Source: Haladaptatus caseinilyticus (GTDB taxonomy: Archaea > Halobacteriota > Halobacteria > Halobacteriales > Haladaptataceae). Taken from it: DNA of 64,000 nt. Numbering within the stretch: the first letter of the stretch is position 1; every line of letters begins with the position of its first letter. The notes under the pieces are model-generated. The model had not been told where the DNA came from and did not search any database. It saw nothing but the letters and a program-made list of their open reading frames with translations. A program made the position numbers and the translations under genes. The stretch lies in contig NZ_CP111042.1 of NCBI RefSeq assembly GCF_026248685.1, positions 248,001-312,000 of the forward strand, read 5' to 3'. Of the stretch, positions 1-64,000 are shown one piece after another.

Positions 1-309
1 CATCCATGACTTTGCACGTGTGAGTAGTGACGTCTCCTTACTATCTTCGACCGCCGGGACCGGATCGGCTTCGAGTTGTCGCGTCAGCCGGTTATTTTCT
101 TCGTGCAATCGCTCAATTTCGCCTTCAAGCCGGGAGAGAGCCTCTCTCAGGAAAGAGGATTCAACATCTGAATCCAGTGTTGAATGCGTTGAATCACGAT
201 TACGGATGATTTGACGGACGTATTCACTTCTGGATTCATCTCGTTTCTTCGCTTCTTTCTCCAACTCCTCTATTTCGTCTCTCTCAAGCCGGACGGTCAT
301 ATTCTTCAT
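1..309 (-). CDS. Ribbon-helix-helix protein with coiled-coil tail (3' end off window)
   Basis: The reading frame is open from an ATG at 309 down to the left edge (103 codons), so the C-terminus is missing. The first ~35 residues begin MKNMTVRLERDEIEELEK and read as a CopG/Arc-like ribbon-helix-helix DNA-binding domain. A Glu/Arg/Leu-rich stretch at about residues 60-90 would form a coiled coil. Such proteins are usually dimeric repressors on haloarchaeal plasmids. A 19-bp palindrome at 390-408 lies upstream and could be its own operator; this is inference. The ATG at 300 is a possible alternative start. Confidence 0.6.
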   Translation of the reverse strand, partial: MKNMTVRLERDEIEELEKEAKKRDESRSEYVRQIIRNRDSTHSTLDSDVESSFLREALSRLEGEIERLHEENNRLTRQLEADPVPAVEDSKETSLLTRAKSWM

Positions 310-389
310 TGAGTTGGTCTGTGAATGCGCCCGGATTCATATAGGATTCAGTCAGACGTGCGTGCGACGTATTTCGAGTGGAACCAGTA

Positions 390-408
390 GTTAGTATAAT
401 ATACTAAC
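390..408. promoter_or_regulatory. Palindrome GTTAGTATAATATACTAAC (operator candidate)
   Basis: The 9-bp arms match perfectly around one central base. It lies 80 bp upstream of the ribbon-helix-helix gene. Related palindromes with GTTAG/CTAAC ends occur at 44596-44616 and about 45057-45076, also next to plasmid-type genes. A shared regulator is inferred. Confidence 0.5.
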
Positions 409-447
409 ATACGCGGCCAGCGTATCGATTGTCCTCGCTTACAGAAG

Positions 448-466
448 TTGAGACTGGTGTTCTCAA
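448..466. repeat. Inverted repeat TTGAGA-N7-TCTCAA, copy 1
   Basis: TTGAGA and TCTCAA are separated by 7 bases. The element is preceded by CAGAAG and followed by TGCAT. The same arrangement, with the same flanks, recurs at 7165-7183. It sits in the 343-bp gap between the ribbon-helix-helix and peroxiredoxin genes. It could be an operator or the remnant of a small mobile element. Confidence 0.4.
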
Positions 467-619
467 TGCATGGAGAATTAAATTAATACAGAATTATTGA
501 CACTGTCCGCATGATTTGTACTAGTGCCGGTCTCCTGTCTATCCTGGGTAAGTAATTGTCTCATATCCAAATAGATACCGAAAAATTGGACCATGTTCGG
601 AATTCTACGGAGTCATAAA

Positions 620-629
620 CATTTATCTA
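620..629 (+). promoter_or_regulatory. TATA-like box of the peroxiredoxin gene
   Basis: The AT-rich element CATTTATCTA is centred about 28 nt before the ATG at 653. This spacing fits a leaderless haloarchaeal transcript. Confidence 0.4.
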
Positions 630-652
630 TGTAGTACATTCTGTATAGAACT

Positions 653-1219
653 ATGTCCGATGACTTTCCACTTCCGGACAACTTACCCGTACCGGATGAC
701 GATGGAGTGGCCGACCATCTCCAGGGGATGGAGATGCCCAACGTCTCCCTCTCAGCGACCGACAGCACGACGATCAACCTCCAAGAACTGCCCCCTCGAA
801 CAGTTATCTACGTCTATCCACTGACTGGGCGGCCAGACAAGGACGTGATCCCAGAAGGGTGGGAAGACGTCCCGGGAGCTCGTGGCTGTACTCCTGAGTC
901 ATGCGGGTTTCGTAGTCATTACGATGCACTTCGAGAGAATGGAGTTGGGGAGGTATTTGGACTGTCTACGCAGTCAAGTGAGTACCAACGCGAAGCCCGT
1001 GATCGTTTGCACCTCCCCTTTGAGATGCTGAGTGATGCCGAGCAGGAGTTGACACATGAGCTTGACTTGCCGATGTTCACTATCAAGGGAGATGAGTACT
1101 TGAAGCGATTGACACTAGTGATCTCTGATGGATGTATTGAACACGTCTTCTATCCGATTTTCCCACCAGACGAACATGCGAATGAAGTGCTAAAGTGGGT
1201 AACGGATAATCCCCGCTAA
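653..1219 (+). CDS. Peroxiredoxin (AhpC/TSA, BCP/PrxQ-like)
   Basis: This 188-residue protein has a thioredoxin-fold peroxiredoxin core. The motif GARGCTPESCGFR at about residues 76-88 carries C79 (expected peroxidatic Cys) and C84 (expected resolving Cys), the spacing typical of BCP/PrxQ enzymes. It probably reduces hydrogen peroxide or organic hydroperoxides in the cytoplasm using thioredoxin-like donors. The N-terminal ~25 residues are acidic and proline-rich and lie outside the fold. The start is supported by a TATA-like box ~28 nt upstream. It is a single-gene unit followed by a convergent ABM-domain gene. Confidence 0.8.
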   Translation: MSDDFPLPDNLPVPDDDGVADHLQGMEMPNVSLSATDSTTINLQELPPRTVIYVYPLTGRPDKDVIPEGWEDVPGARGCTPESCGFRSHYDALRENGVGEVFGLSTQSSEYQREARDRLHLPFEMLSDAEQELTHELDLPMFTIKGDEYLKRLTLVISDGCIEHVFYPIFPPDEHANEVLKWVTDNPR

Positions 1220-1302
1220 GAGGCCAGTAGAACTGCTGCTTCCGTTTAGCCAACCGATTTATACCGATAGCAATCTCAGGCTCCTAATAGAGCCTCGGTT
1301 TA

Positions 1303-1626
1303 CTATTTGGGTGGGTCTGCGTCCTCACTGAAGCCACTCCCGTACGTTTCGAGCACTTCTGTAACGGTGACCTCGTACGCGTCGTACCACTCTGTCCACC
1401 GCTGCTTCGCCTGTTTGTGGTCTGAAGCCGCTCCAAATGACTCAAGCGCGTTCAGTGACTTCCAGTAGTACACGACAAGAATCTCCTCACTCTCCGAGGC
1501 GTTCCACGTGCGTTTACCGAGATACCCATCCGTCTCTTTAGCAGCTGCTTGTATCGCGTCGTTCAACTTGTGAAATTCCTCATCGTACTCACCCGGTTCA
1601 AGACGGAACGTGACAAGATACATCAC
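1303..1626 (-). CDS. ABM-domain (antibiotic biosynthesis monooxygenase-like) protein
   Basis: The 107-residue protein is about the size of a single dimeric alpha+beta ferredoxin-like ABM domain. It starts with an MYLVTFRLEPGEYDEEF strand-helix and has the YYWKSLNALESF segment near residue 55, typical of the family. Members include heme-degrading and quinol monooxygenases, but many have no known role, and no catalytic residue can be assigned here. It is convergent with the peroxiredoxin gene. The start is either the first ATG or the second one directly after it. Confidence 0.6.
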   Translation of the reverse strand: MMYLVTFRLEPGEYDEEFHKLNDAIQAAAKETDGYLGKRTWNASESEEILVVYYWKSLNALESFGAASDHKQAKQRWTEWYDAYEVTVTEVLETYGSGFSEDADPPK

Positions 1627-1846
1627 TACTTATTCTCACCCACGCCGATAAGATGATTCCCATCGGTGGACATACACTTTCGCTATTGGATACTCGCTGA
1701 CCTACCGTCCTTCTCGTGTTTTCGTCTCTGGCCAGTCTCGCCTGGAACCCCACAACTATCCAGTGCTTCAGAGAATACTCGTATGGACAACCCAACCATA
1801 TCGGAGGCCTGTACCACCTTCCGAGTGAATCCTGTGGTGACTGCCT

Positions 1847-3031
1847 ATGACACAACATGACAACCGGCCAACCGAGAACCGATTTGCAACCATTGCTGTT
1901 GGCGCCGCTGATACTGAGAAGCGTCCCCACAGAGGTGGCACAAGCGATGTCGTCCCGCCAATCCACCTATCGACCACGTTCGAGTGGGGGAGTGGGGACA
2001 GTGCAAACGAACACGACTACTCACGTGAGAGTAACCCGACACGGGCGGCCCTCGAAGAGCAGTTAGCTCGACTCGAAGGCGGCGAGTATGCATTGGCGTT
2101 CGCTTCGGGAATGGCCGCTACTTCGACCACAATACTGTCACTGGTCCCGCCGGGTGGCCACCTCGTCTCCTCTGACTCCATCTATAGTGGCACCGAAAAA
2201 CTACTCACGGAACTCGCTGCTGGACACCTCAACGTCGATGTAGACTTCGTCGACGCTCGCGACCCTGAAAACGTTGCGGCAGCAGTTGATTCAGAGACTG
2301 ACTTGATTTGGGCAGAGACGCCGACCAACCCGCTGATACGCCTGTGCGACATTCAGGCGATTGCCGACATCGCTGACAATCACAACAGCTTGTTCGGAGT
2401 TGATAGTACTTTTGCGAGTCCGTACTTCCAAGCACCGCTCGAGTTAGGTGCTGACATTGTTGTCCACAGCACCACTAAGTACCTCAACGGGCATTCCGAC
2501 TCGATCGGTGGTGCCATCATCACCAACGACGACGGAGCTTTTGAGCAGTTAGCGTTCGCACAGCGGATCGGACTTGGGAATATGCTGTCGCCGTTTGACT
2601 GTTATCTGGTTGGGCGAGGAGTGAAGACACTGCCGGCGCGGATGGACCACCACGAAACCAACGCAATGGCAGTTGCGCGGTTCCTCGAAAGCCACGATCG
2701 GGTAGCACATGTCTATTATCCGGGACTTGAGAGTCACCCACAACACGACCTTGCGAGTGAGCAGATGTCGGGGTACAGCGGGATGTTATCGTTCGAGTTT
2801 GACGGGACGCTCGTCGAGCTTGAAGCATTCATTGAGGGGCTCGAGGTGTTTACACCGGGGGCGAGTCTTGGTGGAACGGAGAGTTTGATTGAGGTTCCGT
2901 CGTTGATGATTCCCGACGAGTTCAGCCGTAGTGAGGATTCAGCGGAGATTCCGGAGACTCTGGTCCGGGTATCCGTTGGCCTCGAAGACGCTGATGACCT
3001 CTGCGAGGACCTTCGGAAGGCGCTACCGTAG
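1847..3031 (+). CDS. PLP-dependent trans-sulfuration enzyme (cystathionine gamma-synthase/lyase family)
   Basis: This 394-residue protein has the normal length of the Cys/Met-metabolism PLP family. The motif HSTTKYLNGHSD near residue 210 holds the lysine that forms the Schiff base with PLP. The YSRESNPTRAALEEQLA motif near residue 60 contains the phosphate-binding Tyr and Arg of the family. It should make or break cystathionine or a related thioether in methionine/cysteine interconversion. The family does not separate synthase, beta-lyase and gamma-lyase by simple motifs, so the exact reaction is open. It stands alone with no sulfur genes beside it. Confidence 0.85.
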   Translation: MTQHDNRPTENRFATIAVGAADTEKRPHRGGTSDVVPPIHLSTTFEWGSGDSANEHDYSRESNPTRAALEEQLARLEGGEYALAFASGMAATSTTILSLVPPGGHLVSSDSIYSGTEKLLTELAAGHLNVDVDFVDARDPENVAAAVDSETDLIWAETPTNPLIRLCDIQAIADIADNHNSLFGVDSTFASPYFQAPLELGADIVVHSTTKYLNGHSDSIGGAIITNDDGAFEQLAFAQRIGLGNMLSPFDCYLVGRGVKTLPARMDHHETNAMAVARFLESHDRVAHVYYPGLESHPQHDLASEQMSGYSGMLSFEFDGTLVELEAFIEGLEVFTPGASLGGTESLIEVPSLMIPDEFSRSEDSAEIPETLVRVSVGLEDADDLCEDLRKALP

Positions 3032-3255
3032 GCGCACGGTCCCCTTTTCTCCCGACCGTCCCGATCCGCAAGTGGGTCGATTATTCATCAGATGCGACAG
3101 CGAAAACGGAAATGCGGTGTATTCGTCCGCTCACAGCTCTGGTGGAAGCAATTCCAAAAGCTCGCCGTTGACTTTCTCACTCACAATCACTTCGGAGGGT
3201 GTTCCTGCTATAGCAGGTCCCAAGTTTACTCGGCCGGGGGGCACCCCTATGACAT

Positions 3256-4395
3256 ATGAGGTTCGACCTGACCAAGGACCAACGGGCGCTGCGAGATGAG
3301 GTTCGAAAATTCACAAAAGAGGAGATTAAACCGGAGGCCAGAGATCTTGACCGAGAGGAGGAGTATCCGAGCGCGATCTTCGACGAACTCAGCGAACGTC
3401 GTTTGACGGGCGTAACGCTTCCAGAAGAGTACGGGGGCCGAGATGAAGGCCTCGTGGAACTCGCGTTGATGATCGAAGAGCTATCGGCTGGCCTCATGTC
3501 CGTGGCGAGCATCATTGGACTTCATCTGGGAGTTGCGGAAGTTATCGAGCGCTTCGGAACCGAACTTCAGCGCGAGGAATTCCTTCCCGAGATGGCATCG
3601 TTCGACGCTGTTGGCGCCCTCGGCTTGAGTGAGGCGAACGCAGGGAGTAATAAGCTGGAGATGGAGACCACCGCCGAACGTGACGGCGACGAGTGGATTC
3701 TTAACGGCCACAAGCAGTGGGTGACGAACTTCCTTGACGCGGACTACGTCCTCACGTACGCGAAGACCGGCCCAGATGAGGACGCGCCACACAACATCAG
3801 TGCGTTTCTCGTCCCGACCGACGACTTCGAAGTCGAGACGGTGTGGGAAACGCTGGGTGCGAACAGCGTGAAGACCCCGCGCGTCTCCCTTGCGAACGTT
3901 CCCGTTCTCGATGATCGACTCATCGGCGAGGAAAACGAAGGCTACGTCCAGCGTGGAGAGCTACATACTGGTGTGAATGTTCCCGCTCGGGGCGTCGGTA
4001 TTGCTCGCGCTGCCCTCGAAGACACGGTGGCCTACACGAGCAGTCGTGAGCAGTACGGCCAGCACATCAGCGATTTCCAAGGAGTCAGCTGGGAAGTCAG
4101 CAAGATGGCTGAACGAGTCGATACCGCCCGGTTACTCACCCTCCGCGCAGCCGACTGTGCAGATCGCGGACACGACGCCACACGCGAGTTTAGTATGGCG
4201 AAAATCAATGCGACACAGGCCGCAGTGGACAACGCTAACAAGGCGATGCAACTCCACGGCGGTATCGGCTACACGACGGAACACGACGTCGAGCGGTATC
4301 TGCGTGACGCGAAACTACTCACGATTGCTGGTGGCCCGAACGAGAGCTACAAGAACACGCTCACTGAGGCCGTCTTCGAGCAGCACGACGACTAA
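3256..4395 (+). CDS. Acyl-CoA dehydrogenase
   Basis: The 379-residue protein matches the usual length of FAD-dependent acyl-CoA dehydrogenases. It starts with MRFDLTKDQRALRDEVRKF, typical of the N-terminal helical domain. It has the FAD-binding GLSEANAGSN and WVTNF segments (residues ~118-155) and a C-terminal MQLHGGIGYTTEHDVERYLRD block. It oxidises an acyl-CoA to the 2-enoyl-CoA and passes electrons to ETF. Chain-length preference cannot be told. No other beta-oxidation genes are adjacent. Confidence 0.9.
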   Translation: MRFDLTKDQRALRDEVRKFTKEEIKPEARDLDREEEYPSAIFDELSERRLTGVTLPEEYGGRDEGLVELALMIEELSAGLMSVASIIGLHLGVAEVIERFGTELQREEFLPEMASFDAVGALGLSEANAGSNKLEMETTAERDGDEWILNGHKQWVTNFLDADYVLTYAKTGPDEDAPHNISAFLVPTDDFEVETVWETLGANSVKTPRVSLANVPVLDDRLIGEENEGYVQRGELHTGVNVPARGVGIARAALEDTVAYTSSREQYGQHISDFQGVSWEVSKMAERVDTARLLTLRAADCADRGHDATREFSMAKINATQAAVDNANKAMQLHGGIGYTTEHDVERYLRDAKLLTIAGGPNESYKNTLTEAVFEQHDD

Positions 4396-4476
4396 CTCAG
4401 TCGAGCATCGGCCGTCTCTCTGTTCACAGAACCGTTATCTGGCTGTGAGGAATATTTGATACCACACTCAGATACG

Positions 4477-5202
4477 ATGGCGTCTCCTAAGCAGTCTGAC
4501 GAAGCGCTTCAGGTATATATTGACCTCTGGTACCCTGATTGCTGGGAAATCGAGATTACAGAGCGTCTAAATGTCGGAATTCTTGGCTATGGGATCTATA
4601 TGACTGGCAGCGAAGTTGCGACGCTTTTCACGATCTACGCGAACGATCAGGAATCGGTAACGGAGGGTATCGAAGCCATTCGTACGTCTGAGCACGTTCA
4701 TTCTGTCTCTCAGATGGCATCTGGTTTCCGGCAGACTTCGGTTCCAAAGCCGGGAAATGCGACGCGAGAGCTCCTTGTTGTTCACGATGGACGAAAGCAG
4801 ATCAGTCAGCCACTCACTTCTCGTGGATTCGTGTGTACAGGACCGATCGACATTCGAGGTGGGCGGGAGTATTGGAGTCTCGTAACGAACCATGACCGGG
4901 AAACAGTCCGAGTCAAGCTTGATGAAGTTTGTGCGCAGATGAGCGCGGAGATTAATCTGCGGAGTATGAAGCAGCAGAGCCGTGGAACTACGCCGACCAC
5001 ACTTCCAGCGGATCAGTTCACAAAGCGCCAATTAGAGGTATTCCAGCTCGCTCGTGAGCAGGGGTACTACGAGTACCCGAAGGAGACGACGGCCGGAGAA
5101 TTGGCTGACGAATTAGCGATTACCACATCAACGCTCCACGAACACCTTTACAAAGTGGAGGCGGTCTTATTAGGGAGGGACGGCATGACGCGACTCGAAT
5201 AG
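4477..5202 (+). CDS. Bat-type HTH regulator (HTH-10 family)
   Basis: From the ATG at 4477 the protein has 241 residues; a TTG 21 nt upstream is the only earlier option. The C-terminal ~55 residues, FTKRQLEVFQLAREQGYYEYPKETTAGELADEL and onward, form the bacterio-opsin-activator HTH typical of haloarchaea. The N-terminal ~150 residues resemble the sensor part seen in bat paralogs, with no known ligand. It presumably regulates transcription in response to an unknown signal. The preceding gene is acyl-CoA dehydrogenase, but no operator was recognised. Confidence 0.75.
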   Translation: MASPKQSDEALQVYIDLWYPDCWEIEITERLNVGILGYGIYMTGSEVATLFTIYANDQESVTEGIEAIRTSEHVHSVSQMASGFRQTSVPKPGNATRELLVVHDGRKQISQPLTSRGFVCTGPIDIRGGREYWSLVTNHDRETVRVKLDEVCAQMSAEINLRSMKQQSRGTTPTTLPADQFTKRQLEVFQLAREQGYYEYPKETTAGELADELAITTSTLHEHLYKVEAVLLGRDGMTRLE

Positions 5203-5306
5203 ATGTCCTTCGAAAGTTCACATACCTATCTAACACCTGTTTCAGCGGGAGGTGCCTATCCAACAGGATTTCAACAGAACCACGTTTCTAGACGAGGGAG
5301 TGTGGA

Positions 5307-5798
5307 TTATTCGAGTGGTTCGATTCCGTCTCCGGAGCGAATAATCCCATCTTCGAGAATATCCGCTCGGAGCCCTCCGCGATGAGTGAGTGCCTTGCAA
5401 TACGCCATCGTGAGTGATGTGCTGCAGATGATCACATGGTTCACACAGCCGATCCCCTCAACAGATGGCCTCACCGATACGGAATCGTTGTCCAACGAGA
5501 TGGTTGAGTGCGATATCCCGAGTCTTGATGTTCCGTCGGTGTCCCCCGGTGCGAGTTCGATTCCCGCTTCACGTTCGATTGCTGTAACAGCCTCCTTCTC
5601 GATCAACGTAAGGTCGTACCCATCGTGTCGTGCTTCATCTGGCTCCCAGTCGACGAAAGTTCCCGTTTCAATCTCGCTACAGTAGCAATCACCGCGGAGC
5701 CCTTTCTTGGTAATTGCTTCAACGGTGGTCAGTTCTTCCATCTCAACTTCGGCCTCTGTTGCTGTAAAAATCCGTTCGACGGTGCCACTGCCAGTCAT
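5307..5798 (-). pseudogene. MOSC-domain gene, broken by two frameshifts and a stop
   Basis: The N-terminal half reads as a MOSC domain (LRGDCYCSEIETGTF, LTLIEKEAV, ELAPGDT). After GDT near 5540 the homology continues in another frame: RRNI..., then VGQRFRIGEAIC, a TGA, and GDRLCEPCDHLQ, which is the family's C-terminal Cys motif. Near 5395 homology returns to the first frame as THRGGLRADILEDGIIRSGD. The first frame happens to stay open across the gap and encodes a nonsense middle. MOSC proteins handle molybdenum-cofactor sulfur, so this copy is very likely inactive. The ATG at 5798 is the likely original start. Confidence 0.75.
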
Positions 5799-5975
5799 GT
5801 GTACTATGCTGTTTGATAGGAATACAAGCATACGGGTGGAGGTATTGTTGGCCAGATAAATGGCAACACGTCACTGTACTGGTGTGGTGGATCTTTTCTA
5901 GATCTCTCAATAAATACACAACAAGATGCGATAAAATTGACAATCGTTATTCTTTCTTCTCTCTGATTTTCAGCC

Positions 5976-6296
5976 ATGTCATGGACGTATCTCCTCATTG
6001 CTGCCCTCTTTGAGGTTGGCTGGGCGATCGGTCTTGAATACACTGAAGGGTTCACTCGCCCCGTTCCCAGCGTATTGACTAGTATCGCGATGGTTATCAG
6101 TATGGGGTTGCTCGCACAATCGGTCAAAACACTTCCAATCGGAACAGCCTATGCTGTCTGGACTGGCATCGGAGCAGTTGGGACTGCTATCGCTGGAATT
6201 CTCCTTTTTGGAGAACCACGAAATGTGTCTCGATTTCTGTTCATCGGGTTCATCATCGCTGGTGTTGCCGGCTTAAAACTTACTGGCAGTCACTGA
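5976..6296 (+). CDS. SMR-family small multidrug/guanidinium-type exporter
   Basis: This 106-residue protein has four predicted membrane helices, the standard small multidrug resistance fold. The first helix carries [12 protein letters not shown], with the essential Glu at residue 13, and [11 protein letters not shown] follows, a pattern seen in the SugE/Gdx branch. It would export a small cation in exchange for protons as an antiparallel dimer. SMR genes are often paired, but no partner is adjacent. No riboswitch was recognised upstream. Confidence 0.8.
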
Positions 6297-6346
6297 TCAG
6301 TTCAGCTACTTTCAGTACTAGAGGCAGCCTCCCATCGGGGTTGCCA

Positions 6347-7102
6347 TTACTTCTGGACGAACTGGACGATGTTCTCATTGGTCACTTGGATCGTCCCAAG
6401 GATCGAATTTTGGTCGAATGGATTCGCGACGTATACACAGATATTTTTCTCGTCAATAACATCGTAGGTGGTGTAGAGCGTAGCTGTCGTTCGAAGCTCA
6501 AAGTTCTCATAGACATCAAGAAGCTGGTCGAGTTCTGTAACGAGTGGGTCAGGCATTTCCGCAACAAACTGGTCTGTGAATAGGAATCGAACGCTCACAC
6601 CTCGATCGAGCGTATCGGTAAGGCGGTCAATCGTTTGTGTATATACTTCTTCAAAGCCGAAGAGTCCACCAGCGGTCGTGGTCGCAGTGATTACGAGTGT
6701 ATTGGTAGCGGCATCCAATCGATCATCCAATAGCTTTTTCTGACCGACGGTCGCAGGCCAGAAATGGCCTTCCACCGGGGCGATGGATTCCAATTCGGTG
6801 AGAACTTCTGCTGCGATCGTTTCGTATTGTGTTTGTTGTCGGTGAAGATCACGGCGACGTGCCGTAAGCAAGCGATCAACAGCATGGTCAGGTTCGACAG
6901 CAACATAGGTTCGCGGGTGGCGGTCTGGTTGTCGACGGATAACGTTCTGTGACTCAAGACTGGAAAGAACGTCATAGATACGGCCCATTGGGACGTCACT
7001 CGCTTCAGAAATTTCCTCGGCAGTACCAAATCTGAGCGTCAACAGCCCTCGATATGCTTTTTCTTCATAACTTGAGAGTCCGAGATCACGAAACGAAGTC
7101 AT
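6347..7102 (-). CDS. TrmB-family transcriptional regulator
   Basis: The 251-residue protein begins with a winged-helix TrmB domain (LGLSSYEEKAYRGLL near residue 7, VPMGRIYDVLSSLESQNVI near 38). A C-terminal effector/PLD-like region follows. Haloarchaeal TrmB proteins control sugar or central-metabolism genes, but the target here is unclear because the neighbours are an SMR transporter and a methyltransferase. An inverted repeat, TTGAGA-N7-TCTCAA, lies about 63 bp upstream and could be its operator. Confidence 0.8.
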   Translation of the reverse strand: MTSFRDLGLSSYEEKAYRGLLTLRFGTAEEISEASDVPMGRIYDVLSSLESQNVIRRQPDRHPRTYVAVEPDHAVDRLLTARRRDLHRQQTQYETIAAEVLTELESIAPVEGHFWPATVGQKKLLDDRLDAATNTLVITATTTAGGLFGFEEVYTQTIDRLTDTLDRGVSVRFLFTDQFVAEMPDPLVTELDQLLDVYENFELRTTATLYTTYDVIDEKNICVYVANPFDQNSILGTIQVTNENIVQFVQK

Positions 7103-7164
7103 AGCTCGTCCTCGACTCTAAGATGTGATAAACTCTGGTACCACCCCGTAGGGCCGGCAGAAGT

Positions 7165-7183
7165 TGAGACTGTTTCTCTCAAT
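7165..7183. repeat. Inverted repeat TTGAGA-N7-TCTCAA, copy 2
   Basis: It is the same as the element at 448-466 and shares the flanking CAGAAG and TGCAT. It lies just upstream of the TrmB gene start. Confidence 0.4.
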
Positions 7184-7363
7184 GCATAGCATTATATCAA
7201 AATAATCTCACCAAATGATTTGGATGTGTGTTTTCATCTGGATTGTACCGTACATCAATTCCACCGAGTGCATAGTCCGTGTACTATTCGTACCAGCATC
7301 TCTCTCGATTACTCAGCCCCAAAATAGAGATCTGACTCAAGCAACACGGTTGCTACGGAATTG

Positions 7364-8062
7364 CTATTTTGAATCCTCCTGCCATTTGCAGGTATACGAT
7401 GCGTAGAACCCTTGTCGGTACGACGCACCAAGAATCTCGAACCCTGTTCGTTCCAGCATGGGTTCCATCAAGAAGTCGTACGTGCTGAACTCCTTGCGGA
7501 AATGATTGTTGAGCTCTTCATCAGTGAAGAGCGTTGGTTCCATTCCCTCGAGCCACGCTTCGATATTTTCGTGACTATCTACGGGTTCAAATGAAAAGAC
7601 AAGATCCCGAAACCGGAAGATACCGCCTGGCTCGAGGGCTTCACCGACTGTTTTGAGTGCCTCGACCTTCCAGAAATCAGGAAGGTGATGAAACGCGTTC
7701 TTCGAGAAAACAAACGAAGCAGGCTCTCTTTGATGGATATAACTCACAATCCCACTCTGGATCAACTCAATGTTCTCTATATTACTAGCTTCAACCTTTC
7801 CGCGTGCTTTCTCCAACATCGTCTCCGAAACATCGACTGCCACAACATGATCGCAGTATTCAGCGATCGCAAGTGGAAACTCACCCGTTCCGGTAGCGAA
7901 GTCGATAACTGTGTCCTCGGTCGATAGTCCATGCTTTTGGAGGAGTTCAATTTCATCGGATGGATTGAATGGTATTTTCTCATCGTATCGAGCGACTTGA
8001 TCGGGATCTACGTGCTCCTCACCAGCGTGCTGCTGCTCATCGAAGAACCATTCCGGCATCAT
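7364..8062 (-). CDS. SAM-dependent class I methyltransferase
   Basis: The 232-residue protein has motif I VIDFATGTGEFPL near residue 53, the acidic VVAVDVSETML motif II, and VFSKNAFHHLPDF in motif IV position. These define a Rossmann-type SAM methyltransferase of the ubiE/Methyltransf_11 kind. The substrate is unknown. It is convergently placed and alone in its unit. A second ATG directly follows the first, so the start is uncertain by one codon. Confidence 0.8.
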   Translation of the reverse strand: MMPEWFFDEQQHAGEEHVDPDQVARYDEKIPFNPSDEIELLQKHGLSTEDTVIDFATGTGEFPLAIAEYCDHVVAVDVSETMLEKARGKVEASNIENIELIQSGIVSYIHQREPASFVFSKNAFHHLPDFWKVEALKTVGEALEPGGIFRFRDLVFSFEPVDSHENIEAWLEGMEPTLFTDEELNNHFRKEFSTYDFLMEPMLERTGFEILGASYRQGFYASYTCKWQEDSK

Positions 8063-8487
8063 CTGATTTAGATATCCTTACCAATCCGTATTAATGACTC
8101 TGTGAATGTGGTGGGCATTCACACGGAGGATAACTGCTGGTTGATATCGAAAACATGGTCCGATTGATATCTGCCAAAATAATATTCTGTTACCACTCGC
8201 CCAGGTTGTTGCCGTCGGTTTTATTATTGACAGTGGGCAACTTGTGTGGTTCAGTTTGAGACGATTGCAAAGTGGTCGATTGGCTGAAATTGTACATTCT
8301 GGAGTTACTATTACCTGTGTAGTTTTATTCCCATAACTTAAGAGAATGGATTTTACACGCGCATTTATTTATACCACTAATAAATAATATAAATGGCACC
8401 AAGACCTTCGCCAACTACTCTATCACGAGCTAATTAATGGAAAGCAAAGTTGAACTCACTTAATTCTTGAAGATTGACCACACATGC
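8063..8487. other. Intergenic region without a recognisable gene
   Basis: About 425 bases lie between divergently transcribed genes. The region is AT-rich and no convincing reading frame was seen. It probably holds regulatory sites for the xylose dehydrogenase gene, but no clear palindrome was recognised. Confidence 0.4.
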
Positions 8488-8498
8488 ATTTAATATGG
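8488..8498 (+). promoter_or_regulatory. TATA box of the xylose dehydrogenase gene
   Basis: ATTTAATATGG is centred about 25 nt before the ATG at 8518, giving a leaderless transcript. Confidence 0.45.
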
Positions 8499-8517
8499 AT
8501 GACAACCGATAGAGAGC

Positions 8518-9591
8518 ATGGAGTTAATTAAGTACCTGGATGATTTTAACGAGCGAGACTGGCAATATACTAGCGAGGGAACTGTCAGGCTTGCACTAGT
8601 AGGATTAGGTTGGTGGACTGTCGATATGGTACTCCCTGCAGTGAAGGATTCGGACCTCTGTTGTACGACTACCGTCGTCAGTAGCTCGAAAAACAAAGCC
8701 GAAAAAACCGCGTCGAGCGAAGCAACAATTGAACACGCGATTACTTACGAAGAGTTCCACGACGGGGAAGCCAAAGAAGCCTTTGACGCGGTATATATAG
8801 CGACGCCAAACGCACGACATCTGGAGTATGCGGAAACAGCAGCCAAATTAGGGAAGGACGTTCTCTGTGAAAAACCGATGGAAGCGACCGCTGAACGCGC
8901 TCAACGCCTCGTCAGTGTTTGTGATTCGAACGACGTTCTACTTATGATTGCATATCGGGTGCAAACTCAGCCCGCAATCCGTCGTGCGCGTGAATTGATC
9001 GATAACGGTTTTATTGGGAAACCTGTCCAAGCGTACGGAAGCTATTCGCAACCGCTCCTCGGCATGTTCTCAAATCCGGATCAGTGGAGACTTGATTCGG
9101 ATCTTTCTGGATATGGTACTTCGATCATGGACCTGGGAATTTATCCCATTAACACACTTCGATTCCTGTTACGAAGCGATCCGACAGCAGTGACTGCACA
9201 AACCGAGTCTTTCCATGAAGATTTTTCCGACGTATCTGATGAGCGGTCCGCTTATACGTTGACGTTCGAGAATGGTACGCATGCCGTCTGTACCGCTAGT
9301 CAAAACGCGTACGGTGATTCACAGCTCAAACTTACCGGAACAGACGGGCAAATAGACCTCAGTCCGGTATTTAACGGCGAGTGTACGTTGGAACTCGCCC
9401 GCTCGAATACCACTGTCCAAATCAGTTTCGAAAATGTGGACGAAATGAAAGAAGAATTTGACTATTTCGCTGATAAAATTCTTTGCTCAGGGTCTGTCTT
9501 TCCCGATGGACAACACGGACTCGTCGATATGCGGACATTGCAGGCGATCTATCGGGCAGCCCGCAGCGGACAGGTAGAACAAATCAAATGA
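8518..9591 (+). CDS. gfo6: Gfo/Idh/MocA dehydrogenase, D-xylose 1-dehydrogenase (NADP+) type
   Basis: The 357-residue protein has the N-terminal FNERDWQ lead-in and VGLGWW dinucleotide-binding loop (residues 28-33) that I recognise from haloarchaeal D-xylose 1-dehydrogenases. The family's CEKP motif sits at 117-120. That enzyme oxidises D-xylose (also L-arabinose in some species) to the lactone with NADP+, the first step of the oxidative pentose pathway. The remaining pathway genes (xylonate dehydratase and so on) are not obvious here, so a related aldose is possible. It lies at the left edge of the sugar island. Confidence 0.75.
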   Translation: MELIKYLDDFNERDWQYTSEGTVRLALVGLGWWTVDMVLPAVKDSDLCCTTTVVSSSKNKAEKTASSEATIEHAITYEEFHDGEAKEAFDAVYIATPNARHLEYAETAAKLGKDVLCEKPMEATAERAQRLVSVCDSNDVLLMIAYRVQTQPAIRRARELIDNGFIGKPVQAYGSYSQPLLGMFSNPDQWRLDSDLSGYGTSIMDLGIYPINTLRFLLRSDPTAVTAQTESFHEDFSDVSDERSAYTLTFENGTHAVCTASQNAYGDSQLKLTGTDGQIDLSPVFNGECTLELARSNTTVQISFENVDEMKEEFDYFADKILCSGSVFPDGQHGLVDMRTLQAIYRAARSGQVEQIK

Positions 9592-10021
9592 TAGATTCGT
9601 TTCGTGGAACCATCATTCTATCACTGCCTTTACATAACAAATATTGGAAAGGTCGTTAAATAACACAATCAAATCATTTTAAGTTGAATCATCACCTGGA
9701 TAACAGCGTGTTGGACCACCGTTGGTGGCGCCAGCGGACCACCACCAATGAGATTGCTGTAAAGAAACGGCAACTGATTGTGACCATATTATGCAATAAA
9801 CATCGATACAAATACATTAACATCATAAATTTTATTAATCAGTACTGATTTAGTAATCAACATATTTCTGATATATATGGAAAATACGACTTTTTAGATT
9901 CTGTGTTTCGTGTCTATAGTACGGGTATTGGACTTTCTACTTCCGAGTTGGACTGTGGAGTAATCTCGATTAAACGGGCTGAAGTGTAACCGATAGACTT
10001 TCTAAATGAACTACGGACAAT
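9592..10021. other. Intergenic region without a recognisable gene
   Basis: This AT-rich stretch follows the xylose dehydrogenase gene. A short inverted repeat, TTGGTGG/CCACCAA (9722-9748), could be a terminator-like hairpin. Nothing else was recognised before the IclR remnant begins. Confidence 0.35.
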
Positions 10022-10482
10022 GAGAATGGAGTTCAGATGAGCACATCGGCTGACAAACGGGAGAACATGCACTCAACAGCGCTCGAGAAGCGACTCTGAC
10101 TGAGATGACAGATAGGCAAATGCTGGATATCCTTGATCACCACGGGATACCGTCTTAGATGCCAGCCACCGTTCTGACCAAGAGGAACTTTTCGATAGTA
10201 TCAATTCTTTTCATGAACGTAGTTATGTCCTCAATATTTAGGAGAATATCTGTGGTCTCTGTTGTGTCGCGATGTTAGTTACCGACCAGAAACTCACTAT
10301 TTCTATGCTGCGAGTACTCCTAAACAGGTTGTTGATGTGATTGACATATCTCTGAGAATTTCGAAAATACACTCGCACGGTCGACCAACGTCATCGAGAT
10401 TATTCCCAAATCCTCGTAATCAATCTTATCCGTTTCCATCTTCTATTTCGATTCTCCTCTGGTTTTCACTACAGATTCATCG
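10022..10482 (+). pseudogene. IclR-family regulator remnant, copy A (heavily decayed)
   Basis: This DNA aligns by eye over its length with the remnant at 39395-39925. Both share CTGACAAACG, ACTCAACAGCG, GGATATCCTTGATC-like, GCCAGCCACCGTT-like, GTCGACCAACGTCATCGAGAT and TTTCGATTCTCCTC segments. The encoded fragments match the effector-binding half of IclR proteins. Copy A has many stops and frameshifts and is more decayed than copy B. The two copies share orientation and bracket the sugar island. Confidence 0.7.
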
Positions 10483-10524
10483 CGATATCGTCTGGTAAAC
10501 AGCTCTTCGGCTATACTTGAGATT

Positions 10525-11598
10525 TCACTCTCGATCCTCCGCACGGATCTGTGAACCCCCAATTTCACCTTCACGAACGTCGGCGGGGCTAACTGGCTCA
10601 CCTCGTTCTGCCGCGGCATACGCAGCAAGGATGAGATCAACTGGGCTGCGAGCCTCTTGACCGGTGACTGCAGGACGGCGGCCCTCGTGGAGAGCATTTA
10701 CGAAGTCCTGCACGACGGCCTCGTGACCCTCTCCGAGTGGGGAAACTTTACCCACTACATCTTGTATTTCCGTCTCCGGGCTGTAGAAGCTTTCCTCACC
10801 CGTACCGACTTCAAAATGTGAGACATCGTCTTCCTCAATGGTGATCGAACCCTCTGTACCGTTGACTTCCGTTCGAGTCAATCCTCCTTTGACAGCCGTA
10901 GTTCCCTCGATAGTACCGAGAGCGCCGTTTGCAAACCGGACTGCTATTGCGGCGGTATCCTCACAGTCAAGTCTCCGGTCGACGTTGTCAACGGTTGCCC
11001 AGACTTCTTCAACATCACCGACAAGCCAGCAAAGGCGATCGATCATGTGGATTGCCTGGTTCATGAGTACACCGCCATCCATCTTGCGGGTGCCGCGCCA
11101 GTCGCCGGAGTCATAATACTCCTGTGAACGAAACCATTTCACTGCTGTGTCACCGAGTACTACCTTGCCCAGATCGCCCTCGGCGATCGCACTCTTTACC
11201 CTCAGAGCAGCTGGATCGTAACGTCGTTGGAACACGCCTGCGAGAGTCACACCGGCATTGTTACAGGCCGTTATCATCCTGTCCATTCGGTCGGCGAAAA
11301 CATCGAGCGGTTTCTCACAGAGTACATCCGCACCAGCCTCGGCAACTTCAGTAACGACCCGCGAATGCGTCCCGCTGGGTGTGCAGACGCTGACCGCATC
11401 GATGTTAGCGTCTTCTATCATCTCGGTCGTATCTGTGTAGGCGGCACACTCGAATTCCTCGGCGAACGACTGACCGTTTTCCGGGACGACATCTGCGCAC
11501 GCAACGAGTTCTACACCGTCAGCATTCTGCACTGCTTGACCATGCGTCTGCCCGATTCCTATACAACCGATTATTCCGTATCTAAGCGACTCTCCCAT
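10525..11598 (-). CDS. Gfo/Idh/MocA oxidoreductase
   Basis: The 357-residue protein has the N-terminal GIIGCIGIGQTH Rossmann motif (residues 8-19), VCTPSGTH (71-78) and CEKPLD (94-99). The GGVLMNQAIHMIDRLCW block near residue 180 holds the His of the family's active site. It should oxidise or reduce a sugar or inositol hydroxyl with NAD(P). It reads in the same direction as the next Gfo gene (about 250 bp away), with which it shares overall architecture. The substrate is unknown. Confidence 0.85.
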   Translation of the reverse strand: MGESLRYGIIGCIGIGQTHGQAVQNADGVELVACADVVPENGQSFAEEFECAAYTDTTEMIEDANIDAVSVCTPSGTHSRVVTEVAEAGADVLCEKPLDVFADRMDRMITACNNAGVTLAGVFQRRYDPAALRVKSAIAEGDLGKVVLGDTAVKWFRSQEYYDSGDWRGTRKMDGGVLMNQAIHMIDRLCWLVGDVEEVWATVDNVDRRLDCEDTAAIAVRFANGALGTIEGTTAVKGGLTRTEVNGTEGSITIEEDDVSHFEVGTGEESFYSPETEIQDVVGKVSPLGEGHEAVVQDFVNALHEGRRPAVTGQEARSPVDLILAAYAAAERGEPVSPADVREGEIGGSQIRAEDRE

Positions 11599-11847
11599 CA
11601 GTTGTAGTCCCGTTCGTCTATCTACTTAAATTTGTGGCTGCCGGAATAATTGCTACCGGAAATTCATTTGACATTTGAAAAACTAGCCATATGATCATAT
11701 CGTCGGGTGTTTCCGTGCCATCGAAAACCACGCATATCGGGAGTCCCCCGTGTTCACCGACGATTCGACCACAGCGAAGTTGTCGGAACCGGACGACTGA
11801 CATAACCGCTAAAACCATCTTGGAAAATACCACGAAATGGCTGACCG

Positions 11848-12927
11848 TCACTCGAGCTTGATTGGCTCCCCACGGTCGGCAGACTCGTAGACAGCCTCGA
11901 TTATCTCGACGGCTTTGCGCGCTTCCGGCCCATCGAGCATGAACGGCTCGTTAGAATCTAAGGCGTCGAAGTACGCCTCTATATTTCGACGGTGATAGTG
12001 GTAATCGATGGACATCGGATCAGCGGAGCCGCCTCCACTCGTCGTTTCGGTGAAGGTCTTGCGGATCTCGGCGTCTTCTTGATGCTCCTCACGGAACTGC
12101 CACGTTAAGAGCTCGTCTTCGAGGACCTCTACGGTTCCATTACGCCCTCCGAGTTGAATGCGCTTCAGCGACCCCGGGTACATCGACGTTGCACCAAGCA
12201 ACTGACCGACCGTACCGTCGCGGAATCGAAGCACGGCCACGGCGGTGTCCTCCACCTCGATGAGGTCGCCTTCATGCGCAAGTGTGTCCACATACGCTGT
12301 TACTTCTGCGACTGGGTTTTCGGTTGGTGGGATGTCCATCCCTGCACCAGCCAGCCACTGAACAGCGTCAACGGTGTGAATCGACTGATTCATCATGGCA
12401 CCGCCTCCGTCGAGCGCTTCGGTTCCTTGCCATGAATCTTCATAGTATGCGTCTTCACGCCACCACGGCACGTACGCGTTCGTAACGGCAAGTCGCCCGA
12501 ATCGCTCCCCAGCCGCCGCAGTATACATCGTCTCGATCACGGGGTTATATCGTTGTGGAAAGACGCCCCCAAGTCGAACGCCCGCTTCCTCACAAGCCGC
12601 GATCATCGCATCTATGCGTTCGGTCGTGATCTCGAGGGGTTTTTCGCATAGAACGTGAATACCACGTTCAGCAGCGGCGAGCGTTGGTTCAAGATGCGCA
12701 CCGCTTGGCGTACAGATGATGAGTACATCCGGTTCTGTGGTGGTCAGCATCTCTTCCGTGTCTGAGTGGTATGTACACCCGTAGTCGTCGGCGAAGGCTT
12801 GTCCTTTGTCTTCGGTTCGGCACGACCCTGCAACGAGTTCGGCATTCGGGAGGTCGGCGATCGACTTCGCATGCATCTTTGCTACCGCTCCAATGCCTGC
12901 AATTGCAATACAGTAGTTATCCGTCAT
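11848..12927 (-). CDS. Gfo/Idh/MocA oxidoreductase
   Basis: From the ATG at 12927 the protein has 359 residues; an ATG at 12942 would add five. The motifs IAGIGAVAKMH, IICTPSGAH, CEKPLE and GGAMMNQSIHTVDAVQW match the Gfo/Idh/MocA family throughout. It most resembles its neighbour 10525-11598, suggesting tandem duplication and divergence. It is divergent from the TIM-barrel gene at 13029, with only about 100 bp between the starts, so the two may share regulation. It probably acts as an NAD(P)-linked sugar dehydrogenase. Confidence 0.85.
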   Translation of the reverse strand: MTDNYCIAIAGIGAVAKMHAKSIADLPNAELVAGSCRTEDKGQAFADDYGCTYHSDTEEMLTTTEPDVLIICTPSGAHLEPTLAAAERGIHVLCEKPLEITTERIDAMIAACEEAGVRLGGVFPQRYNPVIETMYTAAAGERFGRLAVTNAYVPWWREDAYYEDSWQGTEALDGGGAMMNQSIHTVDAVQWLAGAGMDIPPTENPVAEVTAYVDTLAHEGDLIEVEDTAVAVLRFRDGTVGQLLGATSMYPGSLKRIQLGGRNGTVEVLEDELLTWQFREEHQEDAEIRKTFTETTSGGGSADPMSIDYHYHRRNIEAYFDALDSNEPFMLDGPEARKAVEIIEAVYESADRGEPIKLE

Positions 12928-13028
12928 TGAACAAGGATACATTAGGGTGTCACTGCAAAAAAATATCGATTATCTCACCAGCGTCGAAACTATTAACCCC
13001 ACTACGTCCATCCGTACAAGGGATAACT

Positions 13029-13904
13029 ATGTCAGAAGACAGCACACAGAACGAAACGTCGAGTGCCTCAAATACATTCACACTCTCGGGATTCGCCGAC
13101 GAAATCGACCCCGATCTTGAAATACAGTTAGACCTGCTCGAAGAACTCGGCATCGACTACTTTGATCTCAGAGGCATCGACGACACAAACGTTCTCGACC
13201 TTCATGACGACGACCTCGAACGTATACGAGACGCCATCGAGGAGCACGGACTCAGTGTCTCTTGCATCGGGTCACCGATCGGGAAAATCGATATAACCGA
13301 AGATTTTGAGCCTCACATGGAACGCTTCGAAAGAGCCATCGAGGTCGCGAAATTTTTCGATGTTGAGTACATTCGGATCTTTTCGTACTACATTCCCGAA
13401 GGTGATGACCCCGCTGAACACCGAACGTCGGTAATGGATCGTATGCGTTGGAAAGCCAAGCGATCCGAAGAATCGGATGTGACTCTCCTCCACGAGAACG
13501 AGAAGGATATCTACGGAGATACGGCTGAGCGATGCCGAGACGTTCTCACGACTGTTGACTCTCCAAATCTCCGCGCAGCGTTCGATCCGGCAAACTTCGT
13601 CGAAATTGGCGTCGAGGCCTATCCATACGCGTTCACACTTCTCGCCGAGTACATCGACTATCTCCACGTCAAAGATGCCGAGATGGGGGAACGTGGAGAG
13701 ATCCGCCCAGCTGGACAAGGTGATGGAGGCTTCAACGAGTTGGTGCACGTGCTCGAAGAGCGCGGCTTCAGTAGCTTTGCATCCCTCGAACCACATCTCG
13801 CGTTTGCCGGGCGAAGCACAGGATTGAGCGGTTCCGAGGGCTTCAAGACTGCGGTCGATGCGTTCCGCGATGTCTTGGACGACGCTGATGTGAACTACGT
13901 TTAG
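13029..13904 (+). CDS. Sugar phosphate isomerase/epimerase-type TIM barrel
   Basis: The 291-residue protein belongs to the xylose-isomerase-like TIM-barrel superfamily. The features are SGFADEIDPDLEIQLDLLEELGID at the first strand and helix, LHENEKDIYGDT (metal-ligand Glu region) near residue 155, AAFDPANFVE near 185 and YLHVKDA near 215. Such enzymes isomerise or epimerise sugars, or act on keto-inositols. An open frame extends upstream of the ATG at 13029, but homology starts near that ATG. The divergent Gfo gene beside it suggests a dehydrogenase-isomerase pair. Confidence 0.75.
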   Translation: MSEDSTQNETSSASNTFTLSGFADEIDPDLEIQLDLLEELGIDYFDLRGIDDTNVLDLHDDDLERIRDAIEEHGLSVSCIGSPIGKIDITEDFEPHMERFERAIEVAKFFDVEYIRIFSYYIPEGDDPAEHRTSVMDRMRWKAKRSEESDVTLLHENEKDIYGDTAERCRDVLTTVDSPNLRAAFDPANFVEIGVEAYPYAFTLLAEYIDYLHVKDAEMGERGEIRPAGQGDGGFNELVHVLEERGFSSFASLEPHLAFAGRSTGLSGSEGFKTAVDAFRDVLDDADVNYV

Positions 13905-13911
13905 ACGAGTC

Positions 13912-14663
13912 TCAGAGAAGCGACCGAACGTGTTCAAGCGCCTTCTCCGGATCGCCGGTTGGTGTGAACTCACAGCCGATGTATCCGTCATATTCGCTGT
14001 CCGCGATTGATTCGAGGATGTTTTCGTAGTCCAGTTCACCCATTCCGGGTTCGTGGCGACCTGGATTGTCAGCGATGTGGACGTGCCCAATGTATTCCAC
14101 GTATTTTTGAAAGGTGTGAATGATATCGCCTGCCATGATCTGTTCGTGATAGATATCGTAGAGGACTCGCACGGCAGGGCTACTTACTTCCTTGATTATT
14201 TCTACGCCATCTCGAGCGGTACTCACGAAATGGCCGGGGTGATCGACTCGCGTGTTCAACGGTTCGAGCAATAACGTCACGTTGGATTTTTCGGCGACCG
14301 GTGCTACTCGTCGGAATACCTCTACCACTGTTTGGCGTTGAATTCCGCTGGAACGTCCGAGAGTGTGTTACCGGCCTTGACGTTCAAGTTTCGACAATCG
14401 AAATCTTCGGCGAGAACGATGGTCTCCTTGACTTGTTCGACCACCTCGTCCACCGTTGTCGGATCGTTCAACGACGGTCGGTTGCCGGAGAGGTAAACGA
14501 ATTCAAGGTTGTTGACATCAGCTCGCGCTGTGATAGCTTCGAAGTCAGCATCCCACCCGTACAGTTCGAACCCGTCAAATCCCACGTTTGCGACGCGGTC
14601 GATGCGCTCAGCTAGCGTCCCTTCGTCGAACACCATGTTCAGGTACGCAGAGAGTGTGACCAT
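13912..14663 (-). pseudogene. Hydroxypyruvate isomerase-type gene with one frameshift
   Basis: The N-terminal frame (from the ATG at 14663) reads VTLSAYLNMVFDEGTL and LNVKAGNTLSDVPAEF and stops just after 14340. Homology then continues in the next frame as RQTVVEVFRRVAPVAEK, LLLEPLN and HVHIADNPGRHEPGMGELDY, the diagnostic C-terminal motif of hydroxypyruvate isomerases. One missing base in the GAATTCAACG region would restore about 250 codons. It could be a real inactivating mutation or a sequencing error. It precedes another TIM-barrel gene on the same strand and was probably part of that operon. Confidence 0.8.
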
Positions 14664-14733
14664 AGATTACAAGTGGGCTCGATGACAAAAGTAAATTGGT
14701 AAATGGTACCTGTTTTACCAAAAGGAAGTCACC

Positions 14734-15483
14734 CTACAAGCTGGCGAGGAATTCCGCACCGTGCTCGATCGATGCCTCCGGGTCGTTAGGATTATCGTGT
14801 TCGTAGATGAACCACTCGACCCCGGCATTACGGGCGGCGTCCGCGCATGCCGCCATATCCACGTCTCCGGTGCCGATCTCGACCGGATGGCCGCCGCGTC
14901 TAGCCTCCCGATCGAGCTTGACATCTTTGAAATGAACTAACGAGGCACGGTTGCCGAGACGGCCGAGCAACTCCACAGGTTCATGACCGCCGGCGAGGGC
15001 CCATCCAACGTCGAGTTCGATGTCGATGTCTGTTGCTTCAAGGAGGTGATTGAAGGCGCTCTCCCCATCGACATCGACGAACTCGTGATCGTGATTGTGG
15101 TAGTGAAGATTCCAACCGTACGCGTCGAGTTCGGTAGCAAGTTTTTCGAGACGCTCGACTGTCCGCTCGACGTTCGAAATCGAGGTGAAGCCTTCGGGTG
15201 GGAGGTACGGGACGACTGCCTCGGAGACGCTGACGGTCTCGTACGTGTCGATCACGCGATCGAGATTTTTCTCGAAGAGGTCAGTACCCACGTGCGCTGC
15301 GATCACGTCGAGGCCCGTTTCCGCGAGTGTCTCATGGATCTCTTCTGGGTTTCCATCGAGTGGGGTGTGTTGGCCGGAGAACTGAATCCCGTCATAGCCT
15401 GCGTCCGCAACTCGTTCGAGTACATCCGGAACCGACTCGTTGAGTTCTCGGACACTGTAAACATTGATTGCTGTGTGAACCAT
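14734..15483 (-). CDS. Sugar phosphate isomerase/epimerase-type TIM barrel
   Basis: From the ATG at 15483 the protein has 249 residues and begins MVHTAINVYSVRELNE; the open frame continues upstream but without homology. The motifs YHNHDHEF near residue 130, ELDVGWALAGG near 165, LVHFKDVKLD near 190 and FIYEHDNP near 230 are typical of the superfamily and hold the metal ligands. It is likely a sugar isomerase or epimerase working with the Gfo/Idh/MocA dehydrogenases. It lies about 70 bp upstream of the broken hydroxypyruvate isomerase gene. Confidence 0.75.
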   Translation of the reverse strand: MVHTAINVYSVRELNESVPDVLERVADAGYDGIQFSGQHTPLDGNPEEIHETLAETGLDVIAAHVGTDLFEKNLDRVIDTYETVSVSEAVVPYLPPEGFTSISNVERTVERLEKLATELDAYGWNLHYHNHDHEFVDVDGESAFNHLLEATDIDIELDVGWALAGGHEPVELLGRLGNRASLVHFKDVKLDREARRGGHPVEIGTGDVDMAACADAARNAGVEWFIYEHDNPNDPEASIEHGAEFLASL

Positions 15484-15776
15484 ACTTCCACTATCGTAGA
15501 CAATCATCTTTGCTTTAAGATTGTTGATGTAATTCACCGACTCTACTTCTTAATACTCGCGTTAGTTAATTCCCAACAACGAAGATAGATTCGGCGCGGC
15601 GTTGCTATCCGAAATTGGATCTGTTGCGAATGGTTCCGACGCGAAACTGGTCATCTTTTCGATGATGATGGAGAACTCCTATGAGAGATCAGGAGATGCT
15701 CGAACAATTTGAGATACTAAGTGTTCGAGTCGAGAAATAGAGAGTTGCCTTCGTCAAATATATTTAATTACAATGT

Positions 15777-16838
15777 TTACGATCGCACGGTATCGATAAC
15801 TCCGCGAAGATATCCCACGGTAAACCCACGGGCACGGTGACGCCAATCATCGTCCCCAACCATCTTCGGAACGTGATCCGGAATAACGACTCCATCAAAA
15901 CCGATGTCGTGGAGGGTTCGAACTACCTCGACAGTATCGAAATTCCCCGTATCGACGAAAGTTTCGTGGAACTCCGGAACTGTTCCTACGACGTCTCGAA
16001 AATGGATAAAAACGATTTGATCACGCTTGCCGAATCGATGGAGGACCTCGGAGACGTCTTCACCCATCTGGGAAAAACAGCCCAAACACAGCTTCAAACC
16101 GTGATTGTCACTCGGAACTAGGCTCATCGCACGCTCGAAGTTCCTGACGTTACGGAACAACCGAGGGATACCGCCGAGCGACTCTAATATGGGTGGGTCG
16201 ACTGGATGCAGTGCGAGGTCGACACCTGCTTTCTCGGCAACTGGAAGAATCGTCTCGAGAAACCCACGGTAGTTATCCCAAAATTCGGATTCAGTATACT
16301 TCCGATCAAGTCCGGGGGCGAGAGCATTCGGGTCATCGATTTCGGCGAGATTGAACCCAGTTCCGAGCGCTTGACCACGCGTTTTCACTGGATCCGTCCG
16401 CATCGGTACGACACCGCGCGGGTTCCATTGATACCCTAAAATAGGGATGTCGGCTTCCCCGAGATTCCGAATGAGGGTCGTAATCTGTTCAAGCGACTCT
16501 TCGCTCCCTTCTCGACCAAACATGATATCGCCATATAGCGAATAGGGAAGCGATTGGATGCCTGTGAGACTCAGACCCTCTGCTTCGACCCGCTCGCGGG
16601 CTGTTTCTAACTCCGAGACCGAGGGAATCGCGTCTCGGCCGACGGAAACGGTATCTGACCCATCCCGGTCGTTGAATTCATCGGGTTCCTCGTCGGTATC
16701 TGCGTGATCGACGAATATGTCTGTTACACCTAATTGACGGATGTATCGAAGACGATCCTTCGAGAGGGTACGTGTCCGGACACCGACCCGGACATCGGAA
16801 TCTCGGCTCAACTCTGTATCAATTCGATCGTTCTCCAT
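15777..16838 (-). CDS. uxuA: Mannonate dehydratase family (UxuA-like)
   Basis: Starting at the ATG at 16838 gives 353 residues, shorter than enterobacterial UxuA (about 394). All four metal-ligand positions of the family are present: H211 (LALHPVDPP), C251 (KLCLG), H279 (VFIHFRD) and D321 (VIPDHVP). The enzyme dehydrates D-mannonate to 2-keto-3-deoxygluconate, a step of hexuronate breakdown. It is divergent from the IclR regulator gene, the classic layout of a regulator and its target. An upstream in-frame extension of 31 codons lacks homology. Confidence 0.85.
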   Translation of the reverse strand: MENDRIDTELSRDSDVRVGVRTRTLSKDRLRYIRQLGVTDIFVDHADTDEEPDEFNDRDGSDTVSVGRDAIPSVSELETARERVEAEGLSLTGIQSLPYSLYGDIMFGREGSEESLEQITTLIRNLGEADIPILGYQWNPRGVVPMRTDPVKTRGQALGTGFNLAEIDDPNALAPGLDRKYTESEFWDNYRGFLETILPVAEKAGVDLALHPVDPPILESLGGIPRLFRNVRNFERAMSLVPSDNHGLKLCLGCFSQMGEDVSEVLHRFGKRDQIVFIHFRDVVGTVPEFHETFVDTGNFDTVEVVRTLHDIGFDGVVIPDHVPKMVGDDDWRHRARGFTVGYLRGVIDTVRS

Positions 16839-17119
16839 ATCCCCACATCGTACTGAAACACATAAACATGATTGGCAGCAAAAAAACAGGTTATCCAGAC
16901 GTTCCCATTGAGTCGATACGGTGATAAACATACTGCTGGGTTACGAACTTCCGTTTTGACGACGAACAGCAATTGTGACGGTTTGTGAATTGGGTCCTTT
17001 GTCGAGTCCCGGTCTGATCGGAGAACGTCTCAAGAACCTGGTAGTAATTGCCGTAAATGGTAATCGATCACCCTATTTGGTACTGTGGATTTTTTACTGT
17101 GGAACTCTGTAGTTTGGGT

Positions 17120-17893
17120 ATGACTCCAAGCACGAAAAAAGCAAAAAACAAAATAAAATCAATCGACACATCTTTCGATATCATTGAATACCTCATGGAA
17201 GAGGATGGTGCTGGAGTGACTGAACTGGCGGATAACTTGGGCCGCTCTAAGAGTACGATACACTGCCATCTAAACACACTCGAACAACGTCGGTACGTGA
17301 CACAAGTCGATGACGTGTACCGAGTTGGATTGCGGTTTTTAAATCTTGGTGGGTACGCGGCACAATCCAACGAGATTTATCGACTTACGAGAAGCGAAGT
17401 GGACGAGCTCGCAGCTGAAACGGGGCTCGCTGCCCAGCTCGTTGTCGAAGAGCATGGCAAGGGAATATTCGTTCATCAATCGAGAGGCAACAAAGCAGTC
17501 CAAACGGATTCTCGTATCGGTACTGAACGGTATCTACACTGTACGGCGTTTGGAAAGGCGATGCTTGCATACTATTCGCCTGAACGAGTGAGAGACATTC
17601 TCGATAGACACGGAATGAGTGAACAAACCGCGAAAACGACAACGTCTCCGGAAGAATTATTAAAGGAATGTGAGGAAATTCGGTCACGCAACGCGGCGTT
17701 CGACGATAACGAACAGATTGAAGGGATTCGGTGCGTTGCGGTGCCGATCCTGACGAACACGGAAGACGTTCTCGGAGCGATCAGCGTTTCTGGATCGACT
17801 CGTCACATGGATAATGAAACGTTTCGAAAGAAAATCCCCGAGTTGATCCAGCACACTGTGCGCGTTATCGAGATCAATTACGCGAATATTTGA
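17120..17893 (+). CDS. IclR-family transcriptional regulator
   Basis: Starting at the ATG at 17120 gives 257 residues; an ATG 63 nt upstream adds a hydrophobic stretch without homology. The N-terminal winged helix (SIDTSFDIIEYL, VTELADNLGRSKSTIHCHLNTL) is followed by the effector domain with LHCTAFGKAMLA, GIRCVAVPIL and ISVSGSTRHM. Haloarchaeal IclR proteins activate sugar pathways such as pentose oxidation. Its position beside the mannonate dehydratase gene and inside the island suggests it controls some of these genes. Palindromic GTTCG-N7-GAAC sites start about 130 bp downstream. Confidence 0.9.
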   Translation: MTPSTKKAKNKIKSIDTSFDIIEYLMEEDGAGVTELADNLGRSKSTIHCHLNTLEQRRYVTQVDDVYRVGLRFLNLGGYAAQSNEIYRLTRSEVDELAAETGLAAQLVVEEHGKGIFVHQSRGNKAVQTDSRIGTERYLHCTAFGKAMLAYYSPERVRDILDRHGMSEQTAKTTTSPEELLKECEEIRSRNAAFDDNEQIEGIRCVAVPILTNTEDVLGAISVSGSTRHMDNETFRKKIPELIQHTVRVIEINYANI

Positions 17894-18024
17894 TTTCAAT
17901 ACTATAAACGTATATGAGCATAAAGAATCATACCACTACATTGTGCTTATGGAAGTATGAGGTCATCAGAAGCTGTTCAGCAGTTATCAAACCTTTACAT
18001 ACATAGTGTTGTAATTCCCTTGTC

Positions 18025-18041
18025 GTTCCCTATTATCGAAC
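18025..18041. promoter_or_regulatory. Palindromic site GTTCCCTATTATCGAAC
   Basis: This 17-bp site is nearly the reverse complement of the one at 18148-18164. It resembles the perfect palindromes at 30911-30933 and 31029-31045. It lies in the gap after the IclR gene. Confidence 0.4.
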
Positions 18042-18147
18042 AGTCAGGACGGATAGCTTGTGAAGCAGGAGTTGATTAAACACAGCTATTCCATAAATTC
18101 TGATGCGGACGGTGACTGACTCACCATCGAACGGTATTCTCGGTTGT

Positions 18148-18164
18148 GTTCGATAATCAGGAAC
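18148..18164. promoter_or_regulatory. Palindromic site GTTCGATAATCAGGAAC
   Basis: This is the second 17-bp site in the same gap. It shares GTTCGATAAT and a GAAC end with the reverse complement of the site at 18025-18041. Confidence 0.4.
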
Positions 18165-18339
18165 AAGTGTCGGAGATGCTAGGACTGTGGGTTTACAAGT
18201 GAACGCTCTCTTCTTTCGTTAGTGTTGTCGTCCTCATCGGCTGCCCTACGCTTTTCCCTTTGACCCTCGTGCGTAGGGAACCGTATACATTCAAACTCCT
18301 CGTACTGCGCCGTCTCGAGGAAGGCAATCCGTAAAGCCG

Positions 18340-18720
18340 TTCTGAATAGTGTGGTATTACGAGCGTTTCGTGACCATGCAACCGGAGTATAGTCTGATAA
18401 ACAGGCACGAAGTGGAAAACGTTTTCCCGATTTGTGCGGATCAGGACATCGGAGTCGTTCCGTGATCATTGCTCGCCCGTGGTTTCCTCGCTGGTAAGTA
18501 CGAACGTATCGACCCCATCGATGCCGATTCGAGGCGGTTCACGGAGGAGAGGCGCCCCAAGAAACACTTTTCGGATGCCGCATGGACGGTGCTCGAGGAG
18601 GTCCACTCGCTCGCAAACGAGCGGGATGCAACTCCGGCACAGATTCGCCCTGCATGGTTGCTGCACAAGGACGTAGTGACTTCACTGATCGACCCGACGT
18701 GGTCTTCGGAGGAACTGTGA
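18340..18720 (+). pseudogene. Aldo/keto reductase C-terminal remnant with in-frame stop
   Basis: One frame reads YERFVTMQPEYSLINR, ADQDIGVVP, then TGA at 18463-18465, then SLLARGFLAGKYER and LANERDATPAQIRPAWLLHKDVVTS. This is the C-terminal third of an aldo/keto reductase, and the TGA replaces the expected Trp of PWSPLARG. No N-terminal part was found in the upstream DNA (stops near 18343). The piece is a decayed NADPH-dependent sugar/aldehyde reductase gene in the island. Confidence 0.75.
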
Positions 18721-18856
18721 TAGTCGGATGTTCGACCGGCGTCAATAATACGGCCCCTAACCATCGATACCGGTTAAATCGGTATCGTCTATCCTCGGTC
18801 TGGTATTCGGCTATCAACGAGTAGTACGTACTACGGTCGTTGGAGGAGACGAGCGA

Positions 18857-18866
18857 CAATTTATAA
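18857..18866 (+). promoter_or_regulatory. TATA box of the membrane protein gene
   Basis: CAATTTATAA is centred about 28 nt before the ATG at 18890 and supports that start over the upstream ATG at 18866. Confidence 0.45.
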
Positions 18867-18889
18867 TGCTCCTCTTTAGATACTATCGT

Positions 18890-19348
18890 ATGAAACAAAC
18901 ACCGAATCCGAGCGTTACCTCACGCGCTCGGACGGACAACACTCATTGGCTCACGTTAGTGCTGTACGTCGTCGTTGGCGTCGTCACTACGATCTACACG
19001 GTTTGGACGCTCCTCACCGTTCGCACGAGCCCGTATAGCTTTCTCACAGGTCTCATACTTTCTGGGAGCGCCTTGTTGAGTTTGTTCGTGTACCTCGCTC
19101 TGTTTAAGGATACGATCTATCTCTCACACACTGATTCCCAGTGGAAGCCCAGTTGGGTTCGATACTTTCTGCTGGGGTTCGGCGTCCCGCTATCATGTTA
19201 TCTGCTCCTCGGGGGAGTCGTCTCCCTCGGGAAATCGACGCCGCTAATCGTCGTCTACTCGTTGGTCTTTTCCACGATGATAACATGTGTAGTCTATCTC
19301 CACTACCGTCGTCGGTACGTCGGACTCCCGTTACTAAGTGCGGGATGA
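18890..19348 (+). CDS. Four-helix membrane protein, unknown function
   Basis: The 152-residue product shows four hydrophobic segments: roughly residues 22-44, 52-72, 88-110 and 116-136. The C-terminus is basic (YRRRYVGLP). No family was recognised. It lies 121 bp upstream of the sugar-binding lipoprotein gene in the same direction. It could be an accessory of the importer or simply an unrelated island gene. The promoter spacing favours this start. Confidence 0.5.
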   Translation: MKQTPNPSVTSRARTDNTHWLTLVLYVVVGVVTTIYTVWTLLTVRTSPYSFLTGLILSGSALLSLFVYLALFKDTIYLSHTDSQWKPSWVRYFLLGFGVPLSCYLLLGGVVSLGKSTPLIVVYSLVFSTMITCVVYLHYRRRYVGLPLLSAG

Positions 19349-19432
19349 TGGGTTCGTTGTTTACTGTCAATTACCGATATTACACGAACACGATCTCATT
19401 TCCAGATTATAATATAGAATATTAATAAAAAT

Positions 19433-19442
19433 GCATATATAG
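19433..19442 (+). promoter_or_regulatory. TATA box of the sugar-binding protein gene
   Basis: GCATATATAG lies about 30 nt before the ATG at 19470 and is followed by a G-rich stretch. Confidence 0.45.
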
Positions 19443-19469
19443 GGGGGAAACATCCACTCATGATAGACC

Positions 19470-20777
19470 ATGTCAAACACAGGTTGTAGTAGACGCAAGT
19501 ATATGAGCCTCGCCGCTGCAATGGGAGCCGGCAGCCTTGCTGGATGCTCTGGTGGAAGCGGTGGTGGTAGCGGTGGCGGTTCGGATAAAATTACTGTCTG
19601 GTCTGATGCGTTCGACTCCCAAACGCCGAAACTCAAGAAATTGATGAGCGACTCGGTGGACATGAAGGTCGGATTTTCGGACATGCGCTATGACAGTATC
19701 AAAAAGAAGTACCTCACCGGAGCAAAAACTGGAACACCCGATATCGTCGAAGCGACGCCGAACCACCGGGGTGATTACGTCTCTGCGGAGTTAATCGAAC
19801 CGCTAACTGACCGGGTAGACAAATTGGATTATAAGGACGGCTACACCGGTTTAGATACGATGAAATACAACGGGGATATCTGGGCCCTCCCCTACATCGG
19901 AAACGGTCGGGGCTTCGTCTACCGGCAGGATATACTTAAAAAATATGGCTTTGATGTTCCTGATAAGTGGTCGGATTTCGTCGAAATGGGCGCTGAAATC
20001 ACCAAGAAGGAGGACGGAATGCACGGATTCACGCTCACCAGTCAGAAAGGGAATACCCGTGGCCTCCAGGAGTTCCTGTCGTTCCTCTTCCAGCGGGTCG
20101 ATACAATCTTCGAACCGGATGGTGACGAGTGGAAACTGGTGCCAACTGCCGAGGACTTCGGCATCGTCTTCAAGGAGTACTTTTGGGACCCCTTCTACAA
20201 AACGGATAAACCCGCGACGGATCCGAACGCGAGAGGAATCGATTCCCTCGCTCACGACATCGCCTACGTGAACGGAAATTACGCTGCGATCTCCACTGGC
20301 CCGTGGATTCCAGGACTGGCGAGCGGTTCGGACGATACCAACAAACAAGCGATGAAGAACTATCGGAACAGCGTCGCGACACACAATCCCCGGGTCGAAG
20401 GCGGCGAGAAAGGAACGTACATGGAAGTAAAGCCCGTATTCTTGAACAAGAATTCGAAGAGCAAGGGTGATGCGTGGAAGGTGGTTAAAGCGGCCACGAG
20501 TCCGGAAGGAATCAAAACGTTCCTCGAAGAGGATCCGGGTAATCTCCCGGCCCACGAGGACGTCGAATGGAAGGTTCCAGAGCAGACGAACAATCCCGAT
20601 TGGAAGGGGTTCAAGGAGGTCTTCAAAACCGGGAAATCCTACGGATTTTGGAGTGTCAGTAAAGTTTCAACGACTTGGTTCGACCTCTCACAAAAGGTGA
20701 TGTACAACGACATCGATCCGATGAAGGCGGGTAAGCAACTCCATGAAGAGTGGTCTAGCAAAGCAGGGGAAATCTAA
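19470..20777 (+). CDS. ABC sugar importer, substrate-binding lipoprotein (family 1)
   Basis: The 435-residue protein starts with a Tat-type signal (SRRKYMSLAAAMGAGS, twin Arg at 8-9) ending in the lipobox LAGC (Cys26). A Gly/Ser-rich linker to about residue 38 would tether it outside the membrane. The rest matches MalE-like binding proteins (DIVEATPNHRGDYVSAELIEPLTD, YVNGNYAAISTGPWIPG). It should deliver a sugar or oligosaccharide to the permeases encoded at 21114-23003. Ligand specificity is not visible. Confidence 0.85.
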   Translation: MSNTGCSRRKYMSLAAAMGAGSLAGCSGGSGGGSGGGSDKITVWSDAFDSQTPKLKKLMSDSVDMKVGFSDMRYDSIKKKYLTGAKTGTPDIVEATPNHRGDYVSAELIEPLTDRVDKLDYKDGYTGLDTMKYNGDIWALPYIGNGRGFVYRQDILKKYGFDVPDKWSDFVEMGAEITKKEDGMHGFTLTSQKGNTRGLQEFLSFLFQRVDTIFEPDGDEWKLVPTAEDFGIVFKEYFWDPFYKTDKPATDPNARGIDSLAHDIAYVNGNYAAISTGPWIPGLASGSDDTNKQAMKNYRNSVATHNPRVEGGEKGTYMEVKPVFLNKNSKSKGDAWKVVKAATSPEGIKTFLEEDPGNLPAHEDVEWKVPEQTNNPDWKGFKEVFKTGKSYGFWSVSKVSTTWFDLSQKVMYNDIDPMKAGKQLHEEWSSKAGEI

Positions 20778-21113
20778 AACGTCTGAATTTCCTGGCATTG
20801 CCGACTCGGACTCATTGGTATCACGTCGAAAACTCACGTCTTTCCGAGCTAATTCTTGAACGAGACGAATCGCGCTTCCAAGTTCACTTCGAAGTAAATC
20901 GCGTCAGAGAGGATGCGATGGGGCCACAGGTTCGATTGCTATCGAGTTCACTACACTCGAAACGGAAGACAAGGACGGTGCAGTGTGTCGCTCTCGTTCG
21001 TCTCTCAGCACACTGGGCCCGCACTCCGAGTAATTGATTCGATAACGGGCTTGACCTTCGTACGTTTGCTCCAAAAGAAGTCGAAAACGAGATGCTATTG
21101 GGACGGACAGTGT
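20778..21113. other. Intergenic region between convergent importer genes
   Basis: These 336 bases follow the binding-protein gene and precede the end of the permease gene. Short open frames exist, but none looks coding. No terminator hairpin was clear. Confidence 0.35.
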
Positions 21114-22025
21114 TTAGCTTCCGTGCATTCCACCGCTTGCGAGTCCCTCGACGATGTAACTCTGAACGAGGGCGAAGAACACGATCGACGGTATCGCAGT
21201 GACGGTTGCTGCGGTGACCGTCGCTCCCCAGTTGATCGTGTTCGCGCTCTGGAACAGGAATAGACCGAAGGGAAGTGTGCGCGTCCCTCCTCCCTGCGAG
21301 AGGACGGACACGAAGAGGAAATCGTTCCACGATGTGACGAAGGTGTAGAACGATGCCACGGCGATACCAGGCAGTGCGAGCGGAATGATCACGTGGTAGA
21401 GGGCAGTAAGATGGGAACAACCGTCTATCCGTGCGGCGTCGTCAAGCGCTTTCGGAATCTCGTCGAAGAACCCCTTCAGTAGCCACAAGGCCAATGGTAG
21501 CGCCCGCACGCAGTGTGCAAGGATGATTCCAAGATAAGTATCGACAAGGGTCAACGAGTACATCATCAGGAAGAACGGGATGATGATCAATGCAGGAGGC
21601 AACATCTTCGTCGACATGAAGGCGACGAGCAGCATTTTTCGACCCGGATACGTGAACCGACTCAGTGAATACGCCCCTAGAATTCCCAACACGAGCGTTA
21701 TCGCAGTCGTACTGAACGCGATGATTATGGAGTTGACGAACAGTGACTGAAATTGTGGATCGGTGAGCACCATCTCGTAATTGCCCAGCGTGAAATTCTT
21801 CGCCGAAGGAATGATAATGAGATGGTCCGCTTGAATGATTGCACCTGATTTGATCGTCGATAACGCGAGCCAAGCTACCGGAACGAGAAACCAGATGAAG
21901 TACAGGGCCAGTGCGGCATACACGCCGACCGCGTATTTGAGACTGTGTTCATCGCCGACCCATGCGTCCAAACGGCCGATAATACCCGTTTTTCTGTCTG
22001 CTGTGTGTTGGTTTGTAGTTGCCAT
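21114..22025 (-). CDS. ABC sugar importer permease (MalG type)
   Basis: The 303-residue protein has six predicted membrane helices. The cytoplasmic EAA loop reads FDEIPKALDDAARIDGCSHLTALYHVIIPLALPG near residue 200, the site that contacts the ATPase. It is the second permease of a carbohydrate-uptake (CUT1) importer. It follows the MalF-type gene at a 48-bp distance on the same strand. A short soluble N-terminus (residues 1-28) precedes the first helix. Confidence 0.9.
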   Translation of the reverse strand: MATTNQHTADRKTGIIGRLDAWVGDEHSLKYAVGVYAALALYFIWFLVPVAWLALSTIKSGAIIQADHLIIIPSAKNFTLGNYEMVLTDPQFQSLFVNSIIIAFSTTAITLVLGILGAYSLSRFTYPGRKMLLVAFMSTKMLPPALIIIPFFLMMYSLTLVDTYLGIILAHCVRALPLALWLLKGFFDEIPKALDDAARIDGCSHLTALYHVIIPLALPGIAVASFYTFVTSWNDFLFVSVLSQGGGTRTLPFGLFLFQSANTINWGATVTAATVTAIPSIVFFALVQSYIVEGLASGGMHGS

Positions 22026-22073
22026 CGTTGTTCTATTGTCCGCGGATTGTGGTTTGATATTCGTTCGATGTCA

Positions 22074-23003
22074 TTATTCTGTATCCTCCAATACGATATA
22101 GACGACCGTGAAAATTGCCAATAGGGTGAGCATCACAGCACCAACGGCCGATGCATAGCCCAATGCATATTCACGAAACGCCTGTTGGTATACGTAGGTC
22201 CCGAGTACTTCGGTTGCATTCACAGGACCGCCGCCGGTCGCAATATAAATCATCTGGAACGAGTTGAACGCTGCGATCGTCTCAATGACGATCATTATCA
22301 TCGAAATGTAGGAAATATTCGGTAGGGTAATGTATCGAAACTTCTGGAGACGCCCAGCGCCGTCTATTTCTGCAGCTTCGTAATACTCTCCCGGTATCGA
22401 TTGCATACTGGCCATGAGCGCGATTGCGACGAAGGGAGTATCCTTCCAAACCCGTAACATCGTTACGAGTGGCAGTGCGAGCGATTTGTCCCCAAACCAT
22501 GATTTGTTCGGCCCACCGAACATCTTCATAACGAGATTTGCGAGGCCGTAATCGACCTGGAACGTCCAGGTCCAAATGATCACGATTACCACAGGCGGGA
22601 TAACCCACGGAACCATCGATAAACTACGCAATTTTCCGATTCCCGGAAGATTCTCTTTGAGCAAGAGCGCGAGCCCCAGGCCGAGAAGGTACATCGACAC
22701 CACGGCCCCGACTGTCAGGAGTATCGTGTGTTTCAGTGCGAGCGTGAACACCGGATCGGCGAACAGCTCGTGGTAATTCACCAACCCAATCCACTCGACG
22801 TCGTTGGGGTTCAGGAACGATCGTGAGTGGAAACTAATCCAGAGGGCTTGCACGGTCGGATACACGATGATTACCAACATCATCACCGTCGCAGGTAGCA
22901 CGAGGCCGTACCCGACCCACGTTTCACGTGTGAACCACTCCGCCTCGCCGAAAAATCGGCGTACGCGATGAAATCTATACTCTTCTCCCGTAGGTGTGGA
23001 CAT
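22074..23003 (-). CDS. ABC sugar importer permease (MalF type)
   Basis: From the ATG at 23003 the protein has 309 residues and six membrane helices; an upstream TTG would add four. The EAA-type loop YYEAAEIDGAGRLQKFRYITLPN is near residue 215. With the MalG-type partner it forms the membrane channel of a CUT1 sugar importer. It is divergent from the ATPase gene, with about 200 bp between the starts. A TATA-like element on its strand lies about 28 nt upstream. Confidence 0.9.
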   Translation of the reverse strand: MSTPTGEEYRFHRVRRFFGEAEWFTRETWVGYGLVLPATVMMLVIIVYPTVQALWISFHSRSFLNPNDVEWIGLVNYHELFADPVFTLALKHTILLTVGAVVSMYLLGLGLALLLKENLPGIGKLRSLSMVPWVIPPVVIVIIWTWTFQVDYGLANLVMKMFGGPNKSWFGDKSLALPLVTMLRVWKDTPFVAIALMASMQSIPGEYYEAAEIDGAGRLQKFRYITLPNISYISMIMIVIETIAAFNSFQMIYIATGGGPVNATEVLGTYVYQQAFREYALGYASAVGAVMLTLLAIFTVVYIVLEDTE

Positions 23004-23030
23004 CGATTGTGACAATTACCGATGGCCATA

Positions 23031-23040
23031 TAAAAATTTA
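23031..23040 (-). promoter_or_regulatory. TATA box of the permease operon
   Basis: On the minus strand TAAATTTTTA lies about 28-37 nt before the ATG at 23003. Confidence 0.4.
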
Positions 23041-23170
23041 TGCCACAAATTGGCAGGAATACGTCCCTGATATACTATGATGGCTTCCTTTCCAATCTTC
23101 ACTTCTTCCGACGCCTCAAAAAGGTCCTTACATTGTACAACCCAACTCCTATCAATAGATCTCCAAAAGA

Positions 23171-23179
23171 CATATATTA
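23171..23179 (+). promoter_or_regulatory. TATA box of the ATPase gene
   Basis: CATATATTA is centred about 30 nt before the ATG at 23206 and supports that start over longer open-frame options. Confidence 0.45.
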
Positions 23180-23205
23180 ACAATTCACAAATATACTCTA
23201 CAACA

Positions 23206-24351
23206 ATGGCGGATCTAGAGTTACGAAACTTCACAAAGGTTTACCAAGCGAGTTCGACGGATCCGATCATCGGCGTCGATGACCTGAACATTTCTCTCGA
23301 AGAGGGCAATTTCCTCGTCCTGGTCGGCCCATCCGGATGCGGGAAATCAACCACACTCCGGAGTATCGCTGGTCTCGAATCGGTATCGGATGGTGAAATT
23401 CGAATCAACGGAAAAGTCGTTAACGACTCGAAACCGAAGAATCGGGATATCGCGATGGTATTTCAAAACTACGCACTCTATCCCCATATGTCCGCACGGG
23501 AGAACATGAGCTTCGGGCTCAAGATGACCACGAATATGTCGGACGAGGAAGTCTCGGACCGCGTCGAACGTGTCGCTGAAATGATGGGGATCGCGGATCT
23601 ATTGGGCGATAAGCCAAAAGAACTCTCGGGTGGGCAACAGCAACGCGTCGCCCTTGGTCGTGCAATCGTCCGCGAACCACAGGTGTTCCTGTTAGACGAA
23701 CCGCTTTCGAATCTCGACGCCAAACTTCGAGCACACATGCGTACCGAAATCCAAGAGTTGCAAAACGATTTGAACATCACCACTGTGTACGTCACCCACG
23801 ACCAAACGGAGGCGATGACGATGGGGGATAAGATCGCGATACTCGATGGTGGGAAGTTACAGCAAGTTGGCACGCCATTGGAGTGCTACTATACTCCAAA
23901 GAATCGGTTCGTCGCGGGGTTCATCGGCGAACCGGCGATGAACTTTTTCGAGATGGAAGTCGACGAGAGGGATCTCCTGAGCGACGGAATCAGCTATACC
24001 CTATCCGAATCGCATCTCGAGTCGATACGTGACGAGACCAGTGTAATACTAGGAATTCGCCCGGAAGATATAGAACTCGCCGACGAGGCGGATGATAATA
24101 CGGTTCGTGCGAATGTCAACGTCATCGAACCGCTCGGCGATATCAATTACATGCATGCCGAAATTGGTGGCACTGAGTTGACCGTGAAAATACCCGGTGA
24201 ACGGTACGTAAAGCAGGATACGGAAGTCATTCTAACGTTTCCCGAGGAAAAGCTCCACCTGTTCAGCGGCGAAACGGGCGACGCACTTTGCAACCGAAGC
24301 CTGCCGACGGACGAGTCGTTCCCCGCTCAACTAACGCTGGACAGCAACTGA
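23206..24351 (+). CDS. ABC sugar importer ATPase (MalK/UgpC type)
   Basis: The 381-residue protein has Walker A GPSGCGKST (41-49), signature LSGGQ (140-144) and Walker B FLLDEP (161-166). A C-terminal TOBE/regulatory domain from about residue 240 contains IRPEDIEL. This is the standard layout of MalK-type ATPases that power CUT1 importers. It completes the four-part importer with the lipoprotein at 19470 and the two permeases, although the genes lie on both strands. The longer open frame upstream (43 codons) lacks homology. Confidence 0.9.
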   Translation: MADLELRNFTKVYQASSTDPIIGVDDLNISLEEGNFLVLVGPSGCGKSTTLRSIAGLESVSDGEIRINGKVVNDSKPKNRDIAMVFQNYALYPHMSARENMSFGLKMTTNMSDEEVSDRVERVAEMMGIADLLGDKPKELSGGQQQRVALGRAIVREPQVFLLDEPLSNLDAKLRAHMRTEIQELQNDLNITTVYVTHDQTEAMTMGDKIAILDGGKLQQVGTPLECYYTPKNRFVAGFIGEPAMNFFEMEVDERDLLSDGISYTLSESHLESIRDETSVILGIRPEDIELADEADDNTVRANVNVIEPLGDINYMHAEIGGTELTVKIPGERYVKQDTEVILTFPEEKLHLFSGETGDALCNRSLPTDESFPAQLTLDSN

Positions 24352-24408
24352 TCAGGTGTTGCAATGAGTGCCGCTTCTACAAGCGGAAACGGGCGCGAAA
24401 AACGATTT

Positions 24409-25980
24409 TTAGCTATCCTGTGAGAGTTCCGTTGCAGGAATCACATCATCGACCTTCAAGACGAGGTTCGCGGCTTCCGTCGCACTGACTACTGCGTTCC
24501 GTTTTACCGCCGCTACATCGACGATTTCGGACGCGTATGCGTCGATCGAATCTCCCGTATGGATATCTATCCCTGCATTTCTCATGCCGGAATCGTGAAC
24601 GGCTCGCAGGTGAGAAAGCGCCTGTATCGAATCAAAACCCGAATTTTTAGCGAGAATACACGGGATTTTTTCCAATGCATCCGCGAAGGTCTCCATCGCT
24701 AACTGCTCGCGACCACTCGTCTTCGTCGCGCTTTCTCGAACGCTTCCGGCTAATTCAATCTCGATCGCACCGGCACCCGGAACGACTCCGCCGTCGGAGA
24801 GCAATTGTGCGCCGAGGTCGATCGCATCGGTGATACTACGTTCGAGCTCCTTCGCAACCATCTTCGTCGACCCTCGGAGAACGAACGTCACGGCAGGTGC
24901 ATCTTTTCGTTCGAGATAGAACGTGTTTTCCGATTCGGTATAGCGAATATCCGCTCCTCCCGCTTTATCATGTATCTCTGTAGTGAGGTCGGAAACAATC
25001 GGACTATCCAGCAGACGTGCTAAAAATTCGATATCCGGCTTGGGAGTGAACCGAGATATCGGGATTCCTTGCTTAGCTAACAGCTGCGCGATTTCGTCGT
25101 CGACGCCCTTCTGACAGAACACGACGTCGACCCCGGCCTTGGCGATACGGTCTACGATCTGACGACGCGCACGCGAATCCCGATCGACGAACTGTTGATA
25201 TCGATCCGGACCGCTAACATCGATGACGAGATCACGCTCCGAGTCGTCGAGTTCAATCGGTGCGTCGACCAGTAGTATGGAGGCATCGTCGAAGTCCAGG
25301 GACATGTCCTCGACGATGGGGGATTTTTCGATTACAGCGCCGGAACGTATCTCGGAATCGCCGATTCGTTGGCCGGGATGGCTAGTGACTGCGATACGTT
25401 CGGCGTAATCTCCCTCCTCAGAGCCGTCGATTCGTCGGAAGACGTCGACGAGTAGTTCGGATAGCGCAATCCTCTCTGCGTCGGATACAGTTCCGGCGAG
25501 AGCACTGGCTATTGCCTGTTCGAACAACGGATCGTCTTCGCTTTCGACGCTCGTAGACGACGTTTTCAACTCGTCGCACGTGAGCGAACTCGCTTTGCGA
25601 AATCCGGCGACGATCGTCGTCGGGTGAATTCCCCTGGAAAGGAGATCCCGCACACCTCGTATCAATTCCCCCGCGATCACCACTGCTGTCGTCGTCCCGT
25701 CCCCCATCTCTGATTTCTGTGCAAAGCCCACGTGGGCGATCATCGTCTCGAAAGGGTCATCGATTGCCAACTTTTCCAAGACGGTCGCTCCGTCGTTGGT
25801 GATCGTCACGTCGCCGTTCTCGTCGATGACCATCTTGTCCATCCCATCGGGCCCCAGTGTGGATCGAAGCGCCCTTGCAACCGCTTGGGCCGCTCTAGCG
25901 TTGTGAAACTGCACCGCTCGCCCTTCTCCGTCGTCGGAGGAACCCCACCATTTCTTATCTTGTGTGGTAACTTGAGCCAT
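24409..25980 (-). CDS. Thermosome-like group II chaperonin inside the sugar cluster
   Basis: The 523-residue protein carries STLGPDGMDKM (40-50), TNDGATVL (61-68) and GDGTTTAVV (93-101), the nucleotide-binding motifs of group II chaperonins. GGVVPGAGAIEIELA replaces the usual VVAGGGA block. It is shorter than typical haloarchaeal thermosome subunits (about 550-560) and lacks a GGM-rich C-terminal tail. It should fold client proteins as a double-ring complex. Its place between the importer ATPase and GH4 genes suggests an island-specific chaperonin. An upstream in-frame extension of 35 codons is not part of the family. Confidence 0.85.
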   Translation of the reverse strand: MAQVTTQDKKWWGSSDDGEGRAVQFHNARAAQAVARALRSTLGPDGMDKMVIDENGDVTITNDGATVLEKLAIDDPFETMIAHVGFAQKSEMGDGTTTAVVIAGELIRGVRDLLSRGIHPTTIVAGFRKASSLTCDELKTSSTSVESEDDPLFEQAIASALAGTVSDAERIALSELLVDVFRRIDGSEEGDYAERIAVTSHPGQRIGDSEIRSGAVIEKSPIVEDMSLDFDDASILLVDAPIELDDSERDLVIDVSGPDRYQQFVDRDSRARRQIVDRIAKAGVDVVFCQKGVDDEIAQLLAKQGIPISRFTPKPDIEFLARLLDSPIVSDLTTEIHDKAGGADIRYTESENTFYLERKDAPAVTFVLRGSTKMVAKELERSITDAIDLGAQLLSDGGVVPGAGAIEIELAGSVRESATKTSGREQLAMETFADALEKIPCILAKNSGFDSIQALSHLRAVHDSGMRNAGIDIHTGDSIDAYASEIVDVAAVKRNAVVSATEAANLVLKVDDVIPATELSQDS

Positions 25981-26003
25981 ATGATAACCCCTTACGTGGA
26001 CAT

Positions 26004-26012
26004 CCATAAATA
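26004..26012 (-). promoter_or_regulatory. TATA box of the chaperonin gene
   Basis: On the minus strand GTATTTATG lies about 28 nt before the ATG at 25980. Confidence 0.4.
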
Positions 26013-26085
26013 CGTTATGCGGCTGAATAGTAACGAAAAGAATCGTTGTACGATACTCTGATTCATCGTAAACTTCCCCATCCAC

Positions 26086-26096
26086 AAAATATAAAT
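26086..26096 (+). promoter_or_regulatory. TATA box of the first GH4 gene
   Basis: The sequence AAATATAAAT is centred about 32 nt before the ATG at 26124, divergent from the chaperonin promoter. Confidence 0.4.
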
Positions 26097-26123
26097 TCTC
26101 TCGAAAGATTATGTGATTTACTC

Positions 26124-27578
26124 ATGGAAAGCGAGATAGGTAATAAGACGGATAGTAGTGCGACCGGTACGAATCGGAGTGAGCCAGTCGAGAACATAAA
26201 GATCGGATACATCGGCGGTGGGAGTCGTGGATGGGCGTACACCTTGATCAACGACCTCGCACAATGTACGACGATCGCGGGCGAAGTAGTGTTGTACGAC
26301 CGTATTTTCGAGAGCGCCAAGCGAAACGAGCGGTTCGGAAACTGGGTTCAGGATCGAGAAGACGCAATCGGTGATTGGGAGTACACCGCGGTCGAAGACC
26401 GTGCGACAGCGCTGGATAATGCCGACTTCGTCGTCCTTTCGACGCAAGATCCCCCGCCGGAAACTATGGCTCACGAGCTAGATATTCCCGCCGACTACGG
26501 TATCTACCAATCGGTTGGCGACACGGTTGGCCCCGGTGGAACTGTGAGAGCGATGCGTACCATTCCGGTATATCGGGATATCGCTGCGGCCATTCGAGAG
26601 AACTGTCCAAACGCATGGGTGGTGAATTACACAAATCCGATGACCATCTGCGTTCGAACGTTGTACGAGGAGTATCCGGACATCAATGTGGCCGGCTGCT
26701 GTCACGAAGTATTTCATACCCAGGAACACCTGGCGGAACTCGTCGGGAAGTATCGTGATACCGATCAGCCGTCAAGAAAGGAGATAGACGTCAACGTGAA
26801 AGGTATAAATCATTTCACGTGGATCGACGAGATGAGTTGGCACGGAGAGGATCTCCATCCTCTCCTCGAAACACATCTCGAGGAGGAGATCCGGAACCGG
26901 TCGTTCAAACCCGGTGCCTTGGACGACGAGTCCTATTTCGTCGACAACGAACTCATCACGTACGAACTTTACGAACGATTCGGTACCTTCCCGGCTGCAG
27001 GCGACCGTCACTTAGCGGAGTTCGTTCCGTGGTTTCTTACAGCCGATGACAAAACGGACGTACAGCAATGGGGAATCCGTCTCACGCCAAGCAAGTACAG
27101 GATTACCCGTCAAGAGGACGCCCTTTCGAAGTTTCACGACCCGATGAACGGTGAAGAGGAGTTCGAATTCTTCGAATCGGGCGAAGAGTTCGTTGGCATC
27201 GTCAACGCCCTATTGGGATTTGACGAGTTGAAGACGAATCTGAACCTGCCGAACCGGGGACAAGTCTCGAACCTCCCCGAGGATGCTGTCGTCGAGACGA
27301 ACGCGCTGTTTACCGAAGATTGTGTCACACCGCTCGCTGCTGGAGCGCTTCCCAGACAGGTTCACAACCTCGTCAGTTCGCACGTCGAGAACCAAGAGAC
27401 GCTGATCGAAGCAGGGTTTACGGGTGACGCCGATCTCGCGTTCCAAGCATTCCTCAACGATCCACTCGTTTCTATTTCCATGACGAATGCACGGGCGATG
27501 TTCAACGAGATGATCACGGCGGTTCGGCCCTATCTAGAGGGTCACTGGAATCTCGAGAGCGCTTCAGTGATCAATTGA
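26124..27578 (+). CDS. GH4 family glycosidase (NAD- and metal-dependent), copy 1
   Basis: From the ATG at 26124 the protein has 484 residues. It has the NAD-binding GGGSRGW (31-37), NYTNPM (168-173), metal-binding GCCHEVFH with C193 and H194, and GINHFTWI with H230. These are hallmarks of GH4, which cleaves glycosides by oxidation at C3, elimination and re-reduction. The CHEVFH form is closer to the LplD/alpha-galacturonidase-like and uronidase branches than to maltose enzymes, but this is from memory. Neighbouring uronate-type enzymes support a uronoside substrate. Confidence 0.85.
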   Translation: MESEIGNKTDSSATGTNRSEPVENIKIGYIGGGSRGWAYTLINDLAQCTTIAGEVVLYDRIFESAKRNERFGNWVQDREDAIGDWEYTAVEDRATALDNADFVVLSTQDPPPETMAHELDIPADYGIYQSVGDTVGPGGTVRAMRTIPVYRDIAAAIRENCPNAWVVNYTNPMTICVRTLYEEYPDINVAGCCHEVFHTQEHLAELVGKYRDTDQPSRKEIDVNVKGINHFTWIDEMSWHGEDLHPLLETHLEEEIRNRSFKPGALDDESYFVDNELITYELYERFGTFPAAGDRHLAEFVPWFLTADDKTDVQQWGIRLTPSKYRITRQEDALSKFHDPMNGEEEFEFFESGEEFVGIVNALLGFDELKTNLNLPNRGQVSNLPEDAVVETNALFTEDCVTPLAAGALPRQVHNLVSSHVENQETLIEAGFTGDADLAFQAFLNDPLVSISMTNARAMFNEMITAVRPYLEGHWNLESASVIN

Positions 27579-27750
27579 GAGACATCTCGTCGTTCGATAC
27601 CGTTCTTGGTTTGTCAGTAAGACGGACGTAGTGGCTCAATTTCTCCGGAATACCCTCTACAATCGGTTCGTCCGTACTTTTCTCGCGTACTTTCCACGCT
27701 ACAAAGCGATTTCTCCCAAAAATATTCCCCTGTGAACAACCTCGAACAAA

Positions 27751-27760
27751 TTTTAAATAT
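27751..27760 (+). promoter_or_regulatory. TATA box of the SDR/epimerase gene
   Basis: TTTTAAATAT lies about 37 nt before the ATG at 27793, leaving a short leader. Confidence 0.35.
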
Positions 27761-27792
27761 ACCCGCTACGAACACTAACATGGTAAAAATCA

Positions 27793-28680
27793 ATGGAAAA
27801 GGTATTAGTTACTGGCAGTTTCGGCCGGTTAGGTCGCTGGACGGTCGATATGCTGACCGACGACGGGTATACGGTCGTTGGCGTTGACAAGACACATCCG
27901 GGCTCGGGAGCGAGAACACGGGACAACGTGGAGCTCAAGTCCTGTGATCTCTCGACACAAGGTGCGATCGATGAACTGATTCACGAGGTCAACCCGGACG
28001 CAGTCGTACATCTCGCGGCCATCCCGAACCCGGAAGTATATCCGGGTACGCAGGTGTTCGAAAACAACGTAATGAGTACGTACAATGTCCTCAACGCTGC
28101 AGGGAAGGAAACCATCCCCGTCACGTGGGCATCGAGCGAGAGCGCGTACGGATTTCCGTTCGCAGAAGAGCCGGTTCTACCGGATTATCTCCCCATCGAC
28201 GAAGCTCATCCCCTGCGGCCGGAGGATCCATACGGTTCGTCGAAACTGGTGAGTGAGGACATCGCCGATGTCGTCACACGCCGGTATGATATCCCGATCG
28301 CCAGTCTCAGAATTTCGAACGTGCAATATCCGGGCGAGTATACGGTACTCGATGGTCGCGACTCGCTACGGAACGGGGTCGGTAATTTCTGGTCGTACGT
28401 AGACGGGCGCGATGTAGCGAATGCAGTCGTTCGAACACTCGAAGCGGACCTGTCGGGCCACGAGTCCTTCGTGATCGCTGCTGACGATAACTATCTAGGG
28501 AGACCGACGACGGAAGCGGTCGAGGAGTTCTTCGGTGGTCTCCCGGACGCTGTCTCGGTAAGTGGCGAGGATTCCGCGTTGAGTTCGGAAAAGGCGAAGC
28601 ATGTCCTCGGTTGGAATCCGAATCACACCTGGCGAACGGCTGCCGACGAGAACCAACCCGTACCGACGCTCACGAAATGA
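27793..28680 (+). CDS. NAD-dependent epimerase/dehydratase (extended SDR)
   Basis: The 295-residue protein has the nucleotide-binding TGSFGRLG (7-14), HLAAIPNP near residue 75 and the catalytic YGSSK with Y147 and K151. It belongs to the extended SDR family that includes sugar epimerases and uronate dehydrogenases. The adjacent GH4 and CBM9-like genes suggest it acts on the released sugar, perhaps as a dehydrogenase. The closest role cannot be fixed from sequence. An out-of-frame ATG 12 nt upstream is ignored because the coding frame starts here. Confidence 0.8.
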   Translation: MEKVLVTGSFGRLGRWTVDMLTDDGYTVVGVDKTHPGSGARTRDNVELKSCDLSTQGAIDELIHEVNPDAVVHLAAIPNPEVYPGTQVFENNVMSTYNVLNAAGKETIPVTWASSESAYGFPFAEEPVLPDYLPIDEAHPLRPEDPYGSSKLVSEDIADVVTRRYDIPIASLRISNVQYPGEYTVLDGRDSLRNGVGNFWSYVDGRDVANAVVRTLEADLSGHESFVIAADDNYLGRPTTEAVEEFFGGLPDAVSVSGEDSALSSEKAKHVLGWNPNHTWRTAADENQPVPTLTK

Positions 28681-28750
28681 GTGTAGTATCGAAAAGCGAA
28701 GTCACGAAGAACGCTCCCGAATCATCGAAGGTCGAGGACCGTTTGCAGCC

Positions 28751-29425
28751 ATGAGGGAGACCGTTATTACATCGACGAAAAGTGTTGTTCCCCTCGATGA
28801 CTCCATCGAGGGGACCCCCTGGGCTCAAGCCACCCCTCTCGGTGTCGACCAGTTTAACTGGTATCGGAACGGACCAAAGCCGTCCCTGACCGCACGAACC
28901 CTGTACGATGATGAGGCTCTGTATCTACACTTCCAGGTGGAGGATCACCACATCTCGTCTCAGGTGACGGCACTGAACGGGCCGACGTTTCAGGATAGTT
29001 CGGTCGAACTGTTTGCGGATCCGAATCCAGACGAGGATTCACGCTATTTCAATTTCGAGGCGAACTGTTGTGGCTACTTCAAACTGGCTTGGCAGGAGGA
29101 AGGTTGGCAAGAACGCGGTATCGGTCGCGACCTCGTTTCGGCGAGTTCGGCCGAACGAATTCGCGTCGAAACATCCATCGAAGGATCGACGCACGAACCA
29201 CGAGATGACGATACTGGGTGGTGGTTGGCCGCCGCTATCCCCTTTTCCGTACTCCGATCATTGACTGGTGTCGACATCGATCCGAATCCTGGTACCGTCT
29301 GGAGCGGGAACGTGTATCGGAGTGGTGTTGCTTCCGATGAACAGAAAGCAACTTGGAATCCCATGCCGACGGAAGAACCGGCGTACCATTCACCGGAGTA
29401 CTTCGGTCGGTTTCGATTCGATTGA
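28751..29425 (+). CDS. CBM9/DOMON-like carbohydrate-binding protein
   Basis: The 224-residue product contains the beta-sandwich features of family 9-like binding modules: WAQATPLGVDQF, ARTLYDDEALYLHFQVEDHH and DSSVELFADPNPDEDSRYFNFE. There is no signal peptide visible, so it may be cytoplasmic. Such stand-alone proteins accompany polysaccharide or glycoside breakdown genes. It follows the SDR gene by about 70 bp in the same direction. An in-frame extension overlapping the SDR gene exists but lacks homology. Confidence 0.7.
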   Translation: MRETVITSTKSVVPLDDSIEGTPWAQATPLGVDQFNWYRNGPKPSLTARTLYDDEALYLHFQVEDHHISSQVTALNGPTFQDSSVELFADPNPDEDSRYFNFEANCCGYFKLAWQEEGWQERGIGRDLVSASSAERIRVETSIEGSTHEPRDDDTGWWLAAAIPFSVLRSLTGVDIDPNPGTVWSGNVYRSGVASDEQKATWNPMPTEEPAYHSPEYFGRFRFD

Positions 29426-29509
29426 GCGGTTGTCGACTTGACACCGGTTCACATCACTGCGGAGGACTGATTCCATACACTCCTCAACCCATCCACGAAA
29501 TGTACGATA

Positions 29510-30727
29510 TCAACTGATAAATTCCGTCCACGGACCCTCAATATACGGATATCTTTCGATAACGTCGTGGTTCACCTCAATTCCGAGTCCGGGTTTGTCC
29601 GGAAGCGTGAGCGTTCCATCCGTGATTCGGAGTGGATTCGATAGTATGTCGGTTGCGAGCGGATTGGGGTACATTCCCGATCCACTCCCGTCCTCATAGA
29701 TGGGATATTCGAGGAACGGTGTTCCGGGTGTCGCTGCCGCCAAGTGGGCGTTTGCGATGAGTCCGAGTTCCGTTCCGAAGTGGTGTGGGACGAAGGTAAC
29801 CGGCGACTCTCGACAATAGTCGATGACTTTTCGACAGCCGGAAAACCCGCAATGTTGTCGCACATCGCCTTGCAGATAGTCGACACCACCGGTCTTTGCA
29901 AATTCGATCAGATCCTCTGGCATCGCTTTGCTTTCCCCACCGGCCAACGGGACACCCGATTGTTTCGTGAGGGCTGTATACTGTTCGTGGTCGCTCGGTT
30001 CGAGCGGCTCTTCGATCCACCGTACGCCATACTTTTTGTGCTCTGACACAAGGCCGATGACGGTATTCAAATCGTACGACCCCTGTCCGAGCCCCCACCA
30101 GGTATGGCCATCGACCATGATGTCTATCCGATCATCGATAGCATCGTGAACCCGTCGTATCATCTCTCGGTCTTCGTCCGGCCCTCGGCCAGCATGGTAT
30201 TTGTATCCACTGAACCCTGCTTCCATGACGCGTTTCGCTTCGGTGGCCACCTTGTCCGGAGAGAGGTACATGCCTCCCGACGCATAGAGTTGAATCTCGG
30301 GTGAAATGTCGTCTGTCTCGCCTAGCAGTTCGTACACTGGGACGCCGTTTTGTTTGCCCTTGATATCGTGGAGCGCGATGTCGAGGGCTGCAGTGGATCG
30401 AGACTTGAACTGCTGTGAGAGGGCCGTCTGCCGGATGATTTTCCCCACAGTTTCTATCGATGTGATCACTTCTCGTTTCAGACTGGGAGCGATCGCCCGT
30501 TCGATCACGTTCACGAAGTTATCGAGTGTTCCATCGTTCGAGAACTCCCTCATCACGGAGCTACTGGCGTCTACTGGCGCGTACCCTATCTCCCCATCGA
30601 CCGTCTCGACAGTTATGAGCACCAAATCGCGTTTGAATATTCGTCTTCGACCACTGTAGAGTTGATATTCTCGCGGGGGATCGAGTGGGGACGACAGGTT
30701 ATATGCCTGTATATCAGCAATTTGCAT
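29510..30727 (-). CDS. Enolase-superfamily dehydratase (mandelate racemase-like), copy 1
   Basis: The 405-residue protein has the three metal ligands of the superfamily: D206 (MVDGHTWW), E240 (EEP) and E265 (AGGES). The catalytic strand reads GYKYHAG, so the usual KxK is K176-x-H, and a HHFGTELG block supplies a His. It probably dehydrates a sugar acid. It is paired with the similar protein at 32821-34059, and both lie next to GH4 genes. Two palindromes upstream (30911-30933 and 31029-31045) may regulate it. Confidence 0.8.
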   Translation of the reverse strand: MQIADIQAYNLSSPLDPPREYQLYSGRRRIFKRDLVLITVETVDGEIGYAPVDASSSVMREFSNDGTLDNFVNVIERAIAPSLKREVITSIETVGKIIRQTALSQQFKSRSTAALDIALHDIKGKQNGVPVYELLGETDDISPEIQLYASGGMYLSPDKVATEAKRVMEAGFSGYKYHAGRGPDEDREMIRRVHDAIDDRIDIMVDGHTWWGLGQGSYDLNTVIGLVSEHKKYGVRWIEEPLEPSDHEQYTALTKQSGVPLAGGESKAMPEDLIEFAKTGGVDYLQGDVRQHCGFSGCRKVIDYCRESPVTFVPHHFGTELGLIANAHLAAATPGTPFLEYPIYEDGSGSGMYPNPLATDILSNPLRITDGTLTLPDKPGLGIEVNHDVIERYPYIEGPWTEFIS

Positions 30728-30910
30728 CTCTCTGCATTACAGTACACGTAGATGGTTTATATACTTATTCTCCTGTAACAATTGCTCTCTCGTTGGATAG
30801 CCGAGAATCATCACCGATTATTCACCTACCAATCGAAAATCAAGGTTTTACGACGCATGGCGAGTCGCCCCGTTAGAACCCGTCCTACTGATATCCCGAC
30901 TTCTCGAACC

Positions 30911-30933
30911 TACGTTCGGAATTGTCGAACGTA
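30911..30933. promoter_or_regulatory. Perfect palindrome, arms TACGTTCG/CGAACGTA
   Basis: The 8-bp arms are separated by GAATTGT. It lies about 185 bp upstream of the enolase-like gene at 29510-30727 and contains the GTTCG-N7-CGAAC core shared with 31029-31045. Confidence 0.5.
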
Positions 30934-31028
30934 TCACTGTGGGTTCCTTTTTGTCTGAATAAGATTTACAGTACTAATGCTGTAACGGGTTTATACACTA
31001 ATAGTTCATGAGGTACGGATTCAGATTC

Positions 31029-31045
31029 GTTCGATATTATCGAAC
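31029..31045. promoter_or_regulatory. Palindrome GTTCGATATTATCGAAC
   Basis: This 17-bp site has 8-bp arms around a single base. It lies in the same 436-bp gap as 30911-30933 and matches sites near 18025 and 18148. The rest of this gap holds no gene. Confidence 0.5.
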
Positions 31046-31163
31046 ATACCGGTCGAAACACTTGAATCGGTGATTTTAGCCGTTCCACTGACGAATTAGT
31101 GTGGGTGTGGACCGAAATACGCGAAAAGGATGTCGAAAGCCTCGGAACGGACGTCGCCCGGGA

Positions 31164-32657
31164 TTAGGAGTGAAACGCGTTCGATTCCGAGAGAACATCT
31201 GACGCGTCGAGATCCCAATCAATGAGATAGCTCTCTTCCGCAGCGATGAGTTCAGCGAACAGTTCCCGAGCAGTTTCCGTCTGGAGCGTCCTAACTTGGG
31301 GATCATTGAGGAACGCCTGGAACGCGAGATCGACGTTCCCGTCATCGACAGCCGCCTCGATGAGCGTCTCATGGGTTTCGACGTGGGAGCAAAGCTGTGT
31401 TCGAACCGGTCGCGGAAGCGATCCGGCGGTGATCGGTTTCACGTTGTTCGGTGTGATCAATGCATTCGTCTCGACGACTGCCCCGTCGGGGAGATCGGAA
31501 ACCTGACCGTGATTCGGGAGGTTGACGTGTGTCTTCATCATGCCCCCATTGGTAAGCGTCTTGATGAGATCGACGGCGATTTCTCCGGACTCCGCGAGCG
31601 AAAACTCCTCTGTGCCGTCCATCCAGGACTTGACGTCGTACGTCTGATGATCTGTCGCGTTGTCTTCCCAGTGCTGGCTGCGATATTCGCTCGTCGTGCG
31701 TTTGACTCCCCACCGATTGAGGTCGTCGGGCATCGCCCCTTGAATGAACCACGGTGCATACTCGACCAAGTGTCGGTCACCCGCTGCGGGAAGGACCCCA
31801 AATCGACGATAGAGTTCAAATGTTACCTGATTGTTGTCGACAAACGGATCCTCATCCGCCATCTCCGCCACACTGAACTCCCGCAGCGCTCCTTCCTGTT
31901 TGAGGTGATAGTCGATGACTTCGAAGAGATCGATTCCGCGCCAGTAGGCCTCGTCAACCCACGTGAAATGGTTGATCCCTTTGACGTTAATGTCGATCTC
32001 ATCGCGATCAGGACGTCCCTCGTCGAAGTATTCGCCCACGAGGTCGGCTAGCATGTCTTGAGCGTGGAATACCTCGTGGCACAATCCAAGCACATTGATC
32101 TCGGGGAACGCTTCGTACAGTGCCCGGGTCGCCCAGGTCATCGGATTTGTGTAATTCAATACCCATGCATCGGGGCACTGTTCACCGATGGCGGTTCCCA
32201 ACTCTCGATACACCGGGATGGTTCGCATCGCACGCAGTATCCCTCCAGGGCCGATAGTCGCAGCGACGGCTCCGTATATCCCGTACTTTTCCGGAATATC
32301 GAGGTCATGGACGAAGGTCTCAGCAGGGTTGAACTGGGTCGAGAGAATGACGAAGTCTGCGCCGTCAAGTGCCGTGGCACGGTCTTCGACCGCGGTGTAC
32401 TCCCAGTCACCGACGGCGTCCTCTTTATTTTGTACCCAGTTACCGAATTTCGCATTGAGTTTGGCACTCTTGTGGTTGACATCGTACAGGGCGACCTCAC
32501 CCTTGACATCTGTACAGAGGGCAAGGTCACGGAACAAGTTCGGTGCCCACTGTCGACTACCACCTCCGATGTACGTGATTTTGACGCGATTGTCCGGGAG
32601 CTCTGGGAGCGATTGCTGTCGGCTGCTCTGGTCGATCAACTGCTGATCATTCACCAT
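31164..32657 (-). CDS. GH4 family glycosidase, copy 2
   Basis: The 497-residue protein has GGGSRQW at 31-37, NYTNPM at 168-173, LCHEVFH with C193 and H194, and GINHFTWV with H230, the same positions as in copy 1. The two GH4 proteins are clearly paralogs. It should cleave a glycoside or uronoside with NAD+ and a divalent metal. It is placed just downstream of the second enolase-like gene (32821-34059) on the same strand, with about 160 bp between. The C-terminal ~60 residues differ most from copy 1. Confidence 0.85.
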   Translation of the reverse strand: MVNDQQLIDQSSRQQSLPELPDNRVKITYIGGGSRQWAPNLFRDLALCTDVKGEVALYDVNHKSAKLNAKFGNWVQNKEDAVGDWEYTAVEDRATALDGADFVILSTQFNPAETFVHDLDIPEKYGIYGAVAATIGPGGILRAMRTIPVYRELGTAIGEQCPDAWVLNYTNPMTWATRALYEAFPEINVLGLCHEVFHAQDMLADLVGEYFDEGRPDRDEIDINVKGINHFTWVDEAYWRGIDLFEVIDYHLKQEGALREFSVAEMADEDPFVDNNQVTFELYRRFGVLPAAGDRHLVEYAPWFIQGAMPDDLNRWGVKRTTSEYRSQHWEDNATDHQTYDVKSWMDGTEEFSLAESGEIAVDLIKTLTNGGMMKTHVNLPNHGQVSDLPDGAVVETNALITPNNVKPITAGSLPRPVRTQLCSHVETHETLIEAAVDDGNVDLAFQAFLNDPQVRTLQTETARELFAELIAAEESYLIDWDLDASDVLSESNAFHS

Positions 32658-32820
32658 GGACAGTAGTATCTTTCAGGGGGGTCTTAGGTGTTGTGCTAAA
32701 TATTTAAATAAGTGTACATTTCCCACACTTCGAAGATACGAACGGCGTGAAAAACGACGTATCGACCCGATCGATCAGATATTCAGCCAGCGGGAAGATT
32801 CTATGTGATGTCTCGCACGC

Positions 32821-34059
32821 TCACTCGTCGTAGGAAAACTCGGTCCATGCACCCTCAACGAACGGATAGTCCTCGATGACGTCCATATCCACGTCGATTC
32901 CCAATCCCGGTCCGTCCGGAACCGTCAACACGCCGGAATCGATGTTCGGCGTTCCATCGACGAGGTCAAATGCCAAATCGAACGGGTACATTCCTGGATC
33001 CGCGGACGACTCGAGCGCTGGGTCGTTTTCGAAAACGGGGTATTCCAGTAACTCCGCTTGGGAAACGGCCGCAGTGAGATGCGCGTTCGCAATCAACCCG
33101 AGCCACGTCCCGAAGTTGTGGGGGACGAACGTGACGTCTCGGTCGATACAGAACTCCGCGGCGTCCCAACATCCCGAAAATCCACCGTGATGGCGCACAT
33201 CCCCTTGAAGGAAGTCCACAGCACCCGTACGCCCGAGTTCGAGTAACCCCGGGGCGGACTCCTCGCTCTCTCCACCAGCGAGCGAGACTCTGTTGTCGCA
33301 GAGAGCGCGATAACCGTCGTAATCGTCCGGATCAACCGGCTCTTCGACCCAATACACGTCGTGCGTCGCGGCATGTTCAACGAGCGATGTGACGGTCTCG
33401 GTTCCGTACGACTGACCATCCATCTTCCACCATGTGTGCGCGTCGACCATTATCTCCATCTCGACTGCCTCGACGAGACGTTCGACGATTCGACGGTCAC
33501 CTTTCGGACCGATACCGGGACGATACTTGTATCCGAAGAATCCCAAATCATCGAGGATTTCGGCCTGCCGTACGTATCCTTCCGGATCCATATACATCCC
33601 CGCACTCGCGTACAGCGGCAGTTCTGTGGTCGCTGCCGTGTCGTGACGCTCGCAAAGCAATTCGTAGATCGGCGCCCCGACCTGCTTTCCGAGGAGGTCG
33701 TACAGGGATACGTCGATCACGGAACGGATCTGGTTACGGAGTCGTACCGGGAAATCCATCGTTTTGATCAGGGAATGGACTCGTTCGATATCATCGATCG
33801 TTTTCCCTTCGAGTTCATCTGCGACCGGCCCGTTGATCACGTCGGCAAAGTTTCCCTGAGATTCGCCGTCGAAGTACTCCCGCATCGCGGAGCTACTTGC
33901 ACCCGCAGGCGCAAACCCTCGCGCACCATTCACAGTCTCAACGACGACGAGAACGACATCTCGTTTCAGGAGTCGACGGGTACCTGCGTGAAAACGACGG
34001 GACTGTACTGGGTCGATCGGCGAGGACAGTGCGTATCCATGAACGTCGACGATGTTCAT
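32821..34059 (-). CDS. Enolase-superfamily dehydratase (mandelate racemase-like), copy 2
   Basis: The 412-residue protein shares the overall sequence of copy 1 (29510-30727): D206 (MVDAHTWW), VEEP near 240 and AGGES near 264. The catalytic strand is GYKYRPG, so the second Lys of KxK is Arg (Lys-x-Arg). FVPHNFGTWLG supplies the His side. It likely dehydrates a sugar acid formed in this island. Loss of one catalytic Lys in both copies suggests a stereochemistry or substrate different from classic mandelate racemases. Confidence 0.8.
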   Translation of the reverse strand: MNIVDVHGYALSSPIDPVQSRRFHAGTRRLLKRDVVLVVVETVNGARGFAPAGASSSAMREYFDGESQGNFADVINGPVADELEGKTIDDIERVHSLIKTMDFPVRLRNQIRSVIDVSLYDLLGKQVGAPIYELLCERHDTAATTELPLYASAGMYMDPEGYVRQAEILDDLGFFGYKYRPGIGPKGDRRIVERLVEAVEMEIMVDAHTWWKMDGQSYGTETVTSLVEHAATHDVYWVEEPVDPDDYDGYRALCDNRVSLAGGESEESAPGLLELGRTGAVDFLQGDVRHHGGFSGCWDAAEFCIDRDVTFVPHNFGTWLGLIANAHLTAAVSQAELLEYPVFENDPALESSADPGMYPFDLAFDLVDGTPNIDSGVLTVPDGPGLGIDVDMDVIEDYPFVEGAWTEFSYDE

Positions 34060-34263
34060 GTACCCTTCATCGATGACAGGGACTTAAATTACTAGCTCGA
34101 TACGAACGCACTTACTACAGGTCGGTCCCTCCGAGTCGAAATCGGTTGCAATTCCCACCTGAAACGTGCTTCCGATACGAAAAGCGCGATGTCGAGATAG
34201 TCCAATAAATATACTTATATCGTATTTGTTGGTAATTATTCATAGTATTCTGTTGATAACAGG

Positions 34264-34273
34264 ACTTATATCC
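34264..34273 (+). promoter_or_regulatory. TATA box of the DapA-family gene
   Basis: ACTTATATCC is centred about 25 nt before the ATG at 34294. Confidence 0.4.
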
Positions 34274-34293
34274 TACGGGATGGATTCTCAACT

Positions 34294-35232
34294 ATGTCTT
34301 TGTCAGATGACAAGGTACGGAAGCGTCTCCGAGGCGTTGCAGTTGGTTTGTTGACTCCATTCGGTGAAGAGTCGGAGATCCAATACGAGAAGCTCGAAGA
34401 AAACGCCAAATCGATCTACAACGAAGGAATTCGGACGTTTCTCTCAACCGCGAATATAAGCGAATATCATTCGTTGACCCATGATGAGAGGGTGGAAGTG
34501 GCCGAAACGAACGTTGACGCAGTGCCATCGGATGCATGTGTACTCGCTGGAGTCGGTGGCAATACGGTGGAAGCACAACAGCTTATTCGAGAGTACGACG
34601 ACGTCGGTGTTGATGCAATGATGATCATGCCTCCGGATCATACATACGTTCACGAACAGGGGCTCCTCCAGTATTATCGAAAACTCACATCGGTCACGGA
34701 GACACCACTGGTGCCGTACGTTCGAGGATTCAACCCGTCGGTCGAATTCCTCCGTGATATGAGCAGTGTGGAAGGCATCGTCGGCATCAAGTATGCGCTC
34801 GAAGATCCGTTGAAACTTGGAGCGAGTGTCGCCGCCGGGGATGACGATTTGGTTTGGGTTGACGGTCTCGCCGAACCGTTTTCGATCTCGTTCTGGAACG
34901 AGGGCATCGAGGGCTTCTCCGCCGGCGTCAGTAACTTTCGACCGAAAGTCGGCCTTGAACTCTTTGACGCGCTCTCGTCCGGGGACTGGGAATATGCTCG
35001 GCAGCTCCGGAACATTTGCCTACCCTATCAGAACTTCCGTGGGGAAACCGGCCAGAACAATACAATCCCCGGAGCGATCAGTGTCCCGGCGGTGAAGAAG
35101 GGACTCGATCTCGCTGGCCTCCACGGCGGGCAGGTACGTGAGCCGATCTGTCCGCTTTCGCCGGAGGAAGAACGCCGGGCGGAAGAACTTTATCGACAAC
35201 TCGACGATGACATCGAACAGGTAATCGGATGA
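34294..35232 (+). CDS. DapA/KDG aldolase-family lyase
   Basis: The 312-residue protein is a class I lyase-type TIM barrel. K166 in GIVGIKYA should form the Schiff base and Y142 in VPYVRG is the catalytic Tyr. The family includes dihydrodipicolinate synthase, 2-keto-3-deoxygluconate aldolases and 5-keto-4-deoxyglucarate dehydratase. Given the uronate dehydrogenase-like and enolase-like neighbours, cleavage or decarboxylating dehydration of a 2-keto-3-deoxy sugar acid is likely. The GVSNF and EEERRAEELYRQ parts give no finer answer. Confidence 0.8.
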   Translation: MSLSDDKVRKRLRGVAVGLLTPFGEESEIQYEKLEENAKSIYNEGIRTFLSTANISEYHSLTHDERVEVAETNVDAVPSDACVLAGVGGNTVEAQQLIREYDDVGVDAMMIMPPDHTYVHEQGLLQYYRKLTSVTETPLVPYVRGFNPSVEFLRDMSSVEGIVGIKYALEDPLKLGASVAAGDDDLVWVDGLAEPFSISFWNEGIEGFSAGVSNFRPKVGLELFDALSSGDWEYARQLRNICLPYQNFRGETGQNNTIPGAISVPAVKKGLDLAGLHGGQVREPICPLSPEEERRAEELYRQLDDDIEQVIG

Positions 35233-35378
35233 TCTCATCTGCCGACCCGCATACGGATTGACGCGTATATCATTTCGAGAGGAACTCATTCGTCTCCCTA
35301 TGGCCTCGGACGATCTCTGCCTCGCTATAATCCGTTCTGAGATCGAGTGACAGGCCTTTCCCTGGAAGTTGAATTCCC

Positions 35379-36215
35379 TCACGGTGGGGCATTCCATTCC
35401 TCCCCGTCGTCCTGGGGTCGGTAGTCGATTTTTGACCGCGCATGCTCCAGATCGAACCAGCGTCGATAGTTGTCGCTGACGCCATAGAAAACGTCGAATT
35501 CGACGTTTTCGTCCTGAAGGCAACAATCGACTTGGTGGGCGAAGTCCCGTCTGGACTGCCACATCGCCTTCATCCGAGCGACCTGTTCGTTGTACTCCGA
35601 ACTTCCTCGTTCGAATTCTCCTTCTTCCACCCCGTTTTCGGCGTCGCCGTAGGGATGGTCGTACGCTTTGTCACGGACGCTGCAGATCCGCAAGGCATAG
35701 AATCGTTTCGGGTACTCATAATTCTCGACATAATAGCGACCGAGGTTTTCACCGAAACTCTTGGTGGTCCCATAGAAGGAATCCGGACGAACGGAAACGG
35801 TGTGATCGAGTACGATGTCGGTATCGGGGTGATAGATTTCGGGCGAATTCTCGCGCTCGTACATCCCAACCACATGGTTCGTCGATCCGAAAACGAACGT
35901 TTCGACCTCTGCTTCGCGGGCGGCCTCCAATGCGTTGAGCATTCCGATGACATTCGGCTCGAAAACGTCATGCCAAGTCCCATCTACGTACGGATATGCG
36001 GCGAGATGAATGACCGCGTCCTGTCCGTCGAATGCGGATCGCATCGTGTCGTAATCCGAGACGTTTGCGATTACAGTGTCGAACCCTCCATACGGATGAT
36101 TGTCGGGACGATCCGATCGGTTTAAATACGTGAACTGATAATTCTGTCGGTCGTGAAGATGGTCAATGATGGCTGTACCGCAACGACCATACGTACCCGT
36201 CAAGAGAACGTTCAT
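35379..36215 (-). CDS. Uronate dehydrogenase-like SDR
   Basis: The 278-residue protein has TGTYGRCG (6-13), FGSTNHVVGMY (109-119) and RPDSFYGTTK with Y148 and K152. The sequences around the Ser/Thr-Asn-His and RPDS-YG motifs are those I recognise from NAD-dependent uronate dehydrogenases. These oxidise hexuronates to aldarolactones at C1. It is divergent from the third enolase-like gene, a natural next enzyme. The C-terminus ends in an acidic tail. Confidence 0.8.
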   Translation of the reverse strand: MNVLLTGTYGRCGTAIIDHLHDRQNYQFTYLNRSDRPDNHPYGGFDTVIANVSDYDTMRSAFDGQDAVIHLAAYPYVDGTWHDVFEPNVIGMLNALEAAREAEVETFVFGSTNHVVGMYERENSPEIYHPDTDIVLDHTVSVRPDSFYGTTKSFGENLGRYYVENYEYPKRFYALRICSVRDKAYDHPYGDAENGVEEGEFERGSSEYNEQVARMKAMWQSRRDFAHQVDCCLQDENVEFDVFYGVSDNYRRWFDLEHARSKIDYRPQDDGEEWNAPP

Positions 36216-36275
36216 CTATTGTAACGACAAGACCGTATATCATAAATCTGTGCTTCGGACGAATGGATGTAGGTA

Positions 36276-36386
36276 ATGATTTGGTTCTCGCAGTTAATCG
36301 AGTCGCTTTCGTTTATCCTCCCTAACTGGTTGAATGATCACTGTGCCCGAAACACATATGTGTCGCCGAGGAGAGAACCAAATCAT
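36276..36386. repeat. Inverted repeat pair ATGATTTGGTTCTC around an 83-bp spacer
   Basis: Perfect 14-bp arms lie at 36276-36289 and 36373-36386. The spacer contains the palindrome ACACATATGTGT. The element sits in the 339-bp gap between the divergent uronate dehydrogenase and enolase genes. It could be paired regulator sites, one per promoter, or a very small mobile element. Confidence 0.45.
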
Positions 36387-36554
36387 AGGCTCGGATGAGA
36401 CATGAATTATCGTGGTAGAAAATCGACGATATTCGCAATCAGTGTGCTCGATGTGAGTCACACCGTGAGTGAGGAACCACCGTAGACGATCTATCCACGA
36501 TCAGTATTGCCTGACACACCGACCACCGACTCAAACGAAACAAGGGAAATCAGC

Positions 36555-37691
36555 ATGGAAATCATTGATATAGAAGCGATTCCGCTCTCACACTCGCTCG
36601 ACGAAGGCCGCGGTGTCGGAAGTTCGCGTGGAATCCACATCACTCGATCGACGACGCTCGTCAAACTGACGGCGGAGGATGGATCCGTTGGCTGGGGCGA
36701 AGCGTTTGCCCCAGCACGAACGACGGCTACCGTGATAGAGGAACTGTTCGCGGACAAAATCGTTGGAATGGACCCCTTTGCAGTCGAATCGCTCGCGGAA
36801 CAATCCTACATGGAAGGCTATCACTTCGGCGGGAGTGCCATCGTTCAATGTGCGCTCAGCGGAATCGACGTCGCGATGTGGGATCTTATCGGAAAGCAGG
36901 TAAACAAACCCGTCCATCAAATTCTGGGTGGAAAGACGACGACGTCGATCACTCCGTACGCGTCGACGATGTACGTCACCGAGTGGGAGCAAGACCCTTC
37001 AGAACCGATCGAACGAGCCGTCGAGGAAGGATTTACCGCGGCGAAAATCAAGATCGGCCGCGGTTTCGAAGACGATATCGAGCGTGTCCGAACGGCGCGA
37101 GAGATTTTGGGGGATGACGCCGACCTGATGGTCGATTTTAATGGGAACTATCGACCGAAACAAGTCGCTCGCTCCGTCGAGAATCTCTCGGAGTTCGATA
37201 TCGCGTGGGTTGAAGAGCCGGTTCCACCAGAAAACCATTCTGGATATCGGCAGGTTCGGGATCTCGTTGACGTTCCTATCGCGGCGGGGGAGGCTCATTA
37301 CAACCGATTCGAGTTCAAACGTCTCATCGACGACCGAACTGTCGATATCGTACAGCCGAACCTCGGTCGGTGTGGGGGGTTTTCCGAAGCACGGCGCATC
37401 GCCGATATGGCGACGACGGAAAACGTAGCGGTTCGTCCCCACGTCTGGAACAGTAGTGTTGGATTAGCAGCAGCAATCCAGTTTGCCGCAAGCATATCGG
37501 AGTATCCACACTCGGAGTACGTTCCGGAGCCTCTTCTCTTCGAGTTCGACCGAAGCGAGAATCCCCTTCGGGATGAGCTGCTGATGGAGTCAATCGACCC
37601 GACAGGTGGCGAGTTGGACGTTTCTCAGGGGGCCGGACTGGGAGTCTCCGTTGACGAAGCCGTTGTGGAGCAGTACCGGATCGATACATAA
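36555..37691 (+). CDS. Enolase-superfamily dehydratase with KxK (mandelate racemase/MLE type)
   Basis: From the ATG at 36555 the protein has 378 residues. It has the catalytic K164-x-K166 (AAKIKIG), metal ligands D194 (VDFNGNY), E220/E221 (WVEEPVPPEN) and E246 (AAGEA), and RPHVWNS with the catalytic His. These fit a sugar-acid dehydratase or a racemase/cycloisomerase relative. It is distinct from the two other enolase-like proteins in the island. It is followed 26 bp later by the EamA permease gene, so the two probably form an operon. An in-frame ATG 48 nt upstream is a weaker start. Confidence 0.85.
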   Translation: MEIIDIEAIPLSHSLDEGRGVGSSRGIHITRSTTLVKLTAEDGSVGWGEAFAPARTTATVIEELFADKIVGMDPFAVESLAEQSYMEGYHFGGSAIVQCALSGIDVAMWDLIGKQVNKPVHQILGGKTTTSITPYASTMYVTEWEQDPSEPIERAVEEGFTAAKIKIGRGFEDDIERVRTAREILGDDADLMVDFNGNYRPKQVARSVENLSEFDIAWVEEPVPPENHSGYRQVRDLVDVPIAAGEAHYNRFEFKRLIDDRTVDIVQPNLGRCGGFSEARRIADMATTENVAVRPHVWNSSVGLAAAIQFAASISEYPHSEYVPEPLLFEFDRSENPLRDELLMESIDPTGGELDVSQGAGLGVSVDEAVVEQYRIDT

Positions 37692-37717
37692 ACGTTCTCG
37701 GAACCATAGCAACGATC

Positions 37718-38599
37718 ATGGACCCAGTTCTCGATAATGGTATGCTCTATGCGGTGATCGGTGCTATCGTCTGGGGATATTTCCTGTTCCTTAACAAGCA
37801 TCGGTTCGGTCATGTTCCATCGACCGTTTTCATGATGCTCACCTTCGCGTCGGCAGCGAGTTGGTATGTACTGGTATCGTTGGTGAGTGGGATGTCGGTT
37901 ACAGTACCTGCGAAGTATTCACTCCCCCATTGGCTGTTTATTTTTGGAACCGTCACGACATTAGCTGCGGGCCTCCTCATCCTGTTTCACTCGATCAAGA
38001 TCGGTCAGGTGTCGTACGTTGCACCGATAAGCAAGATCACGCCCGTTTTTGTACTCCCCTTCGAAGTCCTTTTCCTGAACGAGCAGTTGACGACCTTTCA
38101 AATGCTGGGTGTGGGATTAGCGACTTTGGCGGTGTATATCGCCAATTATCGAGGAGGAAATCCCAGTACACCGATTTTGAAAGCGACAACGTATCGACCT
38201 GCACAGTTGGCACTCCTGAGTGCCTTTGTCTTGGCGATTTTGAACGTCGCTCAGCGAGTTGTCCTTCAGGAGTTGGCATTCCCGACGACAACGTGGGTCA
38301 TTCTCAAACTGGGTGGCACAGCCATCATATTGTCACCGCTTGCCATTCGTGACTGGCGTTCCGAGTTTTACGAGGACCTACCGAAACTCGTCTCGGCAGG
38401 TGTTATATTGATAATTGGAGAGCACTTTATCGCGCTTACTTTTGCGAAGATTCCCGCGAGCATCGCCTCACCGATTCTAAGTATTCAAGCCATCATCGCA
38501 GTCTTATTGGGTGGGATTGTTTTGAACGAAGAGAACCTTCGAATCCGTCTAGCTGCTGCCGTCATCGCCGTGTTGGGAGTTGGACTCATCGCAGCGTGA
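37718..38599 (+). CDS. EamA-family (DMT) permease
   Basis: The 293-residue protein has ten predicted membrane helices in two EamA repeats (breaks around residue 140). APISKITPVFVLPFEVLFLNE and PASIASPILSIQAIIAVLLGG match the conserved ends of each repeat. It belongs to the drug/metabolite transporter superfamily and could move a sugar acid or an organic cation. Its operon position after an enolase-type enzyme suggests a sugar-acid or catabolite carrier; this is inference. Confidence 0.8.
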   Translation: MDPVLDNGMLYAVIGAIVWGYFLFLNKHRFGHVPSTVFMMLTFASAASWYVLVSLVSGMSVTVPAKYSLPHWLFIFGTVTTLAAGLLILFHSIKIGQVSYVAPISKITPVFVLPFEVLFLNEQLTTFQMLGVGLATLAVYIANYRGGNPSTPILKATTYRPAQLALLSAFVLAILNVAQRVVLQELAFPTTTWVILKLGGTAIILSPLAIRDWRSEFYEDLPKLVSAGVILIIGEHFIALTFAKIPASIASPILSIQAIIAVLLGGIVLNEENLRIRLAAAVIAVLGVGLIAA

Positions 38600-38790
38600 A
38601 TTTGGGTAATTGGACGACCAACGACGGACAATCATTTGCCCTCGCATGTCTGTCGTGAAATCCCTTGACGTCCACCGTGATGCTACACTCTCTGCGGTCT
38701 GTAATCGACACTGATGCTCGGTTCAAATGTGTTGGTTAATAGCCAGGGTCCTTTCTCCTTCCAATGGTCAGATGTCATTACAGTCGAAAA

Positions 38791-39186
38791 TCACTGCTTA
38801 GGACTCACCGGGGCGAGATATTCTGATTTGATGGTGTCACCCTCCCGCCATTGGAAGTAGTAATACTGATAGTCATTAATCGTCTTCGTCACGATCGATG
38901 CTTTCGCCGGAACTCCTTTTTCCAAAATCGTGGTCCAATCTGCAACATCTTCCGGAATTCCTTTTGCATGGGCTTTGGCAGCGAGGTCATCGGCCGTCGT
39001 TTGTTCAATCTGATGGATGTCGACGGCACCTGTTCGATCGTCTTCTGCTCGGGCGGCACGATACACCCGAAGGTCTTGTGCATAGTTAGCGGCCGCTCGC
39101 AGCGTTTCACTGTCTTGTTTTTGTAATCCTTCGATGATGTATTTCGGCAGTAAATCGGAGGGTGTGGGCTTGGATGGTTCCGTCAT
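38791..39186 (-). CDS. Haloarchaeal hypothetical protein
   Basis: The 131-residue protein begins MTEPSKPTPSDLLPKYI and ends with YYYFQWREGDTIKSEYLAPV. The C-terminal Tyr/Trp-rich block resembles a small conserved haloarchaeal family that I cannot name with certainty. It has no signal or membrane segments and is very Ala/Asp-rich. It is isolated between the EamA gene and the IclR remnant. Confidence 0.5.
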   Translation of the reverse strand: MTEPSKPTPSDLLPKYIIEGLQKQDSETLRAAANYAQDLRVYRAARAEDDRTGAVDIHQIEQTTADDLAAKAHAKGIPEDVADWTTILEKGVPAKASIVTKTINDYQYYYFQWREGDTIKSEYLAPVSPKQ

Positions 39187-39394
39187 CGGTATCGTACCTT
39201 GTTAACCTACAATAGACTGTACAGTGACATTGTTTTGTTGGTTAATTACTCATAATGACATTTGGGATATGATTATTTTAATTCTGATAATTATTTATAA
39301 GTTCAAAAACAAAATTGTGTTTCACTAAAAAATTACATTCGCAACAATGGATTAAATCCATAAGCAGAAGTGGGAGGGGGCGGGGGTGCCCTCG

Positions 39395-39925
39395 AAATCT
39401 ATGCGCAAACGCTTCTCGAAAAAGATCCGACCTAAGACGCAGCGATGATCGCGGTATCTCAACTGCGAACAACGGAATCGGGGTCCAGATAGCCATATCG
39501 GCTGACAAACGATAATAAATGCACTCAACAGCGGTCGACAAAGCGGTTCTGGCTGAAATGACTGATGAAAAAATGGTGGACATCCTTGATCTCCACGGGA
39601 TGCCGTCTAAGACGCCAGCCACGGTTACTGACCTTGAGGAACTTCTCGATGCCATCGATGCCGTTCGTGAACGTGGCTATGCCCGCGATGTTCAAGAGGA
39701 CATCAGTGTCTCGGCTATGTCGCGATGGTAGTTACTGACGCAGAATCTCACGTTTTCGGTGCCACGAGTATCCCGAACGGGTTGGTAGGATGTTGGACAC
39801 AGGGATCTCCGAGAACCTCACAAACACACTCGCACAGTCGACCAACGTCATCGAGATCAATACCAAGATCTCGTAATTAGCCGTATCCCTCTCCATCCTC
39901 TGTTTCGATTCTCCTCGGGTTTTCG
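39395..39925 (+). pseudogene. IclR-family regulator remnant, copy B
   Basis: The piece HSTAVDKAVLAEMTDEKMVD (39519 on) matches the effector half of IclR proteins, such as LHCTAFGKAMLAYYSPERVRD in the intact gene at 17120. After about residue 66 homology moves to another frame (GYVAMVVTDAESHVFGATSIP), then again (VGRMLDTGISENL, ending NVIEINTKIS and TAA at 39874-39876). At least two frameshifts are present and the HTH half is missing. About 45 bp past the stop are shared with copy A. The Cdc6 fragment starts immediately after. Confidence 0.75.
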
Positions 39926-40794
39926 GATACCAGCAAAAACGCATTTTCAACGAACTCTACAACGACCTCGAATCCATTGGCGGAACGATTCTTGTTGTGC
40001 TTGACGAAATCGATAGTATTGGCAGTGACGACGACATCTTGTACGAACTCCCGAGGGCCCGCTCCAAACTTGATCTTGATGTGAAAGTCGGTGTTATCGG
40101 CATCTCAAACAACTTCAAATTCCGAGACAATCTGAGTCCGAAGGTCAAGGATACACTCTGTGAAGAAGAAATCCTCTTCCCACCATATGACGCGTCTGAG
40201 CTTCGGAATATTCTCCGGCAGCGTGCTTCGCTTGCGCTTCATGATGACGTGCTTGAATCCGATGTAATTCCACTGTGTGCAGCCTTTTCGGCACAGGATT
40301 CTGGCTCTGCTCGACAAGCACTTCGATTACTGCGAAAGGCTGCCGATATCGCAGAAAATGAAGCGATAGATGAGGGTAAGACGTTGATTTCAGAAGACCA
40401 CGTTCGAGAAGCTGAACATCAAATCCAGCGTCAGCAGGTTGTAGAGGGAATGCATTCATTGACTCGCCAAGGGCAGTACGTGTTATTAACGGTGTGTCAG
40501 CTGGCGGCAAAAGGTGAGCCACCAGAGCGTACAAAAATAATCTATGAGCGCTATTGCGAGGTCCTTCGTAGTCACGGAAGTGATCCACTGAAACGTTGCC
40601 GAGTGCATGACCACTTGTCTGATTTGAGTTTGCACGGTATCCTCCGACTTGTCGATTCCTCAGGAGGGCGTGGGAACTACAACGAGTATGAACTCGATGT
40701 GTCGCTTTCATCTGCATTAGATGCGCTCGAAAACGAATTAGGAGAACAAAATTCGATTCGGGAAACTGCTAAGCGAAATCGTATTCTCGATTGA
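39926..40794 (+). pseudogene. Orc1/Cdc6 replication initiator, 5'-truncated
   Basis: The frame is open from about 39926 and reads KRIFNELYNDLESIGGTILVV, Walker B VVLDEIDSIG, sensor 1 GISNN, sensor 2 GSARQALRLLRKA, and a C-terminal winged helix. The Walker A third of the protein is absent and the frame starts right at the edge of the IclR remnant. A GTG at 39997 could start a shorter product. Without Walker A it should not bind ATP, though DNA binding by the winged helix may persist. It precedes a tandem CCAGTA array. Confidence 0.75.
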
Positions 40795-40802
40795 GCGAGG
40801 AA

Positions 40803-40908
40803 CCAGTACAACCAGTACTGCCAGTATCCTCTCCACTTCTGCCAGTATTTCTCGACCAGTGATGCCAGTTTTGCCAGTACCCTCTCCATTCTTGCCAGTA
40901 AAGATGTA
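40803..40908. repeat. Tandem 53-bp repeat built on CCAGTA
   Basis: CCAGT(A/G/T) words start at 40803, 40812, 40821 and 40842, and again at 40856, 40865, 40874 and 40895. Both sets have the spacing 9-9-21, so two 53-bp units lie in tandem. The repeat follows the Cdc6 fragment. It resembles iteron-type initiator or partition sites. Function is inference. Confidence 0.6.
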
Positions 40909-40947
40909 TTTGTTTTCCATTTTGAGATGTTTGGGTCAGAACCACCG

Positions 40948-40994
40948 TTGCCAATATTCTACTGGATACCTATGTCCAGTGATTTTATTGGCAA
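40948..40994. repeat. Imperfect inverted repeat TTGCCAATA...TATTGGCAA
   Basis: Arm 1 (TTGCCAATATTCTACTGG) lies at 40948-40965 and arm 2 (CCAGTGATTTTATTGGCAA) at 40976-40994. The arms include CCAGT/ACTGG words like those in the adjacent tandem repeat. Confidence 0.55.
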
Positions 40995-41185
40995 TACTGG
41001 TGTGTCTGACGGTTATGACTAAGTATTGGTATTAATGAGAGTGGCTGAGGTCGTGAACTCGAAGGTACTTTCTACGTGCTAGCGACTGGCCACCACCGAA
41101 AGGTGCACGATAGGCATCTGTGAATCTCGGTGATTCGTCTATCTTCTTTTTGGTGCACAAATGTCTGACGTAGGCTTTTGTATAT

Positions 41186-41198
41186 CTATATGCTATAG
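41186..41198. repeat. CTATATGCTATAG element before parA
   Basis: This is the reverse complement of CTATAGCATATAG, which occurs at the ends of parA and of the next gene. It lies 8 bp before the parA start. Confidence 0.5.
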
Positions 41199-41206
41199 CT
41201 ATATGC

Positions 41207-42040
41207 ATGCCAAATAGACCAATTACAGCGTGTGGTTATATCGATAAAGGAGGTGTCGGGAAAACAACGAGTATTGGGCATTTCGGCGTAGCACTCGCCG
41301 AAGAAGGCTATGACGTTCTCCTCATCGACCTTGCCGGAAAACAAGGGGACCTCGCAAAACTCTTCGGTATTGTTGATGAGATCGATCCGGAAGATTGGCC
41401 CAACATCTCGACCGTGTTTCAACCGGAATGGGAACGTGTTGTTGAACAACTCGGCGATGACGCGATCGACCAGCTCATCCACGAGACTGCTGAAGGTGTC
41501 GATTTGATACCTGCCCATCAAGGTCTGGATTCGCTTGACATCGAACTCGAAAGCAAATACAGTGGTCCGAACAAGTACAATCGGTTGGATGAGTTCATTA
41601 CAGAGTTCATCAGTGGGCGATATGACGTCGTTCTCATCGACTTGCCGGGAATGGCGAACAATATCACCTACAATGGCGTGTGGGCGGCCCAACACGTGCT
41701 CACCCCAGTTGAAGCAGGCTCTTTCGAGGCAGATCAGGCACGAGCGCTTCAATACGACCTGCAAAAGCTCTCGGATGGGTACGACCGTGATGTCTCATTG
41801 GAGATGATCATTCCGAACAAGATCGACATGCGCACAAAACTTGCGCGTCGTTACCTGGAGCAATACGAAGACGAATTCGGTGATGCACTTGCTCCTGAAC
41901 CAGTGCCCATGTCCCAGGACATCAGAAATGCCACTGAAAATGGACAGACAATTTTTGCACTCGAAGAGCCGTCGGGAACCGCCAAGGAGGCTATTGACGC
42001 CTATCGGTCGAACGCCCGAGCCTTAGTCGAGCGAGTATAG
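41207..42040 (+). CDS. ParA-type partition ATPase
   Basis: The 277-residue protein has the deviant Walker A KGGVGKTT (14-21), VLLIDLAGKQGD near residue 45 and VVLIDLPGMANN near 145. This marks a MinD/ParA ATPase for plasmid segregation. It has no HTH of its own, so the DNA-binding partner is probably the next gene. AT-rich TATAG repeats sit before it, between it and the partner, and after the partner, which is a plausible centromere layout. The stop codon lies inside one repeat. Confidence 0.85.
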   Translation: MPNRPITACGYIDKGGVGKTTSIGHFGVALAEEGYDVLLIDLAGKQGDLAKLFGIVDEIDPEDWPNISTVFQPEWERVVEQLGDDAIDQLIHETAEGVDLIPAHQGLDSLDIELESKYSGPNKYNRLDEFITEFISGRYDVVLIDLPGMANNITYNGVWAAQHVLTPVEAGSFEADQARALQYDLQKLSDGYDRDVSLEMIIPNKIDMRTKLARRYLEQYEDEFGDALAPEPVPMSQDIRNATENGQTIFALEEPSGTAKEAIDAYRSNARALVERV

Positions 42041-42047
42041 CATATAG
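42036..42047. repeat. TATAGCATATAG element between parA and its partner
   Basis: The repeat overlaps the parA stop codon (42038-42040). It is followed by more TATAG/ATATGG words up to about 42080. Confidence 0.5.
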
Positions 42048-42105
42048 GTATAGAATATGGCTATAGAAAATAGATATGGGATTTGGATACAGGAGATTGA
42101 TATAG

Positions 42106-42468
42106 ATGAGCAATGATGAACTCGAAGAACTGAAGAAAAGTACTCAGCGTGGTAGTCGTGTTGAAGAAGGCGCTAGCAGAAACTCTCGTGACTTCGTTGA
42201 TGAGCTTGTGGATGCAATCGACGAGGTTCAAAACGGCGATGCGAGTAAAACACTCTCGCTCTACGATCCAAAACTTTCAGCAGTCATGGTCGCTCTTCAA
42301 CGGGATCCAGAACTGTTGTCCGACTGGGATATGGAGGAAGTGGATCGATCGGCTATCATCCGCACTGCATTGTGGCGTGGATTAGAACAGTTGGATGTGG
42401 ATGTTGAGGCGAAAAACAAGGAAGCCATCAAACGATATGCAACCGAGAATGCAGACAACCTTCTATAG
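42106..42468 (+). CDS. Probable ParA partner (small DNA-binding protein)
   Basis: The 120-residue product has a charged N-terminus (about residues 1-30) and a predicted helical rest (RDFVDELVDAIDEV, DWDMEEVDRSAIIRTALWRGL). The C-terminal DRSAIIRTALWRGLEQLDVDVE segment resembles the helix-helix part of ribbon-helix-helix proteins. It starts 65 bp after parA and is flanked by TATAG repeats on both sides. By position it is the centromere-binding partner. No close family was recognised. Confidence 0.55.
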   Translation: MSNDELEELKKSTQRGSRVEEGASRNSRDFVDELVDAIDEVQNGDASKTLSLYDPKLSAVMVALQRDPELLSDWDMEEVDRSAIIRTALWRGLEQLDVDVEAKNKEAIKRYATENADNLL

Positions 42469-42514
42469 CATATAGATATCACATATAGGAATAGAGTATA
42501 GATATCACATATAG
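42463..42514. repeat. TATAG cluster after the partner gene
   Basis: CTATAGCATATAG (42463-42475) overlaps the partner's stop. Two direct copies of ATAGATATCACATATAG follow at 42472-42488 and 42498-42514, starting 26 bp apart. Confidence 0.55.
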
Positions 42515-42759
42515 AAATGTGATATGGGTATATTGGAATTTTAGAAGGACTGAGTTGCCACAATCGTCCCCATCTTCAACCACTAGTGTGAACCGGAAAC
42601 CCGATTTTATTGATGACAAAGTGGGGTGGGAGTGATCGTCAGTCTATGAAACACTGGAACGAATGTTAGAATTGTCTCGCCAGAATCGACTGGGGATCTC
42701 TGATTTCTAGCTCATTGGTTTTGAATATTCATTCCAAAACAGACAATCAATAACCGTAA

Positions 42760-43122
42760 CTAAACGATTGGCTCAACAACAACGTGTTCGTGCTGCAGAT
42801 ACGGCTTCTTCGCACGCCCATCCGTCTCGAAGCTGACAACGCCATGGCGAGCTAGCGTTTCAAGGTCACGACTCACTTGCCCCTTATCGCGGTCAAGTTG
42901 GCGTGCGAGATCACGAACTGACGCAACCTCATTCTCGGCAAGGTAGGTAATGAGGTCGCGTCGTTTTGGAGTGAGGGTTTCAGCCGCGCTTTCGTGGCTC
43001 AGGACATGGATGCCGTCCATTCCACCGCGAGCAAGCGCTCGTGCCATCTGTTTCCGGCGGTCATGGCGTGACTGCTCCGAGGCGGGTGTCGAGGGTGTAT
43101 CCGATCGTGTGGATTCAAACAT
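42760..43122 (-). CDS. Winged-helix DNA-binding protein (HVO_A0114-like)
   Basis: From the ATG at 43122 the protein has 120 residues. The motifs LTPKRRDLITYLAENEVASVRDLARQL and DKGQVSRDLETLARHGVVSFETDGRAKKPYL define the winged helix common in haloarchaeal plasmid toxin-antitoxin regions. It is probably a transcriptional repressor. The partner of such proteins is often a small upstream toxin, but none is adjacent on this strand. Confidence 0.7.
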   Translation of the reverse strand: MFESTRSDTPSTPASEQSRHDRRKQMARALARGGMDGIHVLSHESAAETLTPKRRDLITYLAENEVASVRDLARQLDRDKGQVSRDLETLARHGVVSFETDGRAKKPYLQHEHVVVEPIV

Positions 43123-43271
43123 GATGATATTCTTACTTTTGTGTAGTGGCCACAACTACTAATCACTATTTCTCGAGTATCACGAATCGAACCGAGAAAG
43201 CACTCTCTGATTTGGATTCAGTCTGCTCAAATTCCGCTCTCAATAAGAATACGATTCCAAAGCGATGATTC

Positions 43272-43763
43272 TCATCTACAAAGGCAGTTGAAATGATCTC
43301 GTGGATGATCTCGAAGGAACGTATGTATCGTTATCGCAAGTTCGAGCATCGCATCTGCCTGCTCGGCGGTAACTGCCCGCCCTGAATAGTACGACGCCGC
43401 TCGGTTCTCGTTGTACAGTGCTTGGAAGTCTTCTTTCAAATCGTCGCTGATCACTCCCAGTGCAAACGCGCGTTGGTATGCGTACTCATGATCCATGAAA
43501 TCATGGACTGCATCGTCGCTCATTGCGATAGCATAGAATTCGAATGAGCGTTCAATCGCCCCAAACGCGAGTTCGACGACGGCTGTATGATAGCCGTTTT
43601 GATCCTGAAGGGTCTGTGCAGCAGCAATCAGACGGCATGCCTTCTTGAGCTGTGCTTCCTCTTCGGTCAGTTCGGCAAGTCCTTCTTCCGGCGTTCCACC
43701 TCGCTCAAAAGACCGATGGGCCTGTTCGAGTACATCTGTGACCACCTTCGGATCGTCACTCAT
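43272..43763 (-). CDS. HEPN-domain protein (HepT-like toxin of an MNT-HEPN pair)
   Basis: The 163-residue all-helical protein overlaps the end of the nucleotidyltransferase gene by 8 bp, a standard MNT-HEPN layout. The active-site region reads ENRAASYYSGR around R121. The His of the usual RX4-6H motif is replaced by Tyr (R-A-A-S-Y-Y) in this spot. HEPN toxins cleave RNA and are silenced when the MNT partner AMPylates a nearby Tyr. Whether this variant is catalytic is unclear. Confidence 0.7.
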   Translation of the reverse strand: MSDDPKVVTDVLEQAHRSFERGGTPEEGLAELTEEEAQLKKACRLIAAAQTLQDQNGYHTAVVELAFGAIERSFEFYAIAMSDDAVHDFMDHEYAYQRAFALGVISDDLKEDFQALYNENRAASYYSGRAVTAEQADAMLELAITIHTFLRDHPRDHFNCLCR

Positions 43764-44466
43764 CGACTAGATCCTCCATTATCGATTGGAATTTCTCGAA
43801 CTCATCGGTCTTGGAAAGTGTGATCCCAGAGACGACGGTTTCAGCGATATCTTCTGTGTGTGCGGGCACAGACGCAGGAGATTCAACAACGATATGATAG
43901 TCGTATCGTTCATCGTTGAATTGGTCTGATGCGAGCTCTTTACTGATTTGAGCTGCACGTCGTTGGTTGCGTCCTCGGTGTTCTCGAACCAGCACCCAGA
44001 GATCAATGTCGCTTTGTCGATCCGCTTCACCACGTGCGACACTCCCGTAGACGAGAATTCCGAGGACGTCATCGAGTTCACCATTCAGTGTCTCGACAAC
44101 GGCTCGTACCGGTGCGTGGAATTCTGCCTGTGGGATACGAAGCAAGGAATTGTCTGGAATGGTCACCCGCTCCCGATTGATACTGACGAGCTTCTTGTTC
44201 CCTTCGTGTCGAATGTGGACGAGATCATTTGCTGCGAGCACGTCGACTGCTTTTCCGACGGATCGATGTGTGACGTCTACCATGGACGCAAGTGTTCGGA
44301 TCGTATACTCTTCGAACGGGCGGTCAATTAAAAACTGGAGTAATTCATCCGTTGCTTTGTGCCGATAGAGATTTGAATTGTTGGCTGGTACAGGCACCTG
44401 TATCGTCGCTCCGGATGTTTCTTCACCTCCTGTTGACATCGTTTGTTGGCTACTTTCGCTCTCCAT
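43756..44466 (-). CDS. HTH-nucleotidyltransferase (MntA-like antitoxin)
   Basis: From the ATG at 44466 the protein has 236 residues. A winged HTH spans about residues 40-100 (EYTIRTLASMVDVTHRSVGKAVDVL). The minimal nucleotidyltransferase core has GS at 141-142 in VYGSVARGE and the metal Asp pair D153/D155 (SDIDL). With the HEPN gene downstream it makes an MNT-HEPN toxin-antitoxin pair. The N-terminal HTH fusion may give autoregulation. A TATA-like TTTATA lies about 28 nt upstream, and a palindrome at 44596-44616 lies further up. Confidence 0.8.
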   Translation of the reverse strand: MESESSQQTMSTGGEETSGATIQVPVPANNSNLYRHKATDELLQFLIDRPFEEYTIRTLASMVDVTHRSVGKAVDVLAANDLVHIRHEGNKKLVSINRERVTIPDNSLLRIPQAEFHAPVRAVVETLNGELDDVLGILVYGSVARGEADRQSDIDLWVLVREHRGRNQRRAAQISKELASDQFNDERYDYHIVVESPASVPAHTEDIAETVVSGITLSKTDEFEKFQSIMEDLVDE

Positions 44467-44595
44467 AGATACTCTATGTAACCACAACTATAAAAGCTTT
44501 ATACGTAATTCCAGCTATTAGCTATCTGATACCGGCGTAGATACGTGCAGAACCGGTGTGCGGGGCAGGAAGACACAGGAAAATGGTTGCAGTGA

Positions 44596-44616
44596 GGTTA
44601 GTATGTACTACTAACC
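44596..44616. promoter_or_regulatory. Palindrome with arms GGTTAGTA/TACTAACC
   Basis: The arms are separated by TGTAC. It lies between the end of the small gene 44633-45052 and the promoter of the MNT gene. It is related to the sites at 390-408 and about 45057-45076. Confidence 0.5.
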
Positions 44617-44632
44617 TACAACGCATCCTCTT

Positions 44633-45052
44633 TCAGACTTGCTCTTTTCGAATCGTCACGATATCTGCTGCCACTCGCTCCGATCCTTCTGCTGCAATCA
44701 CGAGCAGATTCGGCGCTGGCGTACAGGGCGCTCGATCACCGACATGGAATCCAGCATCTGCAGCACCGGGGAGTTGGACTTGATGACCATTGCCTGCGAT
44801 TTGAAGTGAAGCGTTTGTAACCCGGTGGATCGAGACGGTGTCGAGCGCGGCTGACGTTGCGAGTTCGACCATATTCTCGTCGGTGATGCGGTCAATGTCG
44901 ACGACGAGAAGGAGGCCATCGAATGCAAACACCCGGATATTGGCGAGACGGGTTGGCTCGTCGTCAGTCTCTTCAACGAGTCCAGCGGCTCGGGCAGGCT
45001 TTGTGACTTGGAGAGCGAGGCCATCGCCGGACCGTTTGATTGTGTTGGGCAT
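44633..45052 (-). CDS. Haloarchaeal plasmid protein of unknown function
   Basis: The 139-residue product begins MPNTIKRSGDGLALQVTKPARA and is rich in beta-type segments (RVFAFDGLLLVVDIDRIT, SIHRVTNASLQIAGNGHQVQL). No family was recognised. Palindromes at both ends (44596-44616 and about 45057-45076) suggest tight regulation, and the upstream one overlaps its likely TATA/BRE. Its position between an MNT-HEPN pair and other small genes fits a plasmid accessory role. Confidence 0.5.
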   Translation of the reverse strand: MPNTIKRSGDGLALQVTKPARAAGLVEETDDEPTRLANIRVFAFDGLLLVVDIDRITDENMVELATSAALDTVSIHRVTNASLQIAGNGHQVQLPGAADAGFHVGDRAPCTPAPNLLVIAAEGSERVAADIVTIRKEQV

Positions 45053-45056
45053 TATC

Positions 45057-45076
45057 GTTAGTATTGTATGCTAACC
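45057..45076. promoter_or_regulatory. Palindrome GTTAG...CTAAC at a gene start
   Basis: GTTAGTATTGTATGCTAAC begins a few bases upstream of the ATG at 45052. It would overlap the core promoter and so could repress that gene. Confidence 0.5.
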
Positions 45077-45381
45077 CAAGAGTGTTTGGCTTGTCAGTCC
45101 TGTTCTCGGCGTGGTAGTGATGATGGGAAACGGTAAAAATGAGTCTGCAGCGGATGAGTTCAGTTTCACTTCCGCCGTGGTTGGCTGAAGACTTTATCCG
45201 TCGGGTACCAACCGTTGAGTGCAGTTAGCGTAACCCAGCAGACGATGTGGATTCTCGTACTCATTCCAATCCATACACCCACATCGGCTGCTCATTCCCC
45301 TTACTACACCACACTAAGTAATAGCTCGAACAGACCCTGACCAAGGGTTTACCAATTAGGTGGGTGAATTTGAGAGTACGA

Positions 45382-45615
45382 ATGAGTCCCAATGGGAAAT
45401 CGCCACTCTCCCCACTTGCGCAAGACGCGCTTGATGCGCTCGCGAGACATCTCCCAGAAGAGCGCGAACTCACTTACGAGCAAGCCTATTCGATTTTGGA
45501 CGATGAAGAGGATCTTGGACGACCATCTGCCGAAGATATCATCGAACGGCTGCACGATAAGGGCCATATTTACGAAGTCGAGGGAAAGATTCGACTCACG
45601 GATATTCAATCCTAA
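45382..45615 (+). CDS. Small acidic protein (winged-helix-like)
   Basis: From the ATG at 45382 the product has 77 residues. ALDALARHLPEERELTYEQAYSIL and AEDIIERLHDKGHIYEVEGKIRL read like a helix-turn-helix plus wing, common in small haloarchaeal plasmid proteins. No family name can be given. An in-frame ATG 18 nt upstream is a weaker start. The next gene runs in the opposite direction. Confidence 0.5.
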   Translation: MSPNGKSPLSPLAQDALDALARHLPEERELTYEQAYSILDDEEDLGRPSAEDIIERLHDKGHIYEVEGKIRLTDIQS

Positions 45616-45625
45616 TGACGATAAT

Positions 45626-45928
45626 TCATCCGCTAATTTTCATCGCGGCGAGTCTCGTTCTAACGCCCTCTATCTGCTCATCAAGGTTCTCAACGAATGG
45701 TTCTGTCTCATCAGTCGTGATTGCGCCCTGTTGTGTGGGCTCGATCAAATTCTCATCTTCGAGTATTCGAAGCGAATAGCGTATTTCGTGATGGTCATAG
45801 CCCAATTCATTCGCCATCTTCACTATTCCGATCGGTTTGTTGTTCACAACCATCTGAAGAACGTACAGATGCCGATCAAGCATGTCAACCTCTTCTGCGA
45901 CACCATCGATCATCGTATCTGGTTGCAT
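45626..45928 (-). CDS. Winged-helix protein, haloarchaeal hypothetical
   Basis: From the ATG at 45928 the product has 100 residues. LYVLQMVVNNKPIGIVKMANELGYDHHEIRYSLRILEDENLIEP is a compact helix-turn-helix/wing unit. The C-terminus PFVENLDEQIEGVRTRLAAM is a short amphipathic helix, perhaps for dimer contact. It is probably a small regulator. A longer start 48 nt upstream lacks support. Confidence 0.55.
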   Translation of the reverse strand: MQPDTMIDGVAEEVDMLDRHLYVLQMVVNNKPIGIVKMANELGYDHHEIRYSLRILEDENLIEPTQQGAITTDETEPFVENLDEQIEGVRTRLAAMKISG

Positions 45929-46009
45929 GGAACACGGCAAGATAATCTTTCCCACCTGTCTGTGCTTCACTCTCAAATCCTGTCGTAGCGGTCCGGATCG
46001 AGGTTTTCC

Positions 46010-46329
46010 TTATCGTTGGACCCCGAGCGGTTCATAGATGAGGATGGTATGGTCACTTCGAACGGTGACAAGATAGTCTTCAACCGTGAATCGCACCTCA
46101 ACGTCACTCTTTTTTGATGCGCTTGCTGCGATGATATCTTCGAGCGCATCTGGGTTCACGTACTCGTACAGCGAGAGTGTGGTCTGGCCAGCTGCCGGCT
46201 CGATCACGTCAATGAGAACGTCGACGACACCAGTAACAAGTTCCGAACTCGATGATTCGAGATCGATCGTCTCATTGGTGGAGATACGCTCTCATCAGAG
46301 TCCAGCACGACGACACTGTCTGGCGTCAT
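46010..46329 (-). pseudogene. HalOD1-domain gene with probable frameshift
   Basis: The C-terminal frame reads VIEPAAGQTTLSLYEYVNPDAL, EVRFTVEDYLVTVRSD and ends at 46010, matching HalOD1 output domains. Going upstream it is open to about 46292 (ETIDLESSSSELVTGVVDVLID) but has no ATG. The ATG at 46329, MTPDSVVVLDSDE, is in another frame and fits the usual N-terminus. One frameshift near 46285 would join the two. Its ATG overlaps the stop of the upstream frame in a TGATG. A GTG start within the open part remains possible. Confidence 0.55.
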
Positions 46330-46555
46330 CACCCGGCCATGTTGCCGTGCCTGGTGGTGAGAGCTGACTTTCCCTCCTTAGCCTCCTTCCGATCGGTGAG
46401 CATATGCTGCATTGTGTCGAGAACCGAGGTTTCGGAAATCCAAATCGGAAACGAATGGAATGGGTCGAATCTTGCGACCACTGACTGGAATCTCGGATCG
46501 TGACTGACGATAGCAGATTCGCGCACACCGCCGTCAACGGAGGCGGCATCGAACC
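46329..46555 (-). pseudogene. Fragment of an unrecognised gene
   Basis: The frame reads DAASVDGGVRESAIVSHDP and ARFDPFHSFPIWISETSVLDT, then ends in TGATG at the HalOD1 start. The N-terminus appears cut at about 46555. No family was recognised. The compact stop-start overlap indicates it once formed an operon with the HalOD1 gene. Confidence 0.35.
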
Positions 46556-46672
46556 ATCAATATTTCCCCTTCGAACGGCCCTCGAAGTGGCGTGAAATTC
46601 TCCCCAAACTCATCGACCAATATATTCGACACCATCACGCCTACATCGAAATTTTGCGAAACAGATTGTGAG
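46556..46672 (+). pseudogene. Short coding remnant, family unknown
   Basis: On the plus strand a frame reads YFPFERPSKWREILPKLI and IRHHHAYIEILRNRL and stops at about 46670. It has no start codon and looks like the tail of a longer, basic protein. From about 46673 to 46883 nothing else was recognised. Confidence 0.3.
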
Positions 46673-46883
46673 ATACACCCCAACTAAATTTCAGGGATAT
46701 CTCGAGTTTCTAGTGGGCTCCTATTGAAGTAGTCGACCGGTCGAACGTAGTGATCTGATAGAGCGTGTTCTTTCTCTACTGTGGCGACCAGCACGACCGA
46801 CACTCACGCCGATTCCTATCGATATTTCCAGTATTGGAATATTCGGAAGCGACCCTGGCTTGCCTATCTGATACCCGGTAAAT

Positions 46884-47570
46884 ATGTTAGCCGTGATGCT
46901 GCGCCAAACACCACCAGAACTCCCGTCACTGGATCCGGGAATTACATTGCTCGAAACCGACGAGCGCATGACTGGGTCACTTCAGTCGCTCGTCCTCGAC
47001 CAGCTACTCCTCGATCAGGGGTCGGCCATCTGGGTCGATGCTCACGGACACGGAACGACACAGCCACTGACACGGATTACGCCATCAATGCGCGTTCTTG
47101 ATCGGATTCACATCGCTCGTGCATTCACTCCATGGCAACACCAGAGTCTTGTGGAAGATCTTGCTGATGAACTTACAGACGAGACGACGATTGCTGTCCT
47201 TCCCGCAGTTGACTGGTTTTACCGGTCAGAGGATCTTCCGCGGGGCGACGATGAGCGGATGCTCTCGACTGCGTCCGATCGGATTGAACCACTTGCCGAG
47301 CGGTTTGAGATTCTGGTGCTGCTGACGTTGCAGACAGACGATACGCTGACAGCACTGATCCACAACATCGCCGATCAGATGATTCGGTGTGAACAGACGC
47401 AGTTTGGGCCACGGTTTGCGGGTGATGAGCACAAGACATTGGTCTATCCACTCGAGAATGGGTTGGTGCAAACGACGCTCGCGTATTGGAAACGCATTCT
47501 CGCCAATCGGCACCCAGCGGTCGTTGATGCTGACGTTTCATCGGAGGTGAGTGTCAATGGGGCGTACTGA
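46884..47570 (+). CDS. RecA/RadA-like protein lacking a clear Walker A
   Basis: The 228-residue product begins with LPSLDPGITLLETDERMTGSLQSLVLDQLLL, the place where RadA-like proteins have a P-loop. Here the GxxGxGKT motif is missing. AIWVDAHGHGTT and TIAVLPAVDWFYRSEDLP follow, as in a RecA fold. The next gene overlaps it by 14 bp, and a broken family-B polymerase gene comes after. The trio resembles a repair cassette, with this protein as an ImuA-like accessory by analogy. Confidence 0.55.
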   Translation: MLAVMLRQTPPELPSLDPGITLLETDERMTGSLQSLVLDQLLLDQGSAIWVDAHGHGTTQPLTRITPSMRVLDRIHIARAFTPWQHQSLVEDLADELTDETTIAVLPAVDWFYRSEDLPRGDDERMLSTASDRIEPLAERFEILVLLTLQTDDTLTALIHNIADQMIRCEQTQFGPRFAGDEHKTLVYPLENGLVQTTLAYWKRILANRHPAVVDADVSSEVSVNGAY

Positions 47571-47829
47571 CGCAACGTATCGCGATTTGCTTCAGGCGAT
47601 GGAATCGCGGTGGCAGGAGTATCGGCGGGCGCTCCGACACACTGACCAAGCTGTCTTTGATCGGCTGTTTGAATATGCTCGCGCTCATGCGGACGCGAGT
47701 GGGCTCCAGAACCACCAGTTCGTCGAGATTCCAGCGCTGGTTTCGATGGTGATCGAGCAACAAAAGCAGATTGAGGATCTGGAAGATCGGCTTGACCACT
47801 TAGAGGACGATTTGAACTATCAGGGATGA
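47557..47829 (+). CDS. Small coiled-coil protein of the RecA-like/PolB2 cassette
   Basis: From the ATG at 47557 the product has 90 residues. YRDLLQAMESRWQEYRRAL and EIPALVSMVIEQQKQIEDLEDRLDHLEDDL are strongly helical, the last part with coiled-coil heptads. It overlaps the RecA-like gene by 14 bp and ends 4 bp before the ATG of the PolB2 remnant. The tight packing implies joint function. No biochemical role is known to me. Confidence 0.6.
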   Translation: MGRTDATYRDLLQAMESRWQEYRRALRHTDQAVFDRLFEYARAHADASGLQNHQFVEIPALVSMVIEQQKQIEDLEDRLDHLEDDLNYQG

Positions 47830-47833
47830 GGTG

Positions 47834-48262
47834 ATGGTGTACAAAATCGACTCCGTCGACGGCGACGTGCTCAAATGGTCGCTAACCGAGTCCGGGGTGA
47901 ACTACGAGGTCGACGAATCGTATACACCGACAATTTACGTGTCTGTGCATGATGGCGGCGACTTTTTCGACGGCACGTGCTGCACTCCGTGATCATCCTG
48001 CTGTTGTTCGGGTTGCTACTGTTGATAAACGCGTGAGTTTTCGCCACGACCCAGAGCAAGTACTTCTGGTGGATGTGGTCGACCTCAAGGCGGTGAATTT
48101 AGTGGCACGAATGGTGGGTAAGTGGGGTTCGCCCGGTGAGTATCGGTGTGACAACGTCGATTTCTTGCAGGGAGTTTCGCTACTGTCTTGAAATGGGGAT
48201 TGACCCGCTGCCGAACCACGACCTCTCGCAGATGCAGATTGCTGTGTCGGAGACGGAACTAT
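47834..48262 (+). pseudogene. Family-B DNA polymerase (PolB2-like) N-terminal remnant
   Basis: From the ATG at 47834 it reads MVYKIDSVDGDVLKWSLTES and YTPTIYVSVHDGG. Homology then shifts frame near 47960 (FSTARAALRDHPAVVRVATV, then RVSFRHDPEQVLLVDVVDLK and WGSPGEYRCDNVDF). It shifts again near 48165 (REFRYCLEMGIDPLPN, LSQMQIAVSETEL). After about 48262 the polymerase homology ends, with no palm or exonuclease motifs left. The original gene would have been about 700 or more codons, so this is a truncated relic next to the transporter gene. Confidence 0.65.
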
Positions 48263-48330
48263 ATGGTCATTGTATAACTTATAGAATTGATATACATTGG
48301 TATTAAGATGGTTGAACGTATCTTTTGAAT

Positions 48331-50232
48331 ATGGAACCTGATATTGTTTTAGCGCAAACGGGGGCGATTCCACCAATAACACCTAGCATGGGTGTTGTAT
48401 TTGGAATTGTTCTTCTTGCGCTGGCTCTTTTTATAACTGAATTATTACCAATTGATGTCACAGCAATTCTCATCATGGTACTTCTTATGTTTCTGAGTCC
48501 GTGGACCAATGTTTCCATTTCAGAAGGACTCTCGGGATTTTCAAATACAGCGACTGTTGCCGTCCTTGCGATGCTTATTCTCTCGACAGGGATCAGCAAA
48601 ACAGGACTTGTTCAGATAATTGGACGAAAGATGGCTGCGTTTGCCGGGAACAATCGGACGAAGCAGCTTATCGCGACGATCGGCGTCACTGGGCCCGTTT
48701 CTGGGTTTATCAATAACACCCCAGTGGTTGCTATCCTTGTACCCGTCATTTCTGATCTTGCCCATGAAGGGAATACATCTCCTTCGAAACTCCTTATCCC
48801 ACTCTCGTTTGCCTCCATGTTTGGTGGGATGCTCACGCTTATTGGTACCTCAACGAACTTGCTTGCGTCTAGCGTTTCTGACCGACTGATCGGTCAACCG
48901 TTCTCAATGTTTACCTTTACCGGTCTCGGCATAATTGTGCTTCTTACCGGTGGTTTGTATCTACTAACAGTCGGTCATAGACTCATTCCGACACGTGTCC
49001 CTGCACGTGAAGACTACATCGAAGAGTATGATCTGCAAGGCTATGTGTTTGAAGTTGTTGTCCGCGAGGAGTCTGCTATTGTTGGGAAAACGGTTGAATC
49101 TGCAATCGATGAGTCTCAATTCGATGCGGACATTGTCCAACTGATTCGTGATGGTGAACAGTACTTCGAAGGCATCGCGAGCAAATTGATTCGTCCCGAT
49201 GACATCCTCACTGTTCGTACGGATCGCGCGACGCTCGAAGAGCTCCGCAAACAGGAAGGCTTTGAACTCATTGGAACACGCCCGTCCGACTCGGAACTTG
49301 AACCGGAGGATGGAGCGACTCAAACACTCGTTGAGATTGTTATTCAATCTGGATCCTCGTTACTGGGAGAAACAATTTCATCATCGTCATTTCGTGAACG
49401 GTATGACGCAAGCGTGCTTGCGTTTCGATCCGGTGGGAAGACAATCCGCAGTCGGCTCAATGATGTTGAGCTACAAGTCGGCGACACGCTTCTCGTTCAG
49501 GCACCGAGCGACAGTATTGACCGACTTAGTCGTAACCCTGAATTCATCGTTGCTCACGAATCTAGATCTCCCGATTACCGGACGGAGAAAATTCCCTGGG
49601 CACTCGGTATAATTACCGGTGTCGTTGGGCTCGTTGGAATGCCGTGGGGAATGCTTGCTGCTGTTACTGGTGTCGAGATGTTTGCAGATCTCGAATTTAA
49701 TATCGTCCAGACGGCGCTTGCGGGTGTCGTTTTAATGGTTATCGCTGATGTTATCAAACCGGGTGAAATCTACGAGGGCGTTGACTGGAGCGTTATTTTC
49801 CTACTGGCGGGCGTCATCCCCTTAGGGGTTGCCTTAGAACAGACTGGTGCGGCAAATCTTCTTGGCTCGCTTGTCGCTGCCACTGCAGGATTTCTCCCGC
49901 TCATCGGTGTCCTCTGGGTATTCTACATCGCAACAGGGCTGATTACGAGTATTATCAGCAACAATGCGAGTGTGGTTTTGATGATTCCGGTCGCTATTGA
50001 GGCGGCCAGAGATATTGGTGGGAATCCGTTTGCGTTTGTCCTCGCCGTAACCTTTGCAGCTTCGACAGCATTTATCACGCCTGTTGGATACCAAACCAAC
50101 CTCTTCGTGTATGGCCCAGGTGGGTACAAATTTACGGATTTCGCACGAGTTGGCGCACCGCTTCAGCTTCTGCTGTCAGTCGTGACAGTTCTTGGGATTG
50201 CACTATTTTGGGGAGTTAGCGTACCAGCCTAA
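48331..50232 (+). CDS. SLC13-type (DASS) permease with TrkA-C domains
   Basis: From the ATG at 48331 the protein has 633 residues; a TTG 6 nt upstream is possible. It has about 11 membrane helices with SGFINNTPVVAILVP near residue 127 and SIISNNASVVLMIPVA near 545, the paired SNN/NNT motifs of the ArsB/SLC13 superfamily. Two soluble RCK-type TrkA-C domains lie between, at about residues 225-310 and 330-410 (VREESAIVGKTV, VIQSGSSLLGETI). It should import anions such as sulfate or dicarboxylates with sodium. No regulator is adjacent. Confidence 0.85.
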   Translation: MEPDIVLAQTGAIPPITPSMGVVFGIVLLALALFITELLPIDVTAILIMVLLMFLSPWTNVSISEGLSGFSNTATVAVLAMLILSTGISKTGLVQIIGRKMAAFAGNNRTKQLIATIGVTGPVSGFINNTPVVAILVPVISDLAHEGNTSPSKLLIPLSFASMFGGMLTLIGTSTNLLASSVSDRLIGQPFSMFTFTGLGIIVLLTGGLYLLTVGHRLIPTRVPAREDYIEEYDLQGYVFEVVVREESAIVGKTVESAIDESQFDADIVQLIRDGEQYFEGIASKLIRPDDILTVRTDRATLEELRKQEGFELIGTRPSDSELEPEDGATQTLVEIVIQSGSSLLGETISSSSFRERYDASVLAFRSGGKTIRSRLNDVELQVGDTLLVQAPSDSIDRLSRNPEFIVAHESRSPDYRTEKIPWALGIITGVVGLVGMPWGMLAAVTGVEMFADLEFNIVQTALAGVVLMVIADVIKPGEIYEGVDWSVIFLLAGVIPLGVALEQTGAANLLGSLVAATAGFLPLIGVLWVFYIATGLITSIISNNASVVLMIPVAIEAARDIGGNPFAFVLAVTFAASTAFITPVGYQTNLFVYGPGGYKFTDFARVGAPLQLLLSVVTVLGIALFWGVSVPA

Positions 50233-50374
50233 TGGTCGTGTTTCGCCACTCTGTAGCTATTTATCATCAAATTTCGAGATAGATTCGAGAGCAAAGACGG
50301 AGCGATGGAATTACGCAAACGACACCATCTCATGCATTCCGAGAGGTTCACAACAATCGTCGAAGCGGGAAACC

Positions 50375-50752
50375 ACGAAATCAGCTACCAGCCCCGAGCA
50401 AATTATCGTTGCAATCTCGCCGAGCACGCTCAGTTCGGCGTTCGCTGGAGCAGCACGACTTCAGAGCCTTGGAGCTGAAATCATAGGTGTTCCTTCTGAG
50501 CAAGCTCCAGTATCATTTGGCAAGCTCATCAAAAAGACATTGCCGAACACTGGATTGTCCGTTCGTAGTATAGTCGCGCTGTTCCACTGGATACCCTATT
50601 CGGACACGAATGTCCTTCAGCCAGATCAAGAACTCACCCCGGCCATGTTAAAGCGTTATAATCGTACGGCTGATGCTGGGCTTCGATTGACGTTCGACCA
50701 TGCAGGCATCACAGAACTGGACGGTGACCCACCAGAACCGGTTGAAAAGTAA
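50375..50752 (+). pseudogene. C-terminal fragment of an S41-like peptidase
   Basis: The frame reads IVAISPSTLSSAFAGAARLQSLGAEIIG, then FGKLIKKTLPNTGLSVRS and LQPDQELTP. The STLSSA block looks like the catalytic Ser region of tail-specific (S41) peptidases. The catalytic Lys region and the N-terminal domains are absent. The open frame continues upstream into the permease gene but without homology. It is best seen as a decayed fragment. Confidence 0.5.
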
Positions 50753-50961
50753 TACTGTTCTGGGATCGAGAGTAGCCGATTGTACCGTTGTAATAGAGGG
50801 GAATCGCGAGCGGGACCCCCTCCGTTTCGCAGAAAAAAGACGTACTCCACCGTAACCCATGCATTAGTACCACCATGTGTCACCGGCAAAGCGGTGTGAA
50901 TCTCGTGTGGTGGTGTGGTTCGAGCGGGGGTTCTGCGAACCCCCTGATTACAACGCTATAA

Positions 50962-51312
50962 TTAGCGCCCTTCGTTTCCTCTCGTGTTCGCTTCATGAGC
51001 GCGCATCCACCCGGCGAGATCGGGATGCGCGAACGTGATCTCGATGTGATGTCCACCGACGCCGATTGTGTCGTCGATCGACAGCATTCGTGACTTCTTG
51101 TAGCTCACACCAGGCACTCGTTCGGCCATCTCTTCCATGACGCGATAGCCGTCGTTCTTGTACGCACAGCCGTAGTGGGTCGCGACTTCCTGATAGCCCA
51201 ATCGTGCAACCATTGCATCATTCGTTTTGGCGACGTTCTTCGCGTGCTCGAGGACATTCAGGTACTTATCCTCGACTTGTTGGCTCTCGGCGCGCTTTTC
51301 GCGGAAGTTCAC
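50962..51312 (-). CDS. Haloarchaeal hypothetical protein, perhaps 5'-truncated
   Basis: The frame is open from about 51398 (AGRQLFETVQRAEQNTELVN) but has no ATG; a GTG at 51312 gives 116 residues. Segments include KYLNVLEHAKNVAKTNDAMV, ARLGYQEVATHYGC and DDTIGVGGHHIEITFAHPDLAGWM. No family was recognised. The missing ATG suggests loss of the N-terminus. Lack of conserved neighbours leaves the role open. Confidence 0.4.
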   Translation of the reverse strand: MNFREKRAESQQVEDKYLNVLEHAKNVAKTNDAMVARLGYQEVATHYGCAYKNDGYRVMEEMAERVPGVSYKKSRMLSIDDTIGVGGHHIEITFAHPDLAGWMRAHEANTRGNEGR

Positions 51313-51442
51313 GAGTTCGGTGTTCTGTTCTGCGCGTTGGACTGTCTCGAAGAGCTGACGGCCTGCATTCGAGCGTTCTGCGACGAAAGTCGGAAACTAT
51401 CGGAGTAGCAAATCAAATCCTGTAATGAAACAGAGATTTAGA

Positions 51443-52504
51443 TCAGTCTAACGCAACATCAGTCGGGTCGATAGTAATGAATTCGCCATTCTGTCGTGCA
51501 GATTCGTATGCTGCTTCTGTGACTGCCGTCACGCGAAGCCCGTCAAGAGCTGTTGCTGGTGGGCTCTCTCGGTCACGAATTGACTGAACGAATGCCTTTG
51601 CTTTATCCGGAAGGTCGCCACGATCAAGCCGAGGTGCGTATTCACCGCTCGTGGAATCGATTTCTGTAAGTTTGTTCGGCTCCCAGTCCTGACTCTCGAG
51701 ATAGATGGCGCCTTCCTCGTCCCACATGTGAATATGCTCACGCATGCAGGGTGTCTCACCGGAGCAAACGACCGTCGCTGTTGTTCCTTCTTCGAAGCGA
51801 ATCGTGACGTGAGATCGACCGTCAACGCGCTGCTCGTCGTCGACAAAATCCATTTCGGCAGACACTGCAGTCGGCGTAAGACCCGTACTCCAAAGGATCG
51901 AATCGAGAATATGGCTGCCTGTGTCATAGAGGTAACCTCCACCGGAGAGATCAGGATTCATTCGCCACGCACTGCTGAAGCGGTCAACCCAGTCCTGACT
52001 GATCTCTGCGGTTATCCAGCGCGGGATACGGCCTTCTTTTTCCAGGGTATCTCGTGTTTCGACGAACGCCTGGTAAAGATGTCGCTGATAACCAACCATC
52101 AGCACTTCGTCACGGTCCGTATCTCGTTCGACAAGGTCGCGAGCATGATCGAGATCTGTCGTTAGGGGCTTATCACAGAGAACATGCAGATCGTGCTCCA
52201 TTGCTGTGAGCACTTGCTCATAGTGGAGTGTGTGCGGCGTTCCAAGTAACACTGCATCGAGGTCTTCCGACTTCAACATCGCTTCGTAGTCCTCGTAGCG
52301 GGCTTCCTCTGGAACTCCGAGTTCCTTCCCAGCTGTCCGCAGAGTTTTGCTGTCTATATCCACAACGGCCTTGACCTCAGCTGTATCCAGTTCTCGGAAT
52401 TGACTACCGACAGTTCGTCCAATGAAACCACCACCGACAACACCGACGGACACTAGTGGCTTTGATTTATCTAATTCTTCCTCTAATTCTGTATTAACAG
52501 CCAT
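51443..52504 (-). CDS. Gfo/Idh/MocA oxidoreductase
   Basis: The 353-residue protein has VGVVGGGFIGRTVG near residue 17, LLGTPHTLHYEQVL, CDKPL in place of CEKPL near residue 135, and YLYDTGSHILDSILW near 200. The fold and length are those of the family, which oxidises sugars or related polyols with NAD(P). It lies 164 bp beyond the importer operon on the same strand. This suggests it acts on the imported sugar. The CDKP variant is unusual but conservative. Confidence 0.8.
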   Translation of the reverse strand: MAVNTELEEELDKSKPLVSVGVVGGGFIGRTVGSQFRELDTAEVKAVVDIDSKTLRTAGKELGVPEEARYEDYEAMLKSEDLDAVLLGTPHTLHYEQVLTAMEHDLHVLCDKPLTTDLDHARDLVERDTDRDEVLMVGYQRHLYQAFVETRDTLEKEGRIPRWITAEISQDWVDRFSSAWRMNPDLSGGGYLYDTGSHILDSILWSTGLTPTAVSAEMDFVDDEQRVDGRSHVTIRFEEGTTATVVCSGETPCMREHIHMWDEEGAIYLESQDWEPNKLTEIDSTSGEYAPRLDRGDLPDKAKAFVQSIRDRESPPATALDGLRVTAVTEAAYESARQNGEFITIDPTDVALD

Positions 52505-52668
52505 CCTTAGCTAGTGGTTGTACAGCTGGCAAAAACCTACTGATCCCTGCTATCATCTATGACTATGAACCATCTTTTCTCTCGTAGGCCACCTGATCAT
52601 ATTAGATGAGGTGGTTCTCTGCTGTTCAAGATTCACCAAATTGTTTATCCCGAGACAATAGAGTGGGT

Positions 52669-52860
52669 TTAAAATGGATCCCAATCGATCCGAATCAGGA
52701 GACTTAGACCAAGAAGTGACGCTCCGATAACGAGAAATCCGAGGAGTGAAATCGTCTGCGACGCCGACCCAGGCTGTTGAAAGGGAAACGAAACTCCAAG
52801 CAGAACAAGCAACACGAGATTCAAAGTGAACAGAAGGCGCCAGAAACTCATTGCAGACAT
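52669..52860 (-). CDS. Small two-helix membrane protein
   Basis: The 63-residue product has two hydrophobic segments: RLLFTLNLVLLVLLGVSF and ISLLGFLVIGASLLGLSLLI. No family was recognised. It starts 5 bp after the TrmB gene and would be the last gene of the importer operon. An internal ATG four codons in is an alternative start. Confidence 0.5.
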   Translation of the reverse strand: MSAMSFWRLLFTLNLVLLVLLGVSFPFQQPGSASQTISLLGFLVIGASLLGLSLLIRIDWDPF

Positions 52861-52865
52861 GTATT

Positions 52866-53930
52866 TTAAGCTGACGGTTGATCTAATTTGATGGTTTCGG
52901 CACGATAGTCTTCGATAAACGCTCCCGTTCCACCAACAGTAATCTTATCGCCATTACTCGTCTCGACGACCAGTCCGTTCTCGACGGGGAAGTCTCCTGT
53001 TTCAGGTTTGACAAGGCATTGATTCGAATCTAGTATACGGCCCGTGATTTCTTCACCGTTTTCTGTCATTATTGTAGTTAATGGTTCGGTACCTTCGTGT
53101 AGATGGAGTGTCGCCTGCAATACTGCATTGCGAGCCGACTCAAACCGATACGGAAGCTCACTAGGTTTCATCACATAGAGTTCCGAAGCGATCGGCCAAT
53201 AGCTCCCGATGAGTGACCCAAGCACGGAACCGGCGAGATGCTCTTCTGAAAGCGAAACAGCAGTTTCGTCGGCATGGACCCCTCCAAGTAGTTCGGCATC
53301 ACCGACAATCGCAGTATGGTCATCGACTGTCGAGATAAAGGGTGCCTTCTCCTCCCATACACGGACTACGCTTGCATTTCCGTTGAATCGAGCGGGTGCA
53401 ATTGACTCTGGTTCTGCATCCGTATACAGACATGCTACGAACACATTTCGATCGACAGCGCTCGTTAATTCGGCTTCTATCTCGTTTTGCTCCGACAGTG
53501 GGAGTGAAAGGAATACTTCGTTTTGTGCACTGCGTATCTGCTCACGAAGGTGTTTCAAGGCGGTCTGGCGGGATTTAATCGTTTGAAAACGGGCTGTCTG
53601 TGGCTCTGTCTTTTGAAATTTTTGCTCAAGTGATGGTGCCAGAGATTGAAGTCGGTTGGATAGATCCGTAATAGCTTCCGTTGGGGGCTGAGCTCGGACC
53701 GTTGTCGGAGAGGCATGATTGTTCACCTGGACGAACCCACGCTTGGCTAACTGAGAGGCGATATTGTATACATACCGTTTCGACACATCAGCATGTGTCG
53801 CGATCGTACTCGGGGTCGCTTCTCCTTGATTCAGTACCACCAGATAGGTCTCTATTTCCTTCTCGGAGAACCCAAAGGTGTGTAGCTCTTCACGAAGGGT
53901 TTTTTCGTCGACTGGATGTGGCTTGGTCAT
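52866..53930 (-). CDS. TrmB-family transcriptional regulator of the importer operon
   Basis: The 354-residue protein has an N-terminal winged helix (LHTFGFSEKEIETYLVVL, TPSTIATHADVSKRYVYNIASQL). The C-terminal two-thirds form the sugar-sensing TrmB-type domain (RFQTIKSRQTALKHLREQI). It is encoded 3 bp after the fused ATPase gene, so it is co-transcribed with the importer. It probably represses or activates this operon in response to an imported sugar. This supports a saccharide rather than a peptide substrate. Confidence 0.85.
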   Translation of the reverse strand: MTKPHPVDEKTLREELHTFGFSEKEIETYLVVLNQGEATPSTIATHADVSKRYVYNIASQLAKRGFVQVNNHASPTTVRAQPPTEAITDLSNRLQSLAPSLEQKFQKTEPQTARFQTIKSRQTALKHLREQIRSAQNEVFLSLPLSEQNEIEAELTSAVDRNVFVACLYTDAEPESIAPARFNGNASVVRVWEEKAPFISTVDDHTAIVGDAELLGGVHADETAVSLSEEHLAGSVLGSLIGSYWPIASELYVMKPSELPYRFESARNAVLQATLHLHEGTEPLTTIMTENGEEITGRILDSNQCLVKPETGDFPVENGLVVETSNGDKITVGGTGAFIEDYRAETIKLDQPSA

Positions 53931-53933
53931 TGT

Positions 53934-56348
53934 CTAATCAGAGAGTAGTGAGGCGTCAGATTGTATTGCATTATCGTACAGATGGCATGCTACTGGATGT
54001 CCGCTCTCGGTTGCCGCTGGCTTTTTTCGCTCACAAACGCTTTCGTAGTGCTTTTCTAGGGATGTCGCAGCACGATCCCAATCTCCGTCCACAACTGCAG
54101 AGAGAGCTTTGTCGACTCGTTCTCGATGAGGGTTCCAAAGCACTTCGTCAAATGCTTGTTCTCGTAGTTTATCTACTGTTGAATTGGTTGGATCTTCACC
54201 GAAAAACTCCATTGAGTGTTCGTCTACAGCATGACGCAAACTCATGATCTCGTTATAGACTGACTGGTCGATATCCATCCCTTTAGGCGGAATGACGCTT
54301 GGACAGCGGGTGTGGAATCGACAGCCACTGGGTGGATTAACTGGATCGGGAATATCGATATCACGAACGGGTGGTTCCTCAATTTCTCCGTCAGGATCGA
54401 GATCAGCCGTTGCCCACCGCAGTACTTTCGTGTATGGATGTTTTGGGTTTTGAAGTACTTCTTCGGCAGGACCCATCTCGATCAATTCACCGAGATACAT
54501 AATTCCAACACGTCCACCAGCAGTTTTCGCGAGATAGCGTGCGTTCGAGAGGTTGTGTGAGATGAAGAGATAAGAGGTCCCAAATTCTTCTTGTAGTTCA
54601 AGAAGCAGATTCATCGTCTCTACACGAAGTGAGACGTCGAGTGCCGAGACTGCTTCGTCGGCAAGAATGAGATCCGGATTCATCAACAGTGCTCGAATAA
54701 GAGCAACTCGTTGTTGCTCTCCACCACTCAATTGATGCGGGAAGCGGTGTGCGTAGTCTCGTGGTGGCTTCATCCCTACCCGCTCAAGCATCCGAAGGAT
54801 ACGAGCACGCCTGTCTTCAGCTCCCATCTCAGGTTGCCACCGTTTTAATGGGGAAGCGAGCGTTTTGAGCACTGTTCGATTCGGATTCAACGCGCTTCCT
54901 GGGTCTTGATGAATGATCTGTAGCGATTTTCGGATTTCTTCGAATGAAATCTCTCCCCGGCCACTTTTTGCTTCCCACACATCCTGTCCTCGATATCGCA
55001 CGGCACCACCAGTTGGACGTTGTGCTCCTATCGCAGTCTTTCCAAGCGTTGTTTTTCCACAGCCAGATTCGCCGACGAGCGCGACAACGTCATTTTCGGA
55101 AATTTCCAGGCTAATCCCATCCACAGCACTGACCGTCTCCGGATCTTTGAATAGACCCTTGATGAGCCCTTGTTCCTTCTCGAAGTGGACTTCTACATTT
55201 TCGAGTGAAACAACAGGATCACTTGTCTGTCTGTCACTGTTTTGGTCTTTCTCAGTCTGTCGTAGATCTGACGTGCCTGCTTGAGCAGTCAAAATTTCAC
55301 TTTCGAGTGACCCGAGATCATACGCGATTGACTCTCGGGCTTTTTCCCAATAGTGACAAGCAGCAGTGTGATTGTCCTCTACGGAATACATCGGTGGATC
55401 TGTTGAGTGACATTGATCATCTGCAAGGGGACACCGGTCAGCGTAGGTACACCCAGTAGGTATATTCACTGGATCCGGTGCGCTCCCCTCAATCGATTGC
55501 ATCGTGTCAAGTGGTGCGTCGAGATTTGGAACTGCCTTCAATAATGCTCGTGTGTACGGATGTGCAGCGTCGCGAACGATCTCGTCGGCCGTTCCGACTT
55601 CTGCGAGCTCAAATGCATATAATACTGCGAGTCGATCGGCAAGCCCAGCTACTAGTGGCAAGTCGTGTGTGATGAAGACAACTGTTAGGTCGTACTTCTC
55701 ACGAAGCTCGGAGAGTAACGAAAGAATCGATCGCTGCATAAGCAGATCGAGTGCAGCTGTCGGCTCGTCCATCACCAACATGTTTGGCTCCAGAATTAGG
55801 GACAGTGCGATGAGAGCTCGCTGGCTCATTCCGCCACTTAGCTCGTGTGGATAAGACTTGAGCACGCGTTCGGGATCGAGATAGAGATCAGAAAGTAGTT
55901 GCCGAGCACGGTTCATTCCCTCATCGATATCTGCGTTATGTGCTCGCAGGGTTTCTTCGAAATGTCCACCGATCGTCATCGTCGGATTGAATGATGAGAG
56001 TGCTCCCTGAAACACCATCGCGACTTCTTCCCATCGGAACTGTTTCAACTCCTCATCTGAAAGTGCAAGAACATCGATTGGGTCTCCATCTGGTGGGTGG
56101 TAGATGACTTCACCCGATAACTGGCCTGGTTCTTCGACTGCATCAAGCATCGCAGAGGCCAACATCGATTTTCCGGAACCTGACTCGCCGATAACTCCCA
56201 GAATTTCACGGCGCTGCACTTCGAGGTCCACACCGTTTAGAACGCGAGACGTCCCACGATCCATCTCAAACGTCACTTCGGCATTCCGGATCTCAATGAT
56301 CGTGTCTTCTTGTTCGTCGATTCTGTGTCGTTGGTCGGTTGTGGCCAT
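53934..56348 (-). CDS. Fused DppD-DppF ATPase of an oligosaccharide/peptide importer
   Basis: The 804-residue protein is two ABC ATPases in one chain. The first has GESGSGKS near residue 55, LSGGMSQRAL near 168 and LVMDEPTAALD near 192. The second has GESGCGKTT near 435, LSGGEQQRVAL near 550 and LILADEAVSALD near 573. Each half has the C-terminal Cys-rich oligopeptide-binding extension (PTGCTYADRCPLADDQC, PSGCRFHTRCPS). The two halves are usually separate genes. It overlaps the permease gene by 1 bp. It powers uptake of the ligand of the lipoprotein at 58397. Confidence 0.9.
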   Translation of the reverse strand: MATTDQRHRIDEQEDTIIEIRNAEVTFEMDRGTSRVLNGVDLEVQRREILGVIGESGSGKSMLASAMLDAVEEPGQLSGEVIYHPPDGDPIDVLALSDEELKQFRWEEVAMVFQGALSSFNPTMTIGGHFEETLRAHNADIDEGMNRARQLLSDLYLDPERVLKSYPHELSGGMSQRALIALSLILEPNMLVMDEPTAALDLLMQRSILSLLSELREKYDLTVVFITHDLPLVAGLADRLAVLYAFELAEVGTADEIVRDAAHPYTRALLKAVPNLDAPLDTMQSIEGSAPDPVNIPTGCTYADRCPLADDQCHSTDPPMYSVEDNHTAACHYWEKARESIAYDLGSLESEILTAQAGTSDLRQTEKDQNSDRQTSDPVVSLENVEVHFEKEQGLIKGLFKDPETVSAVDGISLEISENDVVALVGESGCGKTTLGKTAIGAQRPTGGAVRYRGQDVWEAKSGRGEISFEEIRKSLQIIHQDPGSALNPNRTVLKTLASPLKRWQPEMGAEDRRARILRMLERVGMKPPRDYAHRFPHQLSGGEQQRVALIRALLMNPDLILADEAVSALDVSLRVETMNLLLELQEEFGTSYLFISHNLSNARYLAKTAGGRVGIMYLGELIEMGPAEEVLQNPKHPYTKVLRWATADLDPDGEIEEPPVRDIDIPDPVNPPSGCRFHTRCPSVIPPKGMDIDQSVYNEIMSLRHAVDEHSMEFFGEDPTNSTVDKLREQAFDEVLWNPHRERVDKALSAVVDGDWDRAATSLEKHYESVCERKKPAATESGHPVACHLYDNAIQSDASLLSD

Positions 56349-57412
56349 TAACGGACTACCCCTGTCGATTTATCTGCAGTGGATTTGCTTTCGGCACTAT
56401 TCTCCGCTCCTCGATCGATGTGACGGGCACGAACCCGTGGATTGAACAACCGATCTGCTGCTTGTGCAAACATAGTCAGTCCGAGTGCTAATATGACGAT
56501 CGCGATCATCGGCATCAGAATCCAGTGGAACGCTTCTGGCGAGGAGACGGCACCGGCCTGGCTATAGGCGTTGTTCATCATCACGCCCCAATTTGCCTCG
56601 CTGTATGGCAGGATGCCAAGGAAGTATAAGGCGACCGAGCCGAAGATGACATTCCGAGCTTGTTGGACGAAGTTCATCGTCACGTAAGGCATGATATTCG
56701 GAACGATGTCGATCGCGATTATTTTCGACGTCGAGATGCCCAGTATTCGTGATGCTTCGACATAGGATTGGTCACGCAGAGTGAGTACTTGCGACCGGAT
56801 CGAACGTGCAAGCCCTGCCCACGCGTTGATCGTTAGCAAAATCCCGATGACAACCGGGTTGCCTGTTAGAACATCTTGAAGTGCGCCAGCAAGGACAATA
56901 ACAAGAACGAGACCAGGAAGTGTCATCGCAACGTCGGTAAACGTCATAATGACGCTATCGACGGTGCCGCCTTTGTAGCCAGCAATGGTGCCCAAGACGG
57001 TCCCGAGCACTACCGAGAACACGGCACCCGAGCAGACCATGATGAGCATTGCAGGCGTCGCATGTACGATCTGTGATAGAATATCCACTCCTGAATAGGT
57101 CGTCCCGAGGGGATGAGCAAGATTATAGAACGCGCCAAGCAGAGCTGGTCCCTGATTTGGACGTGGTTTCGGGATGAACATCACGCCAACGGTACCCGCA
57201 AGCAGATATCCAGTGATGATGAAGACCGAGAGAAGTGCCCGCCAGTCATCCATGACGATTCGAGCTGGCGCGATAGCTATTTCTTCGAACAACTCTCGAT
57301 AGCGTTCTCCGGGGGAGAGACGCTCTCCGGCGACTGTTTCGAAATCCGACTGGGCCGATGTGCCTTCAGTAGGACTCACTGTTCTGTCCTCCTTTGGCAC
57401 GTGGGTCGACAT
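56348..57412 (-). CDS. ABC importer permease (DppC type)
   Basis: The 354-residue protein has a long soluble N-terminus (about 60 residues) and about six membrane helices. The ATPase-contact loop reads SYVEASRILGISTSKIIAIDIVPNIMPY near residue 215. It is the second permease of the importer. It overlaps the DppB gene by 47 bp and the ATPase gene by 1 bp, showing tight operon packing. Saccharide transporters of the Dpp family exist in archaea, consistent with the TrmB regulator. Confidence 0.9.
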   Translation of the reverse strand: MSTHVPKEDRTVSPTEGTSAQSDFETVAGERLSPGERYRELFEEIAIAPARIVMDDWRALLSVFIITGYLLAGTVGVMFIPKPRPNQGPALLGAFYNLAHPLGTTYSGVDILSQIVHATPAMLIMVCSGAVFSVVLGTVLGTIAGYKGGTVDSVIMTFTDVAMTLPGLVLVIVLAGALQDVLTGNPVVIGILLTINAWAGLARSIRSQVLTLRDQSYVEASRILGISTSKIIAIDIVPNIMPYVTMNFVQQARNVIFGSVALYFLGILPYSEANWGVMMNNAYSQAGAVSSPEAFHWILMPMIAIVILALGLTMFAQAADRLFNPRVRARHIDRGAENSAESKSTADKSTGVVR

Positions 57413-58376
57413 ATCCGTATGTTAGATCAGCTATGAAAACACCGACCGTCACAGCAACGGCAATGAGCATGAATGCGCCCATCATGACCGGATAGTCTCT
57501 CTGTCCAATCGACTGAATGAGATAATAGCCCACACCTGGATACGCGAAGATCTTTTCGAGAATAACTGAGCCGCCAAACATGAATCCGATCGCAATGAGA
57601 AGGCCAGTATACATTGGCAGGATTGCGTTCCGCCCGACGTACCGAAATGCGATCCGACGTTCTGAGAGGCCACGCAGTCGTGCTACCCGAAGATAATCTT
57701 CTCCGAGAATACGAATGCTATTACCCCGCATCGTGAGCGCCCATCCACCAAAACTAGCGATGACTAACGAGAGGATTGGTAAGGTCCCATGGTACAGCAC
57801 GCTCAGGAGGAAGTCGGGATTTGTCAGTGCAACGGCGTTCCCAGACGCATATCGACCACCTGTCGGGAAGAGTTCCATCCGGTAGCCAAGGAACGTTATC
57901 AGAAGGAGGCCAATGACGTAGAACGGAATTGAATTCGAAATCAGTGACACTGCAGTGGATCCGACATCGAATCGGCTCCCTTCTCGATACGCCATGAAGG
58001 CACCTAACGAGACACCGATAACGAACTGAATGAACAGAGCCGTTGCCATTAGGAACACAGTCCATGGGATCGCTGGCCCGAGGATCTCGGTTACCGGTTG
58101 GTTGTACCAAATCGATGTGCCGAAATCGAGGTGGAGTACCTGCCAGATGTAGTCTACATACTGGAGGTGTAGTGGCTTATCCGGTGCAAGGTTCGTTTGT
58201 GCAGCGATTCGCTGATTGAGTTGGGCTTGACTAATCGTGCCACCTTGCTGGATCAGCTGTGCTCGAAGATAGTCAGCCGGCCCTCCCGGCAGTAATCGAA
58301 CGATCCCAAACGAGAGCGAAATCACCGCAAATACAGTGAATATCGCTTGTCCAGTGCGTCGAACGAAATAACTCAT
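57366..58376 (-). CDS. ABC importer permease (DppB type)
   Basis: From the ATG at 58376 the protein has 336 residues and six membrane helices; an earlier in-frame ATG lies in the binding-protein gene. It starts SYFVRRTGQAIFTVFAVISL, typical for DppB. The EAA-like loop is DYLRVARLRGLSERRIAFRYVGRNA near residue 225. It is preceded by the lipoprotein gene with a 20-bp gap. The 47-bp overlap with DppC indicates translational coupling. Confidence 0.9.
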   Translation of the reverse strand: MSYFVRRTGQAIFTVFAVISLSFGIVRLLPGGPADYLRAQLIQQGGTISQAQLNQRIAAQTNLAPDKPLHLQYVDYIWQVLHLDFGTSIWYNQPVTEILGPAIPWTVFLMATALFIQFVIGVSLGAFMAYREGSRFDVGSTAVSLISNSIPFYVIGLLLITFLGYRMELFPTGGRYASGNAVALTNPDFLLSVLYHGTLPILSLVIASFGGWALTMRGNSIRILGEDYLRVARLRGLSERRIAFRYVGRNAILPMYTGLLIAIGFMFGGSVILEKIFAYPGVGYYLIQSIGQRDYPVMMGAFMLIAVAVTVGVFIADLTYGYVDPRAKGGQNSESY

Positions 58377-58396
58377 TATGTGTATCTGGTGGTAGC

Positions 58397-60256
58397 TTAC
58401 TTCTTGCGCTTTGCTGTCCAGTTCCCCATGCGAGGGAGCCACTCTGTTGGCCAATACTGCTGGATTTTGGGACTACTCTTTGGCGGCACATTCCATTCGT
58501 CTGCAGTAAGGAACGTCTGGGTCAACTTCTCCATGACCGGGAGGACGGGGAGTGTCTGATTGGTGATCCATGCCAATTCCTGGATTTGATTCAGTGCCTT
58601 GTCTCTGCTACTACTCGAGAGGTCTGTTACAAGCTGTGTGGGCGTCACTTCTTGTGGCTTCCCGCTTGGGTTCGAGAGTGGTGGTACCTGGAATGTCTTC
58701 GGCACCTTCCAGTAGTCTTGTGCGTCAGTGCTACTGTAGAGGAAATCATAGTGGAAAAACGGATAACTGTAGTCGTAATTGGCCCATCCTTGTAGACCGA
58801 TCGTGAATTCACTGTTCGTGTAGACTTTCCCCCAGTAGGTGGAGTTGTCTTTCGCCTGTAATTTTGATTTGATACCGAATGAGGAAAGGTTACTCGTGAT
58901 CGTCTTCGCACCTGCAACCCAGTCAGTGAATCCAGATGGGGCTGAAATATCGAGTTGGAGTCTGTTTCCGCTACTGTCTTGCCAGCTTCCACCTTGTTTG
59001 CTATACCCGGCGGATTTCAGCAACTTCGTGGCCTTCTCCGTGCTTGTCTCGTATTTATTGAATTTACCAGTGATGCCTTTCAGCCACTTCTTTTTGATTG
59101 TTCCACTGAACTGTCCAGTTAGTCCACTCGGATATTCGACGCCGATTTTCGAGTCCGTTCCAGCGCCGGAGTTCTTCGCAACCGCATCTCGATCGATAAC
59201 ATGGGCAATCGCCTGTCGCACCTCCTGTTTCTGTAGATGTTTGTTGTTGAAATTAAAGACAAGACCCATTCCCCAGTGTCGGGGAATGAGACCAACCCGT
59301 GTATGTTCGGGAAGCTGGTTGAGTTTGTTCGAAGGCATGAATAGTGTCGCAGAACCATCCGTACGATCGTTGATCAGCGCATTCCAGCGCTTTTCGTTCG
59401 ACGGCATATAGAGGTATTCTGCCTTCGGGAAGTTGATCATCTTTGCATCTGGATGATCCTCGTATTTCGTCAACAACGTGCGTTGGCTATCCGCATTCTC
59501 AAACTTGAACGGACCATTGCCGATGGGCTTTGCAATCGACTTATTTTGGAGTTCCGAAATCACCTTACTCTGTTCGTCGTCACTGCCGGCGTTATCGGCG
59601 CGTTTAACGTATTTCCCATAGACGCTCTCTTTTGCGATAAGTCGTTTTGGCTGCAAGAACGAGAGAACGATCTGTTTGTTGACTTTTTGATTCAGCGAAA
59701 TCGTAGCGGATTTGTCGTCCTTTTTCTTCACGTCATTCGCAATGGTATCGACATAATCCCCTAACGACCCGCCAGTATACATATCGAGTTTCAGCTGGTT
59801 CACCACATCTTTTGCAGTCACTTTTGTCCCATCGTGCCAGGTGAGACTATCGCGAATTGTTAGTGTGACCGATTGGTTATCGAACGACCAGTCCGAAATT
59901 GCATATGGATAAAATTTCTGTTCCGAGATATTATATCGCATGAAGCGATCAAAGAGCATACGTCGTGGCTCGGCAAAGTTTTTTGAGTTCCAAGGGTTGT
60001 ACTGAGAATCACTCGGAACTGCCCATTGAGCGACAGTAAGTGCCTCATCCACAGGCTTGCCTTCTTGCTTTACTGGCCCGTCTGCCATCGTCGTTGCCGT
60101 TGTCTCGGACCCACCGCTTCCTCCGGATTTTTCTGCTGCTCGTTGTCCACCACAGCCTGCCAGTGACCCTGCTATCCCGGTTGCTCCAAGTATTTTTACA
60201 AGTCCACGACGGCTCAATTCATTGGTACAATTTATATTATTATTATTTTTTACCAT
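58397..60256 (-). CDS. ABC importer substrate-binding lipoprotein (family 5)
   Basis: The 619-residue protein has a Tat signal (SRRGLVKILGATGIAGS, twin Arg at 16-17) and lipobox LAGC with Cys34. A Gly/Ser-rich linker follows. The rest is a large family-5 solute-binding protein (SLTWHDGTKVTAKDVV, AIAHVIDRDAVA), longer than peptide-specific DppA (about 510). Family 5 proteins bind peptides or oligosaccharides. The TrmB gene in the same operon argues for a saccharide. It is the first gene of the operon. Confidence 0.85.
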   Translation of the reverse strand: MVKNNNNINCTNELSRRGLVKILGATGIAGSLAGCGGQRAAEKSGGSGGSETTATTMADGPVKQEGKPVDEALTVAQWAVPSDSQYNPWNSKNFAEPRRMLFDRFMRYNISEQKFYPYAISDWSFDNQSVTLTIRDSLTWHDGTKVTAKDVVNQLKLDMYTGGSLGDYVDTIANDVKKKDDKSATISLNQKVNKQIVLSFLQPKRLIAKESVYGKYVKRADNAGSDDEQSKVISELQNKSIAKPIGNGPFKFENADSQRTLLTKYEDHPDAKMINFPKAEYLYMPSNEKRWNALINDRTDGSATLFMPSNKLNQLPEHTRVGLIPRHWGMGLVFNFNNKHLQKQEVRQAIAHVIDRDAVAKNSGAGTDSKIGVEYPSGLTGQFSGTIKKKWLKGITGKFNKYETSTEKATKLLKSAGYSKQGGSWQDSSGNRLQLDISAPSGFTDWVAGAKTITSNLSSFGIKSKLQAKDNSTYWGKVYTNSEFTIGLQGWANYDYSYPFFHYDFLYSSTDAQDYWKVPKTFQVPPLSNPSGKPQEVTPTQLVTDLSSSSRDKALNQIQELAWITNQTLPVLPVMEKLTQTFLTADEWNVPPKSSPKIQQYWPTEWLPRMGNWTAKRKK

Positions 60257-60591
60257 TGTCTACCTACCCATGCTGAATATAGGCAAATAAAAATTCCGGT
60301 GAAATTCTATCTCATGGTTTTGAACACGCAAATCTAAATTAATAAAATAATATGAATTTACTTGCAATAATATCTCCAAACTTAGTTCTGGGCGGTCTAT
60401 CTCCGATAAATCGTTGTAGATTTTATCGGGAGGTGTTGGTTCGTGCGGCAGCGAGTGTGTTGTCACCGCTTGGGTGGCGTACGTCGGATATTGAGCAGAA
60501 GTTAGGGCAGTATACCGAGTCGAGTTTGGCGTCATTCCGGTGAAGATGGCGTGATCACGACGCCTATTCTTTTGATTATGCTCAGCAAAAG
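60257..60591. other. Intergenic region with a short hairpin and an ORF remnant
   Basis: CTCCGATAAA (about 60401) and TTTATCGGGAG form a near-perfect hairpin. A plus-strand frame (about 60352-60543) reads FYREVLVRAAASVLSPLGW with no known family and may be a remnant. Confidence 0.35.
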
Positions 60592-60597
60592 GTGACT

Positions 60598-61194
60598 ATG
60601 GATGAAGAGTTGGAAGTGGTGAAAGGATATCCGTCAGATGAAGCACGGGGGGTTGTTCGGCTTCATCAAAATACTCTAGATCGGTTGGAAATTGAACCAG
60701 AAGATATTGTACTAATTCACGGCAGGCGTCCAACCCCTGTTCATGCTCAACGCCTTGACTTTGTTGACCCAGAATGAACAGCACAGATGGATGCATTCAC
60801 GAGGCAGAACGCAGCAGTCACGCTGGGAGAGTCCGTTTCAGTACAACGAGCCGACCTTCCTCCTGCCCAAACCGTCGTCTTGTCCCCACTGGCAGAATAG
60901 GCCCAAGACCTCGATATCAGGAGTGAGTCTACAAACCGAACCATCATCTTCGAAATTCCTGACCACTTTACCCCTCCTATCGAAGAAGAGGCGTCGTTGG
61001 TGTCCAAATCAGAGGTTCTGGATGTAGTTCGCCAACGAATTATCGGTCGGCCAGTTGCACCAGGGGATATCGTTCCTGTCCAATCGGGTAGGATGGGATT
61101 AACGACTTTGCTTCTCACCGTCGAGAAGACGGATCGTGATGGACCTATCCGGATTACATCCGAGACAAAGGTGAACATCGAAGCCTCGAAGTGA
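60598..61194 (+). pseudogene. Orphan Cdc48/VAT N-domain gene with two in-frame stops
   Basis: One frame reads EARGVVRLHQNTLDRLEIEPED and VDPE, then TGA (60775-60777). It continues with MDAFTRQNAAVTLGESVSV and VVLSPLAE, then TAG (60898-60900), then AQDLDIRSES, VVRQRIIGRPVAPGDIVPVQ and RITSETKVNIEASK. All three pieces align with the N-terminal substrate-binding domain of Cdc48-like AAA ATPases. No AAA domain follows, so this is about 198 codons of a stand-alone N-domain. Two stops make a normal product unlikely. Only the first piece (59 residues) has an ATG. Confidence 0.75.
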
Positions 61195-61274
61195 CATATT
61201 TAGCCGAGTATTCTAACGCTCGATACAGCCGTTCGGGCGTGGCTAGATCATAGCTGCCGTGCTGCATATCGCCT

Positions 61275-61874
61275 CTATATTTGATATCTCGACCTGACAG
61301 ACGGCAGGAAAAGATCAGGTCCTACTGCACCGGATTCTTCGATGTCGATGTGATCGTGAACGACCGGGCGAAGGGCCTGGAGAATAATCTCTGCAGCAAG
61401 GGGCGAGATATCCACGTTACGGGCCATCAGTCGATGGGTCACCTCACCGCGCTCACGTGCCACTGTATATGTGAGTGCTGTTGCGAGACCGTCAATGCCG
61501 TGGCGAGCGATGTATGTCTCGATATCGTCATTAGTCGATTGGCGGCTCACGGCGTCAACCAGCATCGGAGTAATCGTATACTCGCGTGTTCCGTCACCAG
61601 TCGAGACGGTGAGGTTGATTGGGTGAGCAACGTATGTTCGAGGTTGCTCGTCACCCGTTGCTTCGATAACGCCCGCATCGGCCAGCCGCTTCACGTATGT
61701 GTAGGCGGTTCCTTGCGGGAGGTCAAGTGCGTCCATGAGTTCTTGGACGGTTGCTGGACCCTGCCGAGAGAGATATGCGTATAGTTGGGCTAATCGTGGC
61801 TCTTCAAGAAGGTCTGCGATCGAGAGGAAATCTCGAATGACATCGCCATTGGCGTAGGATGCAGTGTGTGACAT
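61275..61874 (-). CDS. HTH transcriptional regulator (TrmB/ArsR-like)
   Basis: The 199-residue protein has a winged helix in RLAQLYAYLSRQGPATVQELM and PQGTAYTYVKRLADAGVIEA (about residues 27-75). The rest, up to residue 199, carries ARHGIDGLATALTYTVARERG and HRLMARNVDISPLAAEIIL, known from a haloarchaeal HTH family with an unnamed C-terminal domain. It is probably a single-gene regulator. The Cdc48 remnant runs convergently beside it. Confidence 0.65.
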   Translation of the reverse strand: MSHTASYANGDVIRDFLSIADLLEEPRLAQLYAYLSRQGPATVQELMDALDLPQGTAYTYVKRLADAGVIEATGDEQPRTYVAHPINLTVSTGDGTREYTITPMLVDAVSRQSTNDDIETYIARHGIDGLATALTYTVARERGEVTHRLMARNVDISPLAAEIILQALRPVVHDHIDIEESGAVGPDLFLPSVRSRYQI

Positions 61875-62519
61875 TGGTATTGCTACTGTTTACAGCTTAC
61901 AGATAATCGGTAAAGAGCGTTTGGGTTGGTGGAGTCGTCGATCAGAAACATCTTCCGGGATCAGCTACCGAAGGCATATGGGCGAGATGTACTCAGTCTG
62001 TAGCACGCGTTGCTGCACGAGACGCTCAAACTATGCGTTGATTTGATCACGTTTTCCGACCACAGACGCGGTGGCCGGTACCAGCTCTCTCCCTCCCGCT
62101 GGCTTTGAGCCGATAGCCGCCGATACAACTGCCGTACTCACAAGTAGCCGTACGGCGTCAGTCCCGAACTGTGTCAATTTGAGACGTCCACGACCGCGGT
62201 TGTGTGGGGTTCCGTGTTAGATTTGTGTCCCTCTCGGGCGTGATTTCGTCCCGACCACGCTACTCTCCGGCACCCCCGTCTGTGGTCGGGTTATCGTCCG
62301 CGTCCGTGTTCTTGTTCTCCTTCGAGACTTCACCGGGAAGCTCGACATCAGCTTTCAGGACAAGACGCGTCTCTTAGTAGCTTAGTCCGTCTTTGGACCG
62401 TTGGCCTTTGATCTTCCCGAGCCGTCCATTCGAGAGTTCATGCATTGCGTCTATTGTCTGTGTTGATCTATACTCATGAAGCCACAATCGGCTTATTGTG
62501 CGACCCGAAGGTTTAGAAC
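61875..62519. other. Intergenic region, 645 bases
   Basis: There is no convincing gene. A minus-strand frame around 62265-62380 encodes an acidic tail (LKADVELPGEVSKEN and so on) that ends in a stop. It may be the 3' end of a lost gene. No inverted repeats of an insertion sequence were found at the edges. Confidence 0.35.
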
Positions 62520-63179
62520 ATGCCCCGGTTTCAGACCGTCCTGTTCGATATGGATGGCGTCCTCGTTGATTCGGAATCGTTTTGGCAGCAGTTCTGGCGT
62601 GACCAGGTTTTTGCACATGCAGAAATTGGTGACCCAGGTCTGGAGGACGTGAATGGCCGCAATTTCCGTGAGAGTCTCGAAGATCTTGCAGCGACGTATG
62701 GTCTTCCGGGTGAACCCGAGCGGTATGCACGACAGTTCGAAGAGGCTGCAGAGACGGTGTATGGCGAGCAAGTATCGATTACACCTGGAATATCGGACTT
62801 TTTTGAGAGACTTCGTGATCAAGGAATCGACGTTGGAATTGTATCCTCAGCGGATTGGATTGAAAGGGTCATTAAGCGGTTTGACTTGGCACCAATCGAC
62901 GTGATGGTGAGTGCAGAACATATCGATCTACCAGGCAAGCCAGAACCCTTTATTTATGAACATGCAGCCGCTGAACTTGGTGTGAAACCTTCTGCCTGCC
63001 TCGTTATCGAAGACTCTGTCAACGGTGTCCGAGCAGCAGCCCGAGCAGGCTGCACTGTGATCCGGTTTTGTCAGGGGACGACTGTGCAAGCGACCGATAC
63101 ACTGATTTTGTCGCCAACTCTCCAGACGATCTTCAGCAAACGATCCTCGAATTACTTTCTTAGAACCGTTTCAGCATAA
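62520..63179 (+). CDS. HAD-superfamily phosphatase (phosphoglycolate/beta-phosphoglucomutase-like)
   Basis: The 219-residue protein starts with motif I DMDGVLVDSE (residues 10-19). It has motif II-type IVSSADW near residue 105, LPGKPEPFIYEHAA with motif III Lys near 140, and motif IV VIEDSVNGV near 163. These mark a HAD phosphatase with a C1 helical cap. Substrates are small phospho-sugars or phosphoglycolate in many relatives. The C-terminal tail after residue 190 (LSPTLQTIFSKRSSN) is not part of the core. No operon partner is seen. Confidence 0.8.
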   Translation: MPRFQTVLFDMDGVLVDSESFWQQFWRDQVFAHAEIGDPGLEDVNGRNFRESLEDLAATYGLPGEPERYARQFEEAAETVYGEQVSITPGISDFFERLRDQGIDVGIVSSADWIERVIKRFDLAPIDVMVSAEHIDLPGKPEPFIYEHAAAELGVKPSACLVIEDSVNGVRAAARAGCTVIRFCQGTTVQATDTLILSPTLQTIFSKRSSNYFLRTVSA

Positions 63180-63528
63180 ATCGCCAGCAATGATCACAAG
63201 TCTGCGCACTGGATCCGAAGCAGACTGTGATGACCTCCGAATTGAAATTCTATTGATCAAATAACTAGTAACGTCCGAGACTAATCGCCAGACAGCTCCG
63301 ACTATTCAACTAAGATAATAGTTTCGATATATGTAATTAGACTATCGTAGGATATTCAAAATTAGTAGTTTTAATTATATGGGATAAATTTGAACTCAGT
63401 TTGTTTTAGTTCACTATCCCTCGATACCTGCCGCTATTGGCGATTTCACGCTCTGATTCGCGGCTCAACACAGAACTGTGGACGGCCAATACATTCATAT
63501 TACCATCGTACTTGAACTCATCGAACTC
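63180..63528. other. Intergenic region, 349 bases
   Basis: The stretch is AT-rich and contains no recognised gene. It likely contains the promoter of the DUF7344-like gene at 63529. Confidence 0.3.
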
Positions 63529-64000
63529 ATGAGCGCATCCTCCAAGCCGGCTGACTCCGTTGGTGGCGCTACCTCGTCCTCCCAAGACACCGCGTCGTCT
63601 CAACCCCTGTCGAAGGATACGATTTTTCATATCTTGCAGGTACAGCGCCGTCGATTAACCTTGCAGTACCTCCATGGGCGAACAGACGCCGTTTCGTTAC
63701 GCAATCTTGCCGAGCAGGTAGCAGCCTGGGAGAACGAGATGTCGGTCATGGAACTAACTTCGAAAGAACGCCAACGCGCCTACATTTCACTGTATCAAAC
63801 TCACCTTCCGACACTCGATACGGAGGGTATTATCGAGTACGACAAAGATCGCGGAACAATCAGACGAACGTCCCGTGCTGACCAATTTGACCCATATTTG
63901 TTTGATACCGCTCCACAGGACTCATCCGATTCGTCCACGGACAGTGCGTTGAATCGTCGATGGAGACGGTATTATCTCGGCGGGACGCTTTTCAGCACGA
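63529..64000 (+). CDS. DUF7344-like haloarchaeal protein (3' end off window)
   Basis: From the ATG at 63529 the frame runs off the right edge (157 codons). Residues ~28-115 (LSKDTIFHILQVQRRRLTLQYL, VSLRNLAEQVAAWENEM, RAYISLYQTHLPTLDTEGIIEYD) match the HTH-like domain I know as DUF7344, frequent in haloarchaea. The start of a hydrophobic or basic region (RRWRRYYLGG) near the end suggests a membrane segment follows. Role unknown; these are often regulators tied to the membrane. Confidence 0.75.
   Translation, partial: MSASSKPADSVGGATSSSQDTASSQPLSKDTIFHILQVQRRRLTLQYLHGRTDAVSLRNLAEQVAAWENEMSVMELTSKERQRAYISLYQTHLPTLDTEGIIEYDKDRGTIRRTSRADQFDPYLFDTAPQDSSDSSTDSALNRRWRRYYLGGTLFST

Follow-up and report, generated by a model that had tools for sequence, protein, structure and literature searches.

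A candidate type Ib-like partition locus with flanking repeat arrays on a plasmid of Haladaptatus caseinilyticus

Described partition systems and the haloarchaeal locus

SegB is an archaeal ribbon-helix-helix (RHH) partition protein. In SegAB, the chromosome partition system of the Sulfolobales, the gene for a ParA-type ATPase is followed by that for SegB, and sites lie just 5' of the ATPase start. The SegB site, TCTAGA-S-TCTAGA, spans 13 bp, its two hexamers being separated by a single base pair (PMC12284271). Among bacterial type Ib systems, delta-omega-parS of pSM19035 has contiguous short repeats that overlap promoters and serve as both centromere and operator, and at least four contiguous repeats are needed for full ATPase activation (PMC9499535). 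In ParF-ParG-parH of TP228, also type Ib, the flexible N-terminal tail of ParG carries an arginine-finger-like motif (PMC7308502). The AspA-ParB-ParA cassette of pNOB8 partitions an archaeal plasmid and has its own centromeric site (PMC5120986). The combination of a ParA, a small RHH protein and repeats is, as a kind of system, already known.

Here we describe a parA locus in a 64,000-nucleotide stretch of Haladaptatus caseinilyticus DNA (the window, to whose numbering coordinates refer unless prefixed C7). Comparison with relatives, structural models and analogy make it very probable that this is a haloarchaeal plasmid partition locus of type Ib-like or SegAB-like kind, whose small partner protein would bind the repeat arrays as both centromere and operator. 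Three features of type Ib are present, namely a ParA without an N-terminal helix-turn-helix (HTH) domain, a small partner gene directly downstream, and repeats at the operon promoter. The locus resembles SegAB in its gene order, the partner being a predicted RHH protein, in having sites just 5' of the ATPase start, and in the geometry of its repeat unit (CTATAG-C-ATATAG), which is that of the SegB site (PMC12284271). In contrast to SegAB, it is plasmid-borne, no sequence similarity between its partner and the SegB structures is detectable, its site sequence varies by subfamily, and its sites are grouped in arrays on the flanks of the operon instead of being spread over a chromosome as those of SegB are.

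With pSM19035 the locus shares a ParA-type ATPase, a small RHH partner (here predicted) and contiguous repeats overlapping a promoter, but the bacterial system has 7-bp WATCACW heptads at separate promoters, whereas the haloarchaeal periods are 6 to 13 bp on both sides of one operon, and no sequence similarity to the haloarchaeal family was detected. TP228 likewise pairs ParA with an RHH protein, and its ParG tail motif is comparable to R18 of the present partner; however, it is bacterial, its parH is made up of degenerate tetramer boxes separated by AT-rich spacers, and again sequence similarity was not detected. Both the pNOB8 cassette and, probably, this locus partition an archaeal plasmid and include a centromeric site of their own (here a candidate), but the pNOB8 cassette encodes three proteins, including a winged-helix site-binder and a ParB adaptor. 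An AspA-ParB-ParA cassette was rejected because the window and its relatives have a two-gene operon, with neither a third gene nor a ParB adaptor. We found no description of the haloarchaeal family, the partner, the flanking arrays or the residue-repeat correspondence reported below in the literature searched, and the accessible parts of reviews of archaeal segregation, which treat SegAB and AspA-ParBA, describe no haloarchaeal ParA-RHH system; subscription journals and preprints lay outside the scope of both statements.

Gene pair, arrays and promoter

Table 1. Positions of the parA locus features in the window (residue numbers for protein elements)
Feature	Position	Strand	Remarks
orc1/cdc6, 5'-truncated	39925-40794	+	5' of parA; first residue corresponds to residue 130 of the sister plasmid's 418-aa protein
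Irregular CCAGTA/TGCCAGTA repeats	40803-40901	+	between orc1 and parA; also in the sister plasmid
Putative parA promoter	41160-41182	+	GTCTGAC (41163-41169), then TATA-like CTTTTGTA (41175-41182)
Upstream array	41182-41205	-	candidate operator and centromere half; lies 3' of TATA box and 5' of parA start; holds exact CTATAGCATATAG
parA	41207-42040	+	277 aa; ParA/Soj-type ATPase; deviant Walker A KGGVGKTT; no N-terminal HTH domain
Intergenic array	42035-42105	+	five 13-bp units over parA stop codon and 65-bp gap
Shine-Dalgarno-like GGAG	42093-42096		inside intergenic array
Partner gene	42106-42468	+	120 aa; predicted RHH, candidate centromere-binding protein
Partner beta-strand SKTLSLYD (predicted)	residues 47-54		key residue Y53; alignments and AlphaFold2 models
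Partner helix B (predicted)	about residues 81-93		alignments and AlphaFold2 models
Downstream array	42463-42533	+	main centromere candidate; about five and a half 13-bp units

The ParA protein matches ParA/Soj structures in the PDB and, in Pfam, AAA_31 (5e-20) and CbiA (8e-15) and no other domain. Its KGGVGKTT motif starts at residue 14 of 277, and K14, G15, G16, K19, T20 and T21 are invariant among 18 relatives.

The initial annotation described the partner as not a standard ParB, and our searches agree: no ParB family (N-terminal or CTPase domain) is matched in Pfam or NCBIfam, and a classical ParABS system with an HTH/CTPase ParB was rejected on this ground. With 56 members as queries, Pfam, NCBIfam and PHROGs yielded scattered weak matches and no curated family for the partner. 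Its family alignment comprises an N-terminal motif, LEELRxQTxxGxR, a low-confidence linker, a strand-like xKTxSxRD and a segment, DRSExxRLAxRxGL, that resembles helix B of RHH proteins. In AlphaFold2 models the mean pLDDT is at least 90 over residues 31-110 (blocks of ten), and the N-terminal tail, which contains an arginine (R18) kept in 55 of the 56 sequences, is of low confidence. Weak matches to the RHH_1 profile occur in six of the 56 members (best E 0.02), and hhalign against a home-made haloarchaeal RHH profile gave a short match in which helix B alone was aligned. Sequence searches of the PDB with the partner family profiles gave no meaningful match and did not reach the SegB structures up to an E value of 10, for which reason a sequence homologue of SegB was rejected. 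With the model of a longer family member, Foldseek placed SegB (free and DNA-bound) in the top two ranks, 7duv with a probability of 0.89 and 7dv2 with 0.75, TM-scores normalised by the SegB target being 0.71 and 0.60, at a non-significant E value of about 1 (0.98). The window partner itself gave nothing significant against PDB and viral models, SegB ranking sixth (E 7.5). An RHH fold is likely for the partner, and archaeal SegB comes closest to the fold predicted for it, at a similarity below significance.

Three occurrences of a single repeat had been proposed at the boundaries of the two genes, and all three positions proved right, two of them exact. CTATAGCATATAG is found on the minus strand at 41186-41198, ending 8 bp 5' of the parA ATG (41207), and on the plus strand at 42463-42475, where it covers the partner stop codon (TAG, 42466-42468); the parA stop codon (TAG, 42038-42040) falls within a third copy, GTATAGCATATAG at 42035-42047, which has one mismatch. 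At up to two mismatches the window contains four matches to CTATAGCATATAG, compared with 0.45 expected, a number reached in none of 100 shuffles. The 4.8-Mb genome has both of its exact copies at the parA locus, which also holds three of the four places at up to one mismatch, and no second place with two or more near-exact copies was found in it. Chance is therefore rejected as the source of these copies, and a wide occurrence of the repeat elsewhere, which would have spoken against the initial annotation, is not seen in the whole genome, where one further place exists at up to one mismatch.

The three copies lie in arrays that repeat every 13 bp, and no other units of these arrays are as well conserved; each unit is composed of a hexamer, a 1-bp spacer and a hexamer. 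The downstream array reads, in order, CTATAGCATATAG ATATCACATATAG GAATAGAGTATAG ATATCACATATAG AAATGTGATATGG GTATAT. Two 17-bp direct repeats with a 26-bp period, as previously noted, do exist here; the identical stretches are, however, 18 bp long (42471-42488 and 42497-42514), and 26 bp is two 13-bp units. Self-match at a lag of 13 is 0.58 in the downstream and 0.69 in the intergenic array, against maxima of 0.52 and 0.54, respectively, in 5000 shuffles. The upstream array is a short block with a TATA-like box on one side and the parA ATG on the other.

Compared with the sister plasmid, from Haladaptatus pallidirubidus, the upstream array is the same in 24 of 24 bases (41183-41206), and the next 210 bp on its 5' side are 84% identical. 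The intergenic array is 94% identical and the downstream array 82%, both without indels, and identity in the stretch that follows the latter is down to 52%, with 22 columns of gaps. Differences between the two plasmids are at third codon positions in 30 of 32 cases in parA and in 13 of 14 in the partner gene.

Within 130 bp 5' of parA, 62 of 93 non-redundant operons carry GTCTGAC, for which the expectation elsewhere in the same loci is 0.008 per 130 bp. From its position and from the TTTA/TATA-like sequence that follows it, we infer that GTCTGAC and the TATA-like element together constitute the parA promoter. GTCTGAC(G) stays constant in these 62 promoters while the adjoining repeats vary, and with the same spacing it is rare in the genome.

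The operon family and its repeat classes

The parA-partner pair is linked in about 120 haloarchaeal loci, many of them on plasmids and megaplasmids, and the partner is present in 85 of 391 haloarchaeal genomes and 32 of 86 genera. Phage records contained a distant ParA only (PhiCh1, 28%), which lies outside this family. Nearly all other operons have the two genes overlapping or at most 3 bp apart; among about 118 operons, the 65-bp gap with its intergenic array is found in the window operon and the sister plasmid alone, and one further operon, unlike these two, has a gap.

The same layout was sought in other haloarchaeal plasmids, as had been suggested, and was found: relatives carry repeats at two outer places, the parA promoter and just 3' of the partner gene, and from one subfamily to another the repeat sequence varies while the array positions are kept. 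In the 93 non-redundant operons used to compare flanks, the 5' and 3' flanks of the same operon share a mean of 10.6 7-mers, compared with 3.3 for the flanks of mismatched operons and 1.8 elsewhere in the same locus. We give periods per subfamily and set aside a family-wide lag analysis, which was unusable because codon periodicity confounded its coding control. The 13-bp period is that of the window operon and of the NLT subfamily; in aromatic subfamilies the distance from one CTATAG to the next is mostly 12 bp, and GTTTNC is spaced at 6 or 12 bp.

The repeat class covaries with the residue at the seventh position of the partner's predicted beta-strand. Of 34 operons with an aromatic residue (W/Y) there, 30 have CTATAG in their flanks, as against none of the 52 with R/K, and this hexamer ranks first among all occurring hexamers for the contrast. 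Its density in aromatic operons is 15.7 per kb in the flanks and 0.4 per kb in the genes. Strands S.WD, SFYD, TAYD and SLYD go with CTATAG, SKTLSVRD with TATACG, AKTFAARD and PKTIAVRD with CGTTTGCG, NLTLRD and NLTMRD with GTATCTG/GATACAG, and PENINARD with GGTTAC; as an exception, two aromatic operons (QRTVSFWD) have CATATATGG in place of CTATAG. A rule written beforehand and applied to unseen loci found CTATAG in four of five aromatic operons and one of 19 others (p = 0.002), although Fisher p-values overstate independence here because the aromatic state changes about seven times on the ParA tree, with two contrasts on strongly supported branches and none in the opposite direction. The aromatic operon that was missed is located at the end of a contig, where hardly any 5' sequence is available.

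These observations suggest, tentatively and at somewhat less than even odds, that one strand residue (W/Y versus R) sets the centromere class (CTATAG versus TATACG, CGTTTGCG, GTATCTG or GGTTAC), and that haloarchaeal plasmids have repeatedly given rise to new incompatibility groups through joint changes of this residue and of every repeat copy on both sides of the operon.

Proposed mechanism, alternatives and meaning

The earlier proposal that the repeats are centromere and operator sites of a partner other than ParB is favoured by the conserved operon, the kept places of the arrays, the tracking of repeat sequence with the strand residue and the SegB-like predicted fold. In such a system ParA would be a nucleoid-binding ATPase, and the partner would bind the AT-rich arrays as an RHH dimer through the strand SKTLSLYD, probably with two dimers to each 13-bp unit. 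Partner dimers would assemble into the partition complex on the downstream and intergenic arrays, and those on the upstream array would repress the operon, that array being in the place expected of an operator because it lies between the TATA box and the ATG. By analogy with pSM19035 and TP228 ParG, the partner may coat the arrays and bridge them to nucleoid-bound ParA, and, as in TP228 ParG, its flexible tail with the near-invariant Arg18 may touch ParA and stimulate the ATPase; ParA gradients would then move plasmid copies apart.

If the arrays were operators only, with the partner autoregulating its operon and the true centromere elsewhere on the plasmid, the place of the upstream array, with the TATA box on one side and the start codon on the other, is what one would see. 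Nearly all relatives, however, also have a longer downstream array, which shares its repeats with the upstream one and is unable to repress parA; nowhere else in the genome do two or more near-exact copies lie together, and in pSM19035 the RHH partition proteins serve both functions at one kind of site (PMC9499535). We regard an operator-only role as improbable. Far less probable still is that the arrays are replication iterons of the neighbouring Orc1/Cdc6, or part of a small mobile element. An orc1 gene does lie 5' of the operon in both the window plasmid and the sister, but most relatives have arrays without an adjoining orc1, the array sequence tracks the partner's strand residue, and a separate repeat family (TGCCAGTA) adjoins orc1; the CCAGTA/TGCCAGTA repeats are probably the Orc1 origin repeats.

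The status of this particular copy is a separate matter. Homology to the sister plasmid is limited to 39925-42609 and starts inside orc1, which here has lost its first 129 codons and is otherwise 97.6% identical to the sister protein. The replicon, a 389-kb contig (C7), has two further ParA genes, one of them with the same kind of partner and a ParA of 56% identity. Because of the shortened orc1 and these further ParA loci, the window locus may no longer be the working copy, and some weight is due to the reading that an orc1-par block entered a larger plasmid by insertion and is now decaying. Decay is unlikely, however, in view of intact parA and partner genes, substitutions nearly all at third positions and arrays still in 13-bp register, although the truncation of orc1 may postdate most of the substitutions, which weakens this counter-evidence. 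Either of two pictures may hold: C7 is a composite plasmid with several partition modules, this locus among them, or the locus was captured and, though a relic, has stayed intact.

The second operon of the family on this replicon lies about 5 kb outside the window (C7:241731-242953, minus strand), with the strand QKTVSFWD and CTATAG-type repeats; the replicon would then hold two centromere systems, between which cross-talk is possible. Downstream of the locus, at 43272-44487 on the minus strand, a gene for a nucleotidyltransferase-domain protein with a winged-helix part (43756-44487) overlaps that of a small helical protein (43272-43763). The pair resembles an MNT-HEPN type toxin-antitoxin, Pfam backing the nucleotidyltransferase domain alone.

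To our knowledge, the inheritance of haloarchaeal plasmids, megaplasmids and secondary chromosomes is largely uncharacterised. The present analysis defines a common, so far unnamed partition family and names a likely centromere for each subfamily, together with a predicted protein-DNA specificity code that is testable by swapping one residue. With such a code one could predict from sequence to which compatibility group a haloarchaeal plasmid belongs, and could build stable vectors; the family would also extend SegB-like partition from crenarchaeal chromosomes to euryarchaeal plasmids.
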